A DNA stretch of 64,000 nt from positions 1-64,000 of the forward strand of contig NZ_JABAHY010000002.1 in NCBI RefSeq assembly GCF_012641515.1, written 5' to 3'. Below, piece by piece: positions 1 through 64,000 of this stretch. The stretch's first letter is position 1; every line of letters begins with the position of its first letter. The notes under the pieces were generated by a model. It was not told the origin of the DNA, ran no database searches, and saw only the letters and a program-made list of their open reading frames with translations. Made by a program: the position numbers and the translations under genes. The DNA is from Nesterenkonia sedimenti. GTDB taxonomy: Bacteria; Actinomycetota; Actinomycetes; Actinomycetales; Micrococcaceae.

Positions 1-273
1 CAGACACGCCGACGCCGCAGGATCCCCCACCAACAAGGGCTCCACGCTCAACGGTGAATAGCCATTATAGGTGAAGGCCTCGACAACATCGGATCCGGCC
101 CGCTGGAAGTCCACATGCAGATTCCGCAGGGCTTCGGGGTATTCCAGGGCGACCTCGGGGACGAACTCCCCGGCGGTGAGGTAGCCGCGGCGCTCAAGTT
201 CGAAGAGGAAACCTTCGGCGCAGATCACCGGGCCGGCGTTGAGCCGTTCTGTCAGAGAATTGGGGGCGGTCAT
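1..273 (-). CDS. Homocysteine S-methyltransferase family protein, 5' part (runs off left edge, possibly interrupted)
   Basis: Reads leftward from the ATG at 271-273, with a good ribosome-binding site (AAAGGAG) six bases before it. The first ~70 residues contain the blocks PVICAEGFLFELERRGYL, FVPEVALE and GSDVVEAFTYNG. These are typical of the betaine/homocysteine S-methyltransferase branch of the PF02574 family, which moves a methyl group to homocysteine to make methionine. After AFTYNG (about base 63 leftward) the reading frame stays open but no longer looks like the family, where HREK... would be expected. The non-matching DNA starts GGCTATTC, resembling the ends of ISL3-family insertion sequences, so the gene may be interrupted just at the window edge. 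A betaine methyltransferase fits the betaine catabolic genes at 11-25 kb. The 5' part is secure; the interruption is inference. Confidence 0.65.
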   Translation of the reverse strand, partial: MTAPNSLTERLNAGPVICAEGFLFELERRGYLTAGEFVPEVALEYPEALRNLHVDFQRAGSDVVEAFTYNGYSPLSVEPLLVGDPAASACL

Positions 274-779
274 TTACCGCTCCTTTCAGTCGTGGGACAT
301 GAAACTGCCACCTGAGGAGCGGCCGAGGCGAGGCCTCGCATTATCCGGCCGGTGTTACCAAGAATTGTGGCAGTGCCGAAGACTGTATAGAAGGTTCCAC
401 AAAGCCGTCAACTGGTTCCGGCTGAAAACGACACACTGTCAGGGTCTAACACCCTTGTTGTGTACAGAACTTCGGCCGTGGGAGGATGGCCCCACGTCGG
501 AGATGAGGCGTCTTCAGGTACAGCCCATCAGGGCATTTGGTGAAAGTAGTGAACAGGTCGAGTCGCGGTTCCCGCTGGCTATCTCCCCGCCTCCCAAACT
601 CCGGCGAGTCATAACCCAGACCTGCCCCTGCCGCCCCGTTAGGGAGGCCCCTTGCCTGAAACCCCGCCCTATTTCGGCGACCCCGAAAACAGTTTTCCTG
701 CGCTGCACTACACGCATCAATCACTAAACTCCGCTCCCACTTTCCACCCGGGACGGCAGAAGGCCCTGCGCTACGTCTT
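274..779. other. Gene-poor stretch between the methyltransferase gene and a gene remnant
   Basis: About 500 bases without a convincing gene. Short open frames exist on both strands, including one from a TTG at 652 preceded by AGGGAGG, but none shows a recognisable family. The leftward promoter and leader of the methyltransferase gene should lie here. I found no clear -35/-10 pair and no riboswitch match. Confidence 0.4.
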
Positions 780-1039
780 CCGCCGGGTCATCCGCGCCGA
801 GGCACCTGCAACACCCCATCCATGGTGGTCGCCGGCGGTTTGATGATTCTGCTGCCCAGTGTCCGGATCGTCTCGGCCATCCAGGATGCGATCAATGCCT
901 TCCCGATCACCGCTGCCGGCAGGCTGGTCTCATCCCTGGTGGCCTTCGCCGGCCTCACCGCCGGAATTATGGTCGCGGTCTTCGCCGCTGACGCCGCTCA
1001 GCACCCCGATTGGAGGAATCCCCCGATGGTGGGGTAAAG
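780..1039 (+). pseudogene. Remnant of a membrane-protein gene, possibly the C-terminal part of a ThrE-type threonine/serine exporter
   Basis: From about 816 to the stop at 1037 the frame encodes PSMVVAGGLMILLPSV followed by RIVSAIQDAINAFPITAAGR and a hydrophobic stretch ending AGIMVAVFAADAAQ. This has the look of the last two membrane segments of ThrE-family exporters (GLM-LLP and QDAI-FP-TAAGR patterns). No start, ribosome-binding site or N-terminal part is present. Preceding codons that might belong to it (KALRYVFRRVIRAEAPATP) lie in another frame, suggesting a frameshift near 810-818. It sits just upstream of tRNA-Tyr, so deletion or recombination at the tRNA is a likely cause. The family assignment is from memory of the pattern and is tentative. 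Confidence 0.4.
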
Positions 1040-1073
1040 TTGTCCGGTGCTTGACCGCTGAACCTCTCTTCGA

Positions 1074-1155
1074 GGCGGGTTACCCGAGCGGCCAAAGGGG
1101 GCTGACTGTAAATCAGCTGGCACTGCCTACGGGGGTTCGAATCCCTCACCCGCCA
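1074..1155 (+). tRNA. tRNA-Tyr (anticodon GTA)
   Basis: Acceptor stem GGCGGGT (1074-1080) pairs with ACCCGCC (1148-1154), with discriminator A. The anticodon arm CTGACTGTAAATCAG gives GTA, and the T arm is GGGGGTTCGAATCCC. The long variable arm makes it class II, as expected for bacterial tRNA-Tyr. CCA is not encoded. Confidence 0.95.
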
Positions 1156-1171
1156 CGAGTTCAGCTCAAGC

Positions 1172-1219
1172 ACTTAGGGCCTGAAAGCTCCTCCCAGAGG
1201 ATGCCTTCAGGCCCTAAGT
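1172..1219 (+). terminator. Hairpin terminator after tRNA-Tyr
   Basis: A perfect 14-base inverted repeat, ACTTAGGGCCTGAA (1172-1185) and TTCAGGCCCTAAGT (1206-1219), with a 20-base loop, lies 17 bases after the tRNA. There is no long T run, so termination is inferred from structure and position. Confidence 0.6.
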
Positions 1220-1275
1220 CGTTCCAGGGGCGAGTTAAACCCCTGGTCAGGGATCAGTGTTCTACAGTGTTCGGT

Positions 1276-3276
1276 ATGCCGAACAACACCACAGTGCACG
1301 ACGTCGTCGAAATGAGTACCGCTGAGATGCTCCAGGCCCTAGAGGCCGGAGAGCTCACCAGTGTCGACCTGGTGTGTGCCTACCTCAACCGGATCGCTTA
1401 TTACGACAAAACCGGCCTGTGCCTGCATTCGGTCCCGGTGCTCAACCCCGAGTGCCTGCTCGAGGCCGAGGCCTCCGATGCCCGTCGTCGCCGTGGTGAG
1501 GAACTCGGCCCCTTAGAAGGTGTGCCCTTCACGGTCAAGGACAGCTATATGGTCAAGGGGCTGACCGTGGCCTCCGGCTCCCCGGCGCTGAAGGACCTTA
1601 TCGCCCATAAGGATGCGGCCACAGTGGAGCAGCTGCGCGCAGCTGGTGCGGTGCTGATCGGTAAGACCAATATGCCCCCGATGGCCGCCGGCGGTATCCA
1701 GCCCGGGGCCTATGACTACGCCCGTAGCCCCTACCACCCCGACTACATGACCGCCGCCTACGGCTCCGGCTCCTCCAATGGTTCCGGAACCGCCACCGCG
1801 GCCAGCTTCTCCGCCTTCGGCATGGCGGAGGAGACCGTCTCCTCCGGGCGCTCCCCGGCCTCGAATAACTCCCTGGTCGCCTACACCCCCTCCCGTGGGC
1901 TGATCTCCATCCGCGGCAACTGGCCGCTTCGGCCCACCTGCGATGTCGTGGTCCCGCATACCCGCAGCGTGGAGGATCTGCTGCGGCTGCTCGATGTCGT
2001 CGTCGTCGATGATCCCGATACCACCGGTGACTTCTGGCGCCAGCAGACCGCCGTGGAACTGCCCAAACCCCAGGAGATCGGCCAGCGTCCCTTCCTGCGG
2101 CAGCGGCCCGAACGGCTTGAGGGCAAGCGCTTCGGCATCCCCAAGATGTACATCGGTAAGGACCAGGAATCCTGGGTGCCGCCGGTGATCCGCGATTCAG
2201 TCGAAGTGCTCTGGGAGCGGGCCCGGGCCGATCTCGAAGCCCTGGGTGCTGAGGTCATCGAATGCGATTTCCCGGTGATGTCCAACTATGAGGAGGACCG
2301 CCCCGATGCCCAGGGCCTGCCCCAGCGCGGCCTGGTCCCACCGCAGTGGCGGGATATCGAAGGCGGACCGCTGTCTGCCCTGGCCCTGGAACAGTTCCTG
2401 AAGAACAACGGCGACCCCGAGCTGAACAGCTGGGCCGATGTCGACGGCGACTCCGTCTTCCCGCTGGCTGATCAGCCCATGCATACCTGGGTCGAACGCG
2501 CCCGCGGCGGCTTCGACTGGCAGCGCTCAGCGGAACTGGTCAAGGCCGGACTGCCGGAGAACTATGACGCCATCGAAGGGCTGCCCGAGGTGCTGCGCGG
2601 TCTCGAGGAAGCCCGGCGTCAAGACCTGGAGCAATGGCTGGCCGACCAAGGACTGGATGCCGTGGTCTTCCCCGCCGCCGGCGATGTCGCCCGCGATGAC
2701 CTCTTCCACCGTGAGGAGTCCATGGCCGCAGCCATCCGCAACGGCGTGGTCTACTCCAATGGCAACCGGGCCCTGCGCCACCTGGGCATCCCCACGGTCA
2801 TGGTGCCCATGGGCGTGATGCCCGATATCCAGATGCCGGTGGGGCTGACCTTCGTCGGAGCCGCCTATACCGATGACGCCCTGCTGGACTACGCCTGGGC
2901 CTATGAGCAGGCCAGCAAGCGCCGCCAGCGCGCCTTCCTGACCCCCAGCCTGCCCAGTAACCAGATCCGGGCCAAACAAGTACAGAAAACCGACGACGAC
3001 GCCGGGGCCAGCCTGACACCTGAGGTCACCGTGACCAAGACCGAGACCTTCTGGGAGGTCACCGTCAGTGTGGCGACCACCGGAAGAGAGGACCTGGAGA
3101 TCCAGGCCTGGGCCGATGGGCATATCCTGCTGCCGGCCCAAGGGCGCAGCGGGGTCTTCAGCGGTAGGGTCTCCCGGGCCCGCCGGCGCCTGGAGGAGGA
3201 GATCTTCGTGGTGGTCAAGGCCACCAATCCCGCAGGTGCCACCACCGCGGCCTACACCACCGCAGCACTGGACTGA
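1276..3276 (+). CDS. Amidase-signature enzyme with extra C-terminal domain
   Basis: A 666-residue amidase-signature (AS) family hydrolase, splitting an amide to acid and ammonia; the substrate cannot be told. The Ser-Ser-Lys triad is visible: Lys88 in GVPFTVKDS, the cis-serine in YGSGSSNGSG (around residues 163-170) and the nucleophile, probably Ser190, in EETVSSGRSPAS. The nucleophile loop is unusual, since most members have TD-GGSIR-PA. Residues ~575-666 form an added beta-rich domain ending in NPAGATTAAYTTAALD. The ATG at 1276 is chosen because family N-termini begin just before the STAEMLQALEAGELTS helix; an ATG at 1312 is possible. The open frame runs back through tRNA-Tyr, so longer starts are wrong. 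No clear ribosome-binding site; it stands alone. Confidence 0.8.
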   Translation: MPNNTTVHDVVEMSTAEMLQALEAGELTSVDLVCAYLNRIAYYDKTGLCLHSVPVLNPECLLEAEASDARRRRGEELGPLEGVPFTVKDSYMVKGLTVASGSPALKDLIAHKDAATVEQLRAAGAVLIGKTNMPPMAAGGIQPGAYDYARSPYHPDYMTAAYGSGSSNGSGTATAASFSAFGMAEETVSSGRSPASNNSLVAYTPSRGLISIRGNWPLRPTCDVVVPHTRSVEDLLRLLDVVVVDDPDTTGDFWRQQTAVELPKPQEIGQRPFLRQRPERLEGKRFGIPKMYIGKDQESWVPPVIRDSVEVLWERARADLEALGAEVIECDFPVMSNYEEDRPDAQGLPQRGLVPPQWRDIEGGPLSALALEQFLKNNGDPELNSWADVDGDSVFPLADQPMHTWVERARGGFDWQRSAELVKAGLPENYDAIEGLPEVLRGLEEARRQDLEQWLADQGLDAVVFPAAGDVARDDLFHREESMAAAIRNGVVYSNGNRALRHLGIPTVMVPMGVMPDIQMPVGLTFVGAAYTDDALLDYAWAYEQASKRRQRAFLTPSLPSNQIRAKQVQKTDDDAGASLTPEVTVTKTETFWEVTVSVATTGREDLEIQAWADGHILLPAQGRSGVFSGRVSRARRRLEEEIFVVVKATNPAGATTAAYTTAALD

Positions 3277-3403
3277 GCCCGGGGCAGCGGGGTCCGGTCA
3301 GGGGTTTCCGGAAGGCTCATGCCGGGGCTATTCCGGGATTCGCCTACTGCGTAATGGGCTCCCAGGCTCTACAACGCCGGTCGGCTGACGTATTGTGGCG
3401 CCC

Positions 3404-3787
3404 ATGGCTACTACAGAACTGACCGCCGACGACTTCCAGAAGACGCTGGACGACTCCGAGATCCTGTTCATCGACTTCTGGGCCGAATGGTGCGGCCCCT
3501 GCAAGCAGTTCGCCCCGGTCTACGAGGAGGTCTCCGAGCAGCATCCGGAAATCACTTTCGCCAAGGTGGATACCGAGACCGAGCAGGAGCTGGCCGCAGC
3601 AGCCAACATCACCTCCATCCCCACCCTGATGGCATTCCGGGAGAAGGTTCTGGTCTTCTCCCAGCCCGGCGCGCTCAACGCCGAGCAGCTCAACCAGGTG
3701 GTGACCGCCGTGAAGGACCTCGATATGGAAGAAGTCCACAAGCAGGTTGCCGAACAGGAGCAGGACCAGGGTCAGGAACAGGGCTAA
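3404..3787 (+). CDS. trxA: Thioredoxin
   Basis: A 127-residue cytoplasmic thioredoxin: a thiol-disulfide reductant with the classical active site WAEWCGPCK and the cis-proline loop SIPTLMAF. It is slightly longer than usual because of a Glu/Gln/Asp-rich tail (EVHKQVAEQEQDQGQEQG). The ATG at 3404 is chosen over an in-frame GTG at 3395. A TATTGT box at 3391-3396 lies about seven bases before the ATG with no ribosome-binding site between, so the mRNA may be leaderless. It is single and convergent with the AlkA-like gene, sharing the hairpin at 3813-3874. Confidence 0.9.
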   Translation: MATTELTADDFQKTLDDSEILFIDFWAEWCGPCKQFAPVYEEVSEQHPEITFAKVDTETEQELAAAANITSIPTLMAFREKVLVFSQPGALNAEQLNQVVTAVKDLDMEEVHKQVAEQEQDQGQEQG

Positions 3788-3812
3788 GCCCCACCCCTAA
3801 ACCTCAGCACAG

Positions 3813-3874
3813 CGTCTCAAAACTCGGGAACTGACCACCCAGACCGGGGGCAGTTTCCCAAAGGTTTTGAGACG
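3813..3874. terminator. Bidirectional terminator between thioredoxin and AlkA-like genes
   Basis: Inverted repeat CGTCTCAAAAC (3813-3823) and GTTTTGAGACG (3864-3874), with a nested inner stem GGGAACTG / CAGTTTCCC, in the gap between two convergent genes. Confidence 0.65.
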
Positions 3875-3882
3875 TTCTGTGT

Positions 3883-4971
3883 TTAACGGTCCCGGTGGTC
3901 CTCAGGGGCCAGGCGCGGGCCGAAGCGGCTCATCCGGAAACCGGAGAGCCCCAGCAGCCGCACCACCCGCTGCCGGTGGGGACGGAAGGGCTCCAGCAGC
4001 CGCAGCATCCCAGCGTCGTCGGTCCTGCGGCCGGTCAGAGCCTCCCCGACGAAATGCGCCAGGTGGTAATCCCCCACCGCCGGCAGATCCGCCGAACCAT
4101 GGGAGCGCTGCAGGGCCTCGGCCACGGTCCACGGACCGATCCCCGGAATACTGGTCAGGGTCTCAGCCAATTCAGCCACCTGGGTGGTCTCGGCCGGCAC
4201 GGCCGCCAACCGGTGGATGGCCGAGCCCCGTTCGGCCAGCCGCAGCACAGTCTTCGACAGTGGCGGCTGAACCCAGAGCTTATGCCACTGCCAACTGGGA
4301 ATCCCCCGCAGCTGCTCAGGCCGCAGCGGAAGCCGAAGCTGGCCCTGGCTGAGCTTGCTGCGCATCTCCTCGCTCAGCGGCGGGGCCTCACCGAAGCGGC
4401 GCAGCAGATTCCGCCAGCTGTGCCGGGCCTGATCATGGGTGACCTTCTGCTCTAGGGTCACTGTCACCAGCTGGTCGAAAAGCGCCCCGGTGGCCGGCAG
4501 CCGCAGCCCCGGGTTCCGGCGCCGAATCCCGGCCAGCTCCGTGGAGATCCGATCCCCGAGAGCATCCAGCAGCAGCTCGAACTCCCACCAGTCATCCCCG
4601 GCGCCCAGCACTGCCGGTGCCCGCTGAAGGGCTGCAGCGGCAGCCTCGGCAGTGGTCGCGGTCACCTGGACCTCCACGGCCGAGGCGTCGATCTGGTCGA
4701 AGCGGTAGGTGACCGCACCGAGATGAGCCCCGGCGTCGTCGTAGATGTGCTGACACAGCCAGGCACCTGCCCCCGGGGTCCCGGAGGCAGCGGAGCGGCC
4801 CCGGTGTTGGGCATCAATCTGAACGGCCGGATCCGCGAAGCCGCGCTGGAGTACACCCAGAGTGGCTGGAAGATCATAGGGGGACCCACCGAAATCCACC
4901 ACAGTCTCCGCAGTGTGCAGACTGGGTTGAACAGGTGCCGCAGGGGCAGAAATATGACCTGGCATTACCAC
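3883..4971 (-). CDS. AlkA-like DNA-3-methyladenine glycosylase (HhH-GPD family)
   Basis: A 362-residue base-excision enzyme that removes alkylated bases from DNA. The C-terminal half carries the helix-hairpin-helix LTSIPGIGPWTVAEAL, followed by the Gly/Pro-Asp loop LPAVGDYHLAHFV, whose Asp aligns with the catalytic Asp of the HhH-GPD superfamily. The middle has TLEQKVTHDQARHSWRNLLRRFG, the usual Q-x-V helix region. The N-terminal ~160 residues form the AlkA-like beta domain. Start ATG at 4971; two further Met codons follow closely. Its 5' end lies only 44 bases from divergent cysK, so the promoters must overlap. Confidence 0.85.
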   Translation of the reverse strand: MVMPGHISAPAAPVQPSLHTAETVVDFGGSPYDLPATLGVLQRGFADPAVQIDAQHRGRSAASGTPGAGAWLCQHIYDDAGAHLGAVTYRFDQIDASAVEVQVTATTAEAAAAALQRAPAVLGAGDDWWEFELLLDALGDRISTELAGIRRRNPGLRLPATGALFDQLVTVTLEQKVTHDQARHSWRNLLRRFGEAPPLSEEMRSKLSQGQLRLPLRPEQLRGIPSWQWHKLWVQPPLSKTVLRLAERGSAIHRLAAVPAETTQVAELAETLTSIPGIGPWTVAEALQRSHGSADLPAVGDYHLAHFVGEALTGRRTDDAGMLRLLEPFRPHRQRVVRLLGLSGFRMSRFGPRLAPEDHRDR

Positions 4972-5014
4972 TACTGTCGCATAGGGGAGGGAAATCCCAG
5001 ATGTCTTTGTAAGA

Positions 5015-5992
5015 ATGTCTAAGGTGACTTCTCAACGCATCTATGCCAACCTCACCGAGCTGGTGGGCAACACCCCGCTGCTCGATGTCACCGACGCCGT
5101 CCCCGGAGCCCAGGCCCGGATCCTGGCCAAGCTGGAGTTCTTCAATCCAGCATCCAGCGTGAAGGACCGCACCTCCCTGTCGATTGTGCAGGAGGCCATC
5201 GCCGATGGCCGGCTCAAACCTGGCGGCACCATTGTGGAGGCCTCCAGCGGCAACACCGGTATCGCCCTGGCCTGGATCGGCGCCGCCCTGGGCTACCGGG
5301 TGGTCATCGCCATGCCCGATGATGTCTCCACCGAACGCCGCGGGCTCCTGGCAGCCCTGGGCGCGGAGGTGGAATTGACCCCCGGACCGGAGTCCATGGC
5401 CGGAGCCAATCGGCGCGCCGGCGAACTGGTCGAGGAGATCGAGGGCGCATTCCTGGCCGGTCAGGGCGGCAACTCCGCCAACCCCAAGATCCACCGCGAG
5501 ACCACCGGACCCGAGATCTGGCGTGACACCGCCGGCGAGGTGGACTTCTTCGTCTCCACCACCGGAACCGGCGGCACCATGACCGGAGCCGGGGAATACC
5601 TCAAATCCCAGAACCCCGAGGTCAAGGTGATCGCCGTGGAACCGGCTGAGGCCCCAGTGCTGCGCAATGGCGGCGAGGGCTTCAACCCCCACCTCATCCA
5701 GGGGATCATCGGCGGCAACGGCATCCCTCCGGTGCTGGATCTGGATCTGGCCGATGAGGTCCTCGATGTCCCCGGGGCTGAGGCTTACCGGGTGGCCCGA
5801 GAACTTGCCGAATCCCAGGGGCTGATCGTCGGCATCTCCTCCGGTGCGGCCCTGCACGCCGCAGAACAGCTGGCCACCCGCGAGGAGAACAAGGGTAAGA
5901 CCATCGTCGCCATCTTCCCCGACAGCGGCGAACGCTATCTCTCCACCGGCCTCTACAGCGGCAATATCCCCACCGCCGGGGAAGCGGTCTGA
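5015..5992 (+). CDS. cysK: Cysteine synthase (O-acetylserine sulfhydrylase)
   Basis: A 325-residue PLP enzyme that makes cysteine from O-acetylserine and sulfide. The PLP lysine is Lys50 in NPASSVKDR. The substrate loop EASSGNTG and the phosphate-binding TTGTGGTMTG are intact, and the C-terminal GISSGAA and FPDSGERYLST are standard for CysK. Full family length. No cysE is adjacent, although it often is. mobA begins five bases after the stop, so the two may be co-transcribed. The ATG at 5015 lacks a strong ribosome-binding site. Confidence 0.93.
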   Translation: MSKVTSQRIYANLTELVGNTPLLDVTDAVPGAQARILAKLEFFNPASSVKDRTSLSIVQEAIADGRLKPGGTIVEASSGNTGIALAWIGAALGYRVVIAMPDDVSTERRGLLAALGAEVELTPGPESMAGANRRAGELVEEIEGAFLAGQGGNSANPKIHRETTGPEIWRDTAGEVDFFVSTTGTGGTMTGAGEYLKSQNPEVKVIAVEPAEAPVLRNGGEGFNPHLIQGIIGGNGIPPVLDLDLADEVLDVPGAEAYRVARELAESQGLIVGISSGAALHAAEQLATREENKGKTIVAIFPDSGERYLSTGLYSGNIPTAGEAV

Positions 5993-5997
5993 GCCCA

Positions 5998-6663
5998 GTG
6001 CCTGCCGCTGAACCCGGCCCCGGACTGGCCGCCGTCCTGCTGGCAGGCGGGGCCGGATCCCGACTGGGCGGAGCGGATAAGGCCCTGCTGCGCCGGGACG
6101 GCCGCAGCCTCCTCCGTCACTGGACAGAAGCCCTGGCAGAACGGGGGATCGGCGGCGTCGTCGTCGGTCCTGAGAACCTCGGGGCACTGCTGCCTGCCGA
6201 GGGCTTCTCCCTGACCCGGGAGGACCCTCCGCTGGCCGGTCCCGCCGCAGGGGTCTGCGCCGGAGTCCGCGCCCTGGTCGAAGAGGCCCCGGTGGCTGGT
6301 CAACAGAGAACCGACGACGGCGCGGTGCTGCTGTTATCAGTGGACACTGTGGAACCGGCCCCGCTGTTGGACTGGCTCATCGACTGGCTGCCGGCCCTGC
6401 GCACCGAGCAGAACCCCTCTGGTGAGGAAGCTATTGTGCCCCGGGATGCCGAGGGCAGATTCCAGATGCTGTGCTCCATGATCAGCACTGACTGGCTGAG
6501 CGCCCGGGTGCAGCAGCTGAGCCCGGGGGAGGAGAACGGTCAATCCCTGCGCTGGCTGCTTGCCGGGGCGCGCACCGCCCACCCCGTGCTGCCGGCGGGG
6601 TTGAACCGGGATGTGGACACCCCTGAGGATGCCGCCGAACTCGGCGTGGAGCTGGCAGATTGA
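5998..6663 (+). CDS. mobA: Molybdenum cofactor guanylyltransferase (MobA-like)
   Basis: A 221-residue nucleotidyltransferase that attaches GMP to molybdopterin to form the dinucleotide cofactor used by formate dehydrogenases. The N-terminal signature LAGGAGSRLGGADKALL, the middle LLLSVDTVEP (usual LL-CD-P metal site, here Asp with no Cys) and the C-terminal NRDVDTPEDAAEL (usual N-NTPED) identify the family. GTG start at 5998, five bases after cysK. It is first in a run with a DUF6457 protein, moeA and fdhD, which supports cofactor biosynthesis rather than another NTP-transferase role. Confidence 0.82.
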   Translation: MPAAEPGPGLAAVLLAGGAGSRLGGADKALLRRDGRSLLRHWTEALAERGIGGVVVGPENLGALLPAEGFSLTREDPPLAGPAAGVCAGVRALVEEAPVAGQQRTDDGAVLLLSVDTVEPAPLLDWLIDWLPALRTEQNPSGEEAIVPRDAEGRFQMLCSMISTDWLSARVQQLSPGEENGQSLRWLLAGARTAHPVLPAGLNRDVDTPEDAAELGVELAD

Positions 6664-6708
6664 GAAAAGCATCGACCGCAGCTGATCTGAGCTGTAACAA
6701 TAACCACC

Positions 6709-7014
6709 ATGAGCGATGACGCAAGACTGGCCACTGTGGAGGAATGGGCCCGGGAACTGGCCCGCGCCCTCGAGGTCGAAGAGACCGCCCTGGATATCGA
6801 TGCGATCCTCAGCCTCGCCGGCGAGGCCGCCCATACCGTGGTCCGGCCCGCCGCCCCGGTGACCACATTCATCATCGGCTATGTCGCCGGTCTCGCCGAG
6901 GCCACCGGACAGGCCAGTTTCACCACCGCCCAGGCTGCCGCTAGTGGTGTGGCCAGACGTCTGCTGCAGGAACGCGACGCCGTCCAGCAGACCACTGACG
7001 ACGAATACCCATGA
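6709..7014 (+). CDS. DUF6457 family protein in the molybdenum-cofactor cluster
   Basis: A 101-residue acidic, helical protein starting MSDDARLATVEEWARELARAL, with a moderately hydrophobic middle (VTTFIIGYVAGLAEA). It resembles DUF6457, a small actinobacterial family found beside mobA and sometimes fused to it. No catalytic motif is visible. It overlaps the moeA start by four bases (ATGA), so translation is probably coupled. A role as a MobA partner is inferred only from gene neighbourhood. Confidence 0.75.
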   Translation: MSDDARLATVEEWARELARALEVEETALDIDAILSLAGEAAHTVVRPAAPVTTFIIGYVAGLAEATGQASFTTAQAAASGVARRLLQERDAVQQTTDDEYP

Positions 7015-8261
7015 TCCCCCTGGAAGAGGCCCGTGGTCTCGCCGCAGCCCAGGCTGCGCTGAGCCCGGTCCAGGTGCCGGTCGAGCAGGGGCTGGGCTGC
7101 GTTCTGGCCGAGCCGGTGAGAACCCTGCTGCCGATCCCGCATGCCGATACCTCCGCTATGGACGGCTGGGCGGTCACCGCAGATCCGCCGGGGCAGGGCT
7201 GGGAGGTCAGCCCTATCGCCGCCACCGGACCGGCCGATATCCTCGAACCCCTGCAGTCTGGCCAGGCTGCCGGAGTGGTCACCGGCTCACCGATCCCAGA
7301 GGGGGCCAGCTCAGTGCTGCGCTCGGAACACTCTCGCCGGGATGAGCAGGGGCGCCTGCACGCCGAACCAGAGACCCCGGATCTGAGTCCCGGGCGCAAT
7401 ATCCGTACCCGCGCAGCCGAGGCTGATCAGGGTGAAGAGCTGCTGGCGGCAGGGGATCTCCTGACTCCGCTGCGCGCAGCCACTGCCGCGGTGGCCGGTG
7501 TGGACACCCTCTTGGTGCGCCCCCGGCCGAGGGCCCAGATCATCGCCACCGGCACTGAGGTGATCAGCAGCGGAATCCCCGCCCCCGGAGAGGTCCGGGA
7601 CAGCTTCAGCATGGCTCTGCCGGCCCTGCTCACCGCCATGGGTGCCCAGCCGCAGGGGCAGATCCTGAGAAACCCCGATGACGCCGAGGCGCTGGCCGCC
7701 TCCCTGGCCCCCGGCCCAGACTCGCCCGAACTTGTGGTGACCGTAGGAGGTACTGCCCATTCCCCCGCCGACCCCCTGCGCCGGGCATTGGCAGCCCGAT
7801 CAGCGCAGATCCTGTTCCCGGCAGTGGATATGCGCCCGGGCCATCCCGTGGTGCTGGCCCAGCTGCCGGAATCGGCTCCTGGGCAGGCCACCTATGTGCT
7901 GGGTCTGCCCGGCAACCCCTTGGCCGGATACGCAGCCCTGACCGCCATCGGCCTGCCCCTGATCAACGCCCTGCGCGGATTCCCGGAATCCGCTGCCGCA
8001 CAGCCGCGGAGGATGCGGGCAGGACAGGATCTGGAACCGGCACGAAAGGGCACCCGGCTGCTGCCGGTGCGCTATACCCCCAATGGTGTTGTCCCAGCCG
8101 GCTTCGACCGGCCCCATATGATGCGTGGGCTGGCCCATGCCCAGGCCTTCGCCATCGTGCCCACCGGGGACAGGGGAGAGGGCATCCCCGCCGGCGCCCC
8201 GGTAGACTGCCTGCCGATTCCCACTCAACAGGAGGTAGGCATACAGCCGTGGGACGACTGA
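7011..8261 (+). CDS. moeA: MoeA-type molybdopterin molybdotransferase (divergent)
   Basis: A 416-residue protein of the family that inserts molybdate into molybdopterin. Hallmarks: the early HADTSAMDGWAV block (family: S-MDGYA), the N-terminal SPIPEGASSVLRSE, and IIATGTEVISSG in the central domain. Two usual catalytic stretches are changed. The SGGVS-G--D loop reads VGGTAHSPADPL, and the PGKP motif reads MRPGHPVVLAQL. The conserved Asp of the first loop seems kept. Similar HP variants exist in actinobacterial MoeA-like proteins, so this may be a lineage variant or have altered activity. It overlaps fdhD by 13 bases. Confidence 0.82.
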   Translation: MIPLEEARGLAAAQAALSPVQVPVEQGLGCVLAEPVRTLLPIPHADTSAMDGWAVTADPPGQGWEVSPIAATGPADILEPLQSGQAAGVVTGSPIPEGASSVLRSEHSRRDEQGRLHAEPETPDLSPGRNIRTRAAEADQGEELLAAGDLLTPLRAATAAVAGVDTLLVRPRPRAQIIATGTEVISSGIPAPGEVRDSFSMALPALLTAMGAQPQGQILRNPDDAEALAASLAPGPDSPELVVTVGGTAHSPADPLRRALAARSAQILFPAVDMRPGHPVVLAQLPESAPGQATYVLGLPGNPLAGYAALTAIGLPLINALRGFPESAAAQPRRMRAGQDLEPARKGTRLLPVRYTPNGVVPAGFDRPHMMRGLAHAQAFAIVPTGDRGEGIPAGAPVDCLPIPTQQEVGIQPWDD

Positions 8262-9106
8262 CCCAACGCCGGCGGATCACCCGGATCAGACGCACCGAGG
8301 AGGGCATCACCTCGGCCACCCGCCCCGATGCCCTGGCCGCCGAGGAGCCCCTGGAACTGCGCATCGGCGGGGAATCCTTCACCGTGACCATGCGCACCCC
8401 CGGCCATGACTTTGAACTAGCCGCCGGGTTCTGTGTGGCCGAGGGGCTGCTGCGCAGCACTGATGATCTTGCCGGGGCTGATCAGCTGCGCAGTATGCGC
8501 TACTGCGCAGGAACTGATGACCAGGGCAATCAGACCTATAACGTCATCGATCTGGAACTGGCTGATCCCGCCGCGATGGCCACTGCGGTCAGCCAGCAGC
8601 GCAATGTGCTCACCAGCTCCGCCTGCGGCATCTGCGGGACCACCAGTATCGATGCCGTGGAGAAATCACTGCCCCATGCCGAGGCCACCCAGGAGCTCAG
8701 CATCAGTGCGGAGACCCTGCTGGACCTTCCCGGTGCCCTCCGGGAAGCCCAGGAAATCTTCGCCAAAACAGGCGGGGTCCATGCCGCCGGACTCTTCGAC
8801 GGTGAGGGGAAGCTGCTGATCCTCAGAGAGGATGTCGGTCGGCATAATGCGGTGGATAAGGTCATCGGCCGGGCCTTCCTCGATGACCAGCTCCCGCTGA
8901 GCGGCACGGCCCTGCAGGTCTCGGGCCGGGCCTCCTTCGAGCTGGTGCAGAAGGCCGCCCTGGCCGGAGTGGAGATGCTCACCGCAGTGGGTGCGCCCTC
9001 CTCCCTGGCCGCGGATCTCGCCGACCGGGCAGGGATCACCCTGGCCGGGTTCTCCCGCGGCAGGACCATCAATCTCTACACCCACCCCGAGCGAGTCAGG
9101 TTCTGA
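8249..9106 (+). CDS. fdhD: FdhD, formate dehydrogenase sulfurtransferase
   Basis: A 285-residue protein that passes sulfur to the molybdenum cofactor of formate dehydrogenase. The diagnostic cysteine loop SSACGICGT is present at about residue 128, along with TPGHDFELAAGFCVAEGL, GGVHAAGLF and EDVGRHNAVDKVIG. GTG start at 8249 lies inside the end of moeA; AGGAGG at 8230-8235 is somewhat far upstream. No formate dehydrogenase subunit lies in the window, so its client must be elsewhere. Formate is the expected end product of the nearby betaine pathway. Confidence 0.93.
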   Translation: MGRLTQRRRITRIRRTEEGITSATRPDALAAEEPLELRIGGESFTVTMRTPGHDFELAAGFCVAEGLLRSTDDLAGADQLRSMRYCAGTDDQGNQTYNVIDLELADPAAMATAVSQQRNVLTSSACGICGTTSIDAVEKSLPHAEATQELSISAETLLDLPGALREAQEIFAKTGGVHAAGLFDGEGKLLILREDVGRHNAVDKVIGRAFLDDQLPLSGTALQVSGRASFELVQKAALAGVEMLTAVGAPSSLAADLADRAGITLAGFSRGRTINLYTHPERVRF

Positions 9107-9129
9107 ACAGGCCGGAGTCGAGCCGGGGC

Positions 9130-10692
9130 TCAGGCGAAGAGCTGGATGCCGTTGATGAAGGTATAGGTCAGGCCGTAGAGGATCGGCACTGACACGATCA
9201 CCCAGGCCAGCGGCACCGGCACCACTGGTGTGGCTGCCGGGTCAACCGTCCGAGGACCAGCCTTCTTACCCTTGCCATTCTCATCGGCCTTCTTTGTGGC
9301 CTCGTCACCGGATTTGTTCTCCTCGTGATGGCGTTCGTTGACCGCGCGGACCAGCAGATTCGCGATGAAACCGATCACCAGCAGCCCCACCATGGTGTAG
9401 AGCGCGGGCCGGTAGGCATCTGCGGTCAGCGTCCCGGGTTCACCGCCTGCCCGGTCCAGGAAGCTGTTGATGATCAGGGGACCGACAACACCGGCCAGGG
9501 ACCAGGCGGTCAGCAGCCGACCGTGGATGGCCCCGACCTGCAGGGTCCCGAAGAGGTCCCGGAGGTAGGCCGGAATAGTGGAGAATCCTCCGCCGTAGAA
9601 GGACAGGATCACGCCGGCCAGCACCACGAACAGGGCCATAGAGGTGTTGCCCCAGGTGGCCAGGCTGAAGTACAGCAGCGCACCCAGGCCGAGGTAGACC
9701 ATATAGATGGGCTTGCGGCCGATCTTGTCCGAGGTGGATGCCCAGATGAACCGGCCCAGGGTATTGGTCAGACTCAGGAAGGCCACGAAACCGGCGGCGG
9801 CTGCCATGGCCACCACAGTGTTGCCATCGCCGTCGCGGAAGAAGTCCCGCACGAAGGCATTGGCCTGTTCCAGGATGCCGATGCCGGCTGTCACATTGAC
9901 GAACAGCACAATCCACAGCAGCCAGAACTGCGGTGTCTTCAACGCGTTATTTGCGGTGACATTGCCCTGGGCGATCATGGCGGACTTCTTTGCCTTATCC
10001 GGATCGAAGCCGGCAGGTTTCCAATCCGGTGCCGGGACCCGCACGATCCAGGCGGCGAAGAGCATCATCACCAGATACAGCGCCGCCAGGGTCAGGAAGA
10101 GGAAGCCGACAGACTGGCCGCTGTGTACGTCATCGCCCTCTGGTGCCCCACCGTTGTAGAGATTCATGAAGAAGGCCGAGAGCGGGGAGGCGATCATCGC
10201 ACCGACGCCGAAACCCATGATGGCCATTCCGGTGCCCATCCCGGGACGGTCGGGGAACCATTTGATCAGAGTCGAGACCGGGGAGATATAGCCGATGCCC
10301 AGGCCGATTCCGCCGATGAACCCATAGCCGAGATACACCAGCCAGAGCTGGGAGGTGAAGATACCGGCGGAGCCGACCACGAAGCCGGTGACCCAGCAGG
10401 CGGTGGAGGCCAACATGGCCCGACGGGGGCCATTGCGGTCCACCCAGGTGCCGAAGAGGGCCGCGGAGAGCCCCAGCATCACAATCGCCAGGGAGAAGAT
10501 GATTCCGATGGCGGTATGGCTGGCGTCGAAGTGAACTTGAATGGCATCTCGGTAGACGCTGGTGGCATAGACCTGCCCAATGCACATATGAATGGCAAGT
10601 GCTGCCGGAGGAATCAGCCATCTGTTGAAGCCTGGCCTGGCCGTGATGCGCTGCATGGGCTCGGACCGGTTCTGCTGCGCAGCTGTCGTCAT
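9130..10692 (-). CDS. MFS transporter, oxalate/formate antiporter (OFA) family
   Basis: A 520-residue, 12-segment transporter. The OFA type is shown by the N-terminal GFNRWLIPPAALAIHMCIGQVYATSVY, the GIGLGIGYISPVSTLIKWFPDRPGMGTGMAIMGFG block between helices 4 and 5, and the TNTLGRFIWASTSDKIGRKPIYM loop. A charged loop (residues ~440-490, rich in Lys/Glu) precedes two last hydrophobic segments, making it longer than typical members. ATG at 10692 is chosen because GAGGAG lies ten bases upstream and the family N-terminus starts nearby; the open frame extends further. Between fdhD and the formate-producing purU operon it could carry formate or another small carboxylate. The substrate is inference. 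Confidence 0.85.
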   Translation of the reverse strand: MTTAAQQNRSEPMQRITARPGFNRWLIPPAALAIHMCIGQVYATSVYRDAIQVHFDASHTAIGIIFSLAIVMLGLSAALFGTWVDRNGPRRAMLASTACWVTGFVVGSAGIFTSQLWLVYLGYGFIGGIGLGIGYISPVSTLIKWFPDRPGMGTGMAIMGFGVGAMIASPLSAFFMNLYNGGAPEGDDVHSGQSVGFLFLTLAALYLVMMLFAAWIVRVPAPDWKPAGFDPDKAKKSAMIAQGNVTANNALKTPQFWLLWIVLFVNVTAGIGILEQANAFVRDFFRDGDGNTVVAMAAAAGFVAFLSLTNTLGRFIWASTSDKIGRKPIYMVYLGLGALLYFSLATWGNTSMALFVVLAGVILSFYGGGFSTIPAYLRDLFGTLQVGAIHGRLLTAWSLAGVVGPLIINSFLDRAGGEPGTLTADAYRPALYTMVGLLVIGFIANLLVRAVNERHHEENKSGDEATKKADENGKGKKAGPRTVDPAATPVVPVPLAWVIVSVPILYGLTYTFINGIQLFA

Positions 10693-10822
10693 AAGTAGCG
10701 TGCTCCTCAATAGATTGAGTGTGCTGTGAGTCACACTAGCTAATATCCAGGGGCTTGTGTAGGGCGCTTCAGTGAGATATGAATCACAGTTCAGCTGGGC
10801 AGCGCAGGGCAATCAGCGGTGC

Positions 10823-11755
10823 TCAGCGCAGTACGACAGTCTTGTTCCCGTGCAGGATCACCCTGCCCTCGGCGTGCCAGCGCACAGCCTGGGAGAGGGC
10901 CTTGGCCTCGGTGTCCCGACCTGCAGCAATGAGATCCTCCGGTCCATAGGTGTGGTCCACCGCCAGAACCTCCTGGGCGATGATCGGCCCCTCATCGAGG
11001 TCACTGTTGACGTAGTGCGCGGTGGCACCGACTGTCTTGACCCCGCGCTCAAAGGCCTGATGGTAGGGCTTGGCGCCTTTGAAGCTGGGCAGGAAGGAAT
11101 GGTGGATATTGATGATCCGGCCAGCCATCTGGGTCGCCAGGGAATCACTGAGGATCTGCATATACCGAGCCAGGACCACCAGATCCACCTCCAAGCGGTT
11201 CACCAGCTCCAAGAGCTTGGCCTCTGCCTCGGGTTTGGTGTCTTTGGTGATGGGAATATGGAAGAAGGGGATCCCATGCCACTCCACCAGTCGCTGGTGG
11301 TCCAGGTGGTTTGAGGCCACCCCGAGAATTTCGATGGGCAGGTCGCCTTTGCGGGTCCGGAAGAGCAGATCATTCAGGCAGTGCTCTGTCTTGGAGACCA
11401 TGATCAGCACTCGTGGCGCCTCAACCGGGGAGCGCAGTCGCCACTGCATCCCGAAACTCTCGGCCACGGGGGTCATTGCCTGACGGACATCAGCCAGAGC
11501 GGAGTAGTCATCCTGCCCCGGCTCGGCGTGGACCCGCATGAAGAACCGCTCGCCCAGAGTGTCGTTGAACTGGTCGAGTTCCATAATGTTGAACCCATGC
11601 TCGACCAGCACTCCGCTGACCGCATGGACGATCCCCAGGGTCGAGGGGCAGTCCAAGGTCAGCACCAGTCCCTCCGGGCTGCCCTGCTTCGGCTGGGCGG
11701 AGGCCCGGGTCGTCGTCGTGGTTTCCGTGCCGATTCCCTCAGTCTGTACTGCCAT
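10823..11755 (-). CDS. purU: Formyltetrahydrofolate deformylase
   Basis: A 310-residue enzyme that hydrolyses 10-formyl-THF to formate and THF. An N-terminal ACT domain (residues ~27-100, LTLDCPSTLGIVHAVSGVL) is followed by the formyltransferase fold with catalytic NIHHSFLPSF and the Asp in DLDEGPIIAQE. Start ATG at 11755 has AGGAGG seven bases upstream; an in-frame TTG two codons earlier is less likely. It is last in the sarcosine-oxidase operon, as in other actinobacterial betaine clusters. There it frees THF loaded with methyl carbon by dimethylglycine and sarcosine oxidases. Confidence 0.93.
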   Translation of the reverse strand: MAVQTEGIGTETTTTTRASAQPKQGSPEGLVLTLDCPSTLGIVHAVSGVLVEHGFNIMELDQFNDTLGERFFMRVHAEPGQDDYSALADVRQAMTPVAESFGMQWRLRSPVEAPRVLIMVSKTEHCLNDLLFRTRKGDLPIEILGVASNHLDHQRLVEWHGIPFFHIPITKDTKPEAEAKLLELVNRLEVDLVVLARYMQILSDSLATQMAGRIINIHHSFLPSFKGAKPYHQAFERGVKTVGATAHYVNSDLDEGPIIAQEVLAVDHTYGPEDLIAAGRDTEAKALSQAVRWHAEGRVILHGNKTVVLR

Positions 11756-11794
11756 GGTCAATCCTCCTTCGGTGAGGGTCTTGCCTGATAGGGG

Positions 11795-12382
11795 TCAGCT
11801 GGTCACCTGGAACTCCCTGACGGCGTCCAGCAGCCAATGGGCCAAATACTCGGCATAGGAGGAGCGCAGCAGCACTCGGAAGCTGTTCTCCCCAGTCCGC
11901 CATAACAGCACCGGCACTGGCCCCAGGGTGGTGGTCACCGCCTGGTCAATACCGAAACTTCTCGGATGCAGATCCGCCGGGACCCCCTTCTCGAGGGTCT
12001 CGCGTGCGGCCCCACCGATCAGTTCCACGGTGGTCCGGTTGGCCGAGAGGTCGACAACCTGTCCCGGATCATCGCCCAGGGCTTCTTTCAGCTGATCCAG
12101 GAGGTGGTCGCTGTCCGGGGCAGCGAGGGTGAGGAACTCATCAGGGGCCAACCAGAGGGTGGCCGTCTGCTGAGGGCTTCCCGTGGTCTCACCCACAGCC
12201 CCGGGGAGACCCCCGAGGACCTCGGCCAGACGCTGATGTGCTGCTGAGCCAGGTTCAGCGCGCAGCCCGATCTGAGTGGAGAAGGCCAACTCCCGCAGAC
12301 GCACTCCCCGCGGGCCATCGGAGCCGGCCTCAGCCAACCGGTGGTGCAGATGCTGAAGAGGCGAGATGCGAAGATCATCCAT
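11795..12382 (-). CDS. soxG: Sarcosine oxidase gamma subunit
   Basis: A 195-residue subunit of heterotetrameric sarcosine oxidase, structurally like a GcvT beta-barrel domain. Recognisable stretches include [75 protein letters not shown] and [23 protein letters not shown] at 12382 lies inside the end of soxA (8-base overlap) with GGAAGGGAG upstream, showing coupled translation. Order soxB-D-A-G-purU is the classical one. Confidence 0.92.
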
Positions 12383-15302
12383 CGCGGCGGCTCCCTTCCG
12401 GGTCATAGAGCACAGTGGGCCCGATGGTCACCGCAGCCCGTTGACCATCGACGACGGCATGCAGGGTCTGCCCGATCCGTTCCCGGCCGGCAGTGATCAG
12501 CGCCAGCCCGAAGGTCCGCTCCAGGGCGGCGGAGCGGTAGGAGGAGGTCACCCAGCCCTCCATCGGAACCGGGGGAGCGGTGAGGCAGGCATCGGGGTGG
12601 ATCAGCTGGGTGCCCTCGGGCAGTTTCAGCGAGCGCTCCACCGGCAGCACTGAGACCAGCTGTTTGCGGTCCCCGCGTTGATTATCCGCCCGCAGATAGG
12701 ACCGTTTTCCGATGAAGTCCTTCTTCTTCGAGACCACCCAATCCATTCCGGCGTCCTGTGGGGTGACCGTACCGTCAGTGTCCTGCCCGACAATGATGAA
12801 ACCCTTCTCAGCCCGCAGCACATGCATGGTCTCAGTGCCATAGGGGGTGATGTTGAACTCCGCACCGGCCTCGGCGATATCCTCCCAGACCGTCTGCCCG
12901 TACCAGGTGGCCACATTGACCTCGAAGGCCAACTCCCCGGAGAAGGAGATCCGGCAGATCCGAGCCGGGATTCCGGAGGCCAAGGTGGTCTCCCTGAAGG
13001 ACATGAACTCGAAAGCCTCGGCGGAGACATCCAGATCCGGGGCGATCTTAGCGATCACGGCCCTGGATTTCGGGCCGGCAACTGCCACGGTGGCGTACTG
13101 CTCAGTGACTGAGGTGCAGTAGACATCCAGCTGGGGCCATTCGGTCTGCAGCCACTCCTCCAACCAGTCCAGCACATCGGCAGCCCCCGAGGTTGTGGTG
13201 GTCATGAGGTAGCGGTCCTCATCCAGCCGCAGGGTCACGCCGTCGTCGAAGATCATCCCATCGGCATGACACATCACCCCATAGCGGGCCTTACCCGGAG
13301 CCAGTTTGGCGAAGGCATTGGTGTAGATCCGGTTCAGAAACTCCCCGGCATCCTTACCCCGGATCTCGATCTTGCCCAGAGTGCTGGCGTCCTGGAAACC
13401 CACCGACTCCCGAACAGCGGCACATTCACGCAGTACCGCAGCATCCATATCCTCCAACTCACCGGAGGCGGTGCGCTGCGGGTAGTACCAGGGCCGCTTC
13501 CACTGTCCGACATCCTCGAACTCAGCGCCATGGGCCAGATGCCAGCGGTGAATGGAGGTCACCCGCGCAGGATCGAAGAGCCCACCCCGGCGGGTTCCGG
13601 CCAGGGCCGCGAAGGACACCGGAGTATAGGGCGGACGGAAGGCCGTGATACCGACATCACCGGGACTGCCGCGGCCCAGCAGCTGAGCCAGAGCGCCCAC
13701 CAGAGCAGTACTGGAGGTCTTGCCCTGATCATGGGCGGTGGAGATGGAGGTATAGCGTTTGACGTGTTCCACCGATTCCATCCCGGCACCGACCGCGCGT
13801 ATTACATCAGCCACCGTCTGATCCCGCTGCAGGTCCACAAAATGCCGCCGATAGGCTTCGGCGTCGCTGCCCAGCGGGGAAGGCACCAGCCACACCGGCT
13901 CTGCGGGGGTGAGCGGTTCGGCCTCCGCATGCGGGATATCGACGCCGGCAGCACCAGTGGAGAAACCCGCCGCCTGTGCCGCCTGGGCACCGGCCTCAGC
14001 CCCCTGCCGCAGAACCCCGGGAAGGCTGAGCTCCCCGGTCAACGCTCCAACCGGATGCTGATCCTGCACCTGCGCACTGGGCACATAGGAGCGCAGCTGC
14101 TCATCCCAGCGGATCTTGCCCTGCCGCTGAGTATGCAGATGAATCGCCGGATTCCACCCACCGGAGACCGCTAGGAGGTCAGCCTGCAGATCCAACTGCT
14201 CCCCGGCCAGACCCTCGGTGGTCAGCTGATCGATATGCACAGTGTGCAGGGCGCCCTCGTCATCGGCGGTGGTGTCCACCACGGCAGAACCGGGCAGCAC
14301 CCGCACCCCACGTTCCTGAAGGGCCTGGGCCCGTGGGCTGAGTTCTGCACGGGAATCGACCACGGCGAGCAGCTCAGCTCCGGCGTCGATCAGCTCCCCG
14401 GCGAGGTCATAGACCGAATCATTGGTGGTGGTCAGCACCACCCGGTCTCCGGCCAGCACACAGTACCGGTTGAGGTAACTCCGCACTGCCGAGGCCAGCA
14501 TGATCCCCGGCCGGTCATTATTGGCGAAGATCAGATGCCGCTCATGGGCGCCGGTGGCCAGGACCACCTGGCTGGCCCGGATATGCCAGACCCGCTCCCG
14601 GGACATACCCTCAGGTGCGGGCAGCTCCAGATGGGCGGTGCGGCGCTCGACGGCGACCACATAATTGGCGTCATAGCTGCCGATGACGGTGGTCCGCGGC
14701 AGGAAACTGACCTCCGGATTATCCCGCAGCTCGCCCCGGACCCCCTCGATCCAGCTGCTGGCCGGCTGCCCGTCGATCCGTGCCCCTGGGTCGCTGAGCA
14801 GCGAACCACCGGGTATCGACTGCTCATCGATCAGTATCACCCGGGCCCCGGTCCGGGAAGCCTGCCGGGCTGCAGCTAATCCGGCCGGACCCGCGCCGAC
14901 CACCAGAACATCGGTATGGACATGTTTATGGTCGTAATAGGCGGTATCGGTCTGGGGATCCAGCTGCCCCAAACCGGAGAGCAGCTGGGCCTTCAGCCCC
15001 TCGGTCAGCTCCACGGTGGTGGCAGTCAGCATCGATTCGGCCGGCTGATCAGTGCGACTATCGGTGACCGTGACCAGGGCATTGGGCTCCTCAACCCCCG
15101 CCGCGTAGATCCCGCGGGGCCGGCCTAAGTAGATGGAATCCCCGGTGCGCCGGATCCCATTGGCCAGCAGTGCACTGGCTAAGGTGTCTCCCTCGATTCC
15201 GGTCAGGGCCTGACCGTCCATGCTGAACTGGCGGGTCCGGGTGGGTTCCACCCGGCAGGAGGGGGCCAATGCGGGGGCAATCCGGCGCGGCGCTGCGGTC
15301 AT
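12375..15302 (-). CDS. soxA: Sarcosine oxidase alpha subunit
   Basis: A 975-residue catalytic subunit that oxidises sarcosine to glycine, passing the methyl carbon to THF. Domains in order: an N-terminal ferredoxin-like fold (residues ~20-100, [20 protein letters not shown]); an NAD-binding Rossmann domain with GAGPAG at 136-141; a second dinucleotide site ([14 protein letters not shown]); and a C-terminal GcvT-like folate domain from about residue 600 ([56 protein letters not shown]). Length matches the family. Starts with an ATGA overlap on soxD. Confidence 0.96.
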
Positions 15303-15568
15303 GAAGCGGCTCCTGGGGTGGCCTCAGTGGAGAGGAACTCATAGGTGACGGTGTCGCGCAGGGCGTTGAACCACTTCCGGCAGCCGGCGGTGTGCACCCA
15401 ACGCTCGGCGAACTGCCCTTTGGGGTTCTCCCGGTAGAAGAGGTACCGGCCCCACTGCTCATCGGTGAGCGCATAGGGGTCCCGGGGGTAGGCCACATGG
15501 GCCTGGCCCCCATAGCGGAACTCTGTCTCATTACGGGGCCCGCAGTGCGGGCAGGGGATCAGCATCAT
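15299..15568 (-). CDS. soxD: Sarcosine oxidase delta subunit
   Basis: An 89-residue zinc-binding subunit. The expected ligands are Cys6 and Cys9 ([12 protein letters not shown]) with His59 and Cys63 ([16 protein letters not shown]). Size is normal. It follows soxB by 13 bases and overlaps soxA by four, so it is tightly coupled. Confidence 0.95.
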
Positions 15569-15581
15569 GGGCGGGCCTCCA

Positions 15582-16799
15582 TTAGTGGGCGACGGCGGCG
15601 GCGCCGTGTTCGTCGATCAGGAATCCGGTCTCGAACCTCTCCAGGGAGAAGGGCGCGTTGAGCGGATGGGGCTCATCGGTGGCGATGGTGTGGGCGAAGG
15701 TGTCCCCGGAGGCCGGGGTGCCTTTGAATCCGCCGGTTCCCCAACCGCAGTTGACGTAGAGCTGGTCGATCGGGGTCTTGGAGATGATCGGGGATGCGTC
15801 GAAGGTCGTATCCACAATTCCGCCCCAGGTGCGCAGCACATGCGCCCGGGCGAATATTGGGAAGAGCTCGACGGCGGCGGCCATCTGGTCCTCGATCACA
15901 TGGAATGCTCCGCGCTGCCCATAGCCGTTGTACTGGTCGATTCCGGCACCCATGACCAGCTCTCCCTTATGCGCCTGGGAGACGTAGACATGGACATGAT
16001 TGGACATCACCACTGTCGGGTGGACAGGTTCGAACAGTTCGGAGACCAGAGCTTGGAGCGGATGGGACTGGATCGGCAGATCCAACCCGGCCAGTTTCGC
16101 CACCACTGAGGAGTGCCCGGCGGCGGCAAGCCCCACTTTTCCGGCGTGGATGGTGCCCCGGCTGGTCTCGACCCCGGTGACCCGGTCGCCGTCGTTGAGG
16201 AACCCGGTGACCTCGCAGTTCTGAATGAGATCCACGCCGAGTTCCTGGGCTTTCCGGGCAAAAGCCCAGGCGACATGGTCATGCTTGGCGATACCGGCCC
16301 GGGGTTGGTAGGTCGCCCCCATGATGGGGTAGCGGATGTCCTCACCGATATTGATGATCGGGCAGACTTCCTTGACCTCTTCGGGAGTCAGCCATTCGGC
16401 GTCGACCCCATTGAGCTTATTGGCCTCCACCCGCCGTACCGACTCGCGGACATCGCCGAGGGTATGGGCGAGGTTGAGCACCCCGCGTTGGGAGAACAGG
16501 AAGTCGTAGTCCAGCTCCTCGGGCAGCTGCTCCCAGAGTTTCAGGGAATGTTCGTAGATATGGGCGCTTTCATCCCAGAGGTAGTTGGACCGAATGATAG
16601 CGGTGTTCCGCGCCATATTTCCACCGGCCAGCCAGCCGCGTTCCAGGACCGCCACATCGGTGATGCCATACCGGGCGGCCAGGAAATAGGCCGTGGCCAG
16701 TCCGTGGCCACCACCACCGACGATGACGACCTCGTAGCTTTTCTTCGGCTCAGGATTGTTCCAGAGGAACTTCGGGTGCTCGGGCAGTTTCTCAGCCAT
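15582..16799 (-). CDS. soxB: Sarcosine oxidase beta subunit
   Basis: A 405-residue flavin subunit carrying the amine-oxidising site. FAD motif [18 protein letters not shown] (residues ~24-41), [18 protein letters not shown], and the C-terminal [21 protein letters not shown] are hallmarks. Family members also bind covalent FMN at a His in the middle; I see a candidate in [11 protein letters not shown] but cannot fix the residue. ATG at 16799 shares one base with the TAA of the Rieske oxygenase gene (TAATG). Confidence 0.95.
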
Positions 16800-17995
16800 T
16801 AAGCAACCTTCTCAGATCCGGAGGCCGCCGGCAGCGGTGCCTGCAGGCCCAGCCGCTGGTACCACCAGCTGTGGAACTCCTGTATGTGGTGTTCACTGGG
16901 TACCAGGGCCCCGCCGGAGGCATAGGCTGCTGAGCTCATCGAGGGCTGGGTCAGCTCGCAGGCTTGGAAGTCCTGCTGGTTGACTCGGTGGAAGAGTTCC
17001 ACGGACTTCGAGATGTCCAGCTCCCCGGCCTGGACGTGTTCGACGACTTCGGGCAGGAACAGCCAGTCGCATTCGACCACAGTGCGGGATTCGGAGACTG
17101 GGAACGTCCGATGGATGATCACATGGTCGGGCACCGTATTGATGAACACCTGGGGTTTGACGGTGATCGCAAAGTACTTCCGGTCCTGATCCGGTGCGAT
17201 GGCCGGCAGTTCGGCGACCCCGGAGGCCGTGCCGTCCACGGTGAACCCCTGGATCTCCTCACCGAAGTTCGAACCGTGGACCTCCCCGTTCTTCCGCTGA
17301 GAGGCCAGACCGTCCGCGAATTCGGGGATCACCTCGGTCAGTTCCGGGTGGATGGTCGCGCAGTGGTAGCACTCCATGAAGTTCTCGATGATCAGCTTCC
17401 AGTTCGCGGCCACATCATATGTTTTGGTCTCCCCGAGTTTGAGGTTCTCGATCCCGTAGTTATCGATGGACTCCACCTCACCGAACCGGGTGCGGACCTC
17501 GCCGAGCACCTCTTGTTCGAAGTCCGGGGGCTCCTCGGCGAGGCATACCCATACATAGCCCAGCCATTGACGGACGTGGACAGGCTTGAGCCCGTATTCC
17601 TTCCGGTCGACGTCGGGCATCGAGGTCAGATTCGGGGCAGCGACCAGATCTCCCTCGAGGGCGTAGGTCCAGGCGTGGTAGCCGCACTGCAGGGTCTTGT
17701 TCTTCCCGGATTCCGCGGTGCAGACTCGCATGCCGCGGTGGGCGCAGACATTGAAATAGGCCTGAATACCGGCTTTTCGGGTGTGGACCACAATGATCTC
17801 CTCGCGCCCGATTGTGGCCTTCTGCCAGTGGCCGGGGGCAGGCAGGGCATCGGCGCGCAGCACGCAGTTCCACATCTTCTCGAAGATCTCAGTCTGTTCA
17901 GTGCCGAAGATCTCGGGGTCGGTATAGGCATCTCCGCTGGGGGTCGGCAGTAGGGAGGAACCCGGCAGCGGCTCCTCGAGGTGGTCGATAATCAT
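16799..17995 (-). CDS. gbcA: Rieske oxygenase subunit, probable glycine betaine monooxygenase (GbcA-like)
   Basis: A 398-residue ring-hydroxylating-type oxygenase alpha subunit. The Rieske cluster ligands are C84-x-H86 (NVCAHRGMR) and C104-x2-H107 (CGYHAWTY). The mononuclear iron site has [13 protein letters not shown] with His211 and His216, and Glu208 at the usual bridging-acid position. An Asp in NQQDFQACE is probably the third ligand. Related enzymes GbcA and stachydrine demethylase N-demethylate quaternary amines. Operon position before sarcosine oxidase and opposite dimethylglycine oxidase favours glycine betaine to dimethylglycine plus formaldehyde; proline betaine or carnitine-type substrates remain possible. 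Confidence 0.88.
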
Positions 17996-18007
17996 CGGTG
18001 AGGTCTC

Positions 18008-19303
18008 CTAGGCGGCAGTGGGTGCGGTTTCTGCAGCGGTGGGATGTGAACCCACAGTCATGGGGTGCTCAGCGGCGGGGGAGTGGAGCTGGGCCGGGCG
18101 GATACGGCGCTGTTTCCGCCAGCGGGTGACGTCCCGGAGCCGGTTGATCCCCAGGATGCCCAGGTTCTGCCCGCCCCGGGCGTAGTGGACCAGAAGGTTG
18201 CCCTCCTGCGGGGTGCCATCGACCACTGTGACCTCATCAGCCAGATGGATGCGGCCGGCTCCCTGAATGCGCAGATCGAACTGATCGGACCAGAAATAGG
18301 GCTCCTGCAGCGGAACGGGATCAGCACCGGTGAGTGCGGCGGCGACGACGGCGGCCTCCTCCACGGCCTCCTGCCAGTGCCCCACCGGTCGCAGCCCGCT
18401 GGAGTGCGAAGCCCATTGGGCGCAGTCACCGGCGGCATAGACTCCCGGGATACAGGTCGCCCCTGTGTCGTCACACATCACTGCCCCATGCCCGGAGGTC
18501 AGCTGCACGGCCGAATCTAGCAGCCATTCGGTACGTGGTTTGGCCCCGATGGCGCAGATGACCACATCGGCAGTGATGGTCTCCCCAGCAGCCAGAATCA
18601 CCTCATGTCCGCGGGTGCAGCTGCGCACCGCCTGGGCGCGTGCCGGGGGTGCGAACTGCACGCCATGGGCCTGGTGGGCAGAGAGGATGGCTTCACCGAC
18701 TGCCGTCCCCAGCCGGCGGGCACCGGGCAGCTGTTCTCCGGCGGCGACCGTGACTGATCCCGCGCCGCGCTCAGTGCAGGTGGCAGCAGCTTCCAGGGCG
18801 AGGAACCCGCCGCCTACCACCGCCACAGCCAAACCCTGAAGGCTGGTCTCACGCAGGGCGAGGGCATCCTCCATATTCCGCAGTACATAGGGCCGGGCAC
18901 TGATCCCCTGTTCGGAGGAGGCCACCGGAAGGCTCAGTGCCGAGGCTCCAGTGGTGATCACCACTGCGTCACCGGGGTGGAAACGGCCATCGGCAGTATG
19001 CACGCCCAAGGTCTCGGTGCCCTCTGGGTTTCCGGAGAGGCTCACGACGCCGACCCCGCTGACCCAGGTGACGTCCAACGGATCCTCGGGGTCATCGAGC
19101 AGCAGATCCTCTTCGGCCACTGCCCCGGTGAGATAAGCCTTGCTCAGGGCCGGGCGGTCATAGGCCGGCCGGGTCTCCTCACCGAAGATCGTGATGGGGC
19201 CGGTGTGACCATTGGCTCGGACCCCGCGCGCGGTGTGGTAGCCCGCTAATCCGGCACCGACGATCAGCAGATGGCCTTCAGCAGGCAGTGCAGCGGTAGG
19301 CAT
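18008..19303 (-). CDS. FAD/NAD(P)H-dependent ferredoxin reductase for the Rieske oxygenase
   Basis: A 431-residue reductase of the BphA4/rubredoxin-reductase type: FAD motif LIVGAGLAGYHTARG (residues ~13-27), DRPALSKAYLTG, the NADH-binding VAVVGGGFLALEAAATCTERG, and the FAD-contacting GVYAAGDCAQW. The C-terminal domain (PYFWSDQFDLRIQGAGR) is standard. Its ATG overlaps the ferredoxin stop (TGATG). It probably takes electrons from NAD(P)H to the adjacent ferredoxin. Known GbcB reductases instead combine flavin and 2Fe-2S domains in one chain, so this electron supply is of a different kind. Confidence 0.9.
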   Translation of the reverse strand: MPTAALPAEGHLLIVGAGLAGYHTARGVRANGHTGPITIFGEETRPAYDRPALSKAYLTGAVAEEDLLLDDPEDPLDVTWVSGVGVVSLSGNPEGTETLGVHTADGRFHPGDAVVITTGASALSLPVASSEQGISARPYVLRNMEDALALRETSLQGLAVAVVGGGFLALEAAATCTERGAGSVTVAAGEQLPGARRLGTAVGEAILSAHQAHGVQFAPPARAQAVRSCTRGHEVILAAGETITADVVICAIGAKPRTEWLLDSAVQLTSGHGAVMCDDTGATCIPGVYAAGDCAQWASHSSGLRPVGHWQEAVEEAAVVAAALTGADPVPLQEPYFWSDQFDLRIQGAGRIHLADEVTVVDGTPQEGNLLVHYARGGQNLGILGINRLRDVTRWRKQRRIRPAQLHSPAAEHPMTVGSHPTAAETAPTAA

Positions 19304-19647
19304 CAGATCTTCACTCCTGGGGGCAGATTGGGTGCGTCTTGGGAGAGTTCGACCAGCACGTCATCGCCGTCGAGCTCCACAGTGTGGACTCGTACGCCCT
19401 TCTTGGCCGGTGGCTGATCCACCGCTCCGGTGCGCAGCGAGAAGGTGCTCTCATGCAGGGGGCATTCCACTCGGCAGTCCTCCACCCAGCCGGCTGCCAA
19501 TGAGGCGTCCTGGTGGGTGCAGGTGTCATCAATGGCATGAACTGTGCCCTCTTCGGTGAGGAAGATGGCGATAGGTGGACTCACGGAGTCGATGCGCAAC
19601 CCCTCACCCGGGGTCAGGTCCTGTAGGGAACAGGCTTTGAAACTCAC
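19303..19647 (-). CDS. Rieske-type [2Fe-2S] ferredoxin
   Basis: A 114-residue soluble electron carrier like BphF/BphA3. Cluster ligands are C43-x-H45 (DDTCTHQDASL) and C62-x2-H65 (VECPLHESTF). First gene of the eight-gene leftward operon. GTG at 19647 is chosen because SFKACSLQDL is where such ferredoxins begin; a TTG two codons earlier is the alternative. A GGTGGT stretch upstream is a weak ribosome-binding site. The presumed IclR operator at 19675-19691 lies directly in front. Confidence 0.9.
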   Translation of the reverse strand: MSFKACSLQDLTPGEGLRIDSVSPPIAIFLTEEGTVHAIDDTCTHQDASLAAGWVEDCRVECPLHESTFSLRTGAVDQPPAKKGVRVHTVELDGDDVLVELSQDAPNLPPGVKI

Positions 19648-19674
19648 TTGCAATCACCACCAGCTAGGACTAAT

Positions 19675-19691
19675 GTTGCGAATAGCGCAAC
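19675..19691. promoter_or_regulatory. Probable IclR operator, left site
   Basis: Inverted repeat GTTGCGAATAGCGCAAC. It matches 15 of 17 bases of the site at 20635-20651, on the other side of iclR. A further half-site GCGCAAC sits at 19704-19710. It lies 28 bases before the ferredoxin start codon and 96 bases before iclR, so it could control both. Confidence 0.65.
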
Positions 19692-19787
19692 GAATGAATA
19701 TATGCGCAACACTGAGTGTGATAAGTATCGCAGTAGGGTCTCCAGCGATGTCAAGAGTTCTCAGCGAAAGAAAAGGATTTAACTCAG

Positions 19788-20561
19788 ATGAAATCTTCCA
19801 AGGCTGCCCCCGTTCAGTCCGTGGAGCGCGCAATCCAGATTCTGGAGCTGCTGCGCGAGGAGCCCTCGCTGAGCATGAGTGAGATCTCTCGCCGCCTGGA
19901 AGTGCACCGCTCGACAGTCTTCCGGGTCCTGGGCACGTTGGAGGCCCATGACCTCGTCGAGCAGGAGTCGGCACGCGGCTCCTATCGCCTCGGATTCGGT
20001 ATTCTCCGGCTGGCCAGTGCGGTCACCGATCAGATCGACTTCTCCCGGGATGCCCAGGGCAGCTGCGATGCCCTGGCCGAGCGGCTCAATGAGACTGTCA
20101 ACGCCGCCATCCTGGATGAGGGCTATGCCGTGACCATCACCCAGGCCCAGGGGGATCAGATGGTTGGGGTTACCCGTCAATACGTGGGTCAGCGCGGGCC
20201 TCTGCATGCCACCTCAACCGGGAAGATGCTGCTGGCCCATGCCGGGGAGGAAGAGTTTGACCGTCTCATCAGCCGGGGGCTGGAGAGCTTCACCGGTATG
20301 ACCATGACTGCCCCCGATGTACTGGCTACCGAGCTCGAGACTGTCCGCCGCAGGGGGTGGGCCTCGGCCGTTGCCGAATGGGAGCGGGGGATCAATGCGC
20401 TCGCAGTGCCTGTACGCGGCTCCGATGGGGAAGTGGTTGCCGCGCTGTCCACTACTGCCCCCTCCTTCCGGCTGCCGGAGTCGCATTTCGCGGAAGTGGC
20501 GGAGATTCTTGCCGAAGAGGCCGCGCGACTGGAGGCTCGACTGGGGTTTTTCGGTGGATAG
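19788..20561 (+). CDS. IclR-family transcriptional regulator of the betaine regulon
   Basis: A 257-residue regulator. The N-terminal winged helix-turn-helix (residues ~8-70: VQSVERAIQILELL, SMSEISRRLEVHRSTVFRVLGTLEAHDLV) is followed by an effector-binding domain (LNETVNAAILDEGYAVTI through AEILAEEAARLEARLGF). The Thr/Ser-Thr-Gly loop HATSTGKMLLA is normal. It sits between the leftward oxygenase/sarcosine oxidase operon and the rightward dimethylglycine oxidase gene, with matching inverted repeats at both promoters. It probably regulates both; the effector (betaine, dimethylglycine or sarcosine) is unknown. AAAGGA precedes the ATG. Confidence 0.92.
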   Translation: MKSSKAAPVQSVERAIQILELLREEPSLSMSEISRRLEVHRSTVFRVLGTLEAHDLVEQESARGSYRLGFGILRLASAVTDQIDFSRDAQGSCDALAERLNETVNAAILDEGYAVTITQAQGDQMVGVTRQYVGQRGPLHATSTGKMLLAHAGEEEFDRLISRGLESFTGMTMTAPDVLATELETVRRRGWASAVAEWERGINALAVPVRGSDGEVVAALSTTAPSFRLPESHFAEVAEILAEEAARLEARLGFFGG

Positions 20562-20634
20562 CCTCATCAGAGGGTGAAAACCTCTTGTGCAACTATTCAC
20601 TTTCTTCCTAGAGTGGTTGCACCAAATAAACCCT

Positions 20635-20651
20635 GTTGCAACTAGCGCAAC
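20635..20651. promoter_or_regulatory. Probable IclR operator, right site
   Basis: Inverted repeat GTTGCAACTAGCGCAAC, 13 bases before the dimethylglycine oxidase start. Same pattern as 19675-19691. Two outward half-sites, GTGCAAC at 20586-20592 and GTTGCAC at 20615-20621, lie upstream, suggesting co-operative or overlapping binding at this promoter. Confidence 0.65.
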
Positions 20652-20664
20652 ATTTGGAGGACAT

Positions 20665-23202
20665 ATGTCGCACTATGCCCCCTCAGGCGGCCCCCGCGTG
20701 GTCATCATCGGACTGGGAGTCGTCGGTGCCTCACTGGCTGATGAGCTCGTCCTGCGCGGCTGGCAGAACATCACTGTGGTGGACCAAGGGCCGCTCTATG
20801 AAACCGGGGGTTCCAGCTCTCACGCCCCCGGTTTCGTCTTCCAGACGGGGCCAGATAAGGCTCTGACTGAGCTCGCCCAGCGCACCCTGGATAAGCTCGA
20901 CGGCGCCGAAGTGGGCGGCCAATGGGTGATGAAACGTGTAGGTGGCATCGAACTGGCCACCACTGAACAGCGACTCCAGGAGCTGCACCGCCGCTACGGC
21001 TTCGCTCAATCCTGGGGTGTCCCCGCCGAGCTGATCTCACCCGAGGAGGTCGCTCGCCTCTGGCCCGGGCTGGATACCTCGGAGGTCCTCGGCGGTCTGC
21101 ACACCCCCACCGATGCGGTGGTCAAGGGCGTGCGGGCGGTGGAATTCCAGGCCCGTCGAGCCGTTGCCGGTGGCGCACGCATTCTGGCCAACACCAAGGT
21201 CACCGGCATCCGCCGCAGTGCCGATAAGGTCACCGGCGTCGAAATTCTCCCGGTCGGAGCCGCGGCAGAGCCCGAGCTGCTCGAAGCCGACGTCGTCGTC
21301 TGCTGCACCGGGCTCTGGGGGCCGGGCCTGGCCCGGGAACTGCTCGGCCTGGAGATCCCCATGCTGCCGGTGGAGCACGGCTTCGGCTTCAGCCAACCGG
21401 TGGAAGAGGTGACTTCCCTGGATGAGGCCACGGAAGTTGCCCGCCCCATGCTGCGCCACCAGGGTCACGGCATGTACTTCCGCGAATGGGGCAACCGGAT
21501 CGCCATCGGCGCCTATGAGCATCAGCCCCTGCCGGTGGAGCACCACCAGATCACCAGCCCCGAAGAGGCCCGGCGCAGCGGGGTCCAAGCCTCCATCCAC
21601 CCCTTCACCCGGGCTGACTACGAGTCCACCTGGGAGGAAGTGCAGAAACTTATCCCCGCTCTGCGCGGGAGCAGTCTGGATGAACAGAAATCCTTCAACG
21701 GGATCTTCTCCTTCACCCCCGACGGCGGGCCCCTGCTGGGACCGGTGTCGGCCACCGAGGGGCTGTGGATGGCCCAAGCCGTCTGGGTCACTCAATCTGC
21801 CGGGGTCGGGCAGGTGATGGCCGAATGGATCGTCAACGGTGATCCCGGCATCGGTACGCACAGCCTCAACCTCAACCGCTTCGACCCCATCCTGACCTCC
21901 AAACAGTGGAGCCGCGAGCAGGGTGAGGAGTCCTATGACGAGGTCTACGACATCGTCCATCCCAAATCCTCCACCCTGCGCATGCGTGGGCTGCGGACCT
22001 CACCCTTCTATGAGCGCCAACGCGGTAAGGGGGCGGCCTTCAGTGTGGCCAATGGGTGGGAGCGGCCCCTGTGGTACCAGTCCAATATGACCCTGCCCGA
22101 TGGAACTCCAGCGGTGCCGATGCTCGGGGAGCACCCTCTGCCCCCACGCGACCGCTGGGCCGCCCAGCACTGGAACCCAGTGGTCGCCGTCGAAGCCCAG
22201 CGATTGCGTGAATCAGTGGGCCTGGTGGATATGTCCGCCCTGCCCCGACTGCAGCTCAGTGGGCCTGGAGCCACCGAGTTCCTGACTCAACTGGCCGAGC
22301 AGGGTGCCCTCAGTCGGCCCGTGGGTAAGAAGGTCGGCACCATCGTCTACGCCCTGATGCTCAATGACAACGGCGGGATCCTCTCTGATGTGACCATTGC
22401 CCGTACCGGGGAGGATGCCTACCACCTGGGGGTCAATGGCAATCAGGACGCCGCCTGGCTGCAGCAGAAGATGCGCGAACTCGGCTACCGGCTCAGTCTC
22501 ACCGATGCCTCCTCCGGGTCCTGCGGCATCGGGATCTGGGGGCCGGCAGCCCGTAAGGTTCTGGCCACGCTGGTCGAGGAGGATATCTCCCACGAGGCCT
22601 TCGGCTTCTACCGCTGCCGGGAACTGAGCATCGCCGGTGTCCCGGTGCTGGCCATGCGGCTCAGCTATGTGGGGGAGCTGGGCTGGGAGCTCTATGCTCC
22701 AGCCGAATTCGGCCGCTACCTCTGGGATGAGCTCATGACCGCCGGAAAGGGCGAGCATATTCTTCCGGTCGGCCGCCGGGCCTTCGAAAGCCTCCGGCTC
22801 GAGAAGGGCTTCCGGCTCTGGGGTGCCGATATGACTGCCGAGCACACCCCCGCAGAAGCCGGACTGGAGTTCGCCGTACGAGGGGCCGCAGCACAGAAAC
22901 TCACCGAACTGGGGGCTGATACCCCCACCCGCAGGCTGGTCTGTCTCACCCTGGAGGACTCCGCGCGGGTGCTGATGGGCCATGAGCCGGTCTACGCCGA
23001 AGGGGGCAGCGAACCCATCGGTTACATCACCAGTGCGGACCAGGGCTACACCATCGGCGCCTCCATCGCCTACGCCTGGGTGCCGAACGAAAACGCCCAG
23101 GTCGGAACCACCTTAGAAGTGGCATACTTTGGAGAGCGTAGCCGGGCGAGTGTCAGTCAGGAGCCGCTGTTCGACCCCACGGCCTCGCGAATGAGAAGCT
23201 AA
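20665..23202 (+). CDS. dmg: Dimethylglycine oxidase (FAD/THF-dependent)
   Basis: An 845-residue two-part enzyme that oxidises N,N-dimethylglycine to sarcosine, giving 5,10-methylene-THF when folate is present. N-terminal FAD domain: VVIIGLGVVGASLADEL (residues 12-28) and SSSHAPGFVFQ with His53, at the place of the covalent-FAD histidine in Arthrobacter dimethylglycine oxidase. The middle is the FAO_M segment (GIFSFTPDGGPLLGP). The C-terminal part is GcvT-like (VGLVDMSALPRLQLSG, LSYVGELGWELYAPAEF, RLEKGFRLWGADMT). Length matches the ~830-residue characterised enzyme. ATG at 20665 follows GGAGG closely; earlier in-frame codons would cross the operator. Confidence 0.92.
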   Translation: MSHYAPSGGPRVVIIGLGVVGASLADELVLRGWQNITVVDQGPLYETGGSSSHAPGFVFQTGPDKALTELAQRTLDKLDGAEVGGQWVMKRVGGIELATTEQRLQELHRRYGFAQSWGVPAELISPEEVARLWPGLDTSEVLGGLHTPTDAVVKGVRAVEFQARRAVAGGARILANTKVTGIRRSADKVTGVEILPVGAAAEPELLEADVVVCCTGLWGPGLARELLGLEIPMLPVEHGFGFSQPVEEVTSLDEATEVARPMLRHQGHGMYFREWGNRIAIGAYEHQPLPVEHHQITSPEEARRSGVQASIHPFTRADYESTWEEVQKLIPALRGSSLDEQKSFNGIFSFTPDGGPLLGPVSATEGLWMAQAVWVTQSAGVGQVMAEWIVNGDPGIGTHSLNLNRFDPILTSKQWSREQGEESYDEVYDIVHPKSSTLRMRGLRTSPFYERQRGKGAAFSVANGWERPLWYQSNMTLPDGTPAVPMLGEHPLPPRDRWAAQHWNPVVAVEAQRLRESVGLVDMSALPRLQLSGPGATEFLTQLAEQGALSRPVGKKVGTIVYALMLNDNGGILSDVTIARTGEDAYHLGVNGNQDAAWLQQKMRELGYRLSLTDASSGSCGIGIWGPAARKVLATLVEEDISHEAFGFYRCRELSIAGVPVLAMRLSYVGELGWELYAPAEFGRYLWDELMTAGKGEHILPVGRRAFESLRLEKGFRLWGADMTAEHTPAEAGLEFAVRGAAAQKLTELGADTPTRRLVCLTLEDSARVLMGHEPVYAEGGSEPIGYITSADQGYTIGASIAYAWVPNENAQVGTTLEVAYFGERSRASVSQEPLFDPTASRMRS

Positions 23203-23211
23203 CCGACCCCT

Positions 23212-23229
23212 AGTGTCATAGATCACACT
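23212..23229. promoter_or_regulatory. Palindrome upstream of the mycothiol-dependent dehydrogenase gene
   Basis: AGTGTCATAGATCACACT, an imperfect 18-base palindrome (arms AGTGT / ACACT, inner AT..AT), 65 bases before the mscR start. It does not match the IclR motif, so this gene pair may be under separate control. Binding factor unknown. Confidence 0.35.
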
Positions 23230-23293
23230 CCATTAGGCTCGAAGTAGCACCTGTAGACCGAGTTCAAGCACCTGTAAGCAGAAGGAGCCTGCC

Positions 23294-24391
23294 ATGCCGC
23301 ATACCGTCAACGCAGTTATCGTCACTGAGAAGGACGCTCCGGCCGAAGTTACCCAGATCATCGTCCCCGACCCCGGCCCCGGTGAGGTGATCGTCGATGT
23401 GCTCACCTGCGGCGTCTGCCAGACCGACCAGCACTTCCAGCAGGGCGAGGTCGGTGACAACTTCCCCTATCTGCTCGGCCACGAGGCCACCGGGCGGGTT
23501 TCCGAAATCGGTGACGGTGTGACCAATGTGAAGGTCGGCGACAAGGTGATCCTCAACTGGCGGGCCGTCTGCGGCGAGTGCCGGGCCTGTAAGAAGGGCG
23601 ATCTGAAGTACTGCTTCGACACCCATAACGCCGAACAGAAGATGACGCTGACCGACGGCACCGAACTGGAAGCCGCCCTGGGCATCGGAGCATTCACCGA
23701 GAAGACCCTGGTCGCTGCCGGACAGTGCACAGTGATCGACGACGTCGACGACGCCTCCAATGCCGCCGTCGGCCTGCTCGGCTGCGGTGTGATGGCCGGA
23801 ATCGGTGCTGCGATCAACACCGGTGAGGTCAAGCGCGGCGAATCTGTGGCCGTCATCGGCTGCGGCGGCGTCGGAACTGCCGCGATCGCCGGGGCCAAAC
23901 TGGCCGGTGCCACCACCATCATCGCGGTGGATCTTGACCCCCGGAAGCTGGAGAAGGCTCAGGAGCTGGGCGCAACCCACACGGTGAACTCCAAGGAGAC
24001 CGACGCCGTGGAGGCTATCCAGGAGCTCACCGGAGGATTCGGTGCCGATGTGGTCATCGACGCCGTGGGCATCCCGGCCACCTATAAGCAGGCCTTCTAC
24101 GCCCGTGACCTCGCCGGTCGTGTGGTGCTGGTGGGGGTTCCCGATCCCACCCTGAAGATCGAGCTGCCGCTGCAGGACTTCTTCAGCCGCGGCGGATCCC
24201 TGAAGTCCTCCTGGTACGGCGACTGCCTGCCCTCCCGGGACTTCCCGATGCTGGTGGACCTCTACCAGCAGGGCAAACTGGACCTCGATGCCTTCGTCAC
24301 CGAGCGGGTGAAACTGGACCAGGTCCAGGAAGCCTTCGAGACCATGAACCGTGGAGATGTGCTGCGCTCCGTCGTCGAACTCTCCGCCTGA
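23294..24391 (+). CDS. mscR: S-(hydroxymethyl)mycothiol dehydrogenase (formaldehyde detoxification)
   Basis: A 365-residue class III alcohol dehydrogenase relative that oxidises the formaldehyde-mycothiol adduct to S-formylmycothiol with NAD. Catalytic zinc ligands are Cys42 (CGVCQTDQH) and His63 (LLGHEATG). The structural zinc loop has Cys93, 96, 99 and 107 ([15 protein letters not shown]). The Rossmann motif is [15 protein letters not shown]. The mycothiol form, rather than a glutathione form, fits the actinobacterial setting and mshD at 49 kb. GGAG precedes the ATG. It removes formaldehyde released by the betaine oxygenase. MBL-fold gene follows 37 bases later. Confidence 0.92.
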
Positions 24392-24428
24392 GCCAGAAGT
24401 ACATCACCCAACGAAGGAGTAACAGAAC

Positions 24429-25067
24429 ATGGCTGCACGTATTGACCATTTGGAAACCTCGGGTACCTTCTCCCTCGACGGCGAGACCCACCAGGTGGAT
24501 AACAATGTCTGGATTGTCGGCGACGATTCCGAAGTGATCGTCATCGACCCCGCACACGATGTCGAGGCTGTGGTTTCGGCAGTCGGCGGGCGGCGGGTGG
24601 CCGCCATCCTGCTGACCCACGGACATGATGACCACATCCGCCAGGTCCAGGAGGTCAAGAGCAAGATCGGTGGTCAGATCCACCTCAACCCTGAGGACCG
24701 GATGCTCTGGGACCAGGTCTTCGAGGGTGTTGAACCCGATGCCGAGATTCAGGAGGGCGATACCTTCTCCGTGGCCGGCATCCAGCTGAAGGCCCTCCAC
24801 ACACCCGGGCATTCTCCGGGATCCACCTGCTTCTTCGCCGAGGAGCTGGAGGGCAAGCCCGTGCTGTTCTCCGGCGACACCCTGTTCCAGGGCGGCCCCG
24901 GAGCCACCGGTCGCTCCTTCAGCAGCTTCGACACCATCATCGAGTCCATCCGGACCAAGCTGTTCGAACTTCCCGGTGACACAGTGGTCAACACCGGCCA
25001 CGGCCCCTCCACCCGGATCGGTGAGGAATCGCCCAAACTGCAGGAGTGGATTGAGCGGGGCCAGTAA
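24429..25067 (+). CDS. Metallo-beta-lactamase-fold hydrolase, probable S-formylmycothiol hydrolase
   Basis: A 212-residue protein with the zinc signature H64-x-H66-x-D68-H69 (THGHDDH), HTPGHSPGSTCFF, FSGDTLFQGGPGATGRS and the last-His motif NTGHGPSTRIG. This is the glyoxalase-II-like subgroup that hydrolyses thioesters. It directly follows mscR, an actinobacterial pairing that suggests it hydrolyses S-formylmycothiol to formate and mycothiol. That activity is inference from context; a general thioesterase is the alternative. AAGGAG lies 13 bases before the ATG. Confidence 0.82.
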   Translation: MAARIDHLETSGTFSLDGETHQVDNNVWIVGDDSEVIVIDPAHDVEAVVSAVGGRRVAAILLTHGHDDHIRQVQEVKSKIGGQIHLNPEDRMLWDQVFEGVEPDAEIQEGDTFSVAGIQLKALHTPGHSPGSTCFFAEELEGKPVLFSGDTLFQGGPGATGRSFSSFDTIIESIRTKLFELPGDTVVNTGHGPSTRIGEESPKLQEWIERGQ

Positions 25068-25166
25068 AGTCCCCATCTGAGCAGCGCTGATGCGGTGGTC
25101 CAGCACCGAATGGTCTCGTCAGATGACTTTTCTGTGCTGGATCACCACCAGTGCACCTTGATTGCG

Positions 25167-25205
25167 TAAGGTGGAGCTAGCCGTTCTTATAGTCAGGGCT
25201 ATAAG
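25167..25205 (+). promoter_or_regulatory. Promoter-like box and small palindrome before the first Pro/Gln-rich membrane-protein gene
   Basis: TAAGGTGGAGCT (25167-25178) recurs as TAAGGTGGAACT before the paralogous gene at 27199-27210, and TAAGGT suits a -10 box. CTTATAG (25186-25192) and CTATAAG (25199-25205) form a short inverted repeat in what would be the 5' leader. Confidence 0.4.
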
Positions 25206-25246
25206 AGCCGGAACGGACAGACCATTGAAAGAACGAGGAGTCGGAC

Positions 25247-27058
25247 GTGACGGATAACCCGAACCACCCCGGCGGACCGGGTCCTGAGCAGCCTCAGAAC
25301 CCCCCGCAGCCAAACCCCGCCCCGCCACCTGGTGCTGCACCACCGCCACAGCAGCCTCCGGCTCAGCCCCAGTACCAGCAGCCGCAGTATCAGCAGCCCC
25401 CGCAGCAGGGCGGTTACCCGCAGCAGCCGCAGCAGGGTGGATACCCGCCGCAGGGCCAGTACCAGCAGCCGCCTCAGGGTTACCAGCAGCAGCCTCAGGG
25501 GGAGGATGATGCTGAGGTTTCGGTCCCCGACTTCCTTAAGGCCGTGCGCGGTCGTCACCTGGCTGCCTTCGGCATCGGCTTCGGTGTTCTCTACGGCATC
25601 CTGGTCGTCGTCGGCCTGCTGACCGTCATTGGTCTGCAGATCGGTGACGTCATCGGCTCCGGTGCGGTCTTCGACAGCTACTCCGCGCCCTGGGCGTTCT
25701 TCACCTTCCCCTTCCAGTTCGCCGGCCTCTGGCTCTTCGGTGTGTTCGGCCACGCCGATTACGACGGCGGCATGTGGGCGCCGAATATCATCCTGCTGGT
25801 GATCGCAGCCTTCGTGGCGATCAAGATCGCCCGGAAGTTCGGCAATAAGGGCGAGGAGCCCCTGGAGAACCTCGCTTGGGGCGCCAAGATCCTGCTCGTG
25901 GCAGCCCTCTCCCTGGCAGCTGGCCTGCTGACTCTGCTGCTGAGCTTCGCCCTGGCCTACCGCGGCGACGGCGGAACCCAGTCGGTCACCGGATTCGCCC
26001 TGTTCTTCGGTGCATTCCTGACCTACCTCACCGTGGCCTTCCTGATCGCCACCCCGGTCAGCCTGCTCAGCCGGATCGGCCGGATCTTCTCCCGCTTCCT
26101 GCCCGCAGCTGGCGGTGCATGGCGCGTGGTGGCAGTGCACTTCCTCATCATCGCCATCCCCGCATGGATCTACACCATCATCTTCTTCGGTGTTGAAGTC
26201 GGTCCCGTGGGTTGGAACTTCGGCAGCGAAGAACTCGGTGCTGCAGGCATCCTCACCTTCTTCGCCTGGATGAGCCAGGCCGCTATCGGCGCCTTTGTGG
26301 TTCTGAACTCCGGTGGAGTCTCCGAAGCAAGCGTGGCGGCCGAACTCTTCGGTGAAACCACCAGTGATGACACCCTGAGCTTCTACACCGGCCACTTCGC
26401 CTGGTGGGAGGTGCTGGTCAGCATCCTGCTGGGCCTGATCGCTCTGTTCGCAGCATCCCTGAGCTGGCGTCTGGTCCGGGACAACCGGAAGCAGGCCCTG
26501 GCCAACCCACTGTCCTGGGCGACCCTGCCGACTATCTACCTCCTGGTCGCGGTCATCTTCACCTTCTTCGGCCGGTACATCTTCACCGATAGTTTCAACC
26601 TGGGACCGGCCTGGTGGACCTTCGCGCTGTTCATCGTCATCGGTGTGGTCATTGATGTGCTCTCCCGGTTCGTTTCCCCCTTCATCGTCGGGTTCCTGCC
26701 CGGCAGCATCAAGAAGCTGCTGGCTGTGGGCAAGCCCCACGAGTTCGCTGGAGCTACCGCCCCGCAGCGCACCCAGCAGCAGCCGGGCTACCCGCCGCAG
26801 CAGCCTCCCCAGCACCAGGGCGGCTACCAGCAGCCCCCGCAGCACGGTGGCTACCCGCAGCAGCCGGGTTACCCACCCCAGCAGCCGCCGCAGGGCCAGC
26901 CTCCCCAGGGCCAGCCCCCGCAACACGGTCAGCCGCAGCCGCCGCAGCCAGGCCAGCAGCCCGGTTACCCGCCGCAGCAGCCTCCGCAGCAGGGTGGCGG
27001 CCACCAGCCGCCACAGCCCCCTGCACCGGGGCAGCCGCCGGCACCGCCGCAGAGCTGA
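25247..27058 (+). CDS. Multi-spanning membrane protein with Pro/Gln-rich ends, paralogue 1
   Basis: 603 residues. Residues 1 to ~85 are low-complexity (PP, QQ, YQQP, GGYPQQ). Then VSVPDFLKAVRGRHLAAFGIGFGVLYG opens a region of about seven to nine hydrophobic segments. Residues ~500-603 are again PQQPP/GYPPQ repeats. No known enzyme motif. The core with PDFLK-R-RH, FPFQFAGLWLFG, AWWTFALF and IDVLSRFVSPFIVGFLPGSIKK is shared with the next gene, so the two are tandem duplicates. It resembles uncharacterised actinobacterial membrane families (DUF7937-like). GTG at 25247 follows GAGGAG. Function unknown. Confidence 0.8.
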   Translation: MTDNPNHPGGPGPEQPQNPPQPNPAPPPGAAPPPQQPPAQPQYQQPQYQQPPQQGGYPQQPQQGGYPPQGQYQQPPQGYQQQPQGEDDAEVSVPDFLKAVRGRHLAAFGIGFGVLYGILVVVGLLTVIGLQIGDVIGSGAVFDSYSAPWAFFTFPFQFAGLWLFGVFGHADYDGGMWAPNIILLVIAAFVAIKIARKFGNKGEEPLENLAWGAKILLVAALSLAAGLLTLLLSFALAYRGDGGTQSVTGFALFFGAFLTYLTVAFLIATPVSLLSRIGRIFSRFLPAAGGAWRVVAVHFLIIAIPAWIYTIIFFGVEVGPVGWNFGSEELGAAGILTFFAWMSQAAIGAFVVLNSGGVSEASVAAELFGETTSDDTLSFYTGHFAWWEVLVSILLGLIALFAASLSWRLVRDNRKQALANPLSWATLPTIYLLVAVIFTFFGRYIFTDSFNLGPAWWTFALFIVIGVVIDVLSRFVSPFIVGFLPGSIKKLLAVGKPHEFAGATAPQRTQQQPGYPPQQPPQHQGGYQQPPQHGGYPQQPGYPPQQPPQGQPPQGQPPQHGQPQPPQPGQQPGYPPQQPPQQGGGHQPPQPPAPGQPPAPPQS

Positions 27059-27095
27059 CCAGCTCAGGCTGTAACTAAATATTCGTAAAGAAATG

Positions 27096-27139
27096 ACTAT
27101 GGGCCGGCTCCCCTCCACGGAGGGGAGCCGGCCCATAGT
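27096..27139 (+). terminator. Very strong hairpin terminator between the paralogues
   Basis: A perfect 21-base-pair stem: left arm 27096-27116, loop AC, right arm 27119-27139, core GGCCGGCTCCCCTCC. It lies 37 bases after the first paralogue's stop. The two genes are therefore separate transcription units. Confidence 0.85.
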
Positions 27140-27198
27140 CCGTTTCCATCGACCTGTCACCGTTCGGACAACTTCCAGGACACACCAAGAAATGCGTC

Positions 27199-27210
27199 TA
27201 AGGTGGAACT
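27199..27210 (+). promoter_or_regulatory. Promoter-like box before the second paralogue
   Basis: TAAGGTGGAACT, the same box as at 25167, 39 bases before the GTG start. The shared box suggests the duplication included the promoter. Confidence 0.4.
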
Positions 27211-27248
27211 GTCACGCAGTCTGGGCGGAAAGAAAATGAGGAGTCGCA

Positions 27249-29768
27249 GTGACCAATCAGGAGCATGAGGACGGGCAAAACCCTCAGGGGGAGGGCGGGA
27301 ACACCCCCGGTCCTCAGGGCCCCCAGGAGCCGTCCCATGAGCCCGGTGAGCAGCCCACTGCTCCGGACCAGGCCCAGACCTCACAACAGCCATACACGCC
27401 ACAGCAGGCTTCCCCTCAGCAGGACCCCGCCTGGCAGGCTCAGCCCGAACAGCAGGCTCCCAGCTACCCGCCCCAGCAGCCTCAGCCGGGTCAACCTCAG
27501 GACTCCTCACAGCACTACCAGGCTCCGCAGTATCCGCCGCAGCAGTACCCAGCAGCACAGGGTCAGTGGCCCCAGGACCCACAGCAGTCGCCCCAGCAGG
27601 CCGGCCAGCCGTACCAGGATCCCTACCAGCAGCAGCCGCAGGGCAAGGGGCAGCAGCCTGGCTACCAGCCTGATCCCTATCAGCAAGGACAGTATCAACA
27701 GGGTTATTACCAGCAGCAGTACTCTCCTGTGCAGACGCAGGATCAGGGCCCGTCGGCACCTGAGATGCCGGCCTTCCTGAAAGGCCTGCGTCCCCGCCAT
27801 TTCTTCAAAGCACTCGGTGCAATGCTCATCGGCTACGCCGTCGTGCTGGTCCTTTCGGTGCTGACTGCCATCGGCTTCATGATCGACGCAGTGAGCACCA
27901 GCGATCTGCCCGACAGTGAGGCCATCGGAGAATTCACTGACCTCTTCGGCACACCCGATTTCAGCGACTGGTTGGCGATTCTGACTGTTCCCTTCCAAAT
28001 CGCGGGAATGTGGCTCTTCGGACAGATTCAGTTCGAGATGAGCCTGCCGGACTTCTTCGGTGAGATCTTCGCGGGGACCGGCTTCAACGCCAGCCCCGAT
28101 ATGGTCGTCGAGGCCTGGTTGCCGAACCTGTTGGTAGCCGCAATCGCAGCCTCCATCGCTGTCTGGGCGGGACGGAAGATGGCCCGCCGCGGTGCACAGT
28201 CCCAGTTGGCTGAACTCCACGCCGGAGCCAAGATCATCGTCAGCGTTCTGGTCTCTGCCGCCCTGGCCGGACTCACCCTCCTGCTCACCTGGGCCACCAC
28301 ATTCCGGCAGTCCCTGGACATGACTCAGGCCATGGAGGCCGACGGCATGACCCAGGATGACCTCGAAGAGATGGGGCAGTTCTTCGACGTCGATGTCAGT
28401 GATATGGACATGTCCTTCACTGTCAGCACTGCCGGGTTCAGCCTCTTCATCGGCGCTTTCGTCTTCTACCTGATCATCGGTCTGATGGTCACCCTGCCGC
28501 CGAAGGAGAAGTCCACTGCACCCCGTGGACTCAGCAAGCTGCTTCCCTCGAGCAATAAGGCCCCCAAGGCAGTGGCTACCCATGTGTTGATCCTCAGCCT
28601 TCCCGCGATCATCTATACCACGGTGCGTTTGGTCATCGATGAGGGCTGGAGCATGCTGGTGTCCTTCTTCACCTGGGCCTCCAACGCCGGAACGATGTCC
28701 ATTGTCTGGATGACCTCGGGTGCGAACTACTTCTCAGGCGGAATGCGCGCCAACTCCGAAATCGATCCCTCCGGTGAGATGAATGAATCCGGTTCTGCGC
28801 CCTTCTACCTGTGGAGCTCCGGGCTGGAGGATATGCAGAACAGCGAACTCGGCTCCGAATTCGCTGATGATGTCCAAGACTCCGATTGGATCTCCGGTGT
28901 CATCTTCGAGGGCTTCCAGTGGTGGGAGCTCACGATTGCCATCGCACTGGGCGTCATCGCCGTTTTGGCCACTGCCATGGTCTGGGCCAAGGCCCGGGAG
29001 AAGCGCACCCGCGGTTTCCGCGCCGTCACCGGATGGCTGACTCTGCCGCTGAGCTACGGCCTGCTGGGTCTGCTGCTGATGTTCTTCAGCCAGACTCACT
29101 TCAGTATGGACATGATGAGCATGGTTTCGGCAGACATCTCTGTGGCCCCGGCATGGTGGACCTTCCTGATTCTGATGATTGTGGGCCTCGTCGTCGAGCT
29201 GTTGTCACGATTCGTGATGCCGCTGTTCATCCGGGGAGCCAAGAAGCCAAGGAACCCAGCGCCCACCTACGATCCTGCTCAGCAGGAACAGGCCCCCTAC
29301 GGTCAGCAGGGTCAGCAATCCGCACCTCAGCAGCAGCCGGCCTATGCTGCTCCCGGTGCCGCGCCGACCCAGCCCTATACCGTGCAGCAGCCGGCTTACC
29401 CCCAGCAGCCGCAGCAGCCGGATCCCTATCAGTACCCGCCGCATCAGTACCCTCAGCAGGGCTACCAGGGGCAGGGTTATGAGCAGCCCGGTCAGTTCCA
29501 GCAACCTCAGGGGCAACCCGGTTATGGGCAGCCTGGATACCCGCAGCCTGAGCAGTTCCAACAGCCGCAGGGGCAGCCATATCACCAGGGCAACCCGCAG
29601 CAGCAGCCGGAGTACCAGCAGCCCTATCCGTATCAGCCACCTCAACAGGGTCAGTGGGCCCCGCCGCAGCAGAACCCGCAGACCGAAACCGGGCAGAACC
29701 AGGAGCAGAATCCTGGTCAATCCCCAGGTCAAGGCCAGCAGCAGAACCCCGATGCGGGAAATCAGTGA
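27249..29768 (+). CDS. Multi-spanning membrane protein with Pro/Gln-rich ends, paralogue 2
   Basis: 839 residues, the larger paralogue. Residues 1 to ~170 are a Gln/Pro/Tyr-rich tail. The core begins at PEMPAFLKGLRPRHFFKALG and has about eight hydrophobic segments plus an acidic soluble insert (MTQAMEADGMTQDDLEEMGQ) and another near NSEIDPSGEMNESG that the smaller paralogue lacks. Residues ~665-839 are YPQQ/GYGQPG/FQQPQ repeats. Shared landmarks with paralogue 1 are PFQIAGMWLFG and VELLSRFVMPLFIRGAKK. GTG at 27249 follows GAGGAG. Both tails presumably face the same side of the membrane if segment counts are even. Function unknown. Confidence 0.8.
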   Translation: MTNQEHEDGQNPQGEGGNTPGPQGPQEPSHEPGEQPTAPDQAQTSQQPYTPQQASPQQDPAWQAQPEQQAPSYPPQQPQPGQPQDSSQHYQAPQYPPQQYPAAQGQWPQDPQQSPQQAGQPYQDPYQQQPQGKGQQPGYQPDPYQQGQYQQGYYQQQYSPVQTQDQGPSAPEMPAFLKGLRPRHFFKALGAMLIGYAVVLVLSVLTAIGFMIDAVSTSDLPDSEAIGEFTDLFGTPDFSDWLAILTVPFQIAGMWLFGQIQFEMSLPDFFGEIFAGTGFNASPDMVVEAWLPNLLVAAIAASIAVWAGRKMARRGAQSQLAELHAGAKIIVSVLVSAALAGLTLLLTWATTFRQSLDMTQAMEADGMTQDDLEEMGQFFDVDVSDMDMSFTVSTAGFSLFIGAFVFYLIIGLMVTLPPKEKSTAPRGLSKLLPSSNKAPKAVATHVLILSLPAIIYTTVRLVIDEGWSMLVSFFTWASNAGTMSIVWMTSGANYFSGGMRANSEIDPSGEMNESGSAPFYLWSSGLEDMQNSELGSEFADDVQDSDWISGVIFEGFQWWELTIAIALGVIAVLATAMVWAKAREKRTRGFRAVTGWLTLPLSYGLLGLLLMFFSQTHFSMDMMSMVSADISVAPAWWTFLILMIVGLVVELLSRFVMPLFIRGAKKPRNPAPTYDPAQQEQAPYGQQGQQSAPQQQPAYAAPGAAPTQPYTVQQPAYPQQPQQPDPYQYPPHQYPQQGYQGQGYEQPGQFQQPQGQPGYGQPGYPQPEQFQQPQGQPYHQGNPQQQPEYQQPYPYQPPQQGQWAPPQQNPQTETGQNQEQNPGQSPGQGQQQNPDAGNQ

Positions 29769-30081
29769 CTGATGCCGTAGACTAGTGGAGTCCTCCGGAT
29801 ATCCCGTTTATCTGTGCAGACTCCTGGCGCGCCCGACTAACCTCCGGGCGGTAGGTCCGGTCGAGACTCTTGTGTTGTGTCACGGGCAACTCCGGAACCC
29901 CAATAGCGGTCCGTCCCTGTGAACACCTCCGTGTGAAAACCACCTGATGAATCCTGCTGTGCCCATGCACTGCAGGCATGCCCAAAGCATGCCCAGTTCG
30001 AGCACCAGTGGTTGAAGAATCTTGCCACCGAAGCGTTTTCGCAGGGGATTGGTCCGCCCCAATTGTGACTAAGGAGTCATA
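29769..30081 (+). promoter_or_regulatory. Long untranslated leader region of the DEAD-box helicase gene
   Basis: 313 bases without a gene. It contains close direct repeats GCATGCCCA at about 29976-29995 and several GC-rich short hairpins. Long structured leaders are common in front of cold-shock helicase genes, so this may be one. No promoter could be placed with confidence. Confidence 0.35.
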
Positions 30082-31878
30082 GTGACCGAAGAAACACAGC
30101 AGCAGACCGTACCGTTCAACGAGCTGGGACTAGATCCCCGGGTCCTGGAGACCATCGAGCAGATGGGCTACGAGAACCCCTCGCCCATCCAGGCAGAGAC
30201 CATCCCTCACCTGATCGCCGGCCGGGACGTCGTCGGGCTTGCCCAGACCGGGACCGGTAAAACCGCAGCCTTCGCGCTGCCGGCCCTGACCCATATGGCC
30301 CAGTCCTACGACGCCGGCGACCTCGGGTCTGCGCCCAATACGCTGGTTCTTGCTCCCACCCGCGAACTGGCGATCCAGGTGGCTGAGGCTTTCAGCAGCT
30401 ATGCGGCCAAGACTGACGGTATCTCTGTGCTGCCCATCTACGGCGGTGCTCCCTATGGGCCGCAGCTGGCCGGTCTGCGCCGCGGAGCCAATGTTGTGGT
30501 CGGTACCCCTGGCCGCGTCATCGACCATATGGCCAAGGGATCTCTGGACCTTTCCGAGGTTCGGCACCTGATCCTGGATGAGGCCGATGAGATGCTGCGC
30601 ATGGGCTTCGCCGAGGAAGTCGACAAGATCCTGGCCCAGACCCCGGAGACTAAGCAGGTTGCCCTGTTCTCCGCCACTATGCCCAAGGCCATCCGCCGGA
30701 TCAGCGAGGACTACCTCAATGATCCGGTGGAGGTGGCGGTGAAGACTAAGACCACCACCGGTGCCAATATCCGTCAGCGGTTCGTGTTCATCAAGCACCA
30801 CGCCAAGCCTGAGGCCCTGGCCCGGATCATGGAGACTGAGCCGCATGATGCTGCCATTGTCTTTGTGCGCACCCGTTCGGCCACTGAGGAGGTCGCCTCG
30901 AAGCTGAGCGCCCGTGGGTTCCGCGCCCAGGCGATCAATGGGGATATCCCGCAGAACCTGCGTGAGAAGACTGTTGAGCAGCTCAAGGACGGCCGGATTG
31001 ATGTTCTGGTGGCCACCGATGTCGCCGCCCGCGGTCTGGACGTGGAGCGGATCAGTCACGTCTTCAACTACGACATCCCCCTGGACACTGAGTCCTATGT
31101 GCACCGGATTGGGCGCACCGGCCGTGCCGGGCGCTCCGGTGAGGCCATCCTGTTCGTGACTCCTCGTGAGAAGCGTCTGCTGCGGGCCATCGAGAAGGCA
31201 ACGCGTCAGCAGGTTGAGCAGATGAACCTGCCGACTGTGGCCGATGTGAATGCTTCGCGTCTGGAGCGTTTCTCAGAGCGGATCACCCAGACTCTGGCCG
31301 GTGAGGAGCTGGAGGAGTACCGGGGTCTGGTCACCAGCTATGTCTCGGAGCACAACACCCCGGCTGAGGATGTTGCCGCTGCGCTGGTGGCTATGGTTCA
31401 CGACGGCCGGCCGCTGCTGCTGGATGAGCAGGCTGAGGATGATCTTGCGCGCGCTGCTAACCAGAGCTTCGACCGGGAGGACCGTGGTGGTCGCGGCGAC
31501 CGCGAGCGTGGTCCCCGCGGCGGTAAGCACGGTCAGCCCTCTGCTGATCCGGGGAACGCGATCTACAAGATCGCCGTGGGTAAGAAGGACGGTGTGAACC
31601 CCGGGCATATTGTTGGGGCTATCACCGGTGAGGCCAACCTCCGGGGCAACCAGGTGGGAAGCATCAATATCTACCCGACCTTCTCCCTGGTGGAGCTGCC
31701 GAAGGATCTGTCGCGGGACCAGCTTTCAGCCCTGGGCAAGGCCCGGGTGGGTGGCCGTCAGCTGAACATCGAACTGGACTCCGGCCCCCATGGCACAGGT
31801 GGCTTCAAGAAGAAGTTCGACGGCGGCAAGAAGTTCGATAAAAAGGGCCCCCGCAAGGGCGGTTTTGCCAAGCGCTGA
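30082..31878 (+). CDS. deaD: DEAD-box ATP-dependent RNA helicase with DbpA RNA-binding domain
   Basis: 598 residues. Helicase motifs in order: Q motif (NPSPIQAETIP, ~32-42), Walker A AQTGTGKT (54-61), APTRELA, DEAD at 166-169, SAT, then ARGLD and HRIGRTGRAG in the second RecA domain. After a basic Gly/Arg stretch (DREDRGGRGDRERGPRGG), residues ~495-565 form a DbpA-type RNA-binding domain (YKIAVGKKDGVNPGHIVGAITGEA), and the tail is Lys/Gly-rich. This is the CsdA/DeaD type acting in ribosome assembly and cold adaptation. GTG at 30082 has AAGGAG well placed. Confidence 0.93.
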   Translation: MTEETQQQTVPFNELGLDPRVLETIEQMGYENPSPIQAETIPHLIAGRDVVGLAQTGTGKTAAFALPALTHMAQSYDAGDLGSAPNTLVLAPTRELAIQVAEAFSSYAAKTDGISVLPIYGGAPYGPQLAGLRRGANVVVGTPGRVIDHMAKGSLDLSEVRHLILDEADEMLRMGFAEEVDKILAQTPETKQVALFSATMPKAIRRISEDYLNDPVEVAVKTKTTTGANIRQRFVFIKHHAKPEALARIMETEPHDAAIVFVRTRSATEEVASKLSARGFRAQAINGDIPQNLREKTVEQLKDGRIDVLVATDVAARGLDVERISHVFNYDIPLDTESYVHRIGRTGRAGRSGEAILFVTPREKRLLRAIEKATRQQVEQMNLPTVADVNASRLERFSERITQTLAGEELEEYRGLVTSYVSEHNTPAEDVAAALVAMVHDGRPLLLDEQAEDDLARAANQSFDREDRGGRGDRERGPRGGKHGQPSADPGNAIYKIAVGKKDGVNPGHIVGAITGEANLRGNQVGSINIYPTFSLVELPKDLSRDQLSALGKARVGGRQLNIELDSGPHGTGGFKKKFDGGKKFDKKGPRKGGFAKR

Positions 31879-31998
31879 TCGGCTGAGTAGGTGACTCCAA
31901 GCCGCCTCACGGGGCTCCTCGCTCGAGCCTATGAGGTGGCTGGAGCCCGGTGTGAGGGCGGCTGAGAGATGCCCATTAGCATGCGGAAGTACGCGGAT

Positions 31999-32028
31999 TT
32001 GAGACCGGGTCCAAACTGGTGCTAAAGT
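31999..32028 (+). promoter_or_regulatory. Promoter of tRNA-Thr
   Basis: TTGAGA (31999-32004), 18-base spacer, TAAAGT (32023-32028), with the tRNA starting 11 bases after the -10 box. Confidence 0.6.
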
Positions 32029-32039
32029 GTACTGCCGTT

Positions 32040-32111
32040 GCCCCAATAGCTCAGTGGTAGAGCGCAGTCTTGGTAAGACTGAGGTCCCGGGATCGATTCC
32101 CGGTTGGGGCT
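32040..32111 (+). tRNA. tRNA-Thr (anticodon GGT)
   Basis: Acceptor stem GCCCCAA / TTGGGGC, anticodon arm CAGTC-TTGGTAA-GACTG with loop anticodon GGT, T arm CCGGG-ATCGATT-CCCGG. CCA is not encoded. Confidence 0.95.
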
Positions 32112-32206
32112 CCGAATGAGAGCCCGCGGCGCAGCAGTTCTAAACTGATTCAGTTTTATCTATGCTGCGCCCGGGCAATTCTCATTCTGGACGAGCCATC
32201 GTCCGT

Positions 32207-32280
32207 GGCTGTGTAGCTCAGTCGGTTAGAGCGCACCACTCATAATGGTGAGGTCGGCGGTTCGAGCCCGCCCACAGCTA
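32207..32280 (+). tRNA. tRNA-Met (anticodon CAT, elongator type)
   Basis: Acceptor stem GGCTGTG / CACAGCT with one G-U pair, anticodon arm CACCA-CTCATAA-TGGTG, T arm GGCGG-TTCGAGC-CCGCC. The normal first acceptor pair and lack of three GC pairs in the anticodon stem argue against the initiator form. CCA is not encoded. Confidence 0.93.
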
Positions 32281-32379
32281 CAGAATCCCAAATATGTAAG
32301 GCTCCGGATCGCATCAGCGCCCGGGGCCTTCGGCATCTCCACACAGCCAGGTGTTTAAGGTGTCATTCTCCCTATGCGC

Positions 32380-32694
32380 CTATCGATTTGGGCCATGCCA
32401 GGGGTTGAAGCAAGCCACTCCGAGGGGTTCGAAGTGTTTGGTGTTGCGGGTGGCAATGGTCATTCCGGCAGACTGAGCTACAGCCCCGATGAGGGCATCA
32501 TCCAATGGCGCGTGCTCGGGAACGCGGAAAGTGGCGAGAATGCGCGCGGCTGGCAGATCAAAGGGCAGTATGCGGTCGGCAAAGGTCGGCAATACACGTT
32601 CCTCGAACCAGCGGCGCAGAATCTTGCCCCGAGCTATGTCGGTTCGCTCTTTGGTCACCACGCTGCGTTCGATCTCCGCGACGGCGACGTCGCC
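32380..32694 (-). pseudogene. C-terminal remnant of a VapC-type PIN-domain toxin gene
   Basis: Leftward frame open from just after a TGA at 32695-32697. It encodes VAVAEIERSVTKERTDI, then ILRRWFEERVLP, FADRILPFD, LDDALIGAVAQSAGMTIATRN and TKHFEPLGVACFNPW. This is the C-terminal two-thirds of a VapC ribonuclease, including the conserved acidic and TRN segments. The N-terminal part with the first catalytic Asp (LLDTN) is missing, and no vapB antitoxin is present. It starts 100 bases after tRNA-Met, a common landing site for mobile DNA. Inactive as a toxin by inference. Confidence 0.7.
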
Positions 32695-32931
32695 TCAGCC
32701 GACTGCGACGGGGCTCTGGACCGGGAAGAGGACGCAGAGCAAACCTGCACGTATGAGACCAACGACGGCGAAGAGTATGAAACTCTGGCGATCTACCAAG
32801 GTGTGATCGACGGAGATGACGGAGCAAAACCGCACATGGGCTTCACCTGGCACGAAGAGGCCGAGATTGATCTCGACGACCCGGAACTCGAAGAGCATGG
32901 GCCTTCGTCTTTCCCCGTCCCCGATGAGTAA
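32690..32931 (+). pseudogene. C-terminal remnant of a DUF4333-like lipoprotein gene
   Basis: Encodes ADCDGALDREEDAEQTCTYE, DGEEYETLAIYQGV and DGDDGAKPHMGFTWHEE, then an acidic tail. The CDG-x-DA-x-C-x-DG-Y pattern resembles the DUF4333 type seen in small actinobacterial lipoproteins. No signal peptide or start belongs to it. The open frame continues upstream to 32374 only by reading antisense through the VapC remnant, so the longer open frame is a chance fusion. An intact lipoprotein gene follows at 33121. Confidence 0.5.
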
Positions 32932-33120
32932 GCCCTGACCGAGCCCAATGCGAGGTTGATGATGGCGGCAGAGACCCAGAGCGAGGTCTTTGCCGCCATC
33001 GCTTTCTCCTCAACCACCGGCCGCACTCGCGTAGTAATGCTGAAATGCGCGAAGGCGCGAAATCACGCGCCGATAGGATGGCACTAAGCTCAAACTCCTT
33101 CCTTTTGTCTGGAGACTTTC

Positions 33121-33525
33121 GTGAAGAAAACCTTCTTGGCTGCTGCTGCCCTGGCCATATTGACCCTGACCGCATGTGGCAGTGAGGACCTCTCGCAGTC
33201 AGAACTCGAAGAGGCCCTCGGCCGCGACGCCCCCGCCGGCATGGACTTTGACCTCAGCTGCGACAGCGGTATCGACCTCGAAGATGGCAGCTCCACCGAG
33301 TGCACTGTCGAATACGAGGGTGAGACCGAGCACAGCACGGTCACCTACGACGAGGAGAATCACCGGTTCGACTTCTCCGCCGGCGGTCGGCTCTACCTCG
33401 ACGACATCGGCATCGACCGCGAGGGCGAAGGCGCCGGCGGCAGCACCGGCGGTCCCTTCGGCAATACCGGAAACAACGACGACGATGAGTCCGAGGAAGA
33501 CCAGAGCAACGGCGTCGGCTGGTAA
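33121..33525 (+). CDS. Small DUF4333-like lipoprotein
   Basis: 134 residues. MKKTFLAAAALAILTLTACG is a lipoprotein signal with lipobox LTAC and lipidated Cys19. The mature part is strongly acidic. Its CDSGIDLEDGSSTECTVEYE segment has the paired cysteines of DUF4333-like domains, and it ends in a Gly/Asn/Asp-rich tail. GTG start at 33121 after TCTGGAG. Function unknown; probably anchored to the outer face of the membrane. The 3' fragment just upstream may derive from a relative. Confidence 0.75.
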   Translation: MKKTFLAAAALAILTLTACGSEDLSQSELEEALGRDAPAGMDFDLSCDSGIDLEDGSSTECTVEYEGETEHSTVTYDEENHRFDFSAGGRLYLDDIGIDREGEGAGGSTGGPFGNTGNNDDDESEEDQSNGVGW

Positions 33526-33547
33526 TCCCACTTAGAATGGTCCAGCG

Positions 33548-33808
33548 ATGACCAATAACGCGCAGTTGGACCCATGGAGCACAGGCACCCCCGCATACCG
33601 GGCTGCCCTGGTGATCGGCATGGGCGCCACGTTCCTCGGAATCCTGGCGCTGATCACCGCCGCATTCACAGACATCGGCGCACTGCGCACCACCGGGATG
33701 ATCCTCATCGGCGCCGGAATCCTCAGCCACGTGATCGGCATCGGCCTGCGCAAACGCCAGGCCACCCAGATCATCCGGAACCGCCAATCCGCAGCCGGAA
33801 GCGAGTAA
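33548..33808 (+). CDS. Small two-segment membrane protein
   Basis: 86 residues: a short polar N-terminus, hydrophobic segments at about residues 20-42 (LVIGMGATFLGILALITAAF) and 50-67 (TGMILIGAGILSHVIGIGL), and a basic C-terminus RKRQATQIIRNRQ. No family recognised. It lies between the lipoprotein gene and the MaoC pair, four bases before the latter. No clear ribosome-binding site. Confidence 0.55.
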   Translation: MTNNAQLDPWSTGTPAYRAALVIGMGATFLGILALITAAFTDIGALRTTGMILIGAGILSHVIGIGLRKRQATQIIRNRQSAAGSE

Positions 33809-33812
33809 ACAC

Positions 33813-34268
33813 TTGAGCATCAACACCGCCCGCGAGGGGCACACCTATCCCAGCGTGGACTACCAGGTCGGCAGCGAGGCCATCCGTGAATTCGCTGTTG
33901 CCGTGAAGAACCAGCACCCCTCCCACCACCAGGCAGAAGCCGCCCAGGCATTGGGCCACCGCGACATCATCGCCCCGCCGAGCTTCGCCGTCGTCGTCTC
34001 TCAAAAGGCCGAAGCCGAAGTGGTCAAAGACCCCGAAGTCGGCATCGACTTCTCCCGGGTTGTCCACGCCGATGAGCGATTCACCCACCACAGCCCCATC
34101 ACCGCCGGTGACAACCTCACCGCAGCCACCACCCTGGAACGCATCCGCATCATGGGCGCCGGGGCCATGGTCACCACCAGCACCGAAATCCACACCGAGG
34201 ACGGCACCCGCCGTGCCACCGTCACCTCCAGCCTGCTGGTCCGTGCCGACGACGAAGAGGAGAACTGA
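33813..34268 (+). CDS. HadA/HadC-like (UPF0336, FAS1-type) dehydratase subunit
   Basis: 151-residue hot-dog-fold protein of the MaoC N-terminal type (HTYPSVDYQVGSEAIREFA, IIAPPSFAVVV, VHADERFTHHSPITAGDNLT). In mycobacteria the HadA/HadC partner lacks the catalytic His and pairs with HadB to form a (3R)-hydroxyacyl dehydratase; the next gene is the HadB type. TTG start at 33813, with GGAAGCGAG as a weak ribosome-binding site. Its stop shares one base with the next ATG (TGATG). Confidence 0.82.
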   Translation: MSINTAREGHTYPSVDYQVGSEAIREFAVAVKNQHPSHHQAEAAQALGHRDIIAPPSFAVVVSQKAEAEVVKDPEVGIDFSRVVHADERFTHHSPITAGDNLTAATTLERIRIMGAGAMVTTSTEIHTEDGTRRATVTSSLLVRADDEEEN

Positions 34269-34729
34269 TGAGCCCCACACCCACCTGGGACCAGCTGGAA
34301 AAGGGTCAGAACATCGGCTCCACCACCTTCAGCCTCTCCCGCGCCGACCTCATCCGCTACGCGGCCGCTTCCGGGGACCACAACCCCATTCACTGGAATG
34401 AACGCTTCGCCCGCGAAGTCGGTCTCGATGGAGTCATTGCCCACGGCATGCTCACGATGGGGGCCGCCGTCGGACTGGTCACCGACTGGGCAGGCGATCC
34501 GGCCGCAGTCACCGATTACCAGACCCGGTTCACCAAACCTGTCCCGGTGCCCGACGCCGCCGAGGGCTCCCCGGAGACCGCCACCGCAGAACTGGCCGTC
34601 ACCGGCAAAATCGGCAAGCTCGACGAGGATTCAAAAACCGCACGGGTGGACCTCACCGTCGAACTGGTCGAAGGCGAAGAACGCACCAAGGTGCTCACCA
34701 AATCTCAGGCCGTGGTGAGCTTCGGCTGA
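34268..34729 (+). CDS. MaoC/HadB-like dehydratase catalytic subunit
   Basis: 153-residue hot-dog protein with the hydratase-2 motif YAAASGDHNPIHWNERFAREVGLDGVIAHGML, carrying the catalytic Asp/His pair. It forms the catalytic half of a heterodimer with the preceding gene and probably acts on hydroxyacyl thioesters. This MaoC pair normally stands directly before murB in Actinobacteria; here a three-gene ABC transporter separates them. Confidence 0.88.
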   Translation: MSPTPTWDQLEKGQNIGSTTFSLSRADLIRYAAASGDHNPIHWNERFAREVGLDGVIAHGMLTMGAAVGLVTDWAGDPAAVTDYQTRFTKPVPVPDAAEGSPETATAELAVTGKIGKLDEDSKTARVDLTVELVEGEERTKVLTKSQAVVSFG

Positions 34730-34846
34730 CCAGGCCCTTCAGCACCCTCCGGTCAGAGTTGAGCGGCGTGATATCCGTGAAACAGGCCGGATGCGTATAA
34801 TCTCGAAGCACTCACACTCAACGCACCATGGAATGGGGAGCACACC

Positions 34847-35764
34847 ATGACCAGCCTTGCTGACCTTCAGCAGAAGCCGTGGCTGAAACCACTGGCCGCA
34901 GCCTCGATCGCCGCCCTGGCACTGACCGCCTGCGGTGACGACAATGGCGACGACAACGGAGAAGACGTCGACGCCGAATCCGAGGTGGAGACTGATATCG
35001 ACATCGACGCCGATGTCCAGACCCTCGAAGAGGGCGAACTGCAGGTCTGCTCCGATGTTCCCTACCCGCCCTTCGAGTACTACGACACCGATGGCAATGT
35101 GGTCGGCTACGACATCGACATCGCCGCCGCCATCGCCGATGCCCTGGACCTTGATCTCGAGATCATCGAATCCTCCTGGGAAGGCCTGGAATCCGGCATC
35201 GCCCTGGAATCCCAGGACTGCGACCTGGTCATCTCCGGTATGACCATCACCGAGGAGCGCGCGGGCAATATGCTCTTCAGCGACCCCTACCTGGATGACA
35301 ACCTGGGTCTGCTGGCCGCCGCCGAAGCCGGCATCACCTCCCTCGATGACCTCGAGGGCGCTTCCGTGGGTGTCCAGAACGGCACCACCGGTCACACCTA
35401 CGCCGAAGAGGAACTCGGCCTCGATGTCCAGCAGTACGAGGACTCCGGACTGCTGCTGCAGGGCCTGGAGGCAGGACAGGTTGAGGCTCTGATCGGCAAT
35501 ATCTCCATCATCGGCTACCAGGCCGGCGACGACGACGCCTTCGAATTCGTCGAGGAGATCGACACCGGCGAGCAGCTGGGCATCGCAGCCCAGCAGGACA
35601 ACCAGGAACTCATCGACGCCGTCAACGAAGTTCTGGCCGCACTGGAATCCGAGGGACTCCTCGAGGAAATCCAGCAGAACTGGTTCCACTCCGATGACAC
35701 CCCCGACGAGGGCGAAGCTGAGGAAGATGACGACGACGATGACAACGACGAGGACGAGGACTGA
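34847..35764 (+). CDS. Amino-acid ABC transporter substrate-binding lipoprotein
   Basis: 305 residues. Signal with lipobox ALTAC, Cys29. The SBP family 3 fold starts at ELQVCSDVPYPPFEYYDTDGNVVGYDIDIAAAIADAL, with SGMTITEERAGNMLFSDPYL and GVQNGTTGHTYAEE. Very acidic throughout, with a Glu/Asp tail (DEGEAEEDDDDDDNDEDED). It binds a polar amino acid outside the membrane and delivers it to the permease encoded 48 bases downstream. ATG at 34847 has GGGGAG upstream. Confidence 0.9.
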   Translation: MTSLADLQQKPWLKPLAAASIAALALTACGDDNGDDNGEDVDAESEVETDIDIDADVQTLEEGELQVCSDVPYPPFEYYDTDGNVVGYDIDIAAAIADALDLDLEIIESSWEGLESGIALESQDCDLVISGMTITEERAGNMLFSDPYLDDNLGLLAAAEAGITSLDDLEGASVGVQNGTTGHTYAEEELGLDVQQYEDSGLLLQGLEAGQVEALIGNISIIGYQAGDDDAFEFVEEIDTGEQLGIAAQQDNQELIDAVNEVLAALESEGLLEEIQQNWFHSDDTPDEGEAEEDDDDDDNDEDED

Positions 35765-35811
35765 GGAGTCACCCTGCTGCTGAGCACTCCGAAGGGGTGG
35801 GTTGACCGCTG

Positions 35812-36657
35812 ATGGCGCTATCCAACCGAGACCGGGCCCGACTCTCACTGGGAATCCAGGCCGGAATATTTGTGGCCATCCTGGTCGCCCTGATCCTGAT
35901 CATCGACTGGGGCGCTGTGCGCCGGAGCTTCTTCGATCTGGAGAATGTCTCCGGGATGTTCCCCGAGGTCATCACCATCGGCCTCTGGAACACGGTGCAG
36001 TACACCTTCTTCGGGTTCCTCTTCGGACTGCTCGGCGGCACCGTGCTGGCCCTGATGCGGATCGCCAGCTTCCCGGTCTACCGCTGGATTGCCACGATCT
36101 ACATCGAGTTCTTCCGCGGTATCCCGGCGATCCTGGTGTTCATCGCCCTGGGCTTCGGGGCATCCCTGGCCTTTGGGCTGAACCTCTCAACCCTCCAGAC
36201 CGCCTCAGCGGCCCTGGCCATCGTGGGATCGGCCTATATCGCTGAGACCATCCGGGCCGGTCTCCAAGCTGTGCCGAAGGGCCAGATGGAGGCCGCCCGG
36301 GCTCTGGGTATGCCGGCCTGGCGGGCCATGGTCACCATCCAGATCCCGCAGGCATTCCGGATCGTGCTGCCGCCGCTGACCAATGAGGCGATCCTGCTGA
36401 CCAAGGACTCCTCACTGATCTTCGTGGTCGGTATGGCCGGCTCCGCCGCCGAGCTGACCAAGATCGGCCGCGACGGCATCCTCCAGTACGGTGCGGGTAT
36501 GACCCCGCTGGTGGTCGCCGGTGCCTGCTACCTGCTGATCACCGTCCCGCTGTCCATCCTGGCCCGCCGCATGGAGGAACGCTCACCGGGGAAGTCCTCC
36601 CGACGCCGCGGCAAGAAGAAAGCCACCGAATCCCCAGTTACGGCAGGGGTCAAATGA
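35812..36657 (+). CDS. Amino-acid ABC transporter permease
   Basis: 281 residues with about five to six membrane segments. The binding-protein-dependent signature is present: the HisM-type N-terminus [22 protein letters not shown] and the EAA loop [33 protein letters not shown]. Pairs with the ATPase, which overlaps it by four bases (ATGA). Lys/Arg-rich C-terminal tail. Confidence 0.92.
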
Positions 36658-37418
36658 GCACAGAAGTAACCGCACCAGCCGGCGTCGTCATCGAGGACCT
36701 GCATAAGTCCTATGGCGATAACGAGGTGCTCAAAGGCATCAGCGTCACCGTCAACCCCGGCGAAGTCGTCTGCCTCATCGGCGCCTCCGGCTCCGGCAAA
36801 TCCACCCTGCTGCGCTGTGTGAACCGGCTCGAGGACCCCAACTCCGGGCGGATCACCGTCGGCGAGTTCGAGGCCACCGATCCCGATGTGAACCTTGATG
36901 CCATGCGCCGGCAGATCGGCATGGTCTTCCAGCAGTTCAACCTCTTCCCGCATCTCTCAGTCCTGGAGAACTGCACCATCACCCCCCGTCGGGTGCTCAA
37001 GCAGCCCAAGGCCGATGCCGAGCGGGGGGCCATGCACCAGCTGGAGCTGGTGGGACTGGACCACCTCGCCGACCGGCGGCCGGCACAGCTCTCCGGCGGA
37101 CAGCAGCAGCGCGTGGCCATCGCCCGGGCGCTGACCATGAAACCCTCCCTGATGCTCTTCGACGAGCCGACCTCCGCACTGGACCCGGAGACCGTCGGCG
37201 ATGTTCTGGGCATTATGCGTAACCTCGCCACTGCCGGAATGACCATGATCGTGGTCACCCACGAAATGGGCTTCGCCCGCGAGGTCGCCGACCGGGTGGT
37301 CTTCATGGACCAAGGCGTGGTCGTCGAAGAGGGCCCCGCTGATGAGGTCATCGGCAGCCCCAGCCAGCCCCGCACCCAGGATTTCCTGCGCCGCGTGCTC
37401 AACCCCCTGGGCGAATAG
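36654..37418 (+). CDS. Amino-acid ABC transporter ATP-binding protein
   Basis: 254 residues, polar-amino-acid (GlnQ) type. Walker [10 protein letters not shown] (~44-52), Q loop [17 protein letters not shown], signature [15 protein letters not shown], Walker [16 protein letters not shown] loop [16 protein letters not shown]. Complete. Third gene of the transporter operon; murB starts 21 bases later. Confidence 0.94.
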
Positions 37419-37439
37419 TCGCCGGTAGGCTTATCCGCT

Positions 37440-38582
37440 GTGACCACTTTGAACCAGAGCACCCCCCGGCAGTTCCGGGACCATACCACCGTCCGGGTAG
37501 GCGGCCCGGCAGGGGAGTGGATCCTCGCCGAGGATGAGTCCACCGCCCGCGAGGTGCTGCAGAAACACCACCTGCCCACTGCGGCTGAGCGCGCCGCCGG
37601 TAAGGACAGCCTCCTGGTGCTCGGCGGAGGATCCAACCTGGTGGTCAATGACAAGGGCTTCCCCGGAACCGTCCTGCAACTGGCGTTCACCGGTATCAGC
37701 GCCGAACCAGCCACAAACACCGACGACGACGCCGTCACCGTCACCATGGCAGCCGGACACAACTGGGACCAGGCCGTGGCCTGGACCGTCGAACGTGGCC
37801 TGACCGGCCTCGAGGCGCTCTCCGGAATCCCCGGGGCAGCCGGGGCCACCCCAGTGCAGAACGTCGGAGCCTATGGTGCCGAGGTCTCCCAGACCCTGCT
37901 GGACATCCGGGCATGGGACCGCGCCGAGGACGAACTGGTTGAGCTGAGCAACGCCGAGTTGGAATTCGGCTACCGGGACTCCCTGCTCAAACGCGAAACG
38001 ATCAACGGCTCACCCCGCTACGTTGTTCTCTCGGTCCGGTTCCGGCTCACCCACCGTGCCGGCCAGGCGCTTTCAGCACCGGTCCGCTACGCCGAACTCG
38101 CCAGAAGCCTCGGCCTGGACCCTGCCGCACAGGAGGAACAGCGCCGAGCCCCGCTGGCCGAGGTCCGGCAGAAGGTGCTCCAGCTGCGTGCCGGCAAAGG
38201 CATGGTCCTCGACGCCGAGGACCACGACACCTGGTCCACCGGATCCTTCTTCACCAACCCCATCCTGCCGGCCTCGTCGCTTCCTGAACTGCCCGAGGGG
38301 GCACCCCTGTTCCCCGCAGGCACCTCAGCGGAGGGGGAGCCGCTGGTGAAGCTCTCTGCGGCCTGGCTGATCGACCGGGCAGGCTGCCAGAAAGGCTTCG
38401 GTGCTGAGCTCACCGATGGGCGGGCCTCCCTGTCCACCAAACACACACTGGCAGTGACCAACCGCGGGCAGGCCACGGCCGCAGACCTCATGACAGTGGC
38501 CCGGGCAGCCCAGCAGAAGGTGCAGGAGCGCTTCAATGTGACACTGCATCCCGAACCGGTGCTGGTTGGCTGTAATCTCTGA
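37440..38582 (+). CDS. murB: UDP-N-acetylenolpyruvoylglucosamine reductase
   Basis: 380-residue FAD enzyme making UDP-MurNAc in the cytoplasm. FAD-binding block LLVLGGGSNLVVNDKGFPGTVLQL, the PCMH-fold ALSGIPGAAGATPVQNVGAYG, YRDSLLKRE and the C-terminal SWLI-like AAWLIDRAGCQKGFGAELTDGRASLSTKHTLAVTNRG. Type I enzyme. GTG start at 37440. Probably an ancestral neighbour of the MaoC pair at 33.8-34.7 kb. Confidence 0.93.
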   Translation: MTTLNQSTPRQFRDHTTVRVGGPAGEWILAEDESTAREVLQKHHLPTAAERAAGKDSLLVLGGGSNLVVNDKGFPGTVLQLAFTGISAEPATNTDDDAVTVTMAAGHNWDQAVAWTVERGLTGLEALSGIPGAAGATPVQNVGAYGAEVSQTLLDIRAWDRAEDELVELSNAELEFGYRDSLLKRETINGSPRYVVLSVRFRLTHRAGQALSAPVRYAELARSLGLDPAAQEEQRRAPLAEVRQKVLQLRAGKGMVLDAEDHDTWSTGSFFTNPILPASSLPELPEGAPLFPAGTSAEGEPLVKLSAAWLIDRAGCQKGFGAELTDGRASLSTKHTLAVTNRGQATAADLMTVARAAQQKVQERFNVTLHPEPVLVGCNL

Positions 38583-38585
38583 TGC

Positions 38586-39653
38586 ATGACTGATTCCGCA
38601 CAGCCTGAGACCCTGCCAACACCTGCCACTGTCACTCTCGGAACCGGTCAGGCTGCGCTGACCACCACCAATATCGGCTACGGCGCCATGTCGATCGCCG
38701 GCGCCTACGGCAGCATCGCCGAGGACGCGGCACTTCAGCTGCTGGAGCATGTCTCCGAATCCGGTGTGAACTTCATCGACACCGCCAATATCTACGGCGA
38801 CGGGGTCAGCGAGGAAATCGTCGGCAAATTCCTCACCGGACGCCGGGATGAGTTCGTCCTCGCCACCAAGGTCGGCATCGAAAAGGGCGGGGGAGTCGGC
38901 CAGCGCCGGGCACGCGGCGACTCTGCCTACATCAAAGAGCAGATCGACCACAGTCTGCGCCGGCTGGGCACTGACTATGTGGATCTCTACTACCTCCACC
39001 GGGTGGACCCCGAGGTGCCCATCGAGGAGAGCGCCGGGGCACTGGGGGAACTGGTCGAGGCCGGTAAGGTTCGCGGCATCGGGCTGTCCGAGGCCACCGG
39101 AGAAGAGATCCGGCGGGCCCATGCGGTGCACCCGCTCAGTGCAGTGCAGTCCGAATGGAGCATCTTCGCCCGGGACGTTGAAGTCCACGTGCTGCCTGCA
39201 GTGGCCGAACTAGGTATCGGCTTCGTTCCCTACTCCCCGGTGGGACGAGGACTGCTGACTGACCATTTCAGCCCCGATGACCTCACCGAGGGCGATGGTC
39301 GACATAACTTCCCCTGGTTCCAGGGAGAGAACCTCACACATAACCAGCAGCTGGCGCAGAAGGTTCGGCAAATTGCCGCCGAGGTCAGTGTCCCCACTGC
39401 AGCACTGGCCCTGAGCTGGCTGTTCGAGAAGGCAGCAGGTTTCGGTGCGACGATCTCACCGATTCCGGGGACCCGGTACGCCAAGCACTGGAATGAGCTG
39501 CAGGCTGGACTCGGTGCCGATGGCAGCGGAGGAACCGTCAGCGCCGCGGCCCTGGAACAGCTCGAGGGATTGGCCGCCGAGGTGGCCGGTGAGCGCAGCT
39601 TCAACTCCGGTTGGGTCTCCGGGGGCCGTGAGGGCCTAGTGCCCCGCCCCTGA
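38586..39653 (+). CDS. Aldo/keto reductase
   Basis: 355-residue NADPH-dependent oxidoreductase of the YajO/Tas-like kind. Catalytic tetrad visible: Asp in FIDTANIYGDG, Tyr in the same loop, Lys in VLATKVGIEKGG, and His in YLHRVDPEVPIEE. C-terminal cofactor loop SPIPGTRYAKHWNE. It starts three bases after murB, so it is likely co-transcribed. Substrate unknown. Confidence 0.88.
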   Translation: MTDSAQPETLPTPATVTLGTGQAALTTTNIGYGAMSIAGAYGSIAEDAALQLLEHVSESGVNFIDTANIYGDGVSEEIVGKFLTGRRDEFVLATKVGIEKGGGVGQRRARGDSAYIKEQIDHSLRRLGTDYVDLYYLHRVDPEVPIEESAGALGELVEAGKVRGIGLSEATGEEIRRAHAVHPLSAVQSEWSIFARDVEVHVLPAVAELGIGFVPYSPVGRGLLTDHFSPDDLTEGDGRHNFPWFQGENLTHNQQLAQKVRQIAAEVSVPTAALALSWLFEKAAGFGATISPIPGTRYAKHWNELQAGLGADGSGGTVSAAALEQLEGLAAEVAGERSFNSGWVSGGREGLVPRP

Positions 39654-39706
39654 GTGGCCAGAGGGCGCTGCGGCTCAGCTGCGTCGTCGTCGGGCCTTGT
39701 TGACCG

Positions 39707-41269
39707 CTAGCTGGTTGCTGCCGGGGGAGTCGTCGCAGCCGAGCTCTCAGAGTTCTCGCGGCGGATCATCAACCAGCGCATGATCGGCAGGCCCAGCACC
39801 AGTACAGCCACGGTGATCCAGATGCCGACGGCGATGGGCTGGGAGAAGAAATAGGTGAGATCCCCATTGGCGGCGGTGAGTCCCTGACGGAAATGCCGCT
39901 CCACCAGGGGGCCGATCAGTGCGCCCAGCAGCACAGGGACGATCTGGAAGTTGTACCGGATCATGAAGAAGCCGAGGATCGCCAGTACCGCGGCGACTGC
40001 GAGGTCGAACCAGCTGAGCCGGAAGGCGTAGATGCCGGCCCAGCACAGGGCCACCACAGTCGGCAACAGGATCCAGTTGGGCACCCGCAGCATGGCCACC
40101 CAGAGGCGGATGAAGTTCACATTGAGCACCAGCAGCATGATGTTGCCGATCAGCAGGGAGGCGATCAGCCCCCAGAAAAGATCGGGGTTGGTGCTCACCA
40201 GTTGAGGGCCGGGCTGAATGCCGTGGACCTGCATGGCCACCAGCATCACCGCAAGGGTTGCGGAAAAGGGCAGACCCAGGGCCAGCAGCGGGATCATCGA
40301 GGAGGTGGCGGCGGCGTTATTGGCTGCCTCCGGGCCGGCCAGGCCCGAGATGGCGCCCTTGCCGAACTTCTTGCGGTCCCGGCCGAACAGGGACTCCACC
40401 TTATAGCTGAGCAGGGTGGCCAGCGAGATGCTGGGGCCGGGCAGCAGTCCCATGCCGAAGCCGATGCCGCCGCCGCGGAACCAGCTGCCCCAGGAGTTGC
40501 GGACATCGTCGCGGGTGGGGATGAGGCTGCGCCAGCGCAGGGAGCCGACATAGGGGGTATCGCCGCGGTGGATGATGATCCGCAGCAGCTCGGCCAGGCC
40601 GAAGAGCCCCACGGCCAGGGCCACGATGCTCACACCCTGGGAGACCTCCCGGACGCCGAAGGTATAGCGGGCCGCTCCACTGATGGCGTCTTCTCCGAGG
40701 ATGCCGAGGAACAGACCGAACGCCAGGGGCAGCAGGCCCCCGGCCAGGGACCCACCCATAATCCGGGCCAGCACGATCAGCCCACCTAGGGTGAGGGCAA
40801 AGAATTCTGCGGAGCCGAAGACCACGGCGGCCTGGGCGACCGGAGCGGCCACGAAGCTCATCAGGATCACACCGCCGGTTCCGGCGACGAAGGAGGCGAT
40901 GGCGATGACACCCAGAGCGGGACCGGCCCGGCCCTGTTTGGCCAGGGGATAGCCCTCGAATGAGGAAACTACGGAGGGTGCCTCACCGGGCATATTCAGC
41001 AGCACTGAGGTGGTGGAGCCGCCGTACATGATCCCGTAGAACATTCCGGCGATGACGATCATCCCGGTCAGCGGATCGAAGACATAGGTCAGCGGCAGCA
41101 GGATGGCGGCACCGGTGACCGGTCCGATACCGGGGACCAGACCCATGATGGTGCCCAGCAGGGCACCGACCAGGGCGGCCAGCAGAAGTTCAGGGCTCAG
41201 GGCGATGCTGAGTCCGTGGAGCAGGCCCTCCATGGGGCCCATGGCCATGACGGTGTTCAACAGGTTCAT
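39707..41269 (-). CDS. tctA: Tripartite tricarboxylate transporter, large membrane subunit TctA
   Basis: 520 residues, about 11-12 membrane segments. Family signature LVGALLGTIMGLVPGIGPVTGAAILLPLTY near the N-terminus and AGMFYGIMYGGSTTSVLLNMPGEAPSVVSSFEGYPLAKQGRAGPALG, plus the repeated GPEAANNAAATSSMIPLLALGLPFSATLAVML. Overlaps tctB by four bases (ATGA). Imports a carboxylate such as citrate using an ion gradient. Confidence 0.94.
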   Translation of the reverse strand: MNLLNTVMAMGPMEGLLHGLSIALSPELLLAALVGALLGTIMGLVPGIGPVTGAAILLPLTYVFDPLTGMIVIAGMFYGIMYGGSTTSVLLNMPGEAPSVVSSFEGYPLAKQGRAGPALGVIAIASFVAGTGGVILMSFVAAPVAQAAVVFGSAEFFALTLGGLIVLARIMGGSLAGGLLPLAFGLFLGILGEDAISGAARYTFGVREVSQGVSIVALAVGLFGLAELLRIIIHRGDTPYVGSLRWRSLIPTRDDVRNSWGSWFRGGGIGFGMGLLPGPSISLATLLSYKVESLFGRDRKKFGKGAISGLAGPEAANNAAATSSMIPLLALGLPFSATLAVMLVAMQVHGIQPGPQLVSTNPDLFWGLIASLLIGNIMLLVLNVNFIRLWVAMLRVPNWILLPTVVALCWAGIYAFRLSWFDLAVAAVLAILGFFMIRYNFQIVPVLLGALIGPLVERHFRQGLTAANGDLTYFFSQPIAVGIWITVAVLVLGLPIMRWLMIRRENSESSAATTPPAATS

Positions 41270-41733
41270 GGCAGATTGATCTCCAGGACGTATTCAAAGA
41301 TCAGCCAGACGGCCACAGTCATCACAGCCATCGCGATGGGGATCCGCCAGCGGAAGCTGCCTTCGATCAGTACCGCGAGCACTGTTCCGCCGATGAAGGC
41401 TACCGCGAGGAAACCGATATAGGGCAGCGCCAGTGCCCCGCCGAGGATGATGGCAACGGCGATGCCGAAGCGGCGCCAGGGAATGGTTTCATCGGAAAAA
41501 CGCGCCCACCGGGATTCCAGCAGCGCGATAACCGAGGTCAGGGCCAGGAACCCGGCCACCAGCAGGGGAAAGAATCCGGGTCCGGGGCGGTCTAGTGTGC
41601 CCAGATCGTAGTTGTTCCACCCCACCCAGGCGGTGAGCCCGGCCAGGGATAGACCCAGGAGACCGGCGACAATCCAAGGGAGAGTCGCCGGTCTCTGATC
41701 AGTTTGGGGCTCGTCCAGGGATTCCTGGCTCAT
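41266..41733 (-). CDS. tctB: Tripartite tricarboxylate transporter, small membrane subunit TctB
   Basis: 155 residues with four hydrophobic segments (WIVAGLLGLSLAGLTAWVG, FFPLLVAGFLALTSVIALLE, IAVAIILGGALALPYIGFLAVAFI, IPIAMAVMTVAVWLIFEYVL), typical of TctB. Lies between tctC and tctA in the usual C-B-A order with seven-base and overlapping junctions. Confidence 0.9.
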   Translation of the reverse strand: MSQESLDEPQTDQRPATLPWIVAGLLGLSLAGLTAWVGWNNYDLGTLDRPGPGFFPLLVAGFLALTSVIALLESRWARFSDETIPWRRFGIAVAIILGGALALPYIGFLAVAFIGGTVLAVLIEGSFRWRIPIAMAVMTVAVWLIFEYVLEINLP

Positions 41734-41739
41734 AAGTTC

Positions 41740-42708
41740 CTAGGGCTCCAGGAGCTCGTACTGGGATATGAGGTCTTCGATTTCATCCTGGGTGTCATCG
41801 TAGTCGAGCACCGCGTTGGGCAGTCCGATCTCTTCGAGATGCGCAGCCCAATCCTCGGACTCCACGATGTCCTCGAGAGCATCGGCCATATCCTCGCGGA
41901 CTTCCTCGTCGACCTCATCGGAAGTCACCACGTAGAAGGTGGTGCCCATGGGGACCTCTAGGCCGAACTCGTCCAGGGTCGGGACATCGGGGTTGAGCGG
42001 CTCGGTCTCATCGGCCAGGATGCTCAGGATCTCGATCTCACCGGAGTCGATCTGTCCCTGCACACCGGCAGTAGTGCTGATCTGGGCGTCGACCTCACCG
42101 CGCAGGACAGCCAGAATGCCTTCCCCTGCGCCGTCGGTGTAGGGGACACTGCGCAGGTTCCAACCGTTCTGCTCATTGAGCAGCTGGACGGTGAGGTCAG
42201 TCTGTGCGCCCTCACCGGTGACGGCCACGCCCAGCTCTTCACCGGCCTCGGCTGCCTCGATGAAGTCATCCATAGTGTCGAATTCGCCATCTGCGGCCAC
42301 CATCAGGGAGAAGGCGGATTCGCCGACCTTGGCCAGAGCTTCGTAGCCCTCAGTCTGGGTGTACTCCAGGCCCTCTTCGACAAGGGGCTGCCAGAGCAGC
42401 ACATTCGAGGTGGCCAGGGCCAGGGTGGTGCCATCTGCCTCAGCGGAGAGCGCCTCGTTCAATGCGATAGTGCTCGCTCCGCCGGTGCGGTTGGTGGAGG
42501 TTACGTTGATGCCATGCTCGTCCTCGAGCTGATCGGCGATGCCGCGGCCCAGCAGATCGGGGGTTCCGCCGGCTTCGAAGCCGATGAGCATTTCGAGGTT
42601 GGAGTCTGGCCAGTCGGCGTCGGAATCGCCGTTATCGCCGCAGGCGGCCAGCAGCAGGCTGGAGGCAGCCAGCACACTGGCAACCTTAAGGGAGGTTTTT
42701 GGGGACAT
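41740..42708 (-). CDS. tctC: Tripartite tricarboxylate transporter, substrate-binding protein TctC
   Basis: 322-residue lipoprotein: signal MSPKTSLKVASVLAASSLLL with lipobox AAC, Cys23, then the Bug/TctC fold (LEMLIGFEAGGTPDLLGRGIADQL, LRSVPYTDGAGEGILAVLRGEVDA). Acidic like other exported proteins here. ATG at 42708 is chosen because it begins the signal peptide; the open frame extends further upstream. It captures the carboxylate outside the cell. Confidence 0.9.
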   Translation of the reverse strand: MSPKTSLKVASVLAASSLLLAACGDNGDSDADWPDSNLEMLIGFEAGGTPDLLGRGIADQLEDEHGINVTSTNRTGGASTIALNEALSAEADGTTLALATSNVLLWQPLVEEGLEYTQTEGYEALAKVGESAFSLMVAADGEFDTMDDFIEAAEAGEELGVAVTGEGAQTDLTVQLLNEQNGWNLRSVPYTDGAGEGILAVLRGEVDAQISTTAGVQGQIDSGEIEILSILADETEPLNPDVPTLDEFGLEVPMGTTFYVVTSDEVDEEVREDMADALEDIVESEDWAAHLEEIGLPNAVLDYDDTQDEIEDLISQYELLEP

Positions 42709-42786
42709 AAGAGTCAATTTTACCCCCCGGGCTCCTGTCTGCTGCTGGCGCGCAATCGGGCGTAACATTTTACTGTGAGGGGCGTC

Positions 42787-42918
42787 TCAGATGAGACTCT
42801 CGCCGTCGCGGCGGGCCTGGCGCCAGTCGACGATGAACCCTTTGACCAAGATTCCCAGCACTGCCAGCACAATGACCGGCCAGACGAGAACGTACAGGGT
42901 CAGAAGAATGGTCTCCAT
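42787..42918 (-). CDS. 43-residue small subunit partner of the SSS symporter
   Basis: METILLTLYVLVWPVIVLAV continues LGILVKGFIVDWRQARRDGESLI: one hydrophobic helix followed by a short basic-acidic tail. ATG at 42918 is five bases after the symporter stop and has a strong GGAAGGAG inside the symporter's last codons, so translation is coupled. Similar 30-50 residue single-helix proteins annotated as putative transporter small subunits sit beside SSS and NSS symporters. Role in symporter assembly or activity is inferred. Confidence 0.75.
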   Translation of the reverse strand: METILLTLYVLVWPVIVLAVLGILVKGFIVDWRQARRDGESLI

Positions 42919-42923
42919 GGTGC

Positions 42924-44642
42924 TTAGCTCCTTCCGGTAGCAGTTGTCTGGTAGTCGGCGTCATCGGACTCAGTGGTCGCTGCGGCCGGCTCGTCAGTCT
43001 CCTCGCGCCGGTCGAAGTCCCCGACCCGCTCCTTGATCAGTGAGAAGTCGAAGGAGGCGCCACTGCGCACTGACATGGCGATGCAGACGATCGTGCTGAC
43101 TGCGTAGGCCACCAGGGAGGCGCTGAGCACGGTGTATTCATGCATCCAGCCGAAGACCAACGGAAGGCTGATCACAGTGGCGGCTACACCGGTGATCTGC
43201 CCGATTCGTAGGCCGAAGAACCCGAAGGCCATAAGCCCCAGGATCACGCCGATACCGATGGCGTTGAGGAGGTCGATACCGATAGCGAAGATGGCCACAT
43301 CCATCGGGACCCAGTCGAAGCGCACCGGCAGGAATACTGCCAGGGCTGCCAGCACCGAGGTTACGAAGGCGGGGTTGGTGACCTTCTTCCAGTAGAAACT
43401 GGCGATCACCGGGAAGACCAATGCACCCCAGAGCGCTCCGACGAAGACCAGCATGTCGAGAATATCCAGCTGCAGACCCGCGATGACCACTGCCGTGGCA
43501 GTTGCCACGATCATGGTGATCCGGCCGACGAACAGCATGGTCTTGGGGTTGGCCCGGCCCCGTTTGGCGATGTTCTGACCATAGATATCGGCCATCACAA
43601 TTGAGGACAGGGCAGACAGATCGGAGTCAGCGGTGGAGGATAGTGCGCCGATGATGATGATCAGGAACAGCGCGATCAGCAGGGTCGGCAGGTACTCCGC
43701 GGCCATCTGCGGCACCAGGTTGTTGCTGTCGCCGTCGACGGGTTCCAGTCCCAGGTACAGCGCCATCACACCGAGCATGCCCACGCCGATCACCATTGCG
43801 CCGTAGCCGACTGTGGCGGTGACGAAGGTCTTCTTGATGAGGTCTTCTCGTACTGCGAAGAGGCGCTGGGCGATGGTCTGGTTGCCGATGGCATAGGCCA
43901 GAACTGCTGCGATATAGGGGGCGCCCTGTTCAAGGAACGCCTCCGAGGAGAAGAAATTGCCCTGTTCGGGTGTGAGGTTGGCCGAGCCGGTCTCAAAGGC
44001 CTCGGGGAAGCCTGCGGCGAAGAAGATGATGGGGATGATCACGCCCACCAGCAGAAGCATGGCCAGAACCTGCATAAAGTCGGTCAGGGCAGAGGCCCGG
44101 AAGCCTGACCAGAAGGTGTAGAGCAGCACACCGGCAGCCACGGCAATCACGCCCTGGACGAAGTTCAGGGGTGAGAACATGGCGATCAGAGCGCCGCCGG
44201 CTACGAAGTTGGTCATCAGGCTCATCACACTGCCGACCACATTGGATCCGGCCAGCAGCAGCTGACTGGAACTTCCGTGGCGGGCTCGCATGACCTCCGC
44301 GAGGGTGTGAGCCCGCGGGGCGACCTGACGGATACGGCGGCCGAAGGGGTAGATGAACAGAATCATCAGGGCGCCCCAGAGGCCATAGTGGATGGGGCCT
44401 GAGATCCCGTAGTTGTAGCCAGAGGTGGCAGAGGCATAAAGCGATGACGCCCAGATCCAGGTGGCGGTCATACTTGCGGCGGCAACGCCGAAGCCGACTT
44501 TATTGCCGGCGGTCATATAGGCATCCGCGTTTTCTTTGCGTTTGCGGATGCGCAAGGCGACGTAGAGCGTCAGCCCGTAGAACGCGATTAACAGCAAGAC
44601 GACAGTTGCCGTGCTGAGGATTGGTGAACCAGTCTCCTCCAT
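42924..44642 (-). CDS. Sodium:solute symporter (SSS family, DUR3/urea-permease-like)
   Basis: 572 residues, about 13-14 membrane segments. SSS core: AYMTAGNKVGFGVAAASMTATWIWASSLYASATSGYNYGISG, TNFVAGGALIAMF, FWSGFRASALTDFMQ and the sodium-site helix IIIIGALSSTADSDLSALSSIV. The ATWIWASSLYA and GPIHYGLWGA patterns resemble the eukaryotic DUR3 and related bacterial branch, so urea, polyamine or another small solute is possible. AAAGGA precedes the ATG. The C-terminal tail is hydrophilic. Confidence 0.88.
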   Translation of the reverse strand: MEETGSPILSTATVVLLLIAFYGLTLYVALRIRKRKENADAYMTAGNKVGFGVAAASMTATWIWASSLYASATSGYNYGISGPIHYGLWGALMILFIYPFGRRIRQVAPRAHTLAEVMRARHGSSSQLLLAGSNVVGSVMSLMTNFVAGGALIAMFSPLNFVQGVIAVAAGVLLYTFWSGFRASALTDFMQVLAMLLLVGVIIPIIFFAAGFPEAFETGSANLTPEQGNFFSSEAFLEQGAPYIAAVLAYAIGNQTIAQRLFAVREDLIKKTFVTATVGYGAMVIGVGMLGVMALYLGLEPVDGDSNNLVPQMAAEYLPTLLIALFLIIIIGALSSTADSDLSALSSIVMADIYGQNIAKRGRANPKTMLFVGRITMIVATATAVVIAGLQLDILDMLVFVGALWGALVFPVIASFYWKKVTNPAFVTSVLAALAVFLPVRFDWVPMDVAIFAIGIDLLNAIGIGVILGLMAFGFFGLRIGQITGVAATVISLPLVFGWMHEYTVLSASLVAYAVSTIVCIAMSVRSGASFDFSLIKERVGDFDRREETDEPAAATTESDDADYQTTATGRS

Positions 44643-44837
44643 GCGGTCCTTTCTGTAATACCCTGCGGCAGGTGATGAGCCAAAAGTTTCCAGTTTCTAC
44701 TCAGCTCGTTCTCACTGGAGTTCCAGTATTTGAGCCGTCGGTCATCATAGGGTCCGCGACTGTGCAGGTCAGAGAGGGGTTCTGGGGGTTCTGGAGTTCG
44801 TCGATACTGCTGATGGCCTTATTCCATAAGGCGAAAA

Positions 44838-44873
44838 AGGGCCCCGGTGCTCCATGGGGAACACCGGGGCCCT
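44838..44873 (-). terminator. Intrinsic terminator of asd
   Basis: Stem AGGGCCCCGGTG (44838-44849) with CACCGGGGCCCT (44862-44873). Read leftward, the stem is followed by TTTTTCGC, a proper T run. Confidence 0.88.
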
Positions 44874-44920
44874 GGCTAAGAATGTGAGTTATACCATAGG
44901 AAAAAGGCCCTGTGGGCGGC

Positions 44921-46123
44921 TCAGAGCTTGTCGAGGGTGATCAGCAGCATGCGGCGCAGCGGTTCGGCGGCACCCCAGAGCAGCTGGTCACCAATGGTGA
45001 AGGCGCTGATGTACTCCGGGCCCATTTCTAGCTTGCGGATCCGGCCCACCGGGATGGTCAGCTCACCAGTGGCTGCCACGGGAGTGAGGTGCTCCATAGT
45101 GGCTTCCTTCTCATTGGGAACCACCTTGGCCCAATCCGAGCCCTCGGCGATGATCTTTTCGATCTCATCCACCGAGAGGTCCTCACGCAGCTTCAGGGTC
45201 AGGGCCTGGGAATGGGAACGCAGGGCGCCGACTCGCACGCACAGGGACTCAAAGGGGATTGCGCCGCCGCGGCGCTCCACGCCCGGGGCCAGGTTATCGC
45301 CGCGGCCGAGGATCTTATTGGTCTCAACCCCGCCCTTCCACTCTTCCTTGGCGGTGCCATTGCCGAGGTCGGCATCGATCCAAGGAATCAGTGAACCGGC
45401 CAGCGGAACGCCGAACTGGGAAGCATCCAGTTCCCCACGCTGGGCTGCCAGGACCTTACGGTCGATCTCCAGGATCGCGCTAGCCGGATCAGCCAGCTCA
45501 TCAGCCACCGTTCCGTGCAGAGCGCCGAACTGGTTCAGCAGCTCCCGCATATGCTGGGCGCCACCCCCAGAGGCCGCCTGGTAGGTCATGGCGGTGCCCC
45601 ATTCAACGAGGTCGTTCTTGAACAGTCCGCCCAGACCCATCAGCATGCAGCTGACCGTGCAGTTGCCGCCGACGAACTCATTGACCCCGGCAGCCAGGCC
45701 GGCGTCGATGACGTCCCGGTTGATGGGGTCCAGCACGATGATCGAGGACTCCGACATCCGCAGTGAGGAGGCCGCGTCGATCCAGATGCCGTTCCAGCCG
45801 GCCTCGCGCAGTTTGGGGTAGACCTCCTTGGTGTAGTCCCCACCCTGCATGGTCACGATGATCGGCAGTTTCGCCAGGGTCTCAATATCGTAGGCGTCCT
45901 GCAGCTCCGCGGTCTCCGGGGTCGCGCCCTGGAACTCAGGGGCGGGCTTGCCGGCAGCGGAGGTGGAGAAGAACACCGGGTTGAAGTGGGCGAAGTCGCC
46001 CTCATCAACGAAGCGCTGCATCAGCACGGAGCCGACCATTCCTCGCCAGCCGATCAGGCCCACGGAACGGGACTCACCGGCGGCAGCGGACAGAGCAGAG
46101 GTTTCAGCAGAAGCAGAAGTCAT
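44921..46123 (-). CDS. asd: Aspartate-semialdehyde dehydrogenase (E. coli-like type)
   Basis: 400 residues; reduces aspartyl phosphate to the semialdehyde for Thr, Met, Lys and diaminopimelate synthesis. NADP motif [17 protein letters not shown], catalytic Cys in [19 protein letters not shown], and catalytic His in [16 protein letters not shown]. The [13 protein letters not shown] and MQGGDYT features place it in the branch that includes E. coli Asd rather than the ~345-residue type common beside lysC in Actinobacteria. No lysC is adjacent. Monocistronic with its own terminator. Confidence 0.93.
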
Positions 46124-46175
46124 GGACTCTAGCCTAACGAGTTTCGCCGGGCTCTGGTCAGGGCTCCCGTCCCGA

Positions 46176-46925
46176 TCAGCGGCGGCGAGGCTTGCGCACC
46201 AGAATCACAATGCCCCAGATCACAATCAGCAGCAGCAGAACATTGAGGACCACACCGGTCACCAAATACGCCGTATCCCCAGAGCGCTCCTCGGTGGCCC
46301 GATTGCCCGCGGCCGATGCCAGAAAGAGGAATGAGCCCAGCACGATCATCAAGATCGCGGCGACCTTGGACCCCCGGGATTTCTTCAAACCGCGACGGCG
46401 ATAAGTGTTGAAGCGGTAACGCAGTCCGGTCTGGGAGGTTTCCCACTCCGGAGCCGGTTCGGCCTGCTCCCACTTGTCCGCGTTCAGCTGCGGGGCGTAG
46501 GTATCACCTGGGGCAGGGGTTTCAATAGTGGTAACCGAGGCGATATCAATGAGGTCCTTCTCCACGGCCTCGGCGTAGATGGCCCCGCCGCCCATGATCC
46601 ACACCATTGGATCGGGCCCGCTTGCCTGGGCAGACCCCAGTTCAATAGCCTCTTCCAATGAGGAGGCCGTCATCGCACCGGCGGACTGCAGTTCGGTGGC
46701 GCGGTCGGCGTCGCGCGTGATGACGATATTGATCCGCTTCGGCAGGGGCCGGAACTGCTCGGGCAGGGACTCCCAGGTTTTGCGTCCCATAATCACCGGT
46801 GAGCCGGCGGTGGTCTCTTTGAAATGGGTGAGGTCCTCCGGTACATGCCAGGGCATCTGCCCATCGGCTCCGATGACACCCTCAGGTGTCTGGGCCCAAA
46901 TGGCACCGATCAGGGTCTCGCTCAT
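46176..46925 (-). CDS. folA: Dihydrofolate reductase with C-terminal membrane tail
   Basis: 249 residues. Residues 1-165 are a complete DHFR ([81 protein letters not shown]). Then come a basic linker (GLKKSRGSK) and two hydrophobic helices ([20 protein letters not shown] and [24 protein letters not shown]), ending RKPRRR. Bacterial DHFR is normally soluble and ends near residue 160. No frameshift or second start is needed to join the parts. ATG at 46925 lies four bases after thyA; longer open frame upstream is inside thyA. Confidence 0.9.
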
Positions 46926-46929
46926 ACGT

Positions 46930-47736
46930 TCAGACAGCCACCTTTGCCTTGATCGTCGGATGCGGATCGTAGTTGAGGACCTCGAAGTCCTCGTAGTCGT
47001 AGTCAAAGATGGATTCCGGCTGCCGATTGATGCGCAGCTGCGGGTAGGGGCGGGCCTCGCGGCTGAGCTGCTCACGGACCTGCTCGAGGTGGTTGTCGTA
47101 GATATGGCAGTCCCCACCGGACCAGATGAACTCGCCAGGTTCCAGGCCGACCTGCTGGGCGATCATCATGGTCAGCAGCGAGTAGCTGGCGATATTGAAG
47201 GGAACCCCGAGGAACATATCGGCGCTGCGCTGGTAAAGCTGGCAGGACAGCTTGCCGTCGGCCACATAGAACTGGAAGAGGATGTGACAGGGCGGCAGGT
47301 TCATCTCGCTGACCTGCCCGGGGTTCCAGGCGGTGACCACATGGCGGCGGGAGTCCGGGTTGGCTTTGAGCTGCTCGACCAGCTGGGCGATCTGGTCAAC
47401 TTCCTCACCATTGGGAGTGGGCCAAGAGCGCCACTGGACTCCATAGACGGGTCCGAGATCGCCGTTCTCATCAGCCCATTCGTTCCAGATTCGCACGCCG
47501 CGTTCCTGCAGCCAGCGCACATTGGAATCTCCGCGCAGGAACCACAGCAGTTCCAGGGCGACGGCTTTGAAATACACCCGTTTGGTGGTGATCAGCGGAA
47601 AGGACTCAGAGAGGTCGTAGCGGATCTGCCGCCCGAAGACACTGCGGGTACCGGTGCCAGTCCGGTCGGTTTTCTGCGCACCATTGGCGAGTACATCAGC
47701 GAGCAGGTCTTCATAGGGCGTGGGAGTTGACGTCAC
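46930..47736 (-). CDS. thyA: Thymidylate synthase
   Basis: 268 residues; makes dTMP from dUMP with methylene-THF. Catalytic Cys in [14 protein letters not shown], plus [58 protein letters not shown] and [13 protein letters not shown]. Normal size (E. coli 264). GTG start at 47736. Forms a two-gene operon with folA, which regenerates the dihydrofolate it releases. Confidence 0.96.
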
Positions 47737-47767
47737 GCCGCTTAGTGTAGCTACTTCGGCTGAGCGC

Positions 47768-48103
47768 TCAGGCTAAGAGCGCCTGGTGTTTACGGTATTC
47801 GGGGTAACGAGTCAGGAACTGGTCGATATAGGTGCATTCGGAGGTGAAGCGTTTGCCCTCGGCGGCCAGATGATCCAGCAGCAGAGTGACCAGGGCGCGT
47901 GCGTAGCCCTTGCGGCCGAAGCGCTCGTTGACGATCGTGTGCATCAGCAGCCAGACCGGCTCGCCGCCGATAGTCTCCTCCGCATAGCCGATGAACCCGA
48001 TAAAGGTGCGCTCGCCGTCGATGACGTCCCACAGTTCGGCCCGGCAACGATCGGTGTCGAGGACCAGCTCAGCCTGCGGGTGGACGTTCTTCTGCTCACT
48101 CAT
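47768..48103 (-). CDS. GNAT-like acetyltransferase domain protein
   Basis: 111 residues. The segment [37 protein letters not shown] has the acetyl-CoA loop (RxGxA pattern, here RKGYA), followed by [19 protein letters not shown]. This matches the short YjdJ-like GCN5-related family (PF14542). Stand-alone ATG at 48103. Substrate unknown. Confidence 0.78.
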
Positions 48104-48157
48104 GTGCCAACCTTACCGTTGAGGTATGACATACGTCACCCACGGGTGGGATTGGTC

Positions 48158-49174
48158 TCAGTCTTCGTAGGGTTCGTAGATCTCCAGTGAGACCACCTCG
48201 CCGCCGCGGTCCACCGCCTGCTGGGCGACGACGACGGCCCCAGGCTTCAGATATGGATCCTCCCGCGGCAGTGCGGCACCGATCTCGCGGTCTTTGACCC
48301 AGCGGGCCAGTTCCCCGAGGACAATCGGCAGCACTGGACGGTGGGTGCAGATCAGCGATGGCTGGGTCCACTCCAAGGACTTCCGCACCCGGGCGACGGT
48401 CTTGCCGGGGGCCTGCCGGGCGCGCTTCTCGGTCAGCGGCTTGCGGTACTTGATCCGGTGCCGGTGTTTCTTCACATAGGGGGCGATGGTCTCCGCGCAG
48501 CGCTTCCAAGGGCTGGAGTGCACCTGGCGGGGCCGCCAGGCGGCGAGCAGCCGCTCCACTGCCTTGGCCTGGCGCTTGCCTGTGGCCGCCAGAGGCCGTT
48601 CAGACTCAGCCTTGGACCAGGATGAGCGCGGCTTGGCTTTGGCATGGCGCAGCACAATGAACGGCACCGTATTGAGGCTGTTGTGCTCATGCAGCCTCTC
48701 CACCTCGGCCAATGGTTCGGCATCGCCCTCATTGGTCAGCAGGTCGCGAGCCTCCTCAGGGGTGACCCACCTGACCTCGTCAGTCTCCTCACCATCGGGC
48801 TCCGCGGTGCCGTCGAGCACCTGGGCGGCCCAGTACCAGACAGCCTTGGACCGCGTGACCTCACCCTGTTTGGTGTGCTTGGTGACCTCGTAACGGGTGA
48901 TCGGCAGGGGGGCACCGAGCCGCACCTTGAGGCGGACCTCCTCGGAAACCTCCCGCACGGCGCATTCGGGGATGGTCTCTGAAGGGTCCAGCTTGCCCTT
49001 GGGGAAGGACCAGTCGTCATAGCGGGGGCGGTGGATCAAAAGGACCTGCAGCTCGCCCCTATACAACCGCCAAATAACCGCACCTGCGGCAATGACCTGA
49101 GCGTCTATGCCGTCGTCGGCGATTCTGGCGGCGCGGCGGCGCGGAACCTCAGTCATGGACTGCGAAGTGTTCAC
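48158..49174 (-). CDS. NUDIX hydrolase fused to histidine phosphatase (MutT1-like)
   Basis: 338 residues. The N-terminal NUDIX domain has box GKLDPSETIPECAVREVSEEV, preceded by AAGAVIWRLYRGELQVLLIHRPRYDDWSFPKGK. From residue ~170 a histidine-phosphatase domain begins with VLRHAKAKPRSSW and continues LAAWRPRQVHSSPWKRCAET. Mycobacterial MutT1 has the same two-domain layout and removes oxidised or dinucleoside-polyphosphate nucleotides. GTG start at 49174. Confidence 0.87.
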   Translation of the reverse strand: MNTSQSMTEVPRRRAARIADDGIDAQVIAAGAVIWRLYRGELQVLLIHRPRYDDWSFPKGKLDPSETIPECAVREVSEEVRLKVRLGAPLPITRYEVTKHTKQGEVTRSKAVWYWAAQVLDGTAEPDGEETDEVRWVTPEEARDLLTNEGDAEPLAEVERLHEHNSLNTVPFIVLRHAKAKPRSSWSKAESERPLAATGKRQAKAVERLLAAWRPRQVHSSPWKRCAETIAPYVKKHRHRIKYRKPLTEKRARQAPGKTVARVRKSLEWTQPSLICTHRPVLPIVLGELARWVKDREIGAALPREDPYLKPGAVVVAQQAVDRGGEVVSLEIYEPYED

Positions 49175-49200
49175 ATCTGAAATCTACCAGTGCTTGTCCC

Positions 49201-49247
49201 GCGGCCGCGCACATGTCGCGGCCGCTCTCGCTCCGCTTACGCGGAGC
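49201..49247 (-). terminator. Paired hairpins downstream of mshD
   Basis: Two perfect stems in tandem: GCGGCCGCG / CGCGGCCGC (49201-49225) and GCTCCGC / GCGGAGC (49230-49247). They lie about 100 bases after the mshD stop and before the MutT1-like gene. Terminator function is inferred. Confidence 0.45.
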
Positions 49248-49347
49248 TTCGGGCCTAAAGTCGGCACATCGCTGCGCTCGTGCCTCACAGGCTCAGTTGC
49301 AGTTCACGCAGAAGCGGAGGGTTCGCACCGGAGGGCACCCGCTTCCA

Positions 49348-50334
49348 TCACGGGGCGTACTGGGTGTCGGTCTTCCAGACCTCGAAGCCCAGCTTCTGAT
49401 ACAGCTTCACGGCCGCCGTATTTCCGGCATCCACGTAAAGGATGACCGCATCCACTCCCTGGCGGCGCAGATGGTCAATACCGGCCACGGTCAGCGCAGC
49501 GCCCAGGCCCCGACCCTGTGCCGTGGGGGAGACACCGACGACGTAAACCTCGCCGATATACTCACCGGCATCAGTAGGGATTTTCGTCCAGTGGAAGCCC
49601 AGCAGCTCTTCACCGGCGGCGGTGGGCTCCCAGGCCATGAGGAATCCCTCAGCAGAGAACCAATCCTCTGCCTTGCGGGCCTCGAGATCCTCCAGGGTGA
49701 GGCTGCCCTGCTCCGGGTGATCGGCGAATGCGGCAGCATTGACCTCCAGCCATCGCTGCTCATCGACACCGGGTTGGAAACTGCGCAGCTGCACACCCTC
49801 GGCAAGCTCAGCCTGAGGCAGCTCAACTGAGTTCTCCAACCGCATCACCCACAGCTCCCGCACCGGCTGCCAGCCGAAATTCTCCGCTAGGCGCGGTGCC
49901 CCGGGGTGCCCACCATGGGCCCAGGCGCGCTGGGGGTGATCGGATTCAGCCTGCAGCTCCTCGGCCTCCTGCAACGCCTGCCCCAGGTGCGTGGCAATAC
50001 CGGAGCCGCGGTGGTCGGGGTGGACCACAAGTTCCAGCACGTCAGGCTCTGCCTCGGCAGTCTCAGCACCCTCCTGATCAGAACCGGCGACCACGACGGC
50101 GGCCGCAGCCAGAACAGGATCACCAGATTCCGGGGTCACCCAGGCATAAGCAGTTGTGGCATTGCCTTTGCTGAGCTCCACCCAGGTCTGATCACCGAAG
50201 GGCGGGGCTCCATCAGCATCCTGGGCCGCAGAGGCCAGCTGGCGCAGTGCGCGCTGCTGCGGGGTATCCGGGGCGCCCCGGAGCAGATCAATGGTGAGAT
50301 CCTGGTCGTCTTCAGCAAGGTGTTGATCAGTCAC
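49348..50334 (-). CDS. mshD: Mycothiol synthase
   Basis: 328 residues; adds acetyl from acetyl-CoA to Cys-GlcN-Ins in the last step of mycothiol synthesis. Two tandem GNAT domains: the first with ELVVHPDHRGSGIATHLGQAL, the second with GEVYVVGVSPTAQGRGLGAALTVAGIDHLRRQGVDAVILYVDAGNTAAVKLYQKLGFEVWKTDTQY. The YVD-N-AA-KLY-K-GF block is diagnostic. It lies beside glnR, as in mycobacteria, and supplies the cofactor for mscR at 23 kb. Confidence 0.93.
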   Translation of the reverse strand: MTDQHLAEDDQDLTIDLLRGAPDTPQQRALRQLASAAQDADGAPPFGDQTWVELSKGNATTAYAWVTPESGDPVLAAAAVVVAGSDQEGAETAEAEPDVLELVVHPDHRGSGIATHLGQALQEAEELQAESDHPQRAWAHGGHPGAPRLAENFGWQPVRELWVMRLENSVELPQAELAEGVQLRSFQPGVDEQRWLEVNAAAFADHPEQGSLTLEDLEARKAEDWFSAEGFLMAWEPTAAGEELLGFHWTKIPTDAGEYIGEVYVVGVSPTAQGRGLGAALTVAGIDHLRRQGVDAVILYVDAGNTAAVKLYQKLGFEVWKTDTQYAP

Positions 50335-50396
50335 AGCCCCAGGGTAGCGTGACGCAGTGCGCCTCGGATATAGCCGAAGCCTATGGGTCCGGTGTC

Positions 50397-51101
50397 TCAG
50401 GCAGCGCTGATGCTGCCGTTGTCCTCATCCTCGGACTCCGGGGTCTCCGCCCCCTCGGCCAGCAGCCGGTAGCCGACATTGCGGACCGTGCCGATCAGGG
50501 ATTCATGTTCGGGTCCGAGCTTGGAGCGCAGGCGTCGAATATGCACATCCACTGTTCGGGTACCACCGAAGTAGTCATAGCCCCAGACATCGTGCAGCAG
50601 CCGGTCGCGGGTGAAGACCTGACCCGGGTGCAGAGCCAGATGCTTCAGCAGCTCGAACTCCTTATAGGTCAGGTTCAGCAGCTTGCCGTGGATAGTGGCC
50701 ATATAGGTGGTCTCATCGATCACGATCGCACCGGCGCGGATCTCCCCGGCAGGGGCTTCATCCTCGGCTTCGACTGCGGCCATGCGGACTCGCGCATCCA
50801 CCTCACCGGGGGAGGCGGTGGTCAGCACGAAGTCATCGGCCTGCCAGGTCTCATTGAGTGTGGCCAGGCCGCTCTCGGAGACCACAACGATCACCGGGGA
50901 GAGCATCGAGGACTTCACCAGCTGGCACAGTGAGCGGGCGTGGGCCAGATTGCTACGAGCATCGATCAGCGTGATGTCGGCATTCGGTGCGCGCACAATG
51001 GAGGCCGCCTCGGCGGGAAAGGGACGTACTCGGTGGTTGAGCAGCTCCAGAGACGGCAGGGTGTCTTCCGGGGCATCAGAGAGCAGCAGCACCTGAGCCA
51101 T
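50397..51101 (-). CDS. glnR: GlnR-type nitrogen response regulator
   Basis: 234 residues, OmpR-like. The atypical receiver domain (residues 1-~115) has Asp47 in TLIDARSNLAHARSLCQLVKS but lacks the usual acidic pocket. The C-terminal winged helix has LTYKEFELLKHLALHPGQVFTRDRLLHDVWGYDYFGGTRTVDVHIRRLRSKLG. Domain make-up and adjacency to mshD match GlnR, the orphan regulator of nitrogen metabolism in Actinobacteria. No sensor kinase gene is adjacent, as expected. The Ser/Glu-rich C-tail is unremarkable. Confidence 0.85.
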   Translation of the reverse strand: MAQVLLLSDAPEDTLPSLELLNHRVRPFPAEAASIVRAPNADITLIDARSNLAHARSLCQLVKSSMLSPVIVVVSESGLATLNETWQADDFVLTTASPGEVDARVRMAAVEAEDEAPAGEIRAGAIVIDETTYMATIHGKLLNLTYKEFELLKHLALHPGQVFTRDRLLHDVWGYDYFGGTRTVDVHIRRLRSKLGPEHESLIGTVRNVGYRLLAEGAETPESEDEDNGSISAA

Positions 51102-51273
51102 CCGTGCATCCTCCCTCAGTTGACGTAGTCATCAAGTGTCGCACTCAGCCGGTTTCGGCACACGGAATTACAGCGTGAGATGCATCATGCACTGCAACTT
51201 TTCCGCATTATGAAAAGCGATTGAGTGAACGTAGTGAGTATAGCCATCTTCATGGCTCTGGCAGGATGGAGGA

Positions 51274-52116
51274 GTGAAATACTCGCCTGTCGCCCTGGCC
51301 GCCGTCGTCGCTGCTGCCGCTCTAGCAGGCGCCTCCTGGCTGGGAGTCGCCGCGATGACAGTGGTGGTCTGCGCCCTCTGCCTGGTGGTGGCATTGGGCT
51401 GGCCACAGCTGATGGGGGTCACTGCCCGGAAGTCACTTTCGGCGGTGATTCTGACCACCGGTGTGGTGGCCGCGGTAGGCGCCGGGATTGTTACCAAAGT
51501 GGAGAGCCTCTTCTTTTGGTCATCTGTGGCATTGGCCTTCGGGGTGATGATCGTATTCATCATTCAGGTCCTGCGCGGTTCGGAACGTCCCCATCGCCTG
51601 GAATCCACCCTGGGTGCCTGCGCTGGTGTAGTTATTACGACGACGGCAGCTGGCTGGGTCGCCGGACTGCGCTATCCGGCAGGTATGGCAGGAACTGATG
51701 AGGGCGATGGTCTGGGCATGCTGCGCGTGCGCGGACTCTTCCCCTATGAGGACTGGGAGGTCCTGGGGGTCACCGGCCCCGGTGGTGAACTGTCCGTAGT
51801 CGCCCTGGCGGCCTTCAGCCTGCTGGCCGGCTGTGCAGTGGCCTGTCTGCCGGTGCGCGACCGGATCGTGCTGCCGCTGATTGTGCTCACCAGCACCCTG
51901 GCCGCATTGGGCATCGCACTGCTCTGGGGTGAGCTGACCCTGCTCTTCGCCGGAGTCCTTGGCCTGGCTGCAGGTGTGCTGCTGGCCAGCTTCCGTCGAT
52001 TCCTGGTGCTGCAGGGCCCGCCCGAGCAGCTGCTCTCCCGACTGGCAGTAGGTGCTGCCCCGATTGCCGGAATGGGCGCTGTCGTCTACTTCACTGAACG
52101 GCTGCTGTTCGTCTAG
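51274..52116 (+). CDS. Integral membrane protein of unknown function
   Basis: 280 residues with about seven to eight hydrophobic segments and no exported soluble domain apart from a loop near residues 130-170 (RYPAGMAGTDEGDGLGMLRVRGLFPYEDWEVLGVTG). Resembles uncharacterised actinobacterial permease-like proteins found beside ygfZ. GTG start at 51274 directly after GATGGAGGA. Divergent from glnR. Function cannot be assigned. Confidence 0.7.
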   Translation: MKYSPVALAAVVAAAALAGASWLGVAAMTVVVCALCLVVALGWPQLMGVTARKSLSAVILTTGVVAAVGAGIVTKVESLFFWSSVALAFGVMIVFIIQVLRGSERPHRLESTLGACAGVVITTTAAGWVAGLRYPAGMAGTDEGDGLGMLRVRGLFPYEDWEVLGVTGPGGELSVVALAAFSLLAGCAVACLPVRDRIVLPLIVLTSTLAALGIALLWGELTLLFAGVLGLAAGVLLASFRRFLVLQGPPEQLLSRLAVGAAPIAGMGAVVYFTERLLFV

Positions 52117-52151
52117 GGAGCGATTCGTTCTCTGAGGTAGGCTTGTCTGTT

Positions 52152-52274
52152 ATGAGCGACGCACAGATTCTTGCGCTGGAGATTTTCTTCATCGGCCTCC
52201 TGGTCTCGGCCGTGCTGGTCATCGGTTGGATCAGCTTTGTTGTGCTCTCCCGTCTGTTCAAAGGACAGCGCTGA
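52152..52274 (+). CDS. 40-residue single-helix membrane peptide before ygfZ
   Basis: MSDAQILALEIFFIGLLVSA continues VLVIGWISFVVLSRLFKGQR: one long hydrophobic helix and the basic end FKGQR. Short proteins ending in LFKGQR occur upstream of ygfZ-type genes in related actinobacteria, to my recollection. ATG at 52152. Its TGA overlaps a CTG that is the best candidate start of ygfZ, and its last codons AAAGGA supply the ribosome-binding site. That arrangement supports it being translated. Confidence 0.65.
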   Translation: MSDAQILALEIFFIGLLVSAVLVIGWISFVVLSRLFKGQR

Positions 52275-53503
52275 TCACTACCCCTAGTATCTCGCCGCTG
52301 CTGAACCGGCCTGGCGCCGTAGCCGGCGCGGGCATTGATGCTGGTGTAGCCGCCCATTACGGCCAGCCGGTTCCCGAACAGCGTGCCCTGGAGACCGGGA
52401 AGGCCCTTGTGGACCTCTCCAACCGGTCGGTGGTCACCGTCACCGGACCCGACCGGCTGTCCTGGCTGACGACCCTGTCCTCCCAGGAAGTGGCTTCCCT
52501 GAAGCCGGGGGAGTCCTCCGAACTGCTGCTGCTGGACATCTCAGGGCGGATTGAACAGGCACCTGCCATCACTGACGATGGTGAGACCGCCTGGCTGATC
52601 ACGGAAGCCTCACACGGTGCTGCACTGGCCCAGTGGCTGGACTCCATGAAGTTCATGCTCCGGGTCGAGATCACCGACCGGACTGAGGAATACGCCGTAG
52701 TCGGCAGCACCGCCCCCCTACCCCCAGAAGCCCTGGGCGAGCTGACCCCCGTGGTCTGGCAGGACCCCTGGCCCCAGCTGGGCGTGGGCGCTGAATCATA
52801 TGCCGCGGTGGCCGAGGAAGACCACCCAGGGCAGGACTACAGCTGGCAGCTGACCATCCTGCCGCGTCAACAGCTTGAGGCCGTCGTCGCCGGCTGTGAG
52901 GACCAGGGCTGGAAAGTAGCCGGATCCCTGGCAGCTGAGGCGCTGCGAGTTGCCGCCTGGCGCCCGCGGTTGGCCAGCGAGGTCGATGCCAAGGCGATCC
53001 CGCACGAGCTGGACCTCATCCGCACCGCAGTGCATCTGAGCAAGGGCTGCTATAAGGGTCAGGAGACCATCGCCCGGGTGCATAACCTGGGCCACCCGCC
53101 ACGGCGTCTGGTCTTCCTGCACCTGGACGGTTCCGAGCACACGCTGCCGGCACCGGGATCCGATGTGCTGGCGCCCAAGGACCCCAGCGACCGCGATTCG
53201 CTGGCCGGTGAGCGTGCCGTCGGTGTGGTGACCTCAGTGGCCCGCCACCATGAGGCTGGGCCGATTGCCCTGGCCCTGGTCAAACGCAAGGTCGATACCG
53301 AGGCGACTCTGGTGGTCCGGGATATCCCGGAGCAGACAGAGCACGACGACGCCGACAGCGCCGAGGAGCAGGCAGCCGCCGAGGAAGAGGCACAGGAGCC
53401 GACTCCGGTGTACTACGCGGCCTCCCAGGAGCTCATCGTCCGTCCTGATGCCGGCCAGAAGGTCGGCCGCCCCAAGGGCGACTTCGTGCGCAAACCCCGC
53501 TGA
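52271..53503 (+). CDS. ygfZ: YgfZ folate-binding protein (Fe-S cluster repair/assembly)
   Basis: About 410 residues, GcvT-like fold. The diagnostic motif HLSKGCYKGQETIARVHNLGHPPRRLVFL contains K-G-C-Y-x-G-Q-E. The N-terminal part AAHYGQPVPEQRALETGKALVDLSNRSVVTVTGPDRLSWLTTLSSQ is standard. Start is unusual: family N-termini suggest starting at ITTPSISPLLNRPG, where only a CTG (52271) overlaps the previous TGA (CTGA) after AAAGGA. The only earlier ordinary start is a TTG at 52226 inside the small upstream gene. The Glu/Ala-rich insert near the C-terminus (EEQAAAEEEAQEP) is unusual. Confidence 0.88.
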   Translation: MITTPSISPLLNRPGAVAGAGIDAGVAAHYGQPVPEQRALETGKALVDLSNRSVVTVTGPDRLSWLTTLSSQEVASLKPGESSELLLLDISGRIEQAPAITDDGETAWLITEASHGAALAQWLDSMKFMLRVEITDRTEEYAVVGSTAPLPPEALGELTPVVWQDPWPQLGVGAESYAAVAEEDHPGQDYSWQLTILPRQQLEAVVAGCEDQGWKVAGSLAAEALRVAAWRPRLASEVDAKAIPHELDLIRTAVHLSKGCYKGQETIARVHNLGHPPRRLVFLHLDGSEHTLPAPGSDVLAPKDPSDRDSLAGERAVGVVTSVARHHEAGPIALALVKRKVDTEATLVVRDIPEQTEHDDADSAEEQAAAEEEAQEPTPVYYAASQELIVRPDAGQKVGRPKGDFVRKPR

Positions 53504-53633
53504 GCCTCCGTCAGCCCGCCAGACAGACGACTGGCTACTCTCCCACGGGTGATTTCTCGCGTGAAGCCCGTTGAGCAAGCCTGAGCTCTCCCTGAGCATG
53601 TCTCAGCGGGCCCAACCCTTGTAGCCCACTACT

Positions 53634-53695
53634 TGTCGTGGGGTTATTGGGATGCCGCATACCTATAAGGACGCGAAAGGCCAACAACCCCACGA
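53634..53695. repeat. Hairpin repeat element, copy 1
   Basis: Arms GTCGTGGGGTTATTGG and CCAACAACCCCACGAC (one mismatch, 53634-53649 and 53680-53695) with a central CCTATAAGG. Related in arm and loop to copy 2, 87 bases away. Lies between convergent genes. Confidence 0.6.
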
Positions 53696-53782
53696 CCACC
53701 GGCCGCATTTGGGCCCCCGATGGTGAACCTCTCCCCATTTGGTCTGCCGTGGTCGGTCTCCAAGCGCGGTCCCCACATTTGT

Positions 53783-53840
53783 CGTAGGGTTTTGCACTCT
53801 TCATAGGCTTATATCCCTACGAAGAGTGCAAAACCCTACG
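53783..53840. repeat. Hairpin repeat element, copy 2
   Basis: Perfect 20-base arms CGTAGGGTTTTGCACTCTTC (53783-53802) and its complement (53821-53840), around an 18-base loop containing ATAGGCTTATAT. The outer CGTAGGGTT corresponds to CGTGGGGTT of copy 1. Confidence 0.7.
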
Positions 53841-53887
53841 AACTTCTTTGGGGTAGGAGGAAGGGCCTAGATAAGGTCCCAGACATA

Positions 53888-53926
53888 GTTGAAGGCCCGG
53901 ACCCCAATGGGGCCCGGGCCTTCAAC
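53888..53926 (-). terminator. Terminator of the truncated surface-protein gene
   Basis: Stem GTTGAAGGCCCGG (53888-53900) with CCGGGCCTTCAAC (53914-53926) and inner CCCC-AAT-GGGG, 15 bases after the leftward gene's stop. Confidence 0.75.
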
Positions 53927-53941
53927 TGTCAGCGGGTCAGA

Positions 53942-55936
53942 TCAGGCGATTTCCTGAGGCCGCATCCGAGCGATGATCAGTGCCATCGTGCCGAAGCTCA
54001 CTGCAGCCAGTGCCAGCAGTGCCAGGATGATTGCTCCCTGGATGGTACCGGTTGCTGCGAGATCTTCTTCATCGGACACATCATCACCTGCGGGTCCGGC
54101 ACCTGCATCCTCAGGCTCCAGCACGGTGATGGTCGCAGTGGCCGCGTCACCGGTCTCCGGTGTGGCGGTCAGCGTGTACTCACCGGGCTCGAGGTCCTCG
54201 GGGATGGTGACCGTAGCGCTGAGTGTGCCCCCGGAGTCGGCTTCAGCAGAGCCGAGCTCGGGGTTCAGGCTGAACTCCACGGACTCCCCGGCAGGGAAGC
54301 CTTCACCCTCGATGGAGAGGTCGTCACCGGCCCGCACCTCGTCGACGTCGACAGTGATGCTCGGGGCAACAGTGTCGTCATCATCTGAGGGCGGAGGGGT
54401 GTCGTCATCGTCCGAGGGTGGGGGAGTGCCGTCATCTGAAGGCGGCGGCGTATCGTCGTCGTCAGATGGCGGCGGTGTGGTGTCGTCGTCATCATCATCG
54501 TCTTCTTCGATGTGGGAGAAGCTCCACTCCGCATCGGTGCCCTCGGGGAAGGTGTACCCCTCAGCAGGCTCCGCGGTGACGGTCAGGCCGTCCTCGGGAA
54601 CGCTGTGCTCACCGGGCTCCGGGAAGTACAGCACGCCCTCAACCTCGGGGACCACGACAGTGTTGCCGTCCTGGCTGGGAGCCTCAGGCTCCACCTCTAC
54701 CAGTTCGGGCTCACTGTCGATGTAGTTGAAGGTCCAGCTGGTGGTGGCGTCCTCGGGGAATTCGTAGCCCTCGGCGGGGGTGGCCTCGATGGTGAGACCT
54801 TCCTCGGGGATGTCTACAGTTCCCTCAGCGGAGTACTCCACGCCCTCGACCTCGGGGACAGTCACAGAGTTACCGTCCTGGGCCGGTGCGACCGGGGTGG
54901 CCATCTCGGGTGTGGGCTCCTCCGGGGTGTAGTCGAAGTGCCACTCGTCCTGAGCTCCGTCGAAGGTGTAACCATCCTCCGGCTCTGCGGTGACGGTCAG
55001 TCCCTCCTCAGGAATATCGTGGACGCCAGTACCGGTGCTCCAGGAGATGCCTTCCTGATCAGCGATGTAGATCCGGTTGGCCTCAGGGTTGTGCTCGGGC
55101 TCGATCGGAGTGACAACCTCAGGCGGAGCCTCCAGGGCCAGTTCCACGGACTGCTCACCCATTAGAATATTGCCGTCGTCCTGGACGAGAGTTGCCGTCA
55201 GGGTTGCCCCCTCATCGGCAGCCTCCCATGGATCCGGCTCCAATGCCTCGGCGGGGATCGCAGTCTGATCCAGGGTTACCACGCCGTCCTCGGGGACTGT
55301 GACCTGAGTATCGGACTCATCGGGCCAGGTGACGAACGTGCGCTGGTCAGTAATCTCAGCGTCGAACCAGAGAGCGGACTCCACGGTCTCACCGGCTATG
55401 TCCTCGAGGCCGGAGATCGTGATGGTGAAGTCGGATTCCGGAATGATGACCTCGGGATCGATGCTGAGCTCCGGGTCAATCGCCCATGGGTCGAACTCGA
55501 AGTCCCATTCGGTGATGGCACCGTGCTGGAACTCGTAGCCCTCGTTGGCCTCAGCAGTAACGGTGAAGCCCTCCATCGGAACCGGGAGTTCGCCGGCTTC
55601 AGCCTGCTCACCATTGACAAAATAGGTGATTCCCTCAACTTCCGGGATCTCGATAGTGTTCCCGGTCTGCTCCGGAGCGTTGACGCCGATCACCTGCGGA
55701 TTGTCCTCCAGAGTGATGGTGACCGCTTCCATGGTCGTGGAGGCTATTGCCTCCTCGGAATAATCGTAGAGCTCAACCGTGACATCACCGGGGTTGATGT
55801 GCTGCTCGAATGCGCCCCACACGGGGTCATCGGCAGCAGCCAGAGTGAGTTCCTCACTGAAACGGTGCTGATGCTGAAAAGTTACGTTTCTGTGATCGGA
55901 GTCTCTATAGCCCCATGTCGGACACGGTCTAGCCAA
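53942..55936 (-). pseudogene. LAATG-anchored surface protein gene lacking its 5' end
   Basis: The open frame (664 codons) encodes a wall protein: four related ~60-residue beta-rich repeats (core PEVEGVxY...VPEEGLTVTAxPAEGYxFPxG...WxF); an acidic spacer with PPPSDDDDT repeats; an Ig-like domain (TVDVDEVRAGDDLSIEGEGF, SLNPELGSAEADSGG); then LAATG, a hydrophobic segment and RMRPQEIA. That C-terminus fits sortase-E type anchoring. The N-terminus is MARPCPTWGYRDSDHRNV from a TTG at 55936, with no signal peptide and no ribosome-binding site, 50 bases after pfkA. A stop lies just upstream in frame. A secreted protein cannot start this way, so the 5' end is probably deleted. A rare internal start cannot be excluded. 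Confidence 0.7.
54376..54500 (-). repeat. Tandem repeat coding the PPPSDDDDT spacer
   Basis: Four to five copies of a ~27-33 base unit encoding PPPSDDDDT or PPPSDDGT. A typical wall-spanning spacer in the surface-protein gene, and a likely site of length change. Confidence 0.7.
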
Positions 55937-55987
55937 AAGTCGTAAATGTCACAAACCGCACAGGGAAAGCACAGATTTCCGGGAGTT

Positions 55988-57019
55988 TCACCGGCCGAAG
56001 AGAATTTTTGCTTCCTCGTAACGCTCAGTGGGAACTTCTTTGAGTCCGTCCAGAGCTGCGCTGAGATCCACCTTGACGATCTCAGTGCCACGCAGGGCAG
56101 CCATATGACCCCAGGCCTCTTCGTGGACCAGATCCAGGGCCCTCATGCCGAACCGGGTGGCCAAGACCCGGTCATAGCCGGTGGGGTTACCCCCGCGCTG
56201 AATATGCCCCAGGGTCGTATTACGAGTTTCGATACCGGTGCGCTCTTCGATCTGGGTGGTGATGAACTCCCCGATGCCGCCCAGCCGCGGACGACCATCG
56301 GCCTCGGTGCCCTTATCTGCCAGGGCTTCTTCGGCACCTTCAGGAATGAAGCCCTCGGCGACGACGACCAGCGGAGACCGGCCACGGGAATGCACCTGCT
56401 CGGTCCACTCGCAGATCTCATCGAGGCTCAGCCGCTGTTCCGGGATGAGGATCGCGTGTGCACCGGCGGCCATTCCGGAGTGCAGGGCAATCCAACCGAC
56501 ATGCCGGCCCATGACCTCGGCGACCATGCAGCGGTGGTGGGATTCGCCGGTGGTGCGCAGCCGGTCCATGGCGTCGGTGGCGATAGAGACCGCAGTATCA
56601 AAACCGAAGGTGTAGTCGGTGGCACGCAGGTCGTTGTCGATGGTCTTGGGCACACCCACTACCGGCACGCCATCATCGGCCAGGCGCTTGGCCCCGGCCA
56701 GAGTCCCCTCACCGCCGATGGCGATCACGGCATCGATATCGTGCCGCTTCATCTGTTTGAGGATGTTCTCGGGCCCACCCTCGGGGTGGTTATAGGGGTG
56801 GGTGCGGGAGGTGCCCAGGATAGTGCCACCCTCGCGGGCGATACCGCGCACATCGTGGCGGGTCAGCTCGGTGTAGTCGGCCTCGATAAGACCTTTCCAG
56901 CCCGCTTTGAGGCCGACGAACTCATCCCGGTAGCTCTTCACACCGTGCAGTACGGCCGAGCGGATCACGGCATTGAGTCCCGGGCAGTCGCCCCCGGAGG
57001 TCAGCAGTCCGATGCGCAT
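55988..57019 (-). CDS. pfkA: 6-phosphofructokinase
   Basis: 343 residues; phosphorylates fructose 6-phosphate. MRIGLLTSGGDCPGLNAVIR, GGEGTLAGAKRL, PKTIDNDL, MGRHVGWIALHSGMAAGA and GHIQRGGNPTGYDRVLATRFG. The Gly in GGEGT indicates ATP as phosphoryl donor, while the Lys in PKTIDND is usual for PPi enzymes. This combination is that of the actinobacterial group III ATP enzymes. ATG at 57019 has GGAAG-TGAGG upstream; longer open frame is not supported. Confidence 0.93.
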   Translation of the reverse strand: MRIGLLTSGGDCPGLNAVIRSAVLHGVKSYRDEFVGLKAGWKGLIEADYTELTRHDVRGIAREGGTILGTSRTHPYNHPEGGPENILKQMKRHDIDAVIAIGGEGTLAGAKRLADDGVPVVGVPKTIDNDLRATDYTFGFDTAVSIATDAMDRLRTTGESHHRCMVAEVMGRHVGWIALHSGMAAGAHAILIPEQRLSLDEICEWTEQVHSRGRSPLVVVAEGFIPEGAEEALADKGTEADGRPRLGGIGEFITTQIEERTGIETRNTTLGHIQRGGNPTGYDRVLATRFGMRALDLVHEEAWGHMAALRGTEIVKVDLSAALDGLKEVPTERYEEAKILFGR

Positions 57020-57144
57020 GGATGCCTCACTTCCTTCTCGTTCACGAAAAAACGTTTCAGGTCCTGACATCCTCGGCAGGTATCTGCAGCGCTAGTCTAC
57101 GCAGTCGGCGGCGTCGTCGTCTGCTTGGCTCAGGCTGGTGTGGG

Positions 57145-58353
57145 TCAGCTCTTGCTGCCCAGCAGCTTCTCGATCCGGTCGATTCCTGCTGCCAGATCCT
57201 CATCACCCAGGGCGTAGGACAGCCGGAGGTAACCGGAGGGGCCGAAGGCCTCACCGGGGACGACGGCGACTTTGGCCTCTTCGAGAATGATCTCGGCCAG
57301 CTCGGTGGTCGTCTCGGGGGTGCGCCCGGCAATCGGTTGTCCCAGAGCGCCGCGGGCATCCACATAGGCGTAGAAGGCGCCCTTGGGCACTGGGGTTTCG
57401 AAGCCGGCGACCCGGTTGAGCTTCTCAACGATGGTCTTGCGCCGGCGGTCGAAGGCCTCCCGCATGGCATCGATCGGCTCCGTGGGGCCGGTGATCGCCG
57501 CCAGGGCAGCCCGCTGGGACACATTGGCCACATTCGAGGTCAGATGGGTCTGCAGTGTTGTGGCGGCCTTGATGACATCAGCAGGACCGGTCATCCAGCC
57601 GACTCGCCAGCCGGTCATCGCGAAGGATTTGGCCACACCGGAGAGGATGACCACCTGATCCGCCAGCTCCGGCAGGGATGCGATGGAGGTGAAGGGCACG
57701 CCGTCGTAGGTCAGGTTCTCGTAGATCTCATCAGTGATGACCCAGATGCCCTTCTCCGCTGCCCACTGGCCGATGGCTCGGGTCTCCTCGGGGGAGTACA
57801 CAGAACCGGTGGGGTTGGAGGGGGAGACGAACAGCATCGCCTTGGTGCGGTCGGTGACCGCTGCCTCCAACTGCTCCAAGGTGACCTTGAAGTCCTGGTC
57901 GGGGCCGGCGAAGACATCCACCATGGACCCGCCGGCAAGTTTGATGGCCTCAGGGTAGGTGGTCCAGTAAGGAGCCGGCACGATGACCTCATCGCCGGGA
58001 TCCACCAGGGTGGCCAGTGCGGCATAGACCGCCTGCTTGCCACCATTGGTGACCAGCACCTGGGAGGCCTCGACTGCGTAATTGGAGTCGCGGGTGGTCT
58101 TCTCGGCGATCGCTTCGCGCAGCTCGGGCAGGCCGGCGGCCGGGGTGTACTTGTGGTTCTTGGGATCCCTGGCCGCTTCGACAGCAGCCTCGACAATATG
58201 ATCCGGGGTCGGGAAATCCGGTTCGCCCGAGCCGTAGCCGATCACACCCTCCCCGGCGGCCTTGAGGGCCTTCGCCTTGGCATCCACCTTCATCGTGGCG
58301 GATTCTGCGATCGACCCGATGCGTGTGGAGATCCTGCGGGAGGGGAGCGGCAT
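57145..58353 (-). CDS. PLP-dependent aminotransferase, aspartate aminotransferase type
   Basis: 402 residues, class I fold. PLP Lys in [62 protein letters not shown]; the carboxylate-binding Arg in [14 protein letters not shown]. Starts [35 protein letters not shown], the aspartate aminotransferase I-gamma N-terminus. Its place near tRNA-Trp-secE is conserved in Actinobacteria. Confidence 0.92.
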
Positions 58354-58472
58354 AGTGACGGCGTCCTTTCTGGCGCTGGCGCAGTGAAAATGTGGTTGTC
58401 TCCAGCCTATCGGGGTCCGGCAGTTTCCGCTGGGGGAGAGGGGATTGCGCTGACCACGGGGTACTGGGATAA

Positions 58473-58484
58473 GATAATAGAGCT
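58473..58484 (+). promoter_or_regulatory. Likely leaderless promoter of the enterochelin-esterase-domain gene
   Basis: GATAAT at 58473-58478 lies seven bases before the ATG at 58485 with no ribosome-binding site between. A weak -35, TGACCA, sits 16 bases upstream of it. Transcription would start at or next to the ATG. Confidence 0.45.
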
Positions 58485-59045
58485 ATGAACTATTTGAGTG
58501 AGGCCGGTCTGGATGGTTCAGGAGGTGCTGGGGTGTCCTATCCGGGATCCGGTGTCGGTGTGAACCCTGGGCAGGGGCCTGCTCCCAACAGTCAGCCCCG
58601 GCGAGTTCCGGTGCCGAAACTGCCGCTGCACTGGCGTGCCCACCACTGGCCGATCATCCAGCAGGACGTAGAGGGGTCCGACGCCGTCGTCGTGACTTTC
58701 CTGCGCAAGGCACCGGGGGTCCACACTGTTCTGCTTTACATCGACTGCCTCACCGATGCCACCCAGCCCAGCCGCTCGGAGATGGAATACCTCGGCGATG
58801 GGATCTTCGCGATGAGCTACCAGGTTCCCCGTGGATGGCGGGCTGGTTACAGCTTCTACGAATGCGCTGGGTTCTGTGTTCCCTGGCGCGTGGACGCCGA
58901 CTGTCCGCTGGATTCTCTGATCGACCGTTCGCAGACAGATCCGCGCAATCGAATGGGCTGCCAGGACCCCCAGGGTCGCCGTCTTTCCCTGGTCGAAGCC
59001 CTCCCGGAGTCCGGAGAATTGGCATCCCGGCCCCTGGCGGCGTAG
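58485..59045 (+). CDS. Stand-alone enterochelin-esterase N-terminal-like domain protein
   Basis: 186 residues. After a Gly/Pro-rich start, residues ~60-165 read DAVVVTFLRKAPGVHTVLLYIDCLTDATQPSRSEMEYLGDGIFAMSYQVPRGWRAGYSFYEC and then DPRNRMG and SLVEALP. This is the N-terminal (PF11806/DUF3327-like) domain of Fes esterases. The alpha/beta-hydrolase domain that cuts the siderophore is absent and the gene ends cleanly. It may be a partner or regulator protein, or a remnant. It stands just upstream of the tRNA-Trp promoter. Confidence 0.7.
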   Translation: MNYLSEAGLDGSGGAGVSYPGSGVGVNPGQGPAPNSQPRRVPVPKLPLHWRAHHWPIIQQDVEGSDAVVVTFLRKAPGVHTVLLYIDCLTDATQPSRSEMEYLGDGIFAMSYQVPRGWRAGYSFYECAGFCVPWRVDADCPLDSLIDRSQTDPRNRMGCQDPQGRRLSLVEALPESGELASRPLAA

Positions 59046-59048
59046 ACT
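59019..59048 (+). promoter_or_regulatory. Promoter of the tRNA-Trp/secE region
   Basis: TTGGCA (59019-59024), 18-base spacer, TAGACT (59043-59048), inside the end of the preceding gene and 64 bases before the tRNA. Confidence 0.55.
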
Positions 59049-59112
59049 GAATGGCCGGTGTCTAGAACACCTCTACTGGGCGTGCCATCGTGCAACCACG
59101 GATCGCGTCCAT

Positions 59113-59185
59113 AGGGCAGTGGCGCAATTGGTAGCGCAACGGTCTCCAAAACCGTAGGTTGCAGGTTCGAGTCCTGTCTGCCCTG
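59113..59185 (+). tRNA. tRNA-Trp (anticodon CCA)
   Basis: Acceptor stem AGGGCAG / CTGCCCT, anticodon arm CGGT-CTCCAAA-ACCG giving CCA, T arm CAGG-TTCGAGT-CCTG, discriminator G. Directly before secE, as in most Actinobacteria. Confidence 0.96.
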
Positions 59186-59262
59186 CTAGGACGCCGCTTC
59201 GGCGGCGCCTCCTAACGCTGAACACTCTTGTGGAAAACGCAAGCTGAGCAGATGGAGTCTTC

Positions 59263-59529
59263 GTGTCCCAGACACCAGTGACCGACGCCGACGGATCATC
59301 TGGCGGCGGTTCGCGCCCGAAGAACCCCTTTGCCAGGATCTGGCTGTTCCTCAAGCAGGTGTTCGATGAGCTGAGGAAGGTCATCGTTCCCACCCGGCGG
59401 GAACTGTTGAACTACACCTTGGTCGTCCTGTTCTTCGTGCTGATCGTGATCGGTATCGTCTCAGGGCTCGACTGGATCTTCAGCAACGCCGCAGATCTGA
59501 TCTTCGGCGGCGGAGCCGGGCCCGAATAA
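59263..59529 (+). CDS. secE: Preprotein translocase subunit SecE
   Basis: 88 residues: a hydrophilic Ser/Gly-rich start, then FARIWLFLKQVFDELRKVIVPTRRELLNYTLVVLFFVLIVIGIVSGLDWIFSNAADLIF. The conserved amphipathic helix with ELRKV-WPTR (here VIVPTRRE) and a single membrane segment are typical. GTG start at 59263. Part of the Sec channel in the membrane. Confidence 0.95.
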   Translation: MSQTPVTDADGSSGGGSRPKNPFARIWLFLKQVFDELRKVIVPTRRELLNYTLVVLFFVLIVIGIVSGLDWIFSNAADLIFGGGAGPE

Positions 59530-59585
59530 CTGACCGCTGAAGCCGCAGCCGGCGGCCCATGCATCACCTGATAAGTAGGAGAAAC

Positions 59586-60293
59586 GTGTCTGACCAGGAA
59601 CTGACGCAGCAGAACGAAGCAGCTGAGGCTGCCCAGGATGCTGCTGAGGAGGAGAAGTCCTACGAGGAGCGTGCCGAGGAGCTGAAGTCCAAGCTCCGCC
59701 GCGACCTCGGTGACTGGTACGTCGTGCACACCTACGCCGGCTACGAGAAGCGTGTCAAGACCAATCTTGAGACTCGTATCCAGACCCAGGATATTGAGGA
59801 CGAGATCTACGAGATCGATGTTCCGATCGAAGAGGTCGTCGAGATCAAGAACACCCAGCGCAAGGTCGTCAACCGGGTTCGTATCCCCGGTTACGTCCTG
59901 GTCCGCATGGAGCTCACCGATGAGTCCTGGAACGTAGTGCGCCACACCCCCGGTGTGACCGGCTTCGTGGGCAACGCTCACGACCCCCAGCCGCTGAGCA
60001 CCGACGAGGTGTTCAATATGCTCGCCGAGCACCGCCTGGGCAAGCCCGGTGAGAAGAAGGTCGAAGTTGTCGAAGGCGAGGACGCCCCGGCAGCTGCTGC
60101 ACCGGCAGACGATGTCAAGGTCGACTTTGAGGTCGGCGAATCCGTCACCGTTACCGACGGTCCCTTCGCCACCCTGCCGGCCACAATCTCCGAGATCCAC
60201 GCAGATTCCCGCCAGCTGGTCGTGCTGGTCTCCATCTTCGAGCGTGAGACCCCGGTGACCCTGAACTTCAACCAGGTCGAGAAGATCTACTGA
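59586..60293 (+). CDS. nusG: Transcription termination/antitermination protein NusG
   Basis: 235 residues. An acidic N-terminal extension (~45 residues) usual for Actinobacteria, the NGN domain ([54 protein letters not shown]) and a C-terminal KOW domain ([44 protein letters not shown]). GTG at 59586 has TAGGAG upstream. Couples transcription and translation. Confidence 0.95.
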
Positions 60294-60325
60294 TCTTCCG
60301 AAGTTCGGACACATACTGAAGACTT

Positions 60326-60362
60326 CGTCGTCGTGCTCTAGTGCTTTGAGGGAACGACGACG
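60326..60362 (+). promoter_or_regulatory. Hairpin in the rplK leader
   Basis: CGTCGTCGT (60326-60334) pairs with ACGACGACG (60354-60362) in the 150-base nusG-rplK gap. L1 protein represses rplKA operons by binding such leaders in many bacteria; whether this hairpin is the target is not established here. Confidence 0.3.
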
Positions 60363-60445
60363 GCACGAGCGGCCCGGCCAGGTCCGCTCACCCCTGAAGC
60401 CTCGCTCCTGAGGCTTGAGGAACCGCAAGACAGAAAAGGAAAGAG

Positions 60446-60874
60446 ATGGCCCCGAAGAAGAAAGTCGCCGGCCTGATCAAGCTGCAGATCCAGGCAGGTG
60501 CCGCTAACCCGGCACCGCCGATCGGTCCTGCTCTCGGTCAGCACGGCGTGAACATCATGGAGTTCTGCAAGGCCTACAACGCTGCGACTGAGAACCAGCG
60601 CGGCAATGTTGTGCCTGTGGAGATCACGGTCTACGAAGACCGCTCCTTCACCTTCATCACCAAGACTCCGCCGGCCGCTGAGCTGATCAAGAAGGCTGCG
60701 GGTGTGAAGAAGGGCTCCGGCGTTCCGCACACTGACAAGGTCGGCAAGCTGACTCAGGCTCAGGTCGAGGAGATCGCCCAGACCAAGATGGAAGATCTCA
60801 ACGCCAACGATCTGGAGGCAGCCTCCAAGATCGTCGCCGGCACCGCCCGTTCCATGGGCATCACCGTCGAGTAA
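60446..60874 (+). CDS. rplK: 50S ribosomal protein L11
   Basis: 142 residues. [42 protein letters not shown] is the L11 N-terminal hallmark; [20 protein letters not shown] and [12 protein letters not shown] complete it. Forms the GTPase-associated centre. AAAGGAAAG precedes the ATG. Confidence 0.98.
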
Positions 60875-60976
60875 GACTCGACCACTACAGAAACATCCAG
60901 AAGGTCCGGCTAGGCCGGGCCGGTGGGAAGGGTCGAGCGCGGCCCACGTACCACAACTGCTAAGGAGAAAACGCAG

Positions 60977-61684
60977 ATGGCAAAGCGCAGCAAAGCATAT
61001 AGGGCAGCAGTCGAGAAGATCGACGCTGACAACCTGTACTCCCCGGCCGAGGCAGTCGCCCTGGCCAAGGAGACCAACCCCTCCAAGACCGACGCCACCG
61101 TCGAGGTGGCCCTGCGGCTCTCAGTTGACCCCCGCAAGGCTGACCAGATGGTCCGCGGCACCGTGAACCTGCCCCACGGCACCGGTAAGACTGCCCGCGT
61201 GGTCGTCTTCACCCAGGGTGATAACGTGGCCAAGGCCGAAGAGGCCGGTGCTGACCACGTCGGCGGCGACGAGCTGATCGCCAAGGTCGCCGAGGGCTGG
61301 ACCGACTTCGATGCCGCCGTGGCTTCCCCCGACATGATGGGTAAGGTCGGCCGCCTCGGCAAGGTCCTGGGTCCCCGTAACCTGATGCCGAACCCCAAGA
61401 CCGGCACTGTGACCCCCGATGTCGCAAAGGCTGTTGGTGAGATCAAGGGCGGAAAGATCGACTTCCGCGTCGACAAGCACTCCAACCTGCACTTCATCAT
61501 CGGTAAGACCAGCTTCGATCAGAAGCAGCTGGCTGAGAACTACGCAGCCGCTCTGGAAGAGGTCCTGCGCCTGAAGCCCAGCGCTTCCAAGGGCCGCTAC
61601 ATTCAGAAGGCCACCGTCTCCACCACCTTCGGTCCCGGTGTGCCGGTTGACCCCAACGTCACCAAGGTCGTCGTCGACGGCTGA
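60977..61684 (+). CDS. rplA: 50S ribosomal protein L1
   Basis: 235 residues. [74 protein letters not shown] and [19 protein letters not shown] are L1 signatures. ATG at 60977 follows AAGGAG; the upstream open frame is not part of the gene. Probably co-transcribed with rplK. Confidence 0.98.
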
Positions 61685-61721
61685 TTGAAGGACGACGGCG
61701 CAAGCCAAAGTCTCTGAGCAG

Positions 61722-61757
61722 AGGCCCGGTTCCCAAACAGGGGAGCCGGGCCTTTTG
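61722..61757 (+). terminator. Terminator of the rplK-rplA operon
   Basis: AGGCCCGGTTCCC (61722-61734) pairs with GGGAGCCGGGCCT (61741-61753) with one G-U pair, followed by TTTTGC. Confidence 0.88.
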
Positions 61758-61954
61758 CTATATCCGGAAGCTTTAGGGGCTACTGTGGACACTGCCTGAA
61801 CACCCGCTAAGTGCCCAGTAACAGCAACTGATCAGGCACTCCGAACACGCCTCATGGAATGTCACGAGTGTGACGCGGCTTTCAAAACGGATGGATCTGG
61901 TCTTTCAAAGATGAACTAGCTGTAGTTCCCCTTGAGGTTGTGAACACGCTCTGA

Positions 61955-62557
61955 GGGCACAGCACCTCCGATGACGATGTCGATCCCGGTGACGACGACG
62001 AGGATGACGACGACGTCGACCCCGGGGATGACGATGACGAGGACTACATTCCCGATGACGACTCCGCGGAAGATCATGAGTCCGATATCGTCCAGCTGAG
62101 CCTTGACGCTGACTCAGTCGCTGCTGGCGATGAGGTCACCGTCTACGGTGAGGGCTTCGGCGCTGAGGAAGAGGTTGAGATCAGCCTGAACCCGGAGCTG
62201 GGCAGCTTCACCACTGACGAAGAGGGCGTGCTCACCGCCGTTGTCACCGTCCCGGAGGACACCGAGCCCGGTGATTACACGCTGACCGCAGTCGGCCAGG
62301 ACTCCGGTGTTACCGGCGAGGCCGCGCTGACCGTCACTGAACCGGTTGACCCCGGTCCAGTCGGTGACACCGACCCAGGTCCAGCTCCCGGACCTGGCGC
62401 TGATGCCAAGGGCCCCCAGGGGGATGAGCTGGCTGCTACCGGTATGACTGCCCGTGATGCGGGTCTGGCTTCCGGTCTGCTTCTGCTGATCGGTGGTGGC
62501 CTGGCAGCACTTGGCTACAAGAACCGCATCGGTCACCGCGGGGCTGAGGAAGCCTGA
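61955..62557 (+). pseudogene. 3' remnant of an LAATG-anchored surface protein gene between rplA and rplJ
   Basis: Open from just after a TGA at 61952 to the stop at 62557, with no usable in-frame start until a GTG at 62228 in mid-domain. It encodes an Asp-rich spacer (DDDVDPGDDDEDDDDVDPGD), an Ig-like domain (SLDADSVAAGDEVTVYGEGF, SLNPELGSFTTDEEG, GDYTLTAVGQDSG), a Pro/Gly linker, then DELAATGMTARDAGLASG, a hydrophobic segment and KNRIGHRGAEEA. The Ig-like domain and sorting signal match those of the gene at 53942-55936. All N-terminal domains and any signal peptide are missing, so it is a decayed gene. Confidence 0.75.
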
Positions 62558-62590
62558 GCCTGATCGGTTTCTGAAGCCGTAAGACACAAC

Positions 62591-62638
62591 GGCGGCGGTA
62601 CCAGTTGGCCCCTACGGGGTCGATTTGGTGCCGCCGCC
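62591..62638 (+). terminator. Terminator-like hairpin after the surface-protein remnant
   Basis: GGCGGCGGTACCA (62591-62603) pairs with TGGTGCCGCCGCC (62626-62638), with one G-U pair. It overlaps the proposed -35 of the rplJ promoter. Confidence 0.6.
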
Positions 62639-62654
62639 GATGTGCATGTAAAGT
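62625..62654 (+). promoter_or_regulatory. Promoter of rplJ-rplL
   Basis: TTGGTG (62625-62630), 18-base spacer, TAAAGT (62649-62654), just before the L10 leader. The -10 box is the same TAAAGT as at tRNA-Thr. Confidence 0.5.
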
Positions 62655-62662
62655 ATTCAATT

Positions 62663-62745
62663 GACCAAAGACCGCCGGTCGCCGGGTTTCCCGGTTATAA
62701 AGATCCCACAGGGATCGTCCTGCGCAGGTGAGATTAAGCCAACTG
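62663..62745 (+). ncRNA. Ribosomal protein L10 leader RNA
   Basis: Contains the conserved leader blocks CAAAGACCGCCGGTC (near 62666-62680) and TGCGCAGGTG (62721-62730), with intervening short hairpins including GATCCC-ACA-GGGATC. In this family L10(L12) protein binds the leader and lowers rplJL expression. Confidence 0.75.
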
Positions 62746-62791
62746 AACACTATGACCACCATTGATGGTGTTTCCTATGTTCTTCCGTTGT

Positions 62792-62825
62792 GCCCTGTCT
62801 GCCTGTGCAGCAGGGCATTTTTTTT
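62792..62825 (+). terminator. Attenuator terminator in the rplJ leader
   Basis: GCCCTG (62792-62797) pairs with CAGGGC (62811-62816), followed by ATTTTTTTTG. It lies 38 bases before rplJ and downstream of the L10-leader fold, so some transcripts should end here before the genes. Confidence 0.75.
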
Positions 62826-62862
62826 GCCCGCAAGGCGGTCGTAACACATCGGAAGGAGTGCC

Positions 62863-63384
62863 ATGGCGAACCCTGAGAAGGCAGCTGCCGTTGAAGAGCT
62901 CAAAGAGCTTTTCAATGAGTCCAGTGCTGCTGTGCTCACGGAATACCGCGGCCTCTCCGTCGGGCAGCTGCAGACTCTGCGGCGTTCGGTGCGGGAGAAC
63001 GCGAACTACGCCGTGGTGAAGAACACGCTGACCGAGATCGCGGCCAAGGAAGCCGGCATCGATGCCTTCGAAGGCAAGATGGAGGGCCCCTCTGCGATCG
63101 CATTCGTCCACGGCGACCCCGTTGACGTTGCAAAGGCTCTGCGTGACTTTGCCAAGGACAACCCTCAGCTCATCGTCAAGGGCGGCTACATGGATGGCAA
63201 GCCCCTCGACGAGAGCGAGGTCAAGAAGCTCGCGGATCTTGAATCCCGTGAGGTTCTGCTCGGCAAGCTGGCTGGCGCCTTCATCGGTGCTCAGTCCAAG
63301 GCTGCTGCCGTCTTCCAGGCTCCGCTGTCCAAGGCCGTTCGCACGGCTGAGGCACTGCGGGCCAAGCAGGAAGAAGCAGCCTGA
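62863..63384 (+). CDS. rplJ: 50S ribosomal protein L10
   Basis: 173 residues. [92 protein letters not shown]. Base of the ribosomal stalk and presumed feedback regulator of its own operon through the leader. GGAAGGAG precedes the ATG. Confidence 0.98.
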
Positions 63385-63482
63385 GCCTGACCGGGACTCC
63401 GGCGGACGCCTCGGAATAAGCGTCCACCACTGACAACACAAGACAAGATCCGCATCAAGCAAGATATTAAGGAGCCAATCTC

Positions 63483-63872
63483 ATGGCTAAGCTGAGCAAC
63501 GACGAACTGATCGAGCAGTTCAAAGAGATGAGCCTCATCGAGCTCTCCGAGTTCGTGAAGCTGTTCGAGGAGACCTTCGACGTCACCGCTGCCGCTCCGG
63601 CTGCTGTGGCTGCTGCCCCCGCTGCAGGCGGCGGCGACGCCGGCGCTGCTGCTGAGGAGCAGACCGAGTTCGACGTCATCCTGGAGGCTGCCGGCGACAA
63701 GAAGATCGGCGTCATCAAGGAGGTCCGCGGTCTGACTTCTCTCGGCCTGAAGGAGGCCAAGGAGCTCGTCGACGGCGCTCCCAAGGCCGTCCTCGAGGGC
63801 GTGGACAAGGAAGCTGCCGAGAAGGCCAAGGAGGCCCTGGAGGGCGCTGGCGCTTCCGTCACCCTCAAGTGA
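63483..63872 (+). CDS. rplL: 50S ribosomal protein L7/L12
   Basis: 129 residues: N-terminal dimerisation helix ([29 protein letters not shown]), Ala-rich hinge ([21 protein letters not shown]), and C-terminal domain ([42 protein letters not shown]). Complete. AAGGAG precedes the ATG. Confidence 0.98.
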
Positions 63873-63920
63873 TGATTGCGGCCTAAGCCGCACTTCACAG
63901 CTTCATATAGCTGAACAGAG

Positions 63921-63959
63921 AACCCCCGGAGATCACCACAGTGGTCCCGGGGGTTTTCT
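63921..63959 (+). terminator. Terminator of rplJ-rplL
   Basis: AACCCCCGG (63921-63929) pairs with CCGGGGGTT (63947-63955), with inner ACCAC/GTGGT, followed by TTCTA. Confidence 0.85.
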
Positions 63960-64000
63960 ACGTTAAGCGGCGGCTCTGACCGCGACATGCTCACAGGGAA

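Follow-up and report, generated by a model that had tools for sequence, protein, structure and literature searches.

The folA gene and its C-terminal extension

On the minus strand of the window (the whole 64,000-nucleotide stretch of Nesterenkonia DNA analyzed here), thyA, folA and asd lie one behind another (Table 1), and translation of positions 46176-46925 yields a single open frame of 249 residues with its sole stop codon at the end. PF00186 (DHFR_1) covers residues 6-177 of the protein (E = 4.2e-44; 150.5 bits, cut-off 25; profile positions 2-159 of 159), a whole-domain match over the curated cut-off that places it in the dihydrofolate reductase (DHFR) family. The active-site region of this family is present, with W26, D31, G47-S53 (GRKTWES), G112 and G113 invariant among 31 aligned sequences, and we take D31 to be the catalytic acid. 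The best solved relative by sequence is the mycobacterial DHFR 7k6c (E = 6.2e-39), which is also the top Foldseek match of the AlphaFold2 model (TM 0.95 by target length). In this model, strands extend up to residue 177 and the pLDDT blocks of the DHFR part lie at 89-98. Furthermore, the RRR that closes the DHFR domain here is immediately followed by the folA stop in three congeners (G004, G006 and G009). The protein encoded in the window continues beyond ...TYRRR for 71 residues, which comprise GLKKSRGSK, two helices separated by an 18-residue loop, and a closing RKPRRR. The sequence-only reading, which described a full DHFR running without a break into a basic linker, two hydrophobic helices and an RKPRRR end, is thus borne out by translation, the PF00186 match and hydropathy.

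Table 1. Features of the thyA-folA-asd region, in window positions
Feature	Position	Strand	Basis
thyA, thymidylate synthase, directly upstream of folA; stop 4 nt before the folA ATG	46930..47736	-	PF00303 (E 1.6e-126), NF002497
DHFR (folA) domain, residues 1-178, complete, ends ...TYRRR	46392..46925	-	PF00186, AlphaFold2/Foldseek, folA stops of congeners
Basic linker GLKKSRGSK, residues 179-187	46365..46391	-	sequence, charge count
First transmembrane helix (predicted), hydropathy peak 188-206, model helix 185-212	46308..46364	-	hydropathy, AlphaFold2
Predicted outside loop, residues 207-224, net charge -1	46254..46307	-	charge count
Second transmembrane helix (predicted), hydropathy peak 225-243, model helix 218-243	46197..46253	-	hydropathy, AlphaFold2
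C-terminal RKPRRR, residues 244-249, predicted cytosolic, and stop codon	46176..46196	-	translation, charge count
asd, aspartate-semialdehyde dehydrogenase, downstream, far end of the folA-asd slot	44921..46123	-	TIGR01745

A longer frame starting from a GTG at 47117 exists, but this GTG sits inside thyA, and the sensible start of folA is the ATG at 46925. Downstream, asd begins 52 nt from the fused gene; its product is of the type described by TIGR01745 (asd_gamma; 564 bits, cut-off 402.9), which takes its name from gamma-proteobacteria although the host is an actinobacterium.

ThyA makes dihydrofolate, which DHFR recycles. Exactly one PF00186 match was found in each of seven genomes, namely, the six with a fused DHFR (the window genome, G000, as well as G014, G011, G017, G020 and G021) and G026, and no match to ThyX (PF02511) was found in any of the seven. 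Given the presence of ThyA, the single PF00186 match and the absence of ThyX matches, the fused protein, as the sole DHFR of the PF00186 type, should be required to recycle dihydrofolate, judging from knowledge of the pathway. The same observations suggest, if only indirectly, that the window protein reduces dihydrofolate with NADPH.

DHFR is a textbook soluble enzyme and drug target. The window protein resembles chromosomal FolA (PF00186; mycobacterial 7k6c and 2w3v) in its complete fold, its active-site region and its location behind thyA, but differs in that the best-matching FolA structures end at about residue 177, whereas here 71 residues with two predicted helices are added. Natural fusion of DHFR to another chain is known from the bifunctional DHFR-TS of protists and plants, and one such chain, 8dae, is among the structure matches of the window protein. 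In DHFR-TS, however, the partner is an enzyme of the same cycle, in contrast to the predicted membrane hairpin of the window protein, which does not belong to this group, with thyA being a separate gene upstream.

A predicted membrane hairpin and its separate counterpart

The hydropathy peaks of the tail reach 2.48 in the first helix and 3.22 in the second, and AlphaFold2 models these segments with moderate helix confidence (pLDDT blocks 61-80, below the DHFR part). The net charges of the linker (+7), the loop (-1) and the C-terminus (+5) follow the positive-inside pattern of an N-in/C-in hairpin, and the two-helix membrane anchor proposed from the sequence alone is accordingly supported by prediction, through hydropathy, charges and modeled helices. 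The weak Pfam matches of the tail (Tetraspanin with E = 6e-4 for the isolated tail, the others weaker, all below the cut-offs) were set aside as matches of hydrophobic composition.

When the tail DNA was shuffled, the 71-codon tail stayed open in 2277 of 20000 cases, so that openness alone is weak evidence, but an open tail with two hydropathy peaks of at least 2.0 was never obtained (0/20000). Together with the homologous tails in G014 and G026, these shuffles rule out chance read-through. A profile built from the window, G014 and G026 sequences themselves matched well in three of the 30 genus genomes: the window genome and G014, in which the tail is fused to DHFR (E = 1.6e-43 for the G014 tail), and G026, in which it is a standalone ORF (E = 6.2e-43). 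Pairwise identities among the three tails are 0.44-0.46. The G026 homolog (L011), 0.46 identical to the window tail and located in the same genomic slot, differs from it in being a separate gene of 88 amino acids, which starts at its own ATG, 75 nt past the folA stop, and has an N-terminal lead of 13 residues that is absent from both fusions. The window and G014 proteins are fused at the same point (RRR-xx-KKS), right after the site where folA stops in G004, G006 and G009. Thus, the comparison of these loci gives good support to an origin of the tail from a small membrane-protein gene that once lay directly behind folA, was merged with it in frame, and is still separate in the congener G026.

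The occurrence of the same fusion in two different species makes a sequencing or assembly error unlikely, and the GC content by codon position of the tail (0.61/0.44/0.77) is like that of the DHFR part (0.62/0.51/0.75); we attach almost no weight to an artifact. For the same reason, a stop codon behind the DHFR domain in resequenced DNA, which would speak against the fusion, is hardly to be expected, and the search for the fusion in relatives that had been suggested at the outset was successful, with G014 and, in four congeners, a second, unrelated fusion.

The tail is less conserved than the enzyme, the amino acid identity between the window and G014 being 0.46 for the tail and 0.62 for DHFR; the differences by codon position are 0.46/0.36/0.53 and 0.30/0.21/0.50, respectively. 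Across 395 family genomes, the tail profile gave, beyond the three genomes above, two weak matches in one other genus (G135, E = 1.3e-4; G090, E = 8.4e-4). The G135 relative (L190 1210-1719, +) has 169 aa, in which two helices follow a Pro-rich part, and no DHFR-like ORF was seen by eye in 2.2 kb around it.

The folA-asd slot and NF038396

The slot between folA and asd was readable in 26 of the 30 genus genomes; G005 and G025 have no folA match, and in G016 (C1:2565180-2565667) and G024 (C29:23553-24131) folA matches in two pieces, which suggests frameshifts or poor assembly. The slot more often holds a different small two-helix protein, NF038396 (NCBIfam), than the window-type tail: NF038396 is separate in nine genomes and fused in frame to DHFR in four (G011, G017, G020 and G021), whereas the window-type protein is separate in one (G026) and fused in two (G000 and G014). 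Another two carry a third two-helix ORF behind folA (L012 in G008, 93 aa; L015 in G002, 108 aa); the 93-aa ORF has no family match over the cut-off, and no support was found for a relationship of the window tail to this third type. In the remaining eight genomes, no hydrophobic ORF or two-helix gene was found in the slot.

DHFR thus bears a two-helix tail in six of the 26 Nesterenkonia genomes. Such a tail was absent from 59 other genomes (58 belonging to the family and one to another family of the order) and from 80 named loci, one of them from Nesterenkonia, both samples being the top of similarity rankings and not a random draw. The named relatives retrieved with the protein, by which the family is Micrococcaceae, comprise many from Arthrobacter and related genera. 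The second, unrelated fusion in Nesterenkonia shows that the window protein is no one-off. In two genomes of genus g6, the PF00186 match is in two pieces within one open frame (G110:C11:776743-777351 and G150:C1:290135-290725), corresponding to a DHFR interrupted by a central insert.

NF038396 is present in 13 of the 30 genus genomes, in 29 of the 58 other family genomes (taken from the top of a ranking by an NF038396-containing query, a choice biased in its favor) and in 31 of another 60 family genomes, ranked lower than that listing. Order-wide, it was found in 3 of 119 genomes, all three of the same family. It lies on the same contig and strand as folA in all 42 genomes of the first two sets and in 30 of 31 of the third (72/73), and in these 72, the fused ones included, its core begins 532-696 nt past the start of the folA match. 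In the exception, G135, folA is cut by a contig end and NF038396 lies on a different contig, 73 bases from its end, which fits an assembly break.

The first two sets include 38 unfused pairs, of which 36 were measured by motif and two were missed by it; in 35 of the 36, a possible NF038396 start lies within 20 nt of the folA stop, with a 4-nt overlap in 15. According to PMC10666635, genes with short overlaps are coupled in translation, and such overlaps are over-represented where the products are subunits of the same complex, so that, from the gene arrangement, a complex of DHFR and NF038396 appears plausible. Nor is there a fusion among 30 additional NF038396 pairs taken from further down the ranking, where the two genes never share an open frame.

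The window tail shares with NF038396 the layout of a small two-helix protein part directly behind DHFR, in the same slot, and differs from the four NF038396 fusions in its loop of 18 residues, compared with 3 by the same measure. The linker between DHFR and NF038396 is about 65 residues long in G011 and G021 (loci L021 and L022), where it is rich in Ala, Gln, Ser and Asp, and about 37-40 residues long in G017 and G020. We rejected the possibility that the window tail is a diverged NF038396: it has no NF038396 match over the 40-bit cut-off, nor is there one anywhere in G000, G014 or G026, and hhalign assigned the two tail types a probability of about 1%, against 99% for a control comparison of genus and family NF038396 sets. 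The window tail may nevertheless work like NF038396 without belonging to that family.

If the small membrane protein were also made from an internal start, or the anchor were cut off after synthesis, each fused gene would give two products. An in-frame ATG is indeed kept at the place of the NF038396 start in G011, G017 and G020, and the window has a TTG at residue 180, its sole internal ATG, GTG or TTG ahead of the first helix. However, no Shine-Dalgarno match precedes this TTG, the stretch from DHFR to the first helix of G014 is free of ATG, GTG and TTG, and in G021 the ATG reads CTG, the next ATG, at residue 228, being close to the first helix; we regard two products as unlikely. Taken together, the single frame, the complete DHFR that is the only PF00186 match, the homologous separate ORF and the lack of a well-supported internal start in the window argue for a genuine fusion.

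Origins of the fusions and a proposed membrane tethering

In a tree of the ThyA, FolA and Asd proteins, the two kinds of fusion, with NF038396 and with the window-type tail, fall into different halves of the genus (bootstrap/SH-aLRT support 97/94 and 89/80). Because the two tails lack detectable homology and are borne by different halves of the tree, DHFR acquired a two-helix tail at least twice, each time from a different partner. The window-type fusions belong to a clade of seven species (100/99) in which G000 branches first, and the other branch (93/96) unites G014 and G026 with four species that have no slot gene. G000 and G014 are not grouped in the free tree, and constraining them together gives p-AU = 0.037 in a post hoc test. 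The fusion may have been present in the ancestor of all seven species and later been split or lost, or it may have arisen twice at the same point, with the shared junction favoring one event.

The four NF038396 fusions fit a single event (p-AU 0.515), with the unfused G018 as the next relative. The nearest relatives of G018 (L023) are fused, and its folA has a longer, different C-terminal end, which overlaps the NF038396 start by 4 nt and resembles that of the unfused G022. FastTree places G018 among the fused species (support 0.81-0.86). Its interpretation as a re-split fusion was dropped, as the careful tree leaves this fork open and is equally compatible with the four fused species forming a clade that excludes G018; the unfused, pre-fusion state may simply have been retained in G018.

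The best reading of these data, to which we assign a probability of roughly 0.7, is that folA merged in frame with a small two-helix membrane-protein gene directly behind it, and that the product is held at the inner face of the membrane, although its location and benefit are inferred. The protein would be inserted as a hairpin with both ends cytosolic, leaving DHFR in the cytosol, where NADPH is, with one anchor per enzyme, and the fused DHFR would be translated from the same operon as ThyA.

Several observations weigh against a role in tethering or favor a neutral merger of operon neighbors, in which, after loss of the stop codon and spacer, each part still does its own work and the tether brings no benefit. 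The two genes were already adjacent, often overlapping; the slot gene is absent from 8 of the 26 Nesterenkonia genomes, and NF038396 from roughly half of the genomes sampled elsewhere in the family; sequence change is faster in the tail than in DHFR; the species with the window-type fusion are not sisters; and G026, inside the window clade, has the parts separate. The absences and the fast tail, though, are consistent with a dispensable localization aid as well as with a neutral merger. Against neutrality speak the attachment of two unrelated two-helix partners to the DHFR C-terminus within a single genus, the absence of fusions from the 59 other genomes and the 30 further NF038396 pairs, and the fact that the tail is borne by the cell's sole DHFR. 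We consider a neutral merger a serious alternative, but one that we would not bet on.

Membrane tails can in general act as level control, and here such a segment might expose DHFR to membrane proteases or slow its synthesis. Both unrelated tails would need to have this property, which makes the explanation quite improbable.

Tethering at the inner membrane face may also extend beyond the fusions. With less certainty, the association of DHFR with a two-helix partner could be the rule in part of the family, via NF038396, the fusions making the partnership permanent. In its strongest form, DHFR would be membrane-associated in much of the Micrococcaceae, with the slot protein, NF038396 or an unrelated substitute, binding it at the inner face and the fusions representing permanent complexes, a proposal that we advance tentatively and consider rather unlikely.

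No paper on a natural membrane-bound, -associated, -anchored or -tethered bacterial DHFR was found by a phrase search of titles and abstract beginnings among the matches listed, which included few subscription journals, and the papers on thymidylate complexes among the matches listed were eukaryotic only. In PMC3280521, DHFR and the transmembrane proteins are products of different genes. A phrase search for the NF038396 accession in literature that leaves most subscription journals outside likewise returned no paper. The position of its gene immediately after folA in 72 of 73 genomes found to bear NF038396 provides a functional lead for this family.

To conclude, a natural membrane fusion of a cell's sole DHFR, which has arisen at least twice, offers a direct way to ask about the spatial organization of folate enzymes in bacteria. 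The fusions hint that the enzyme works at the cell membrane in Nesterenkonia and, if DHFR were membrane-associated across the family, this would imply a membrane-organized folate/thymidylate cycle in bacteria.
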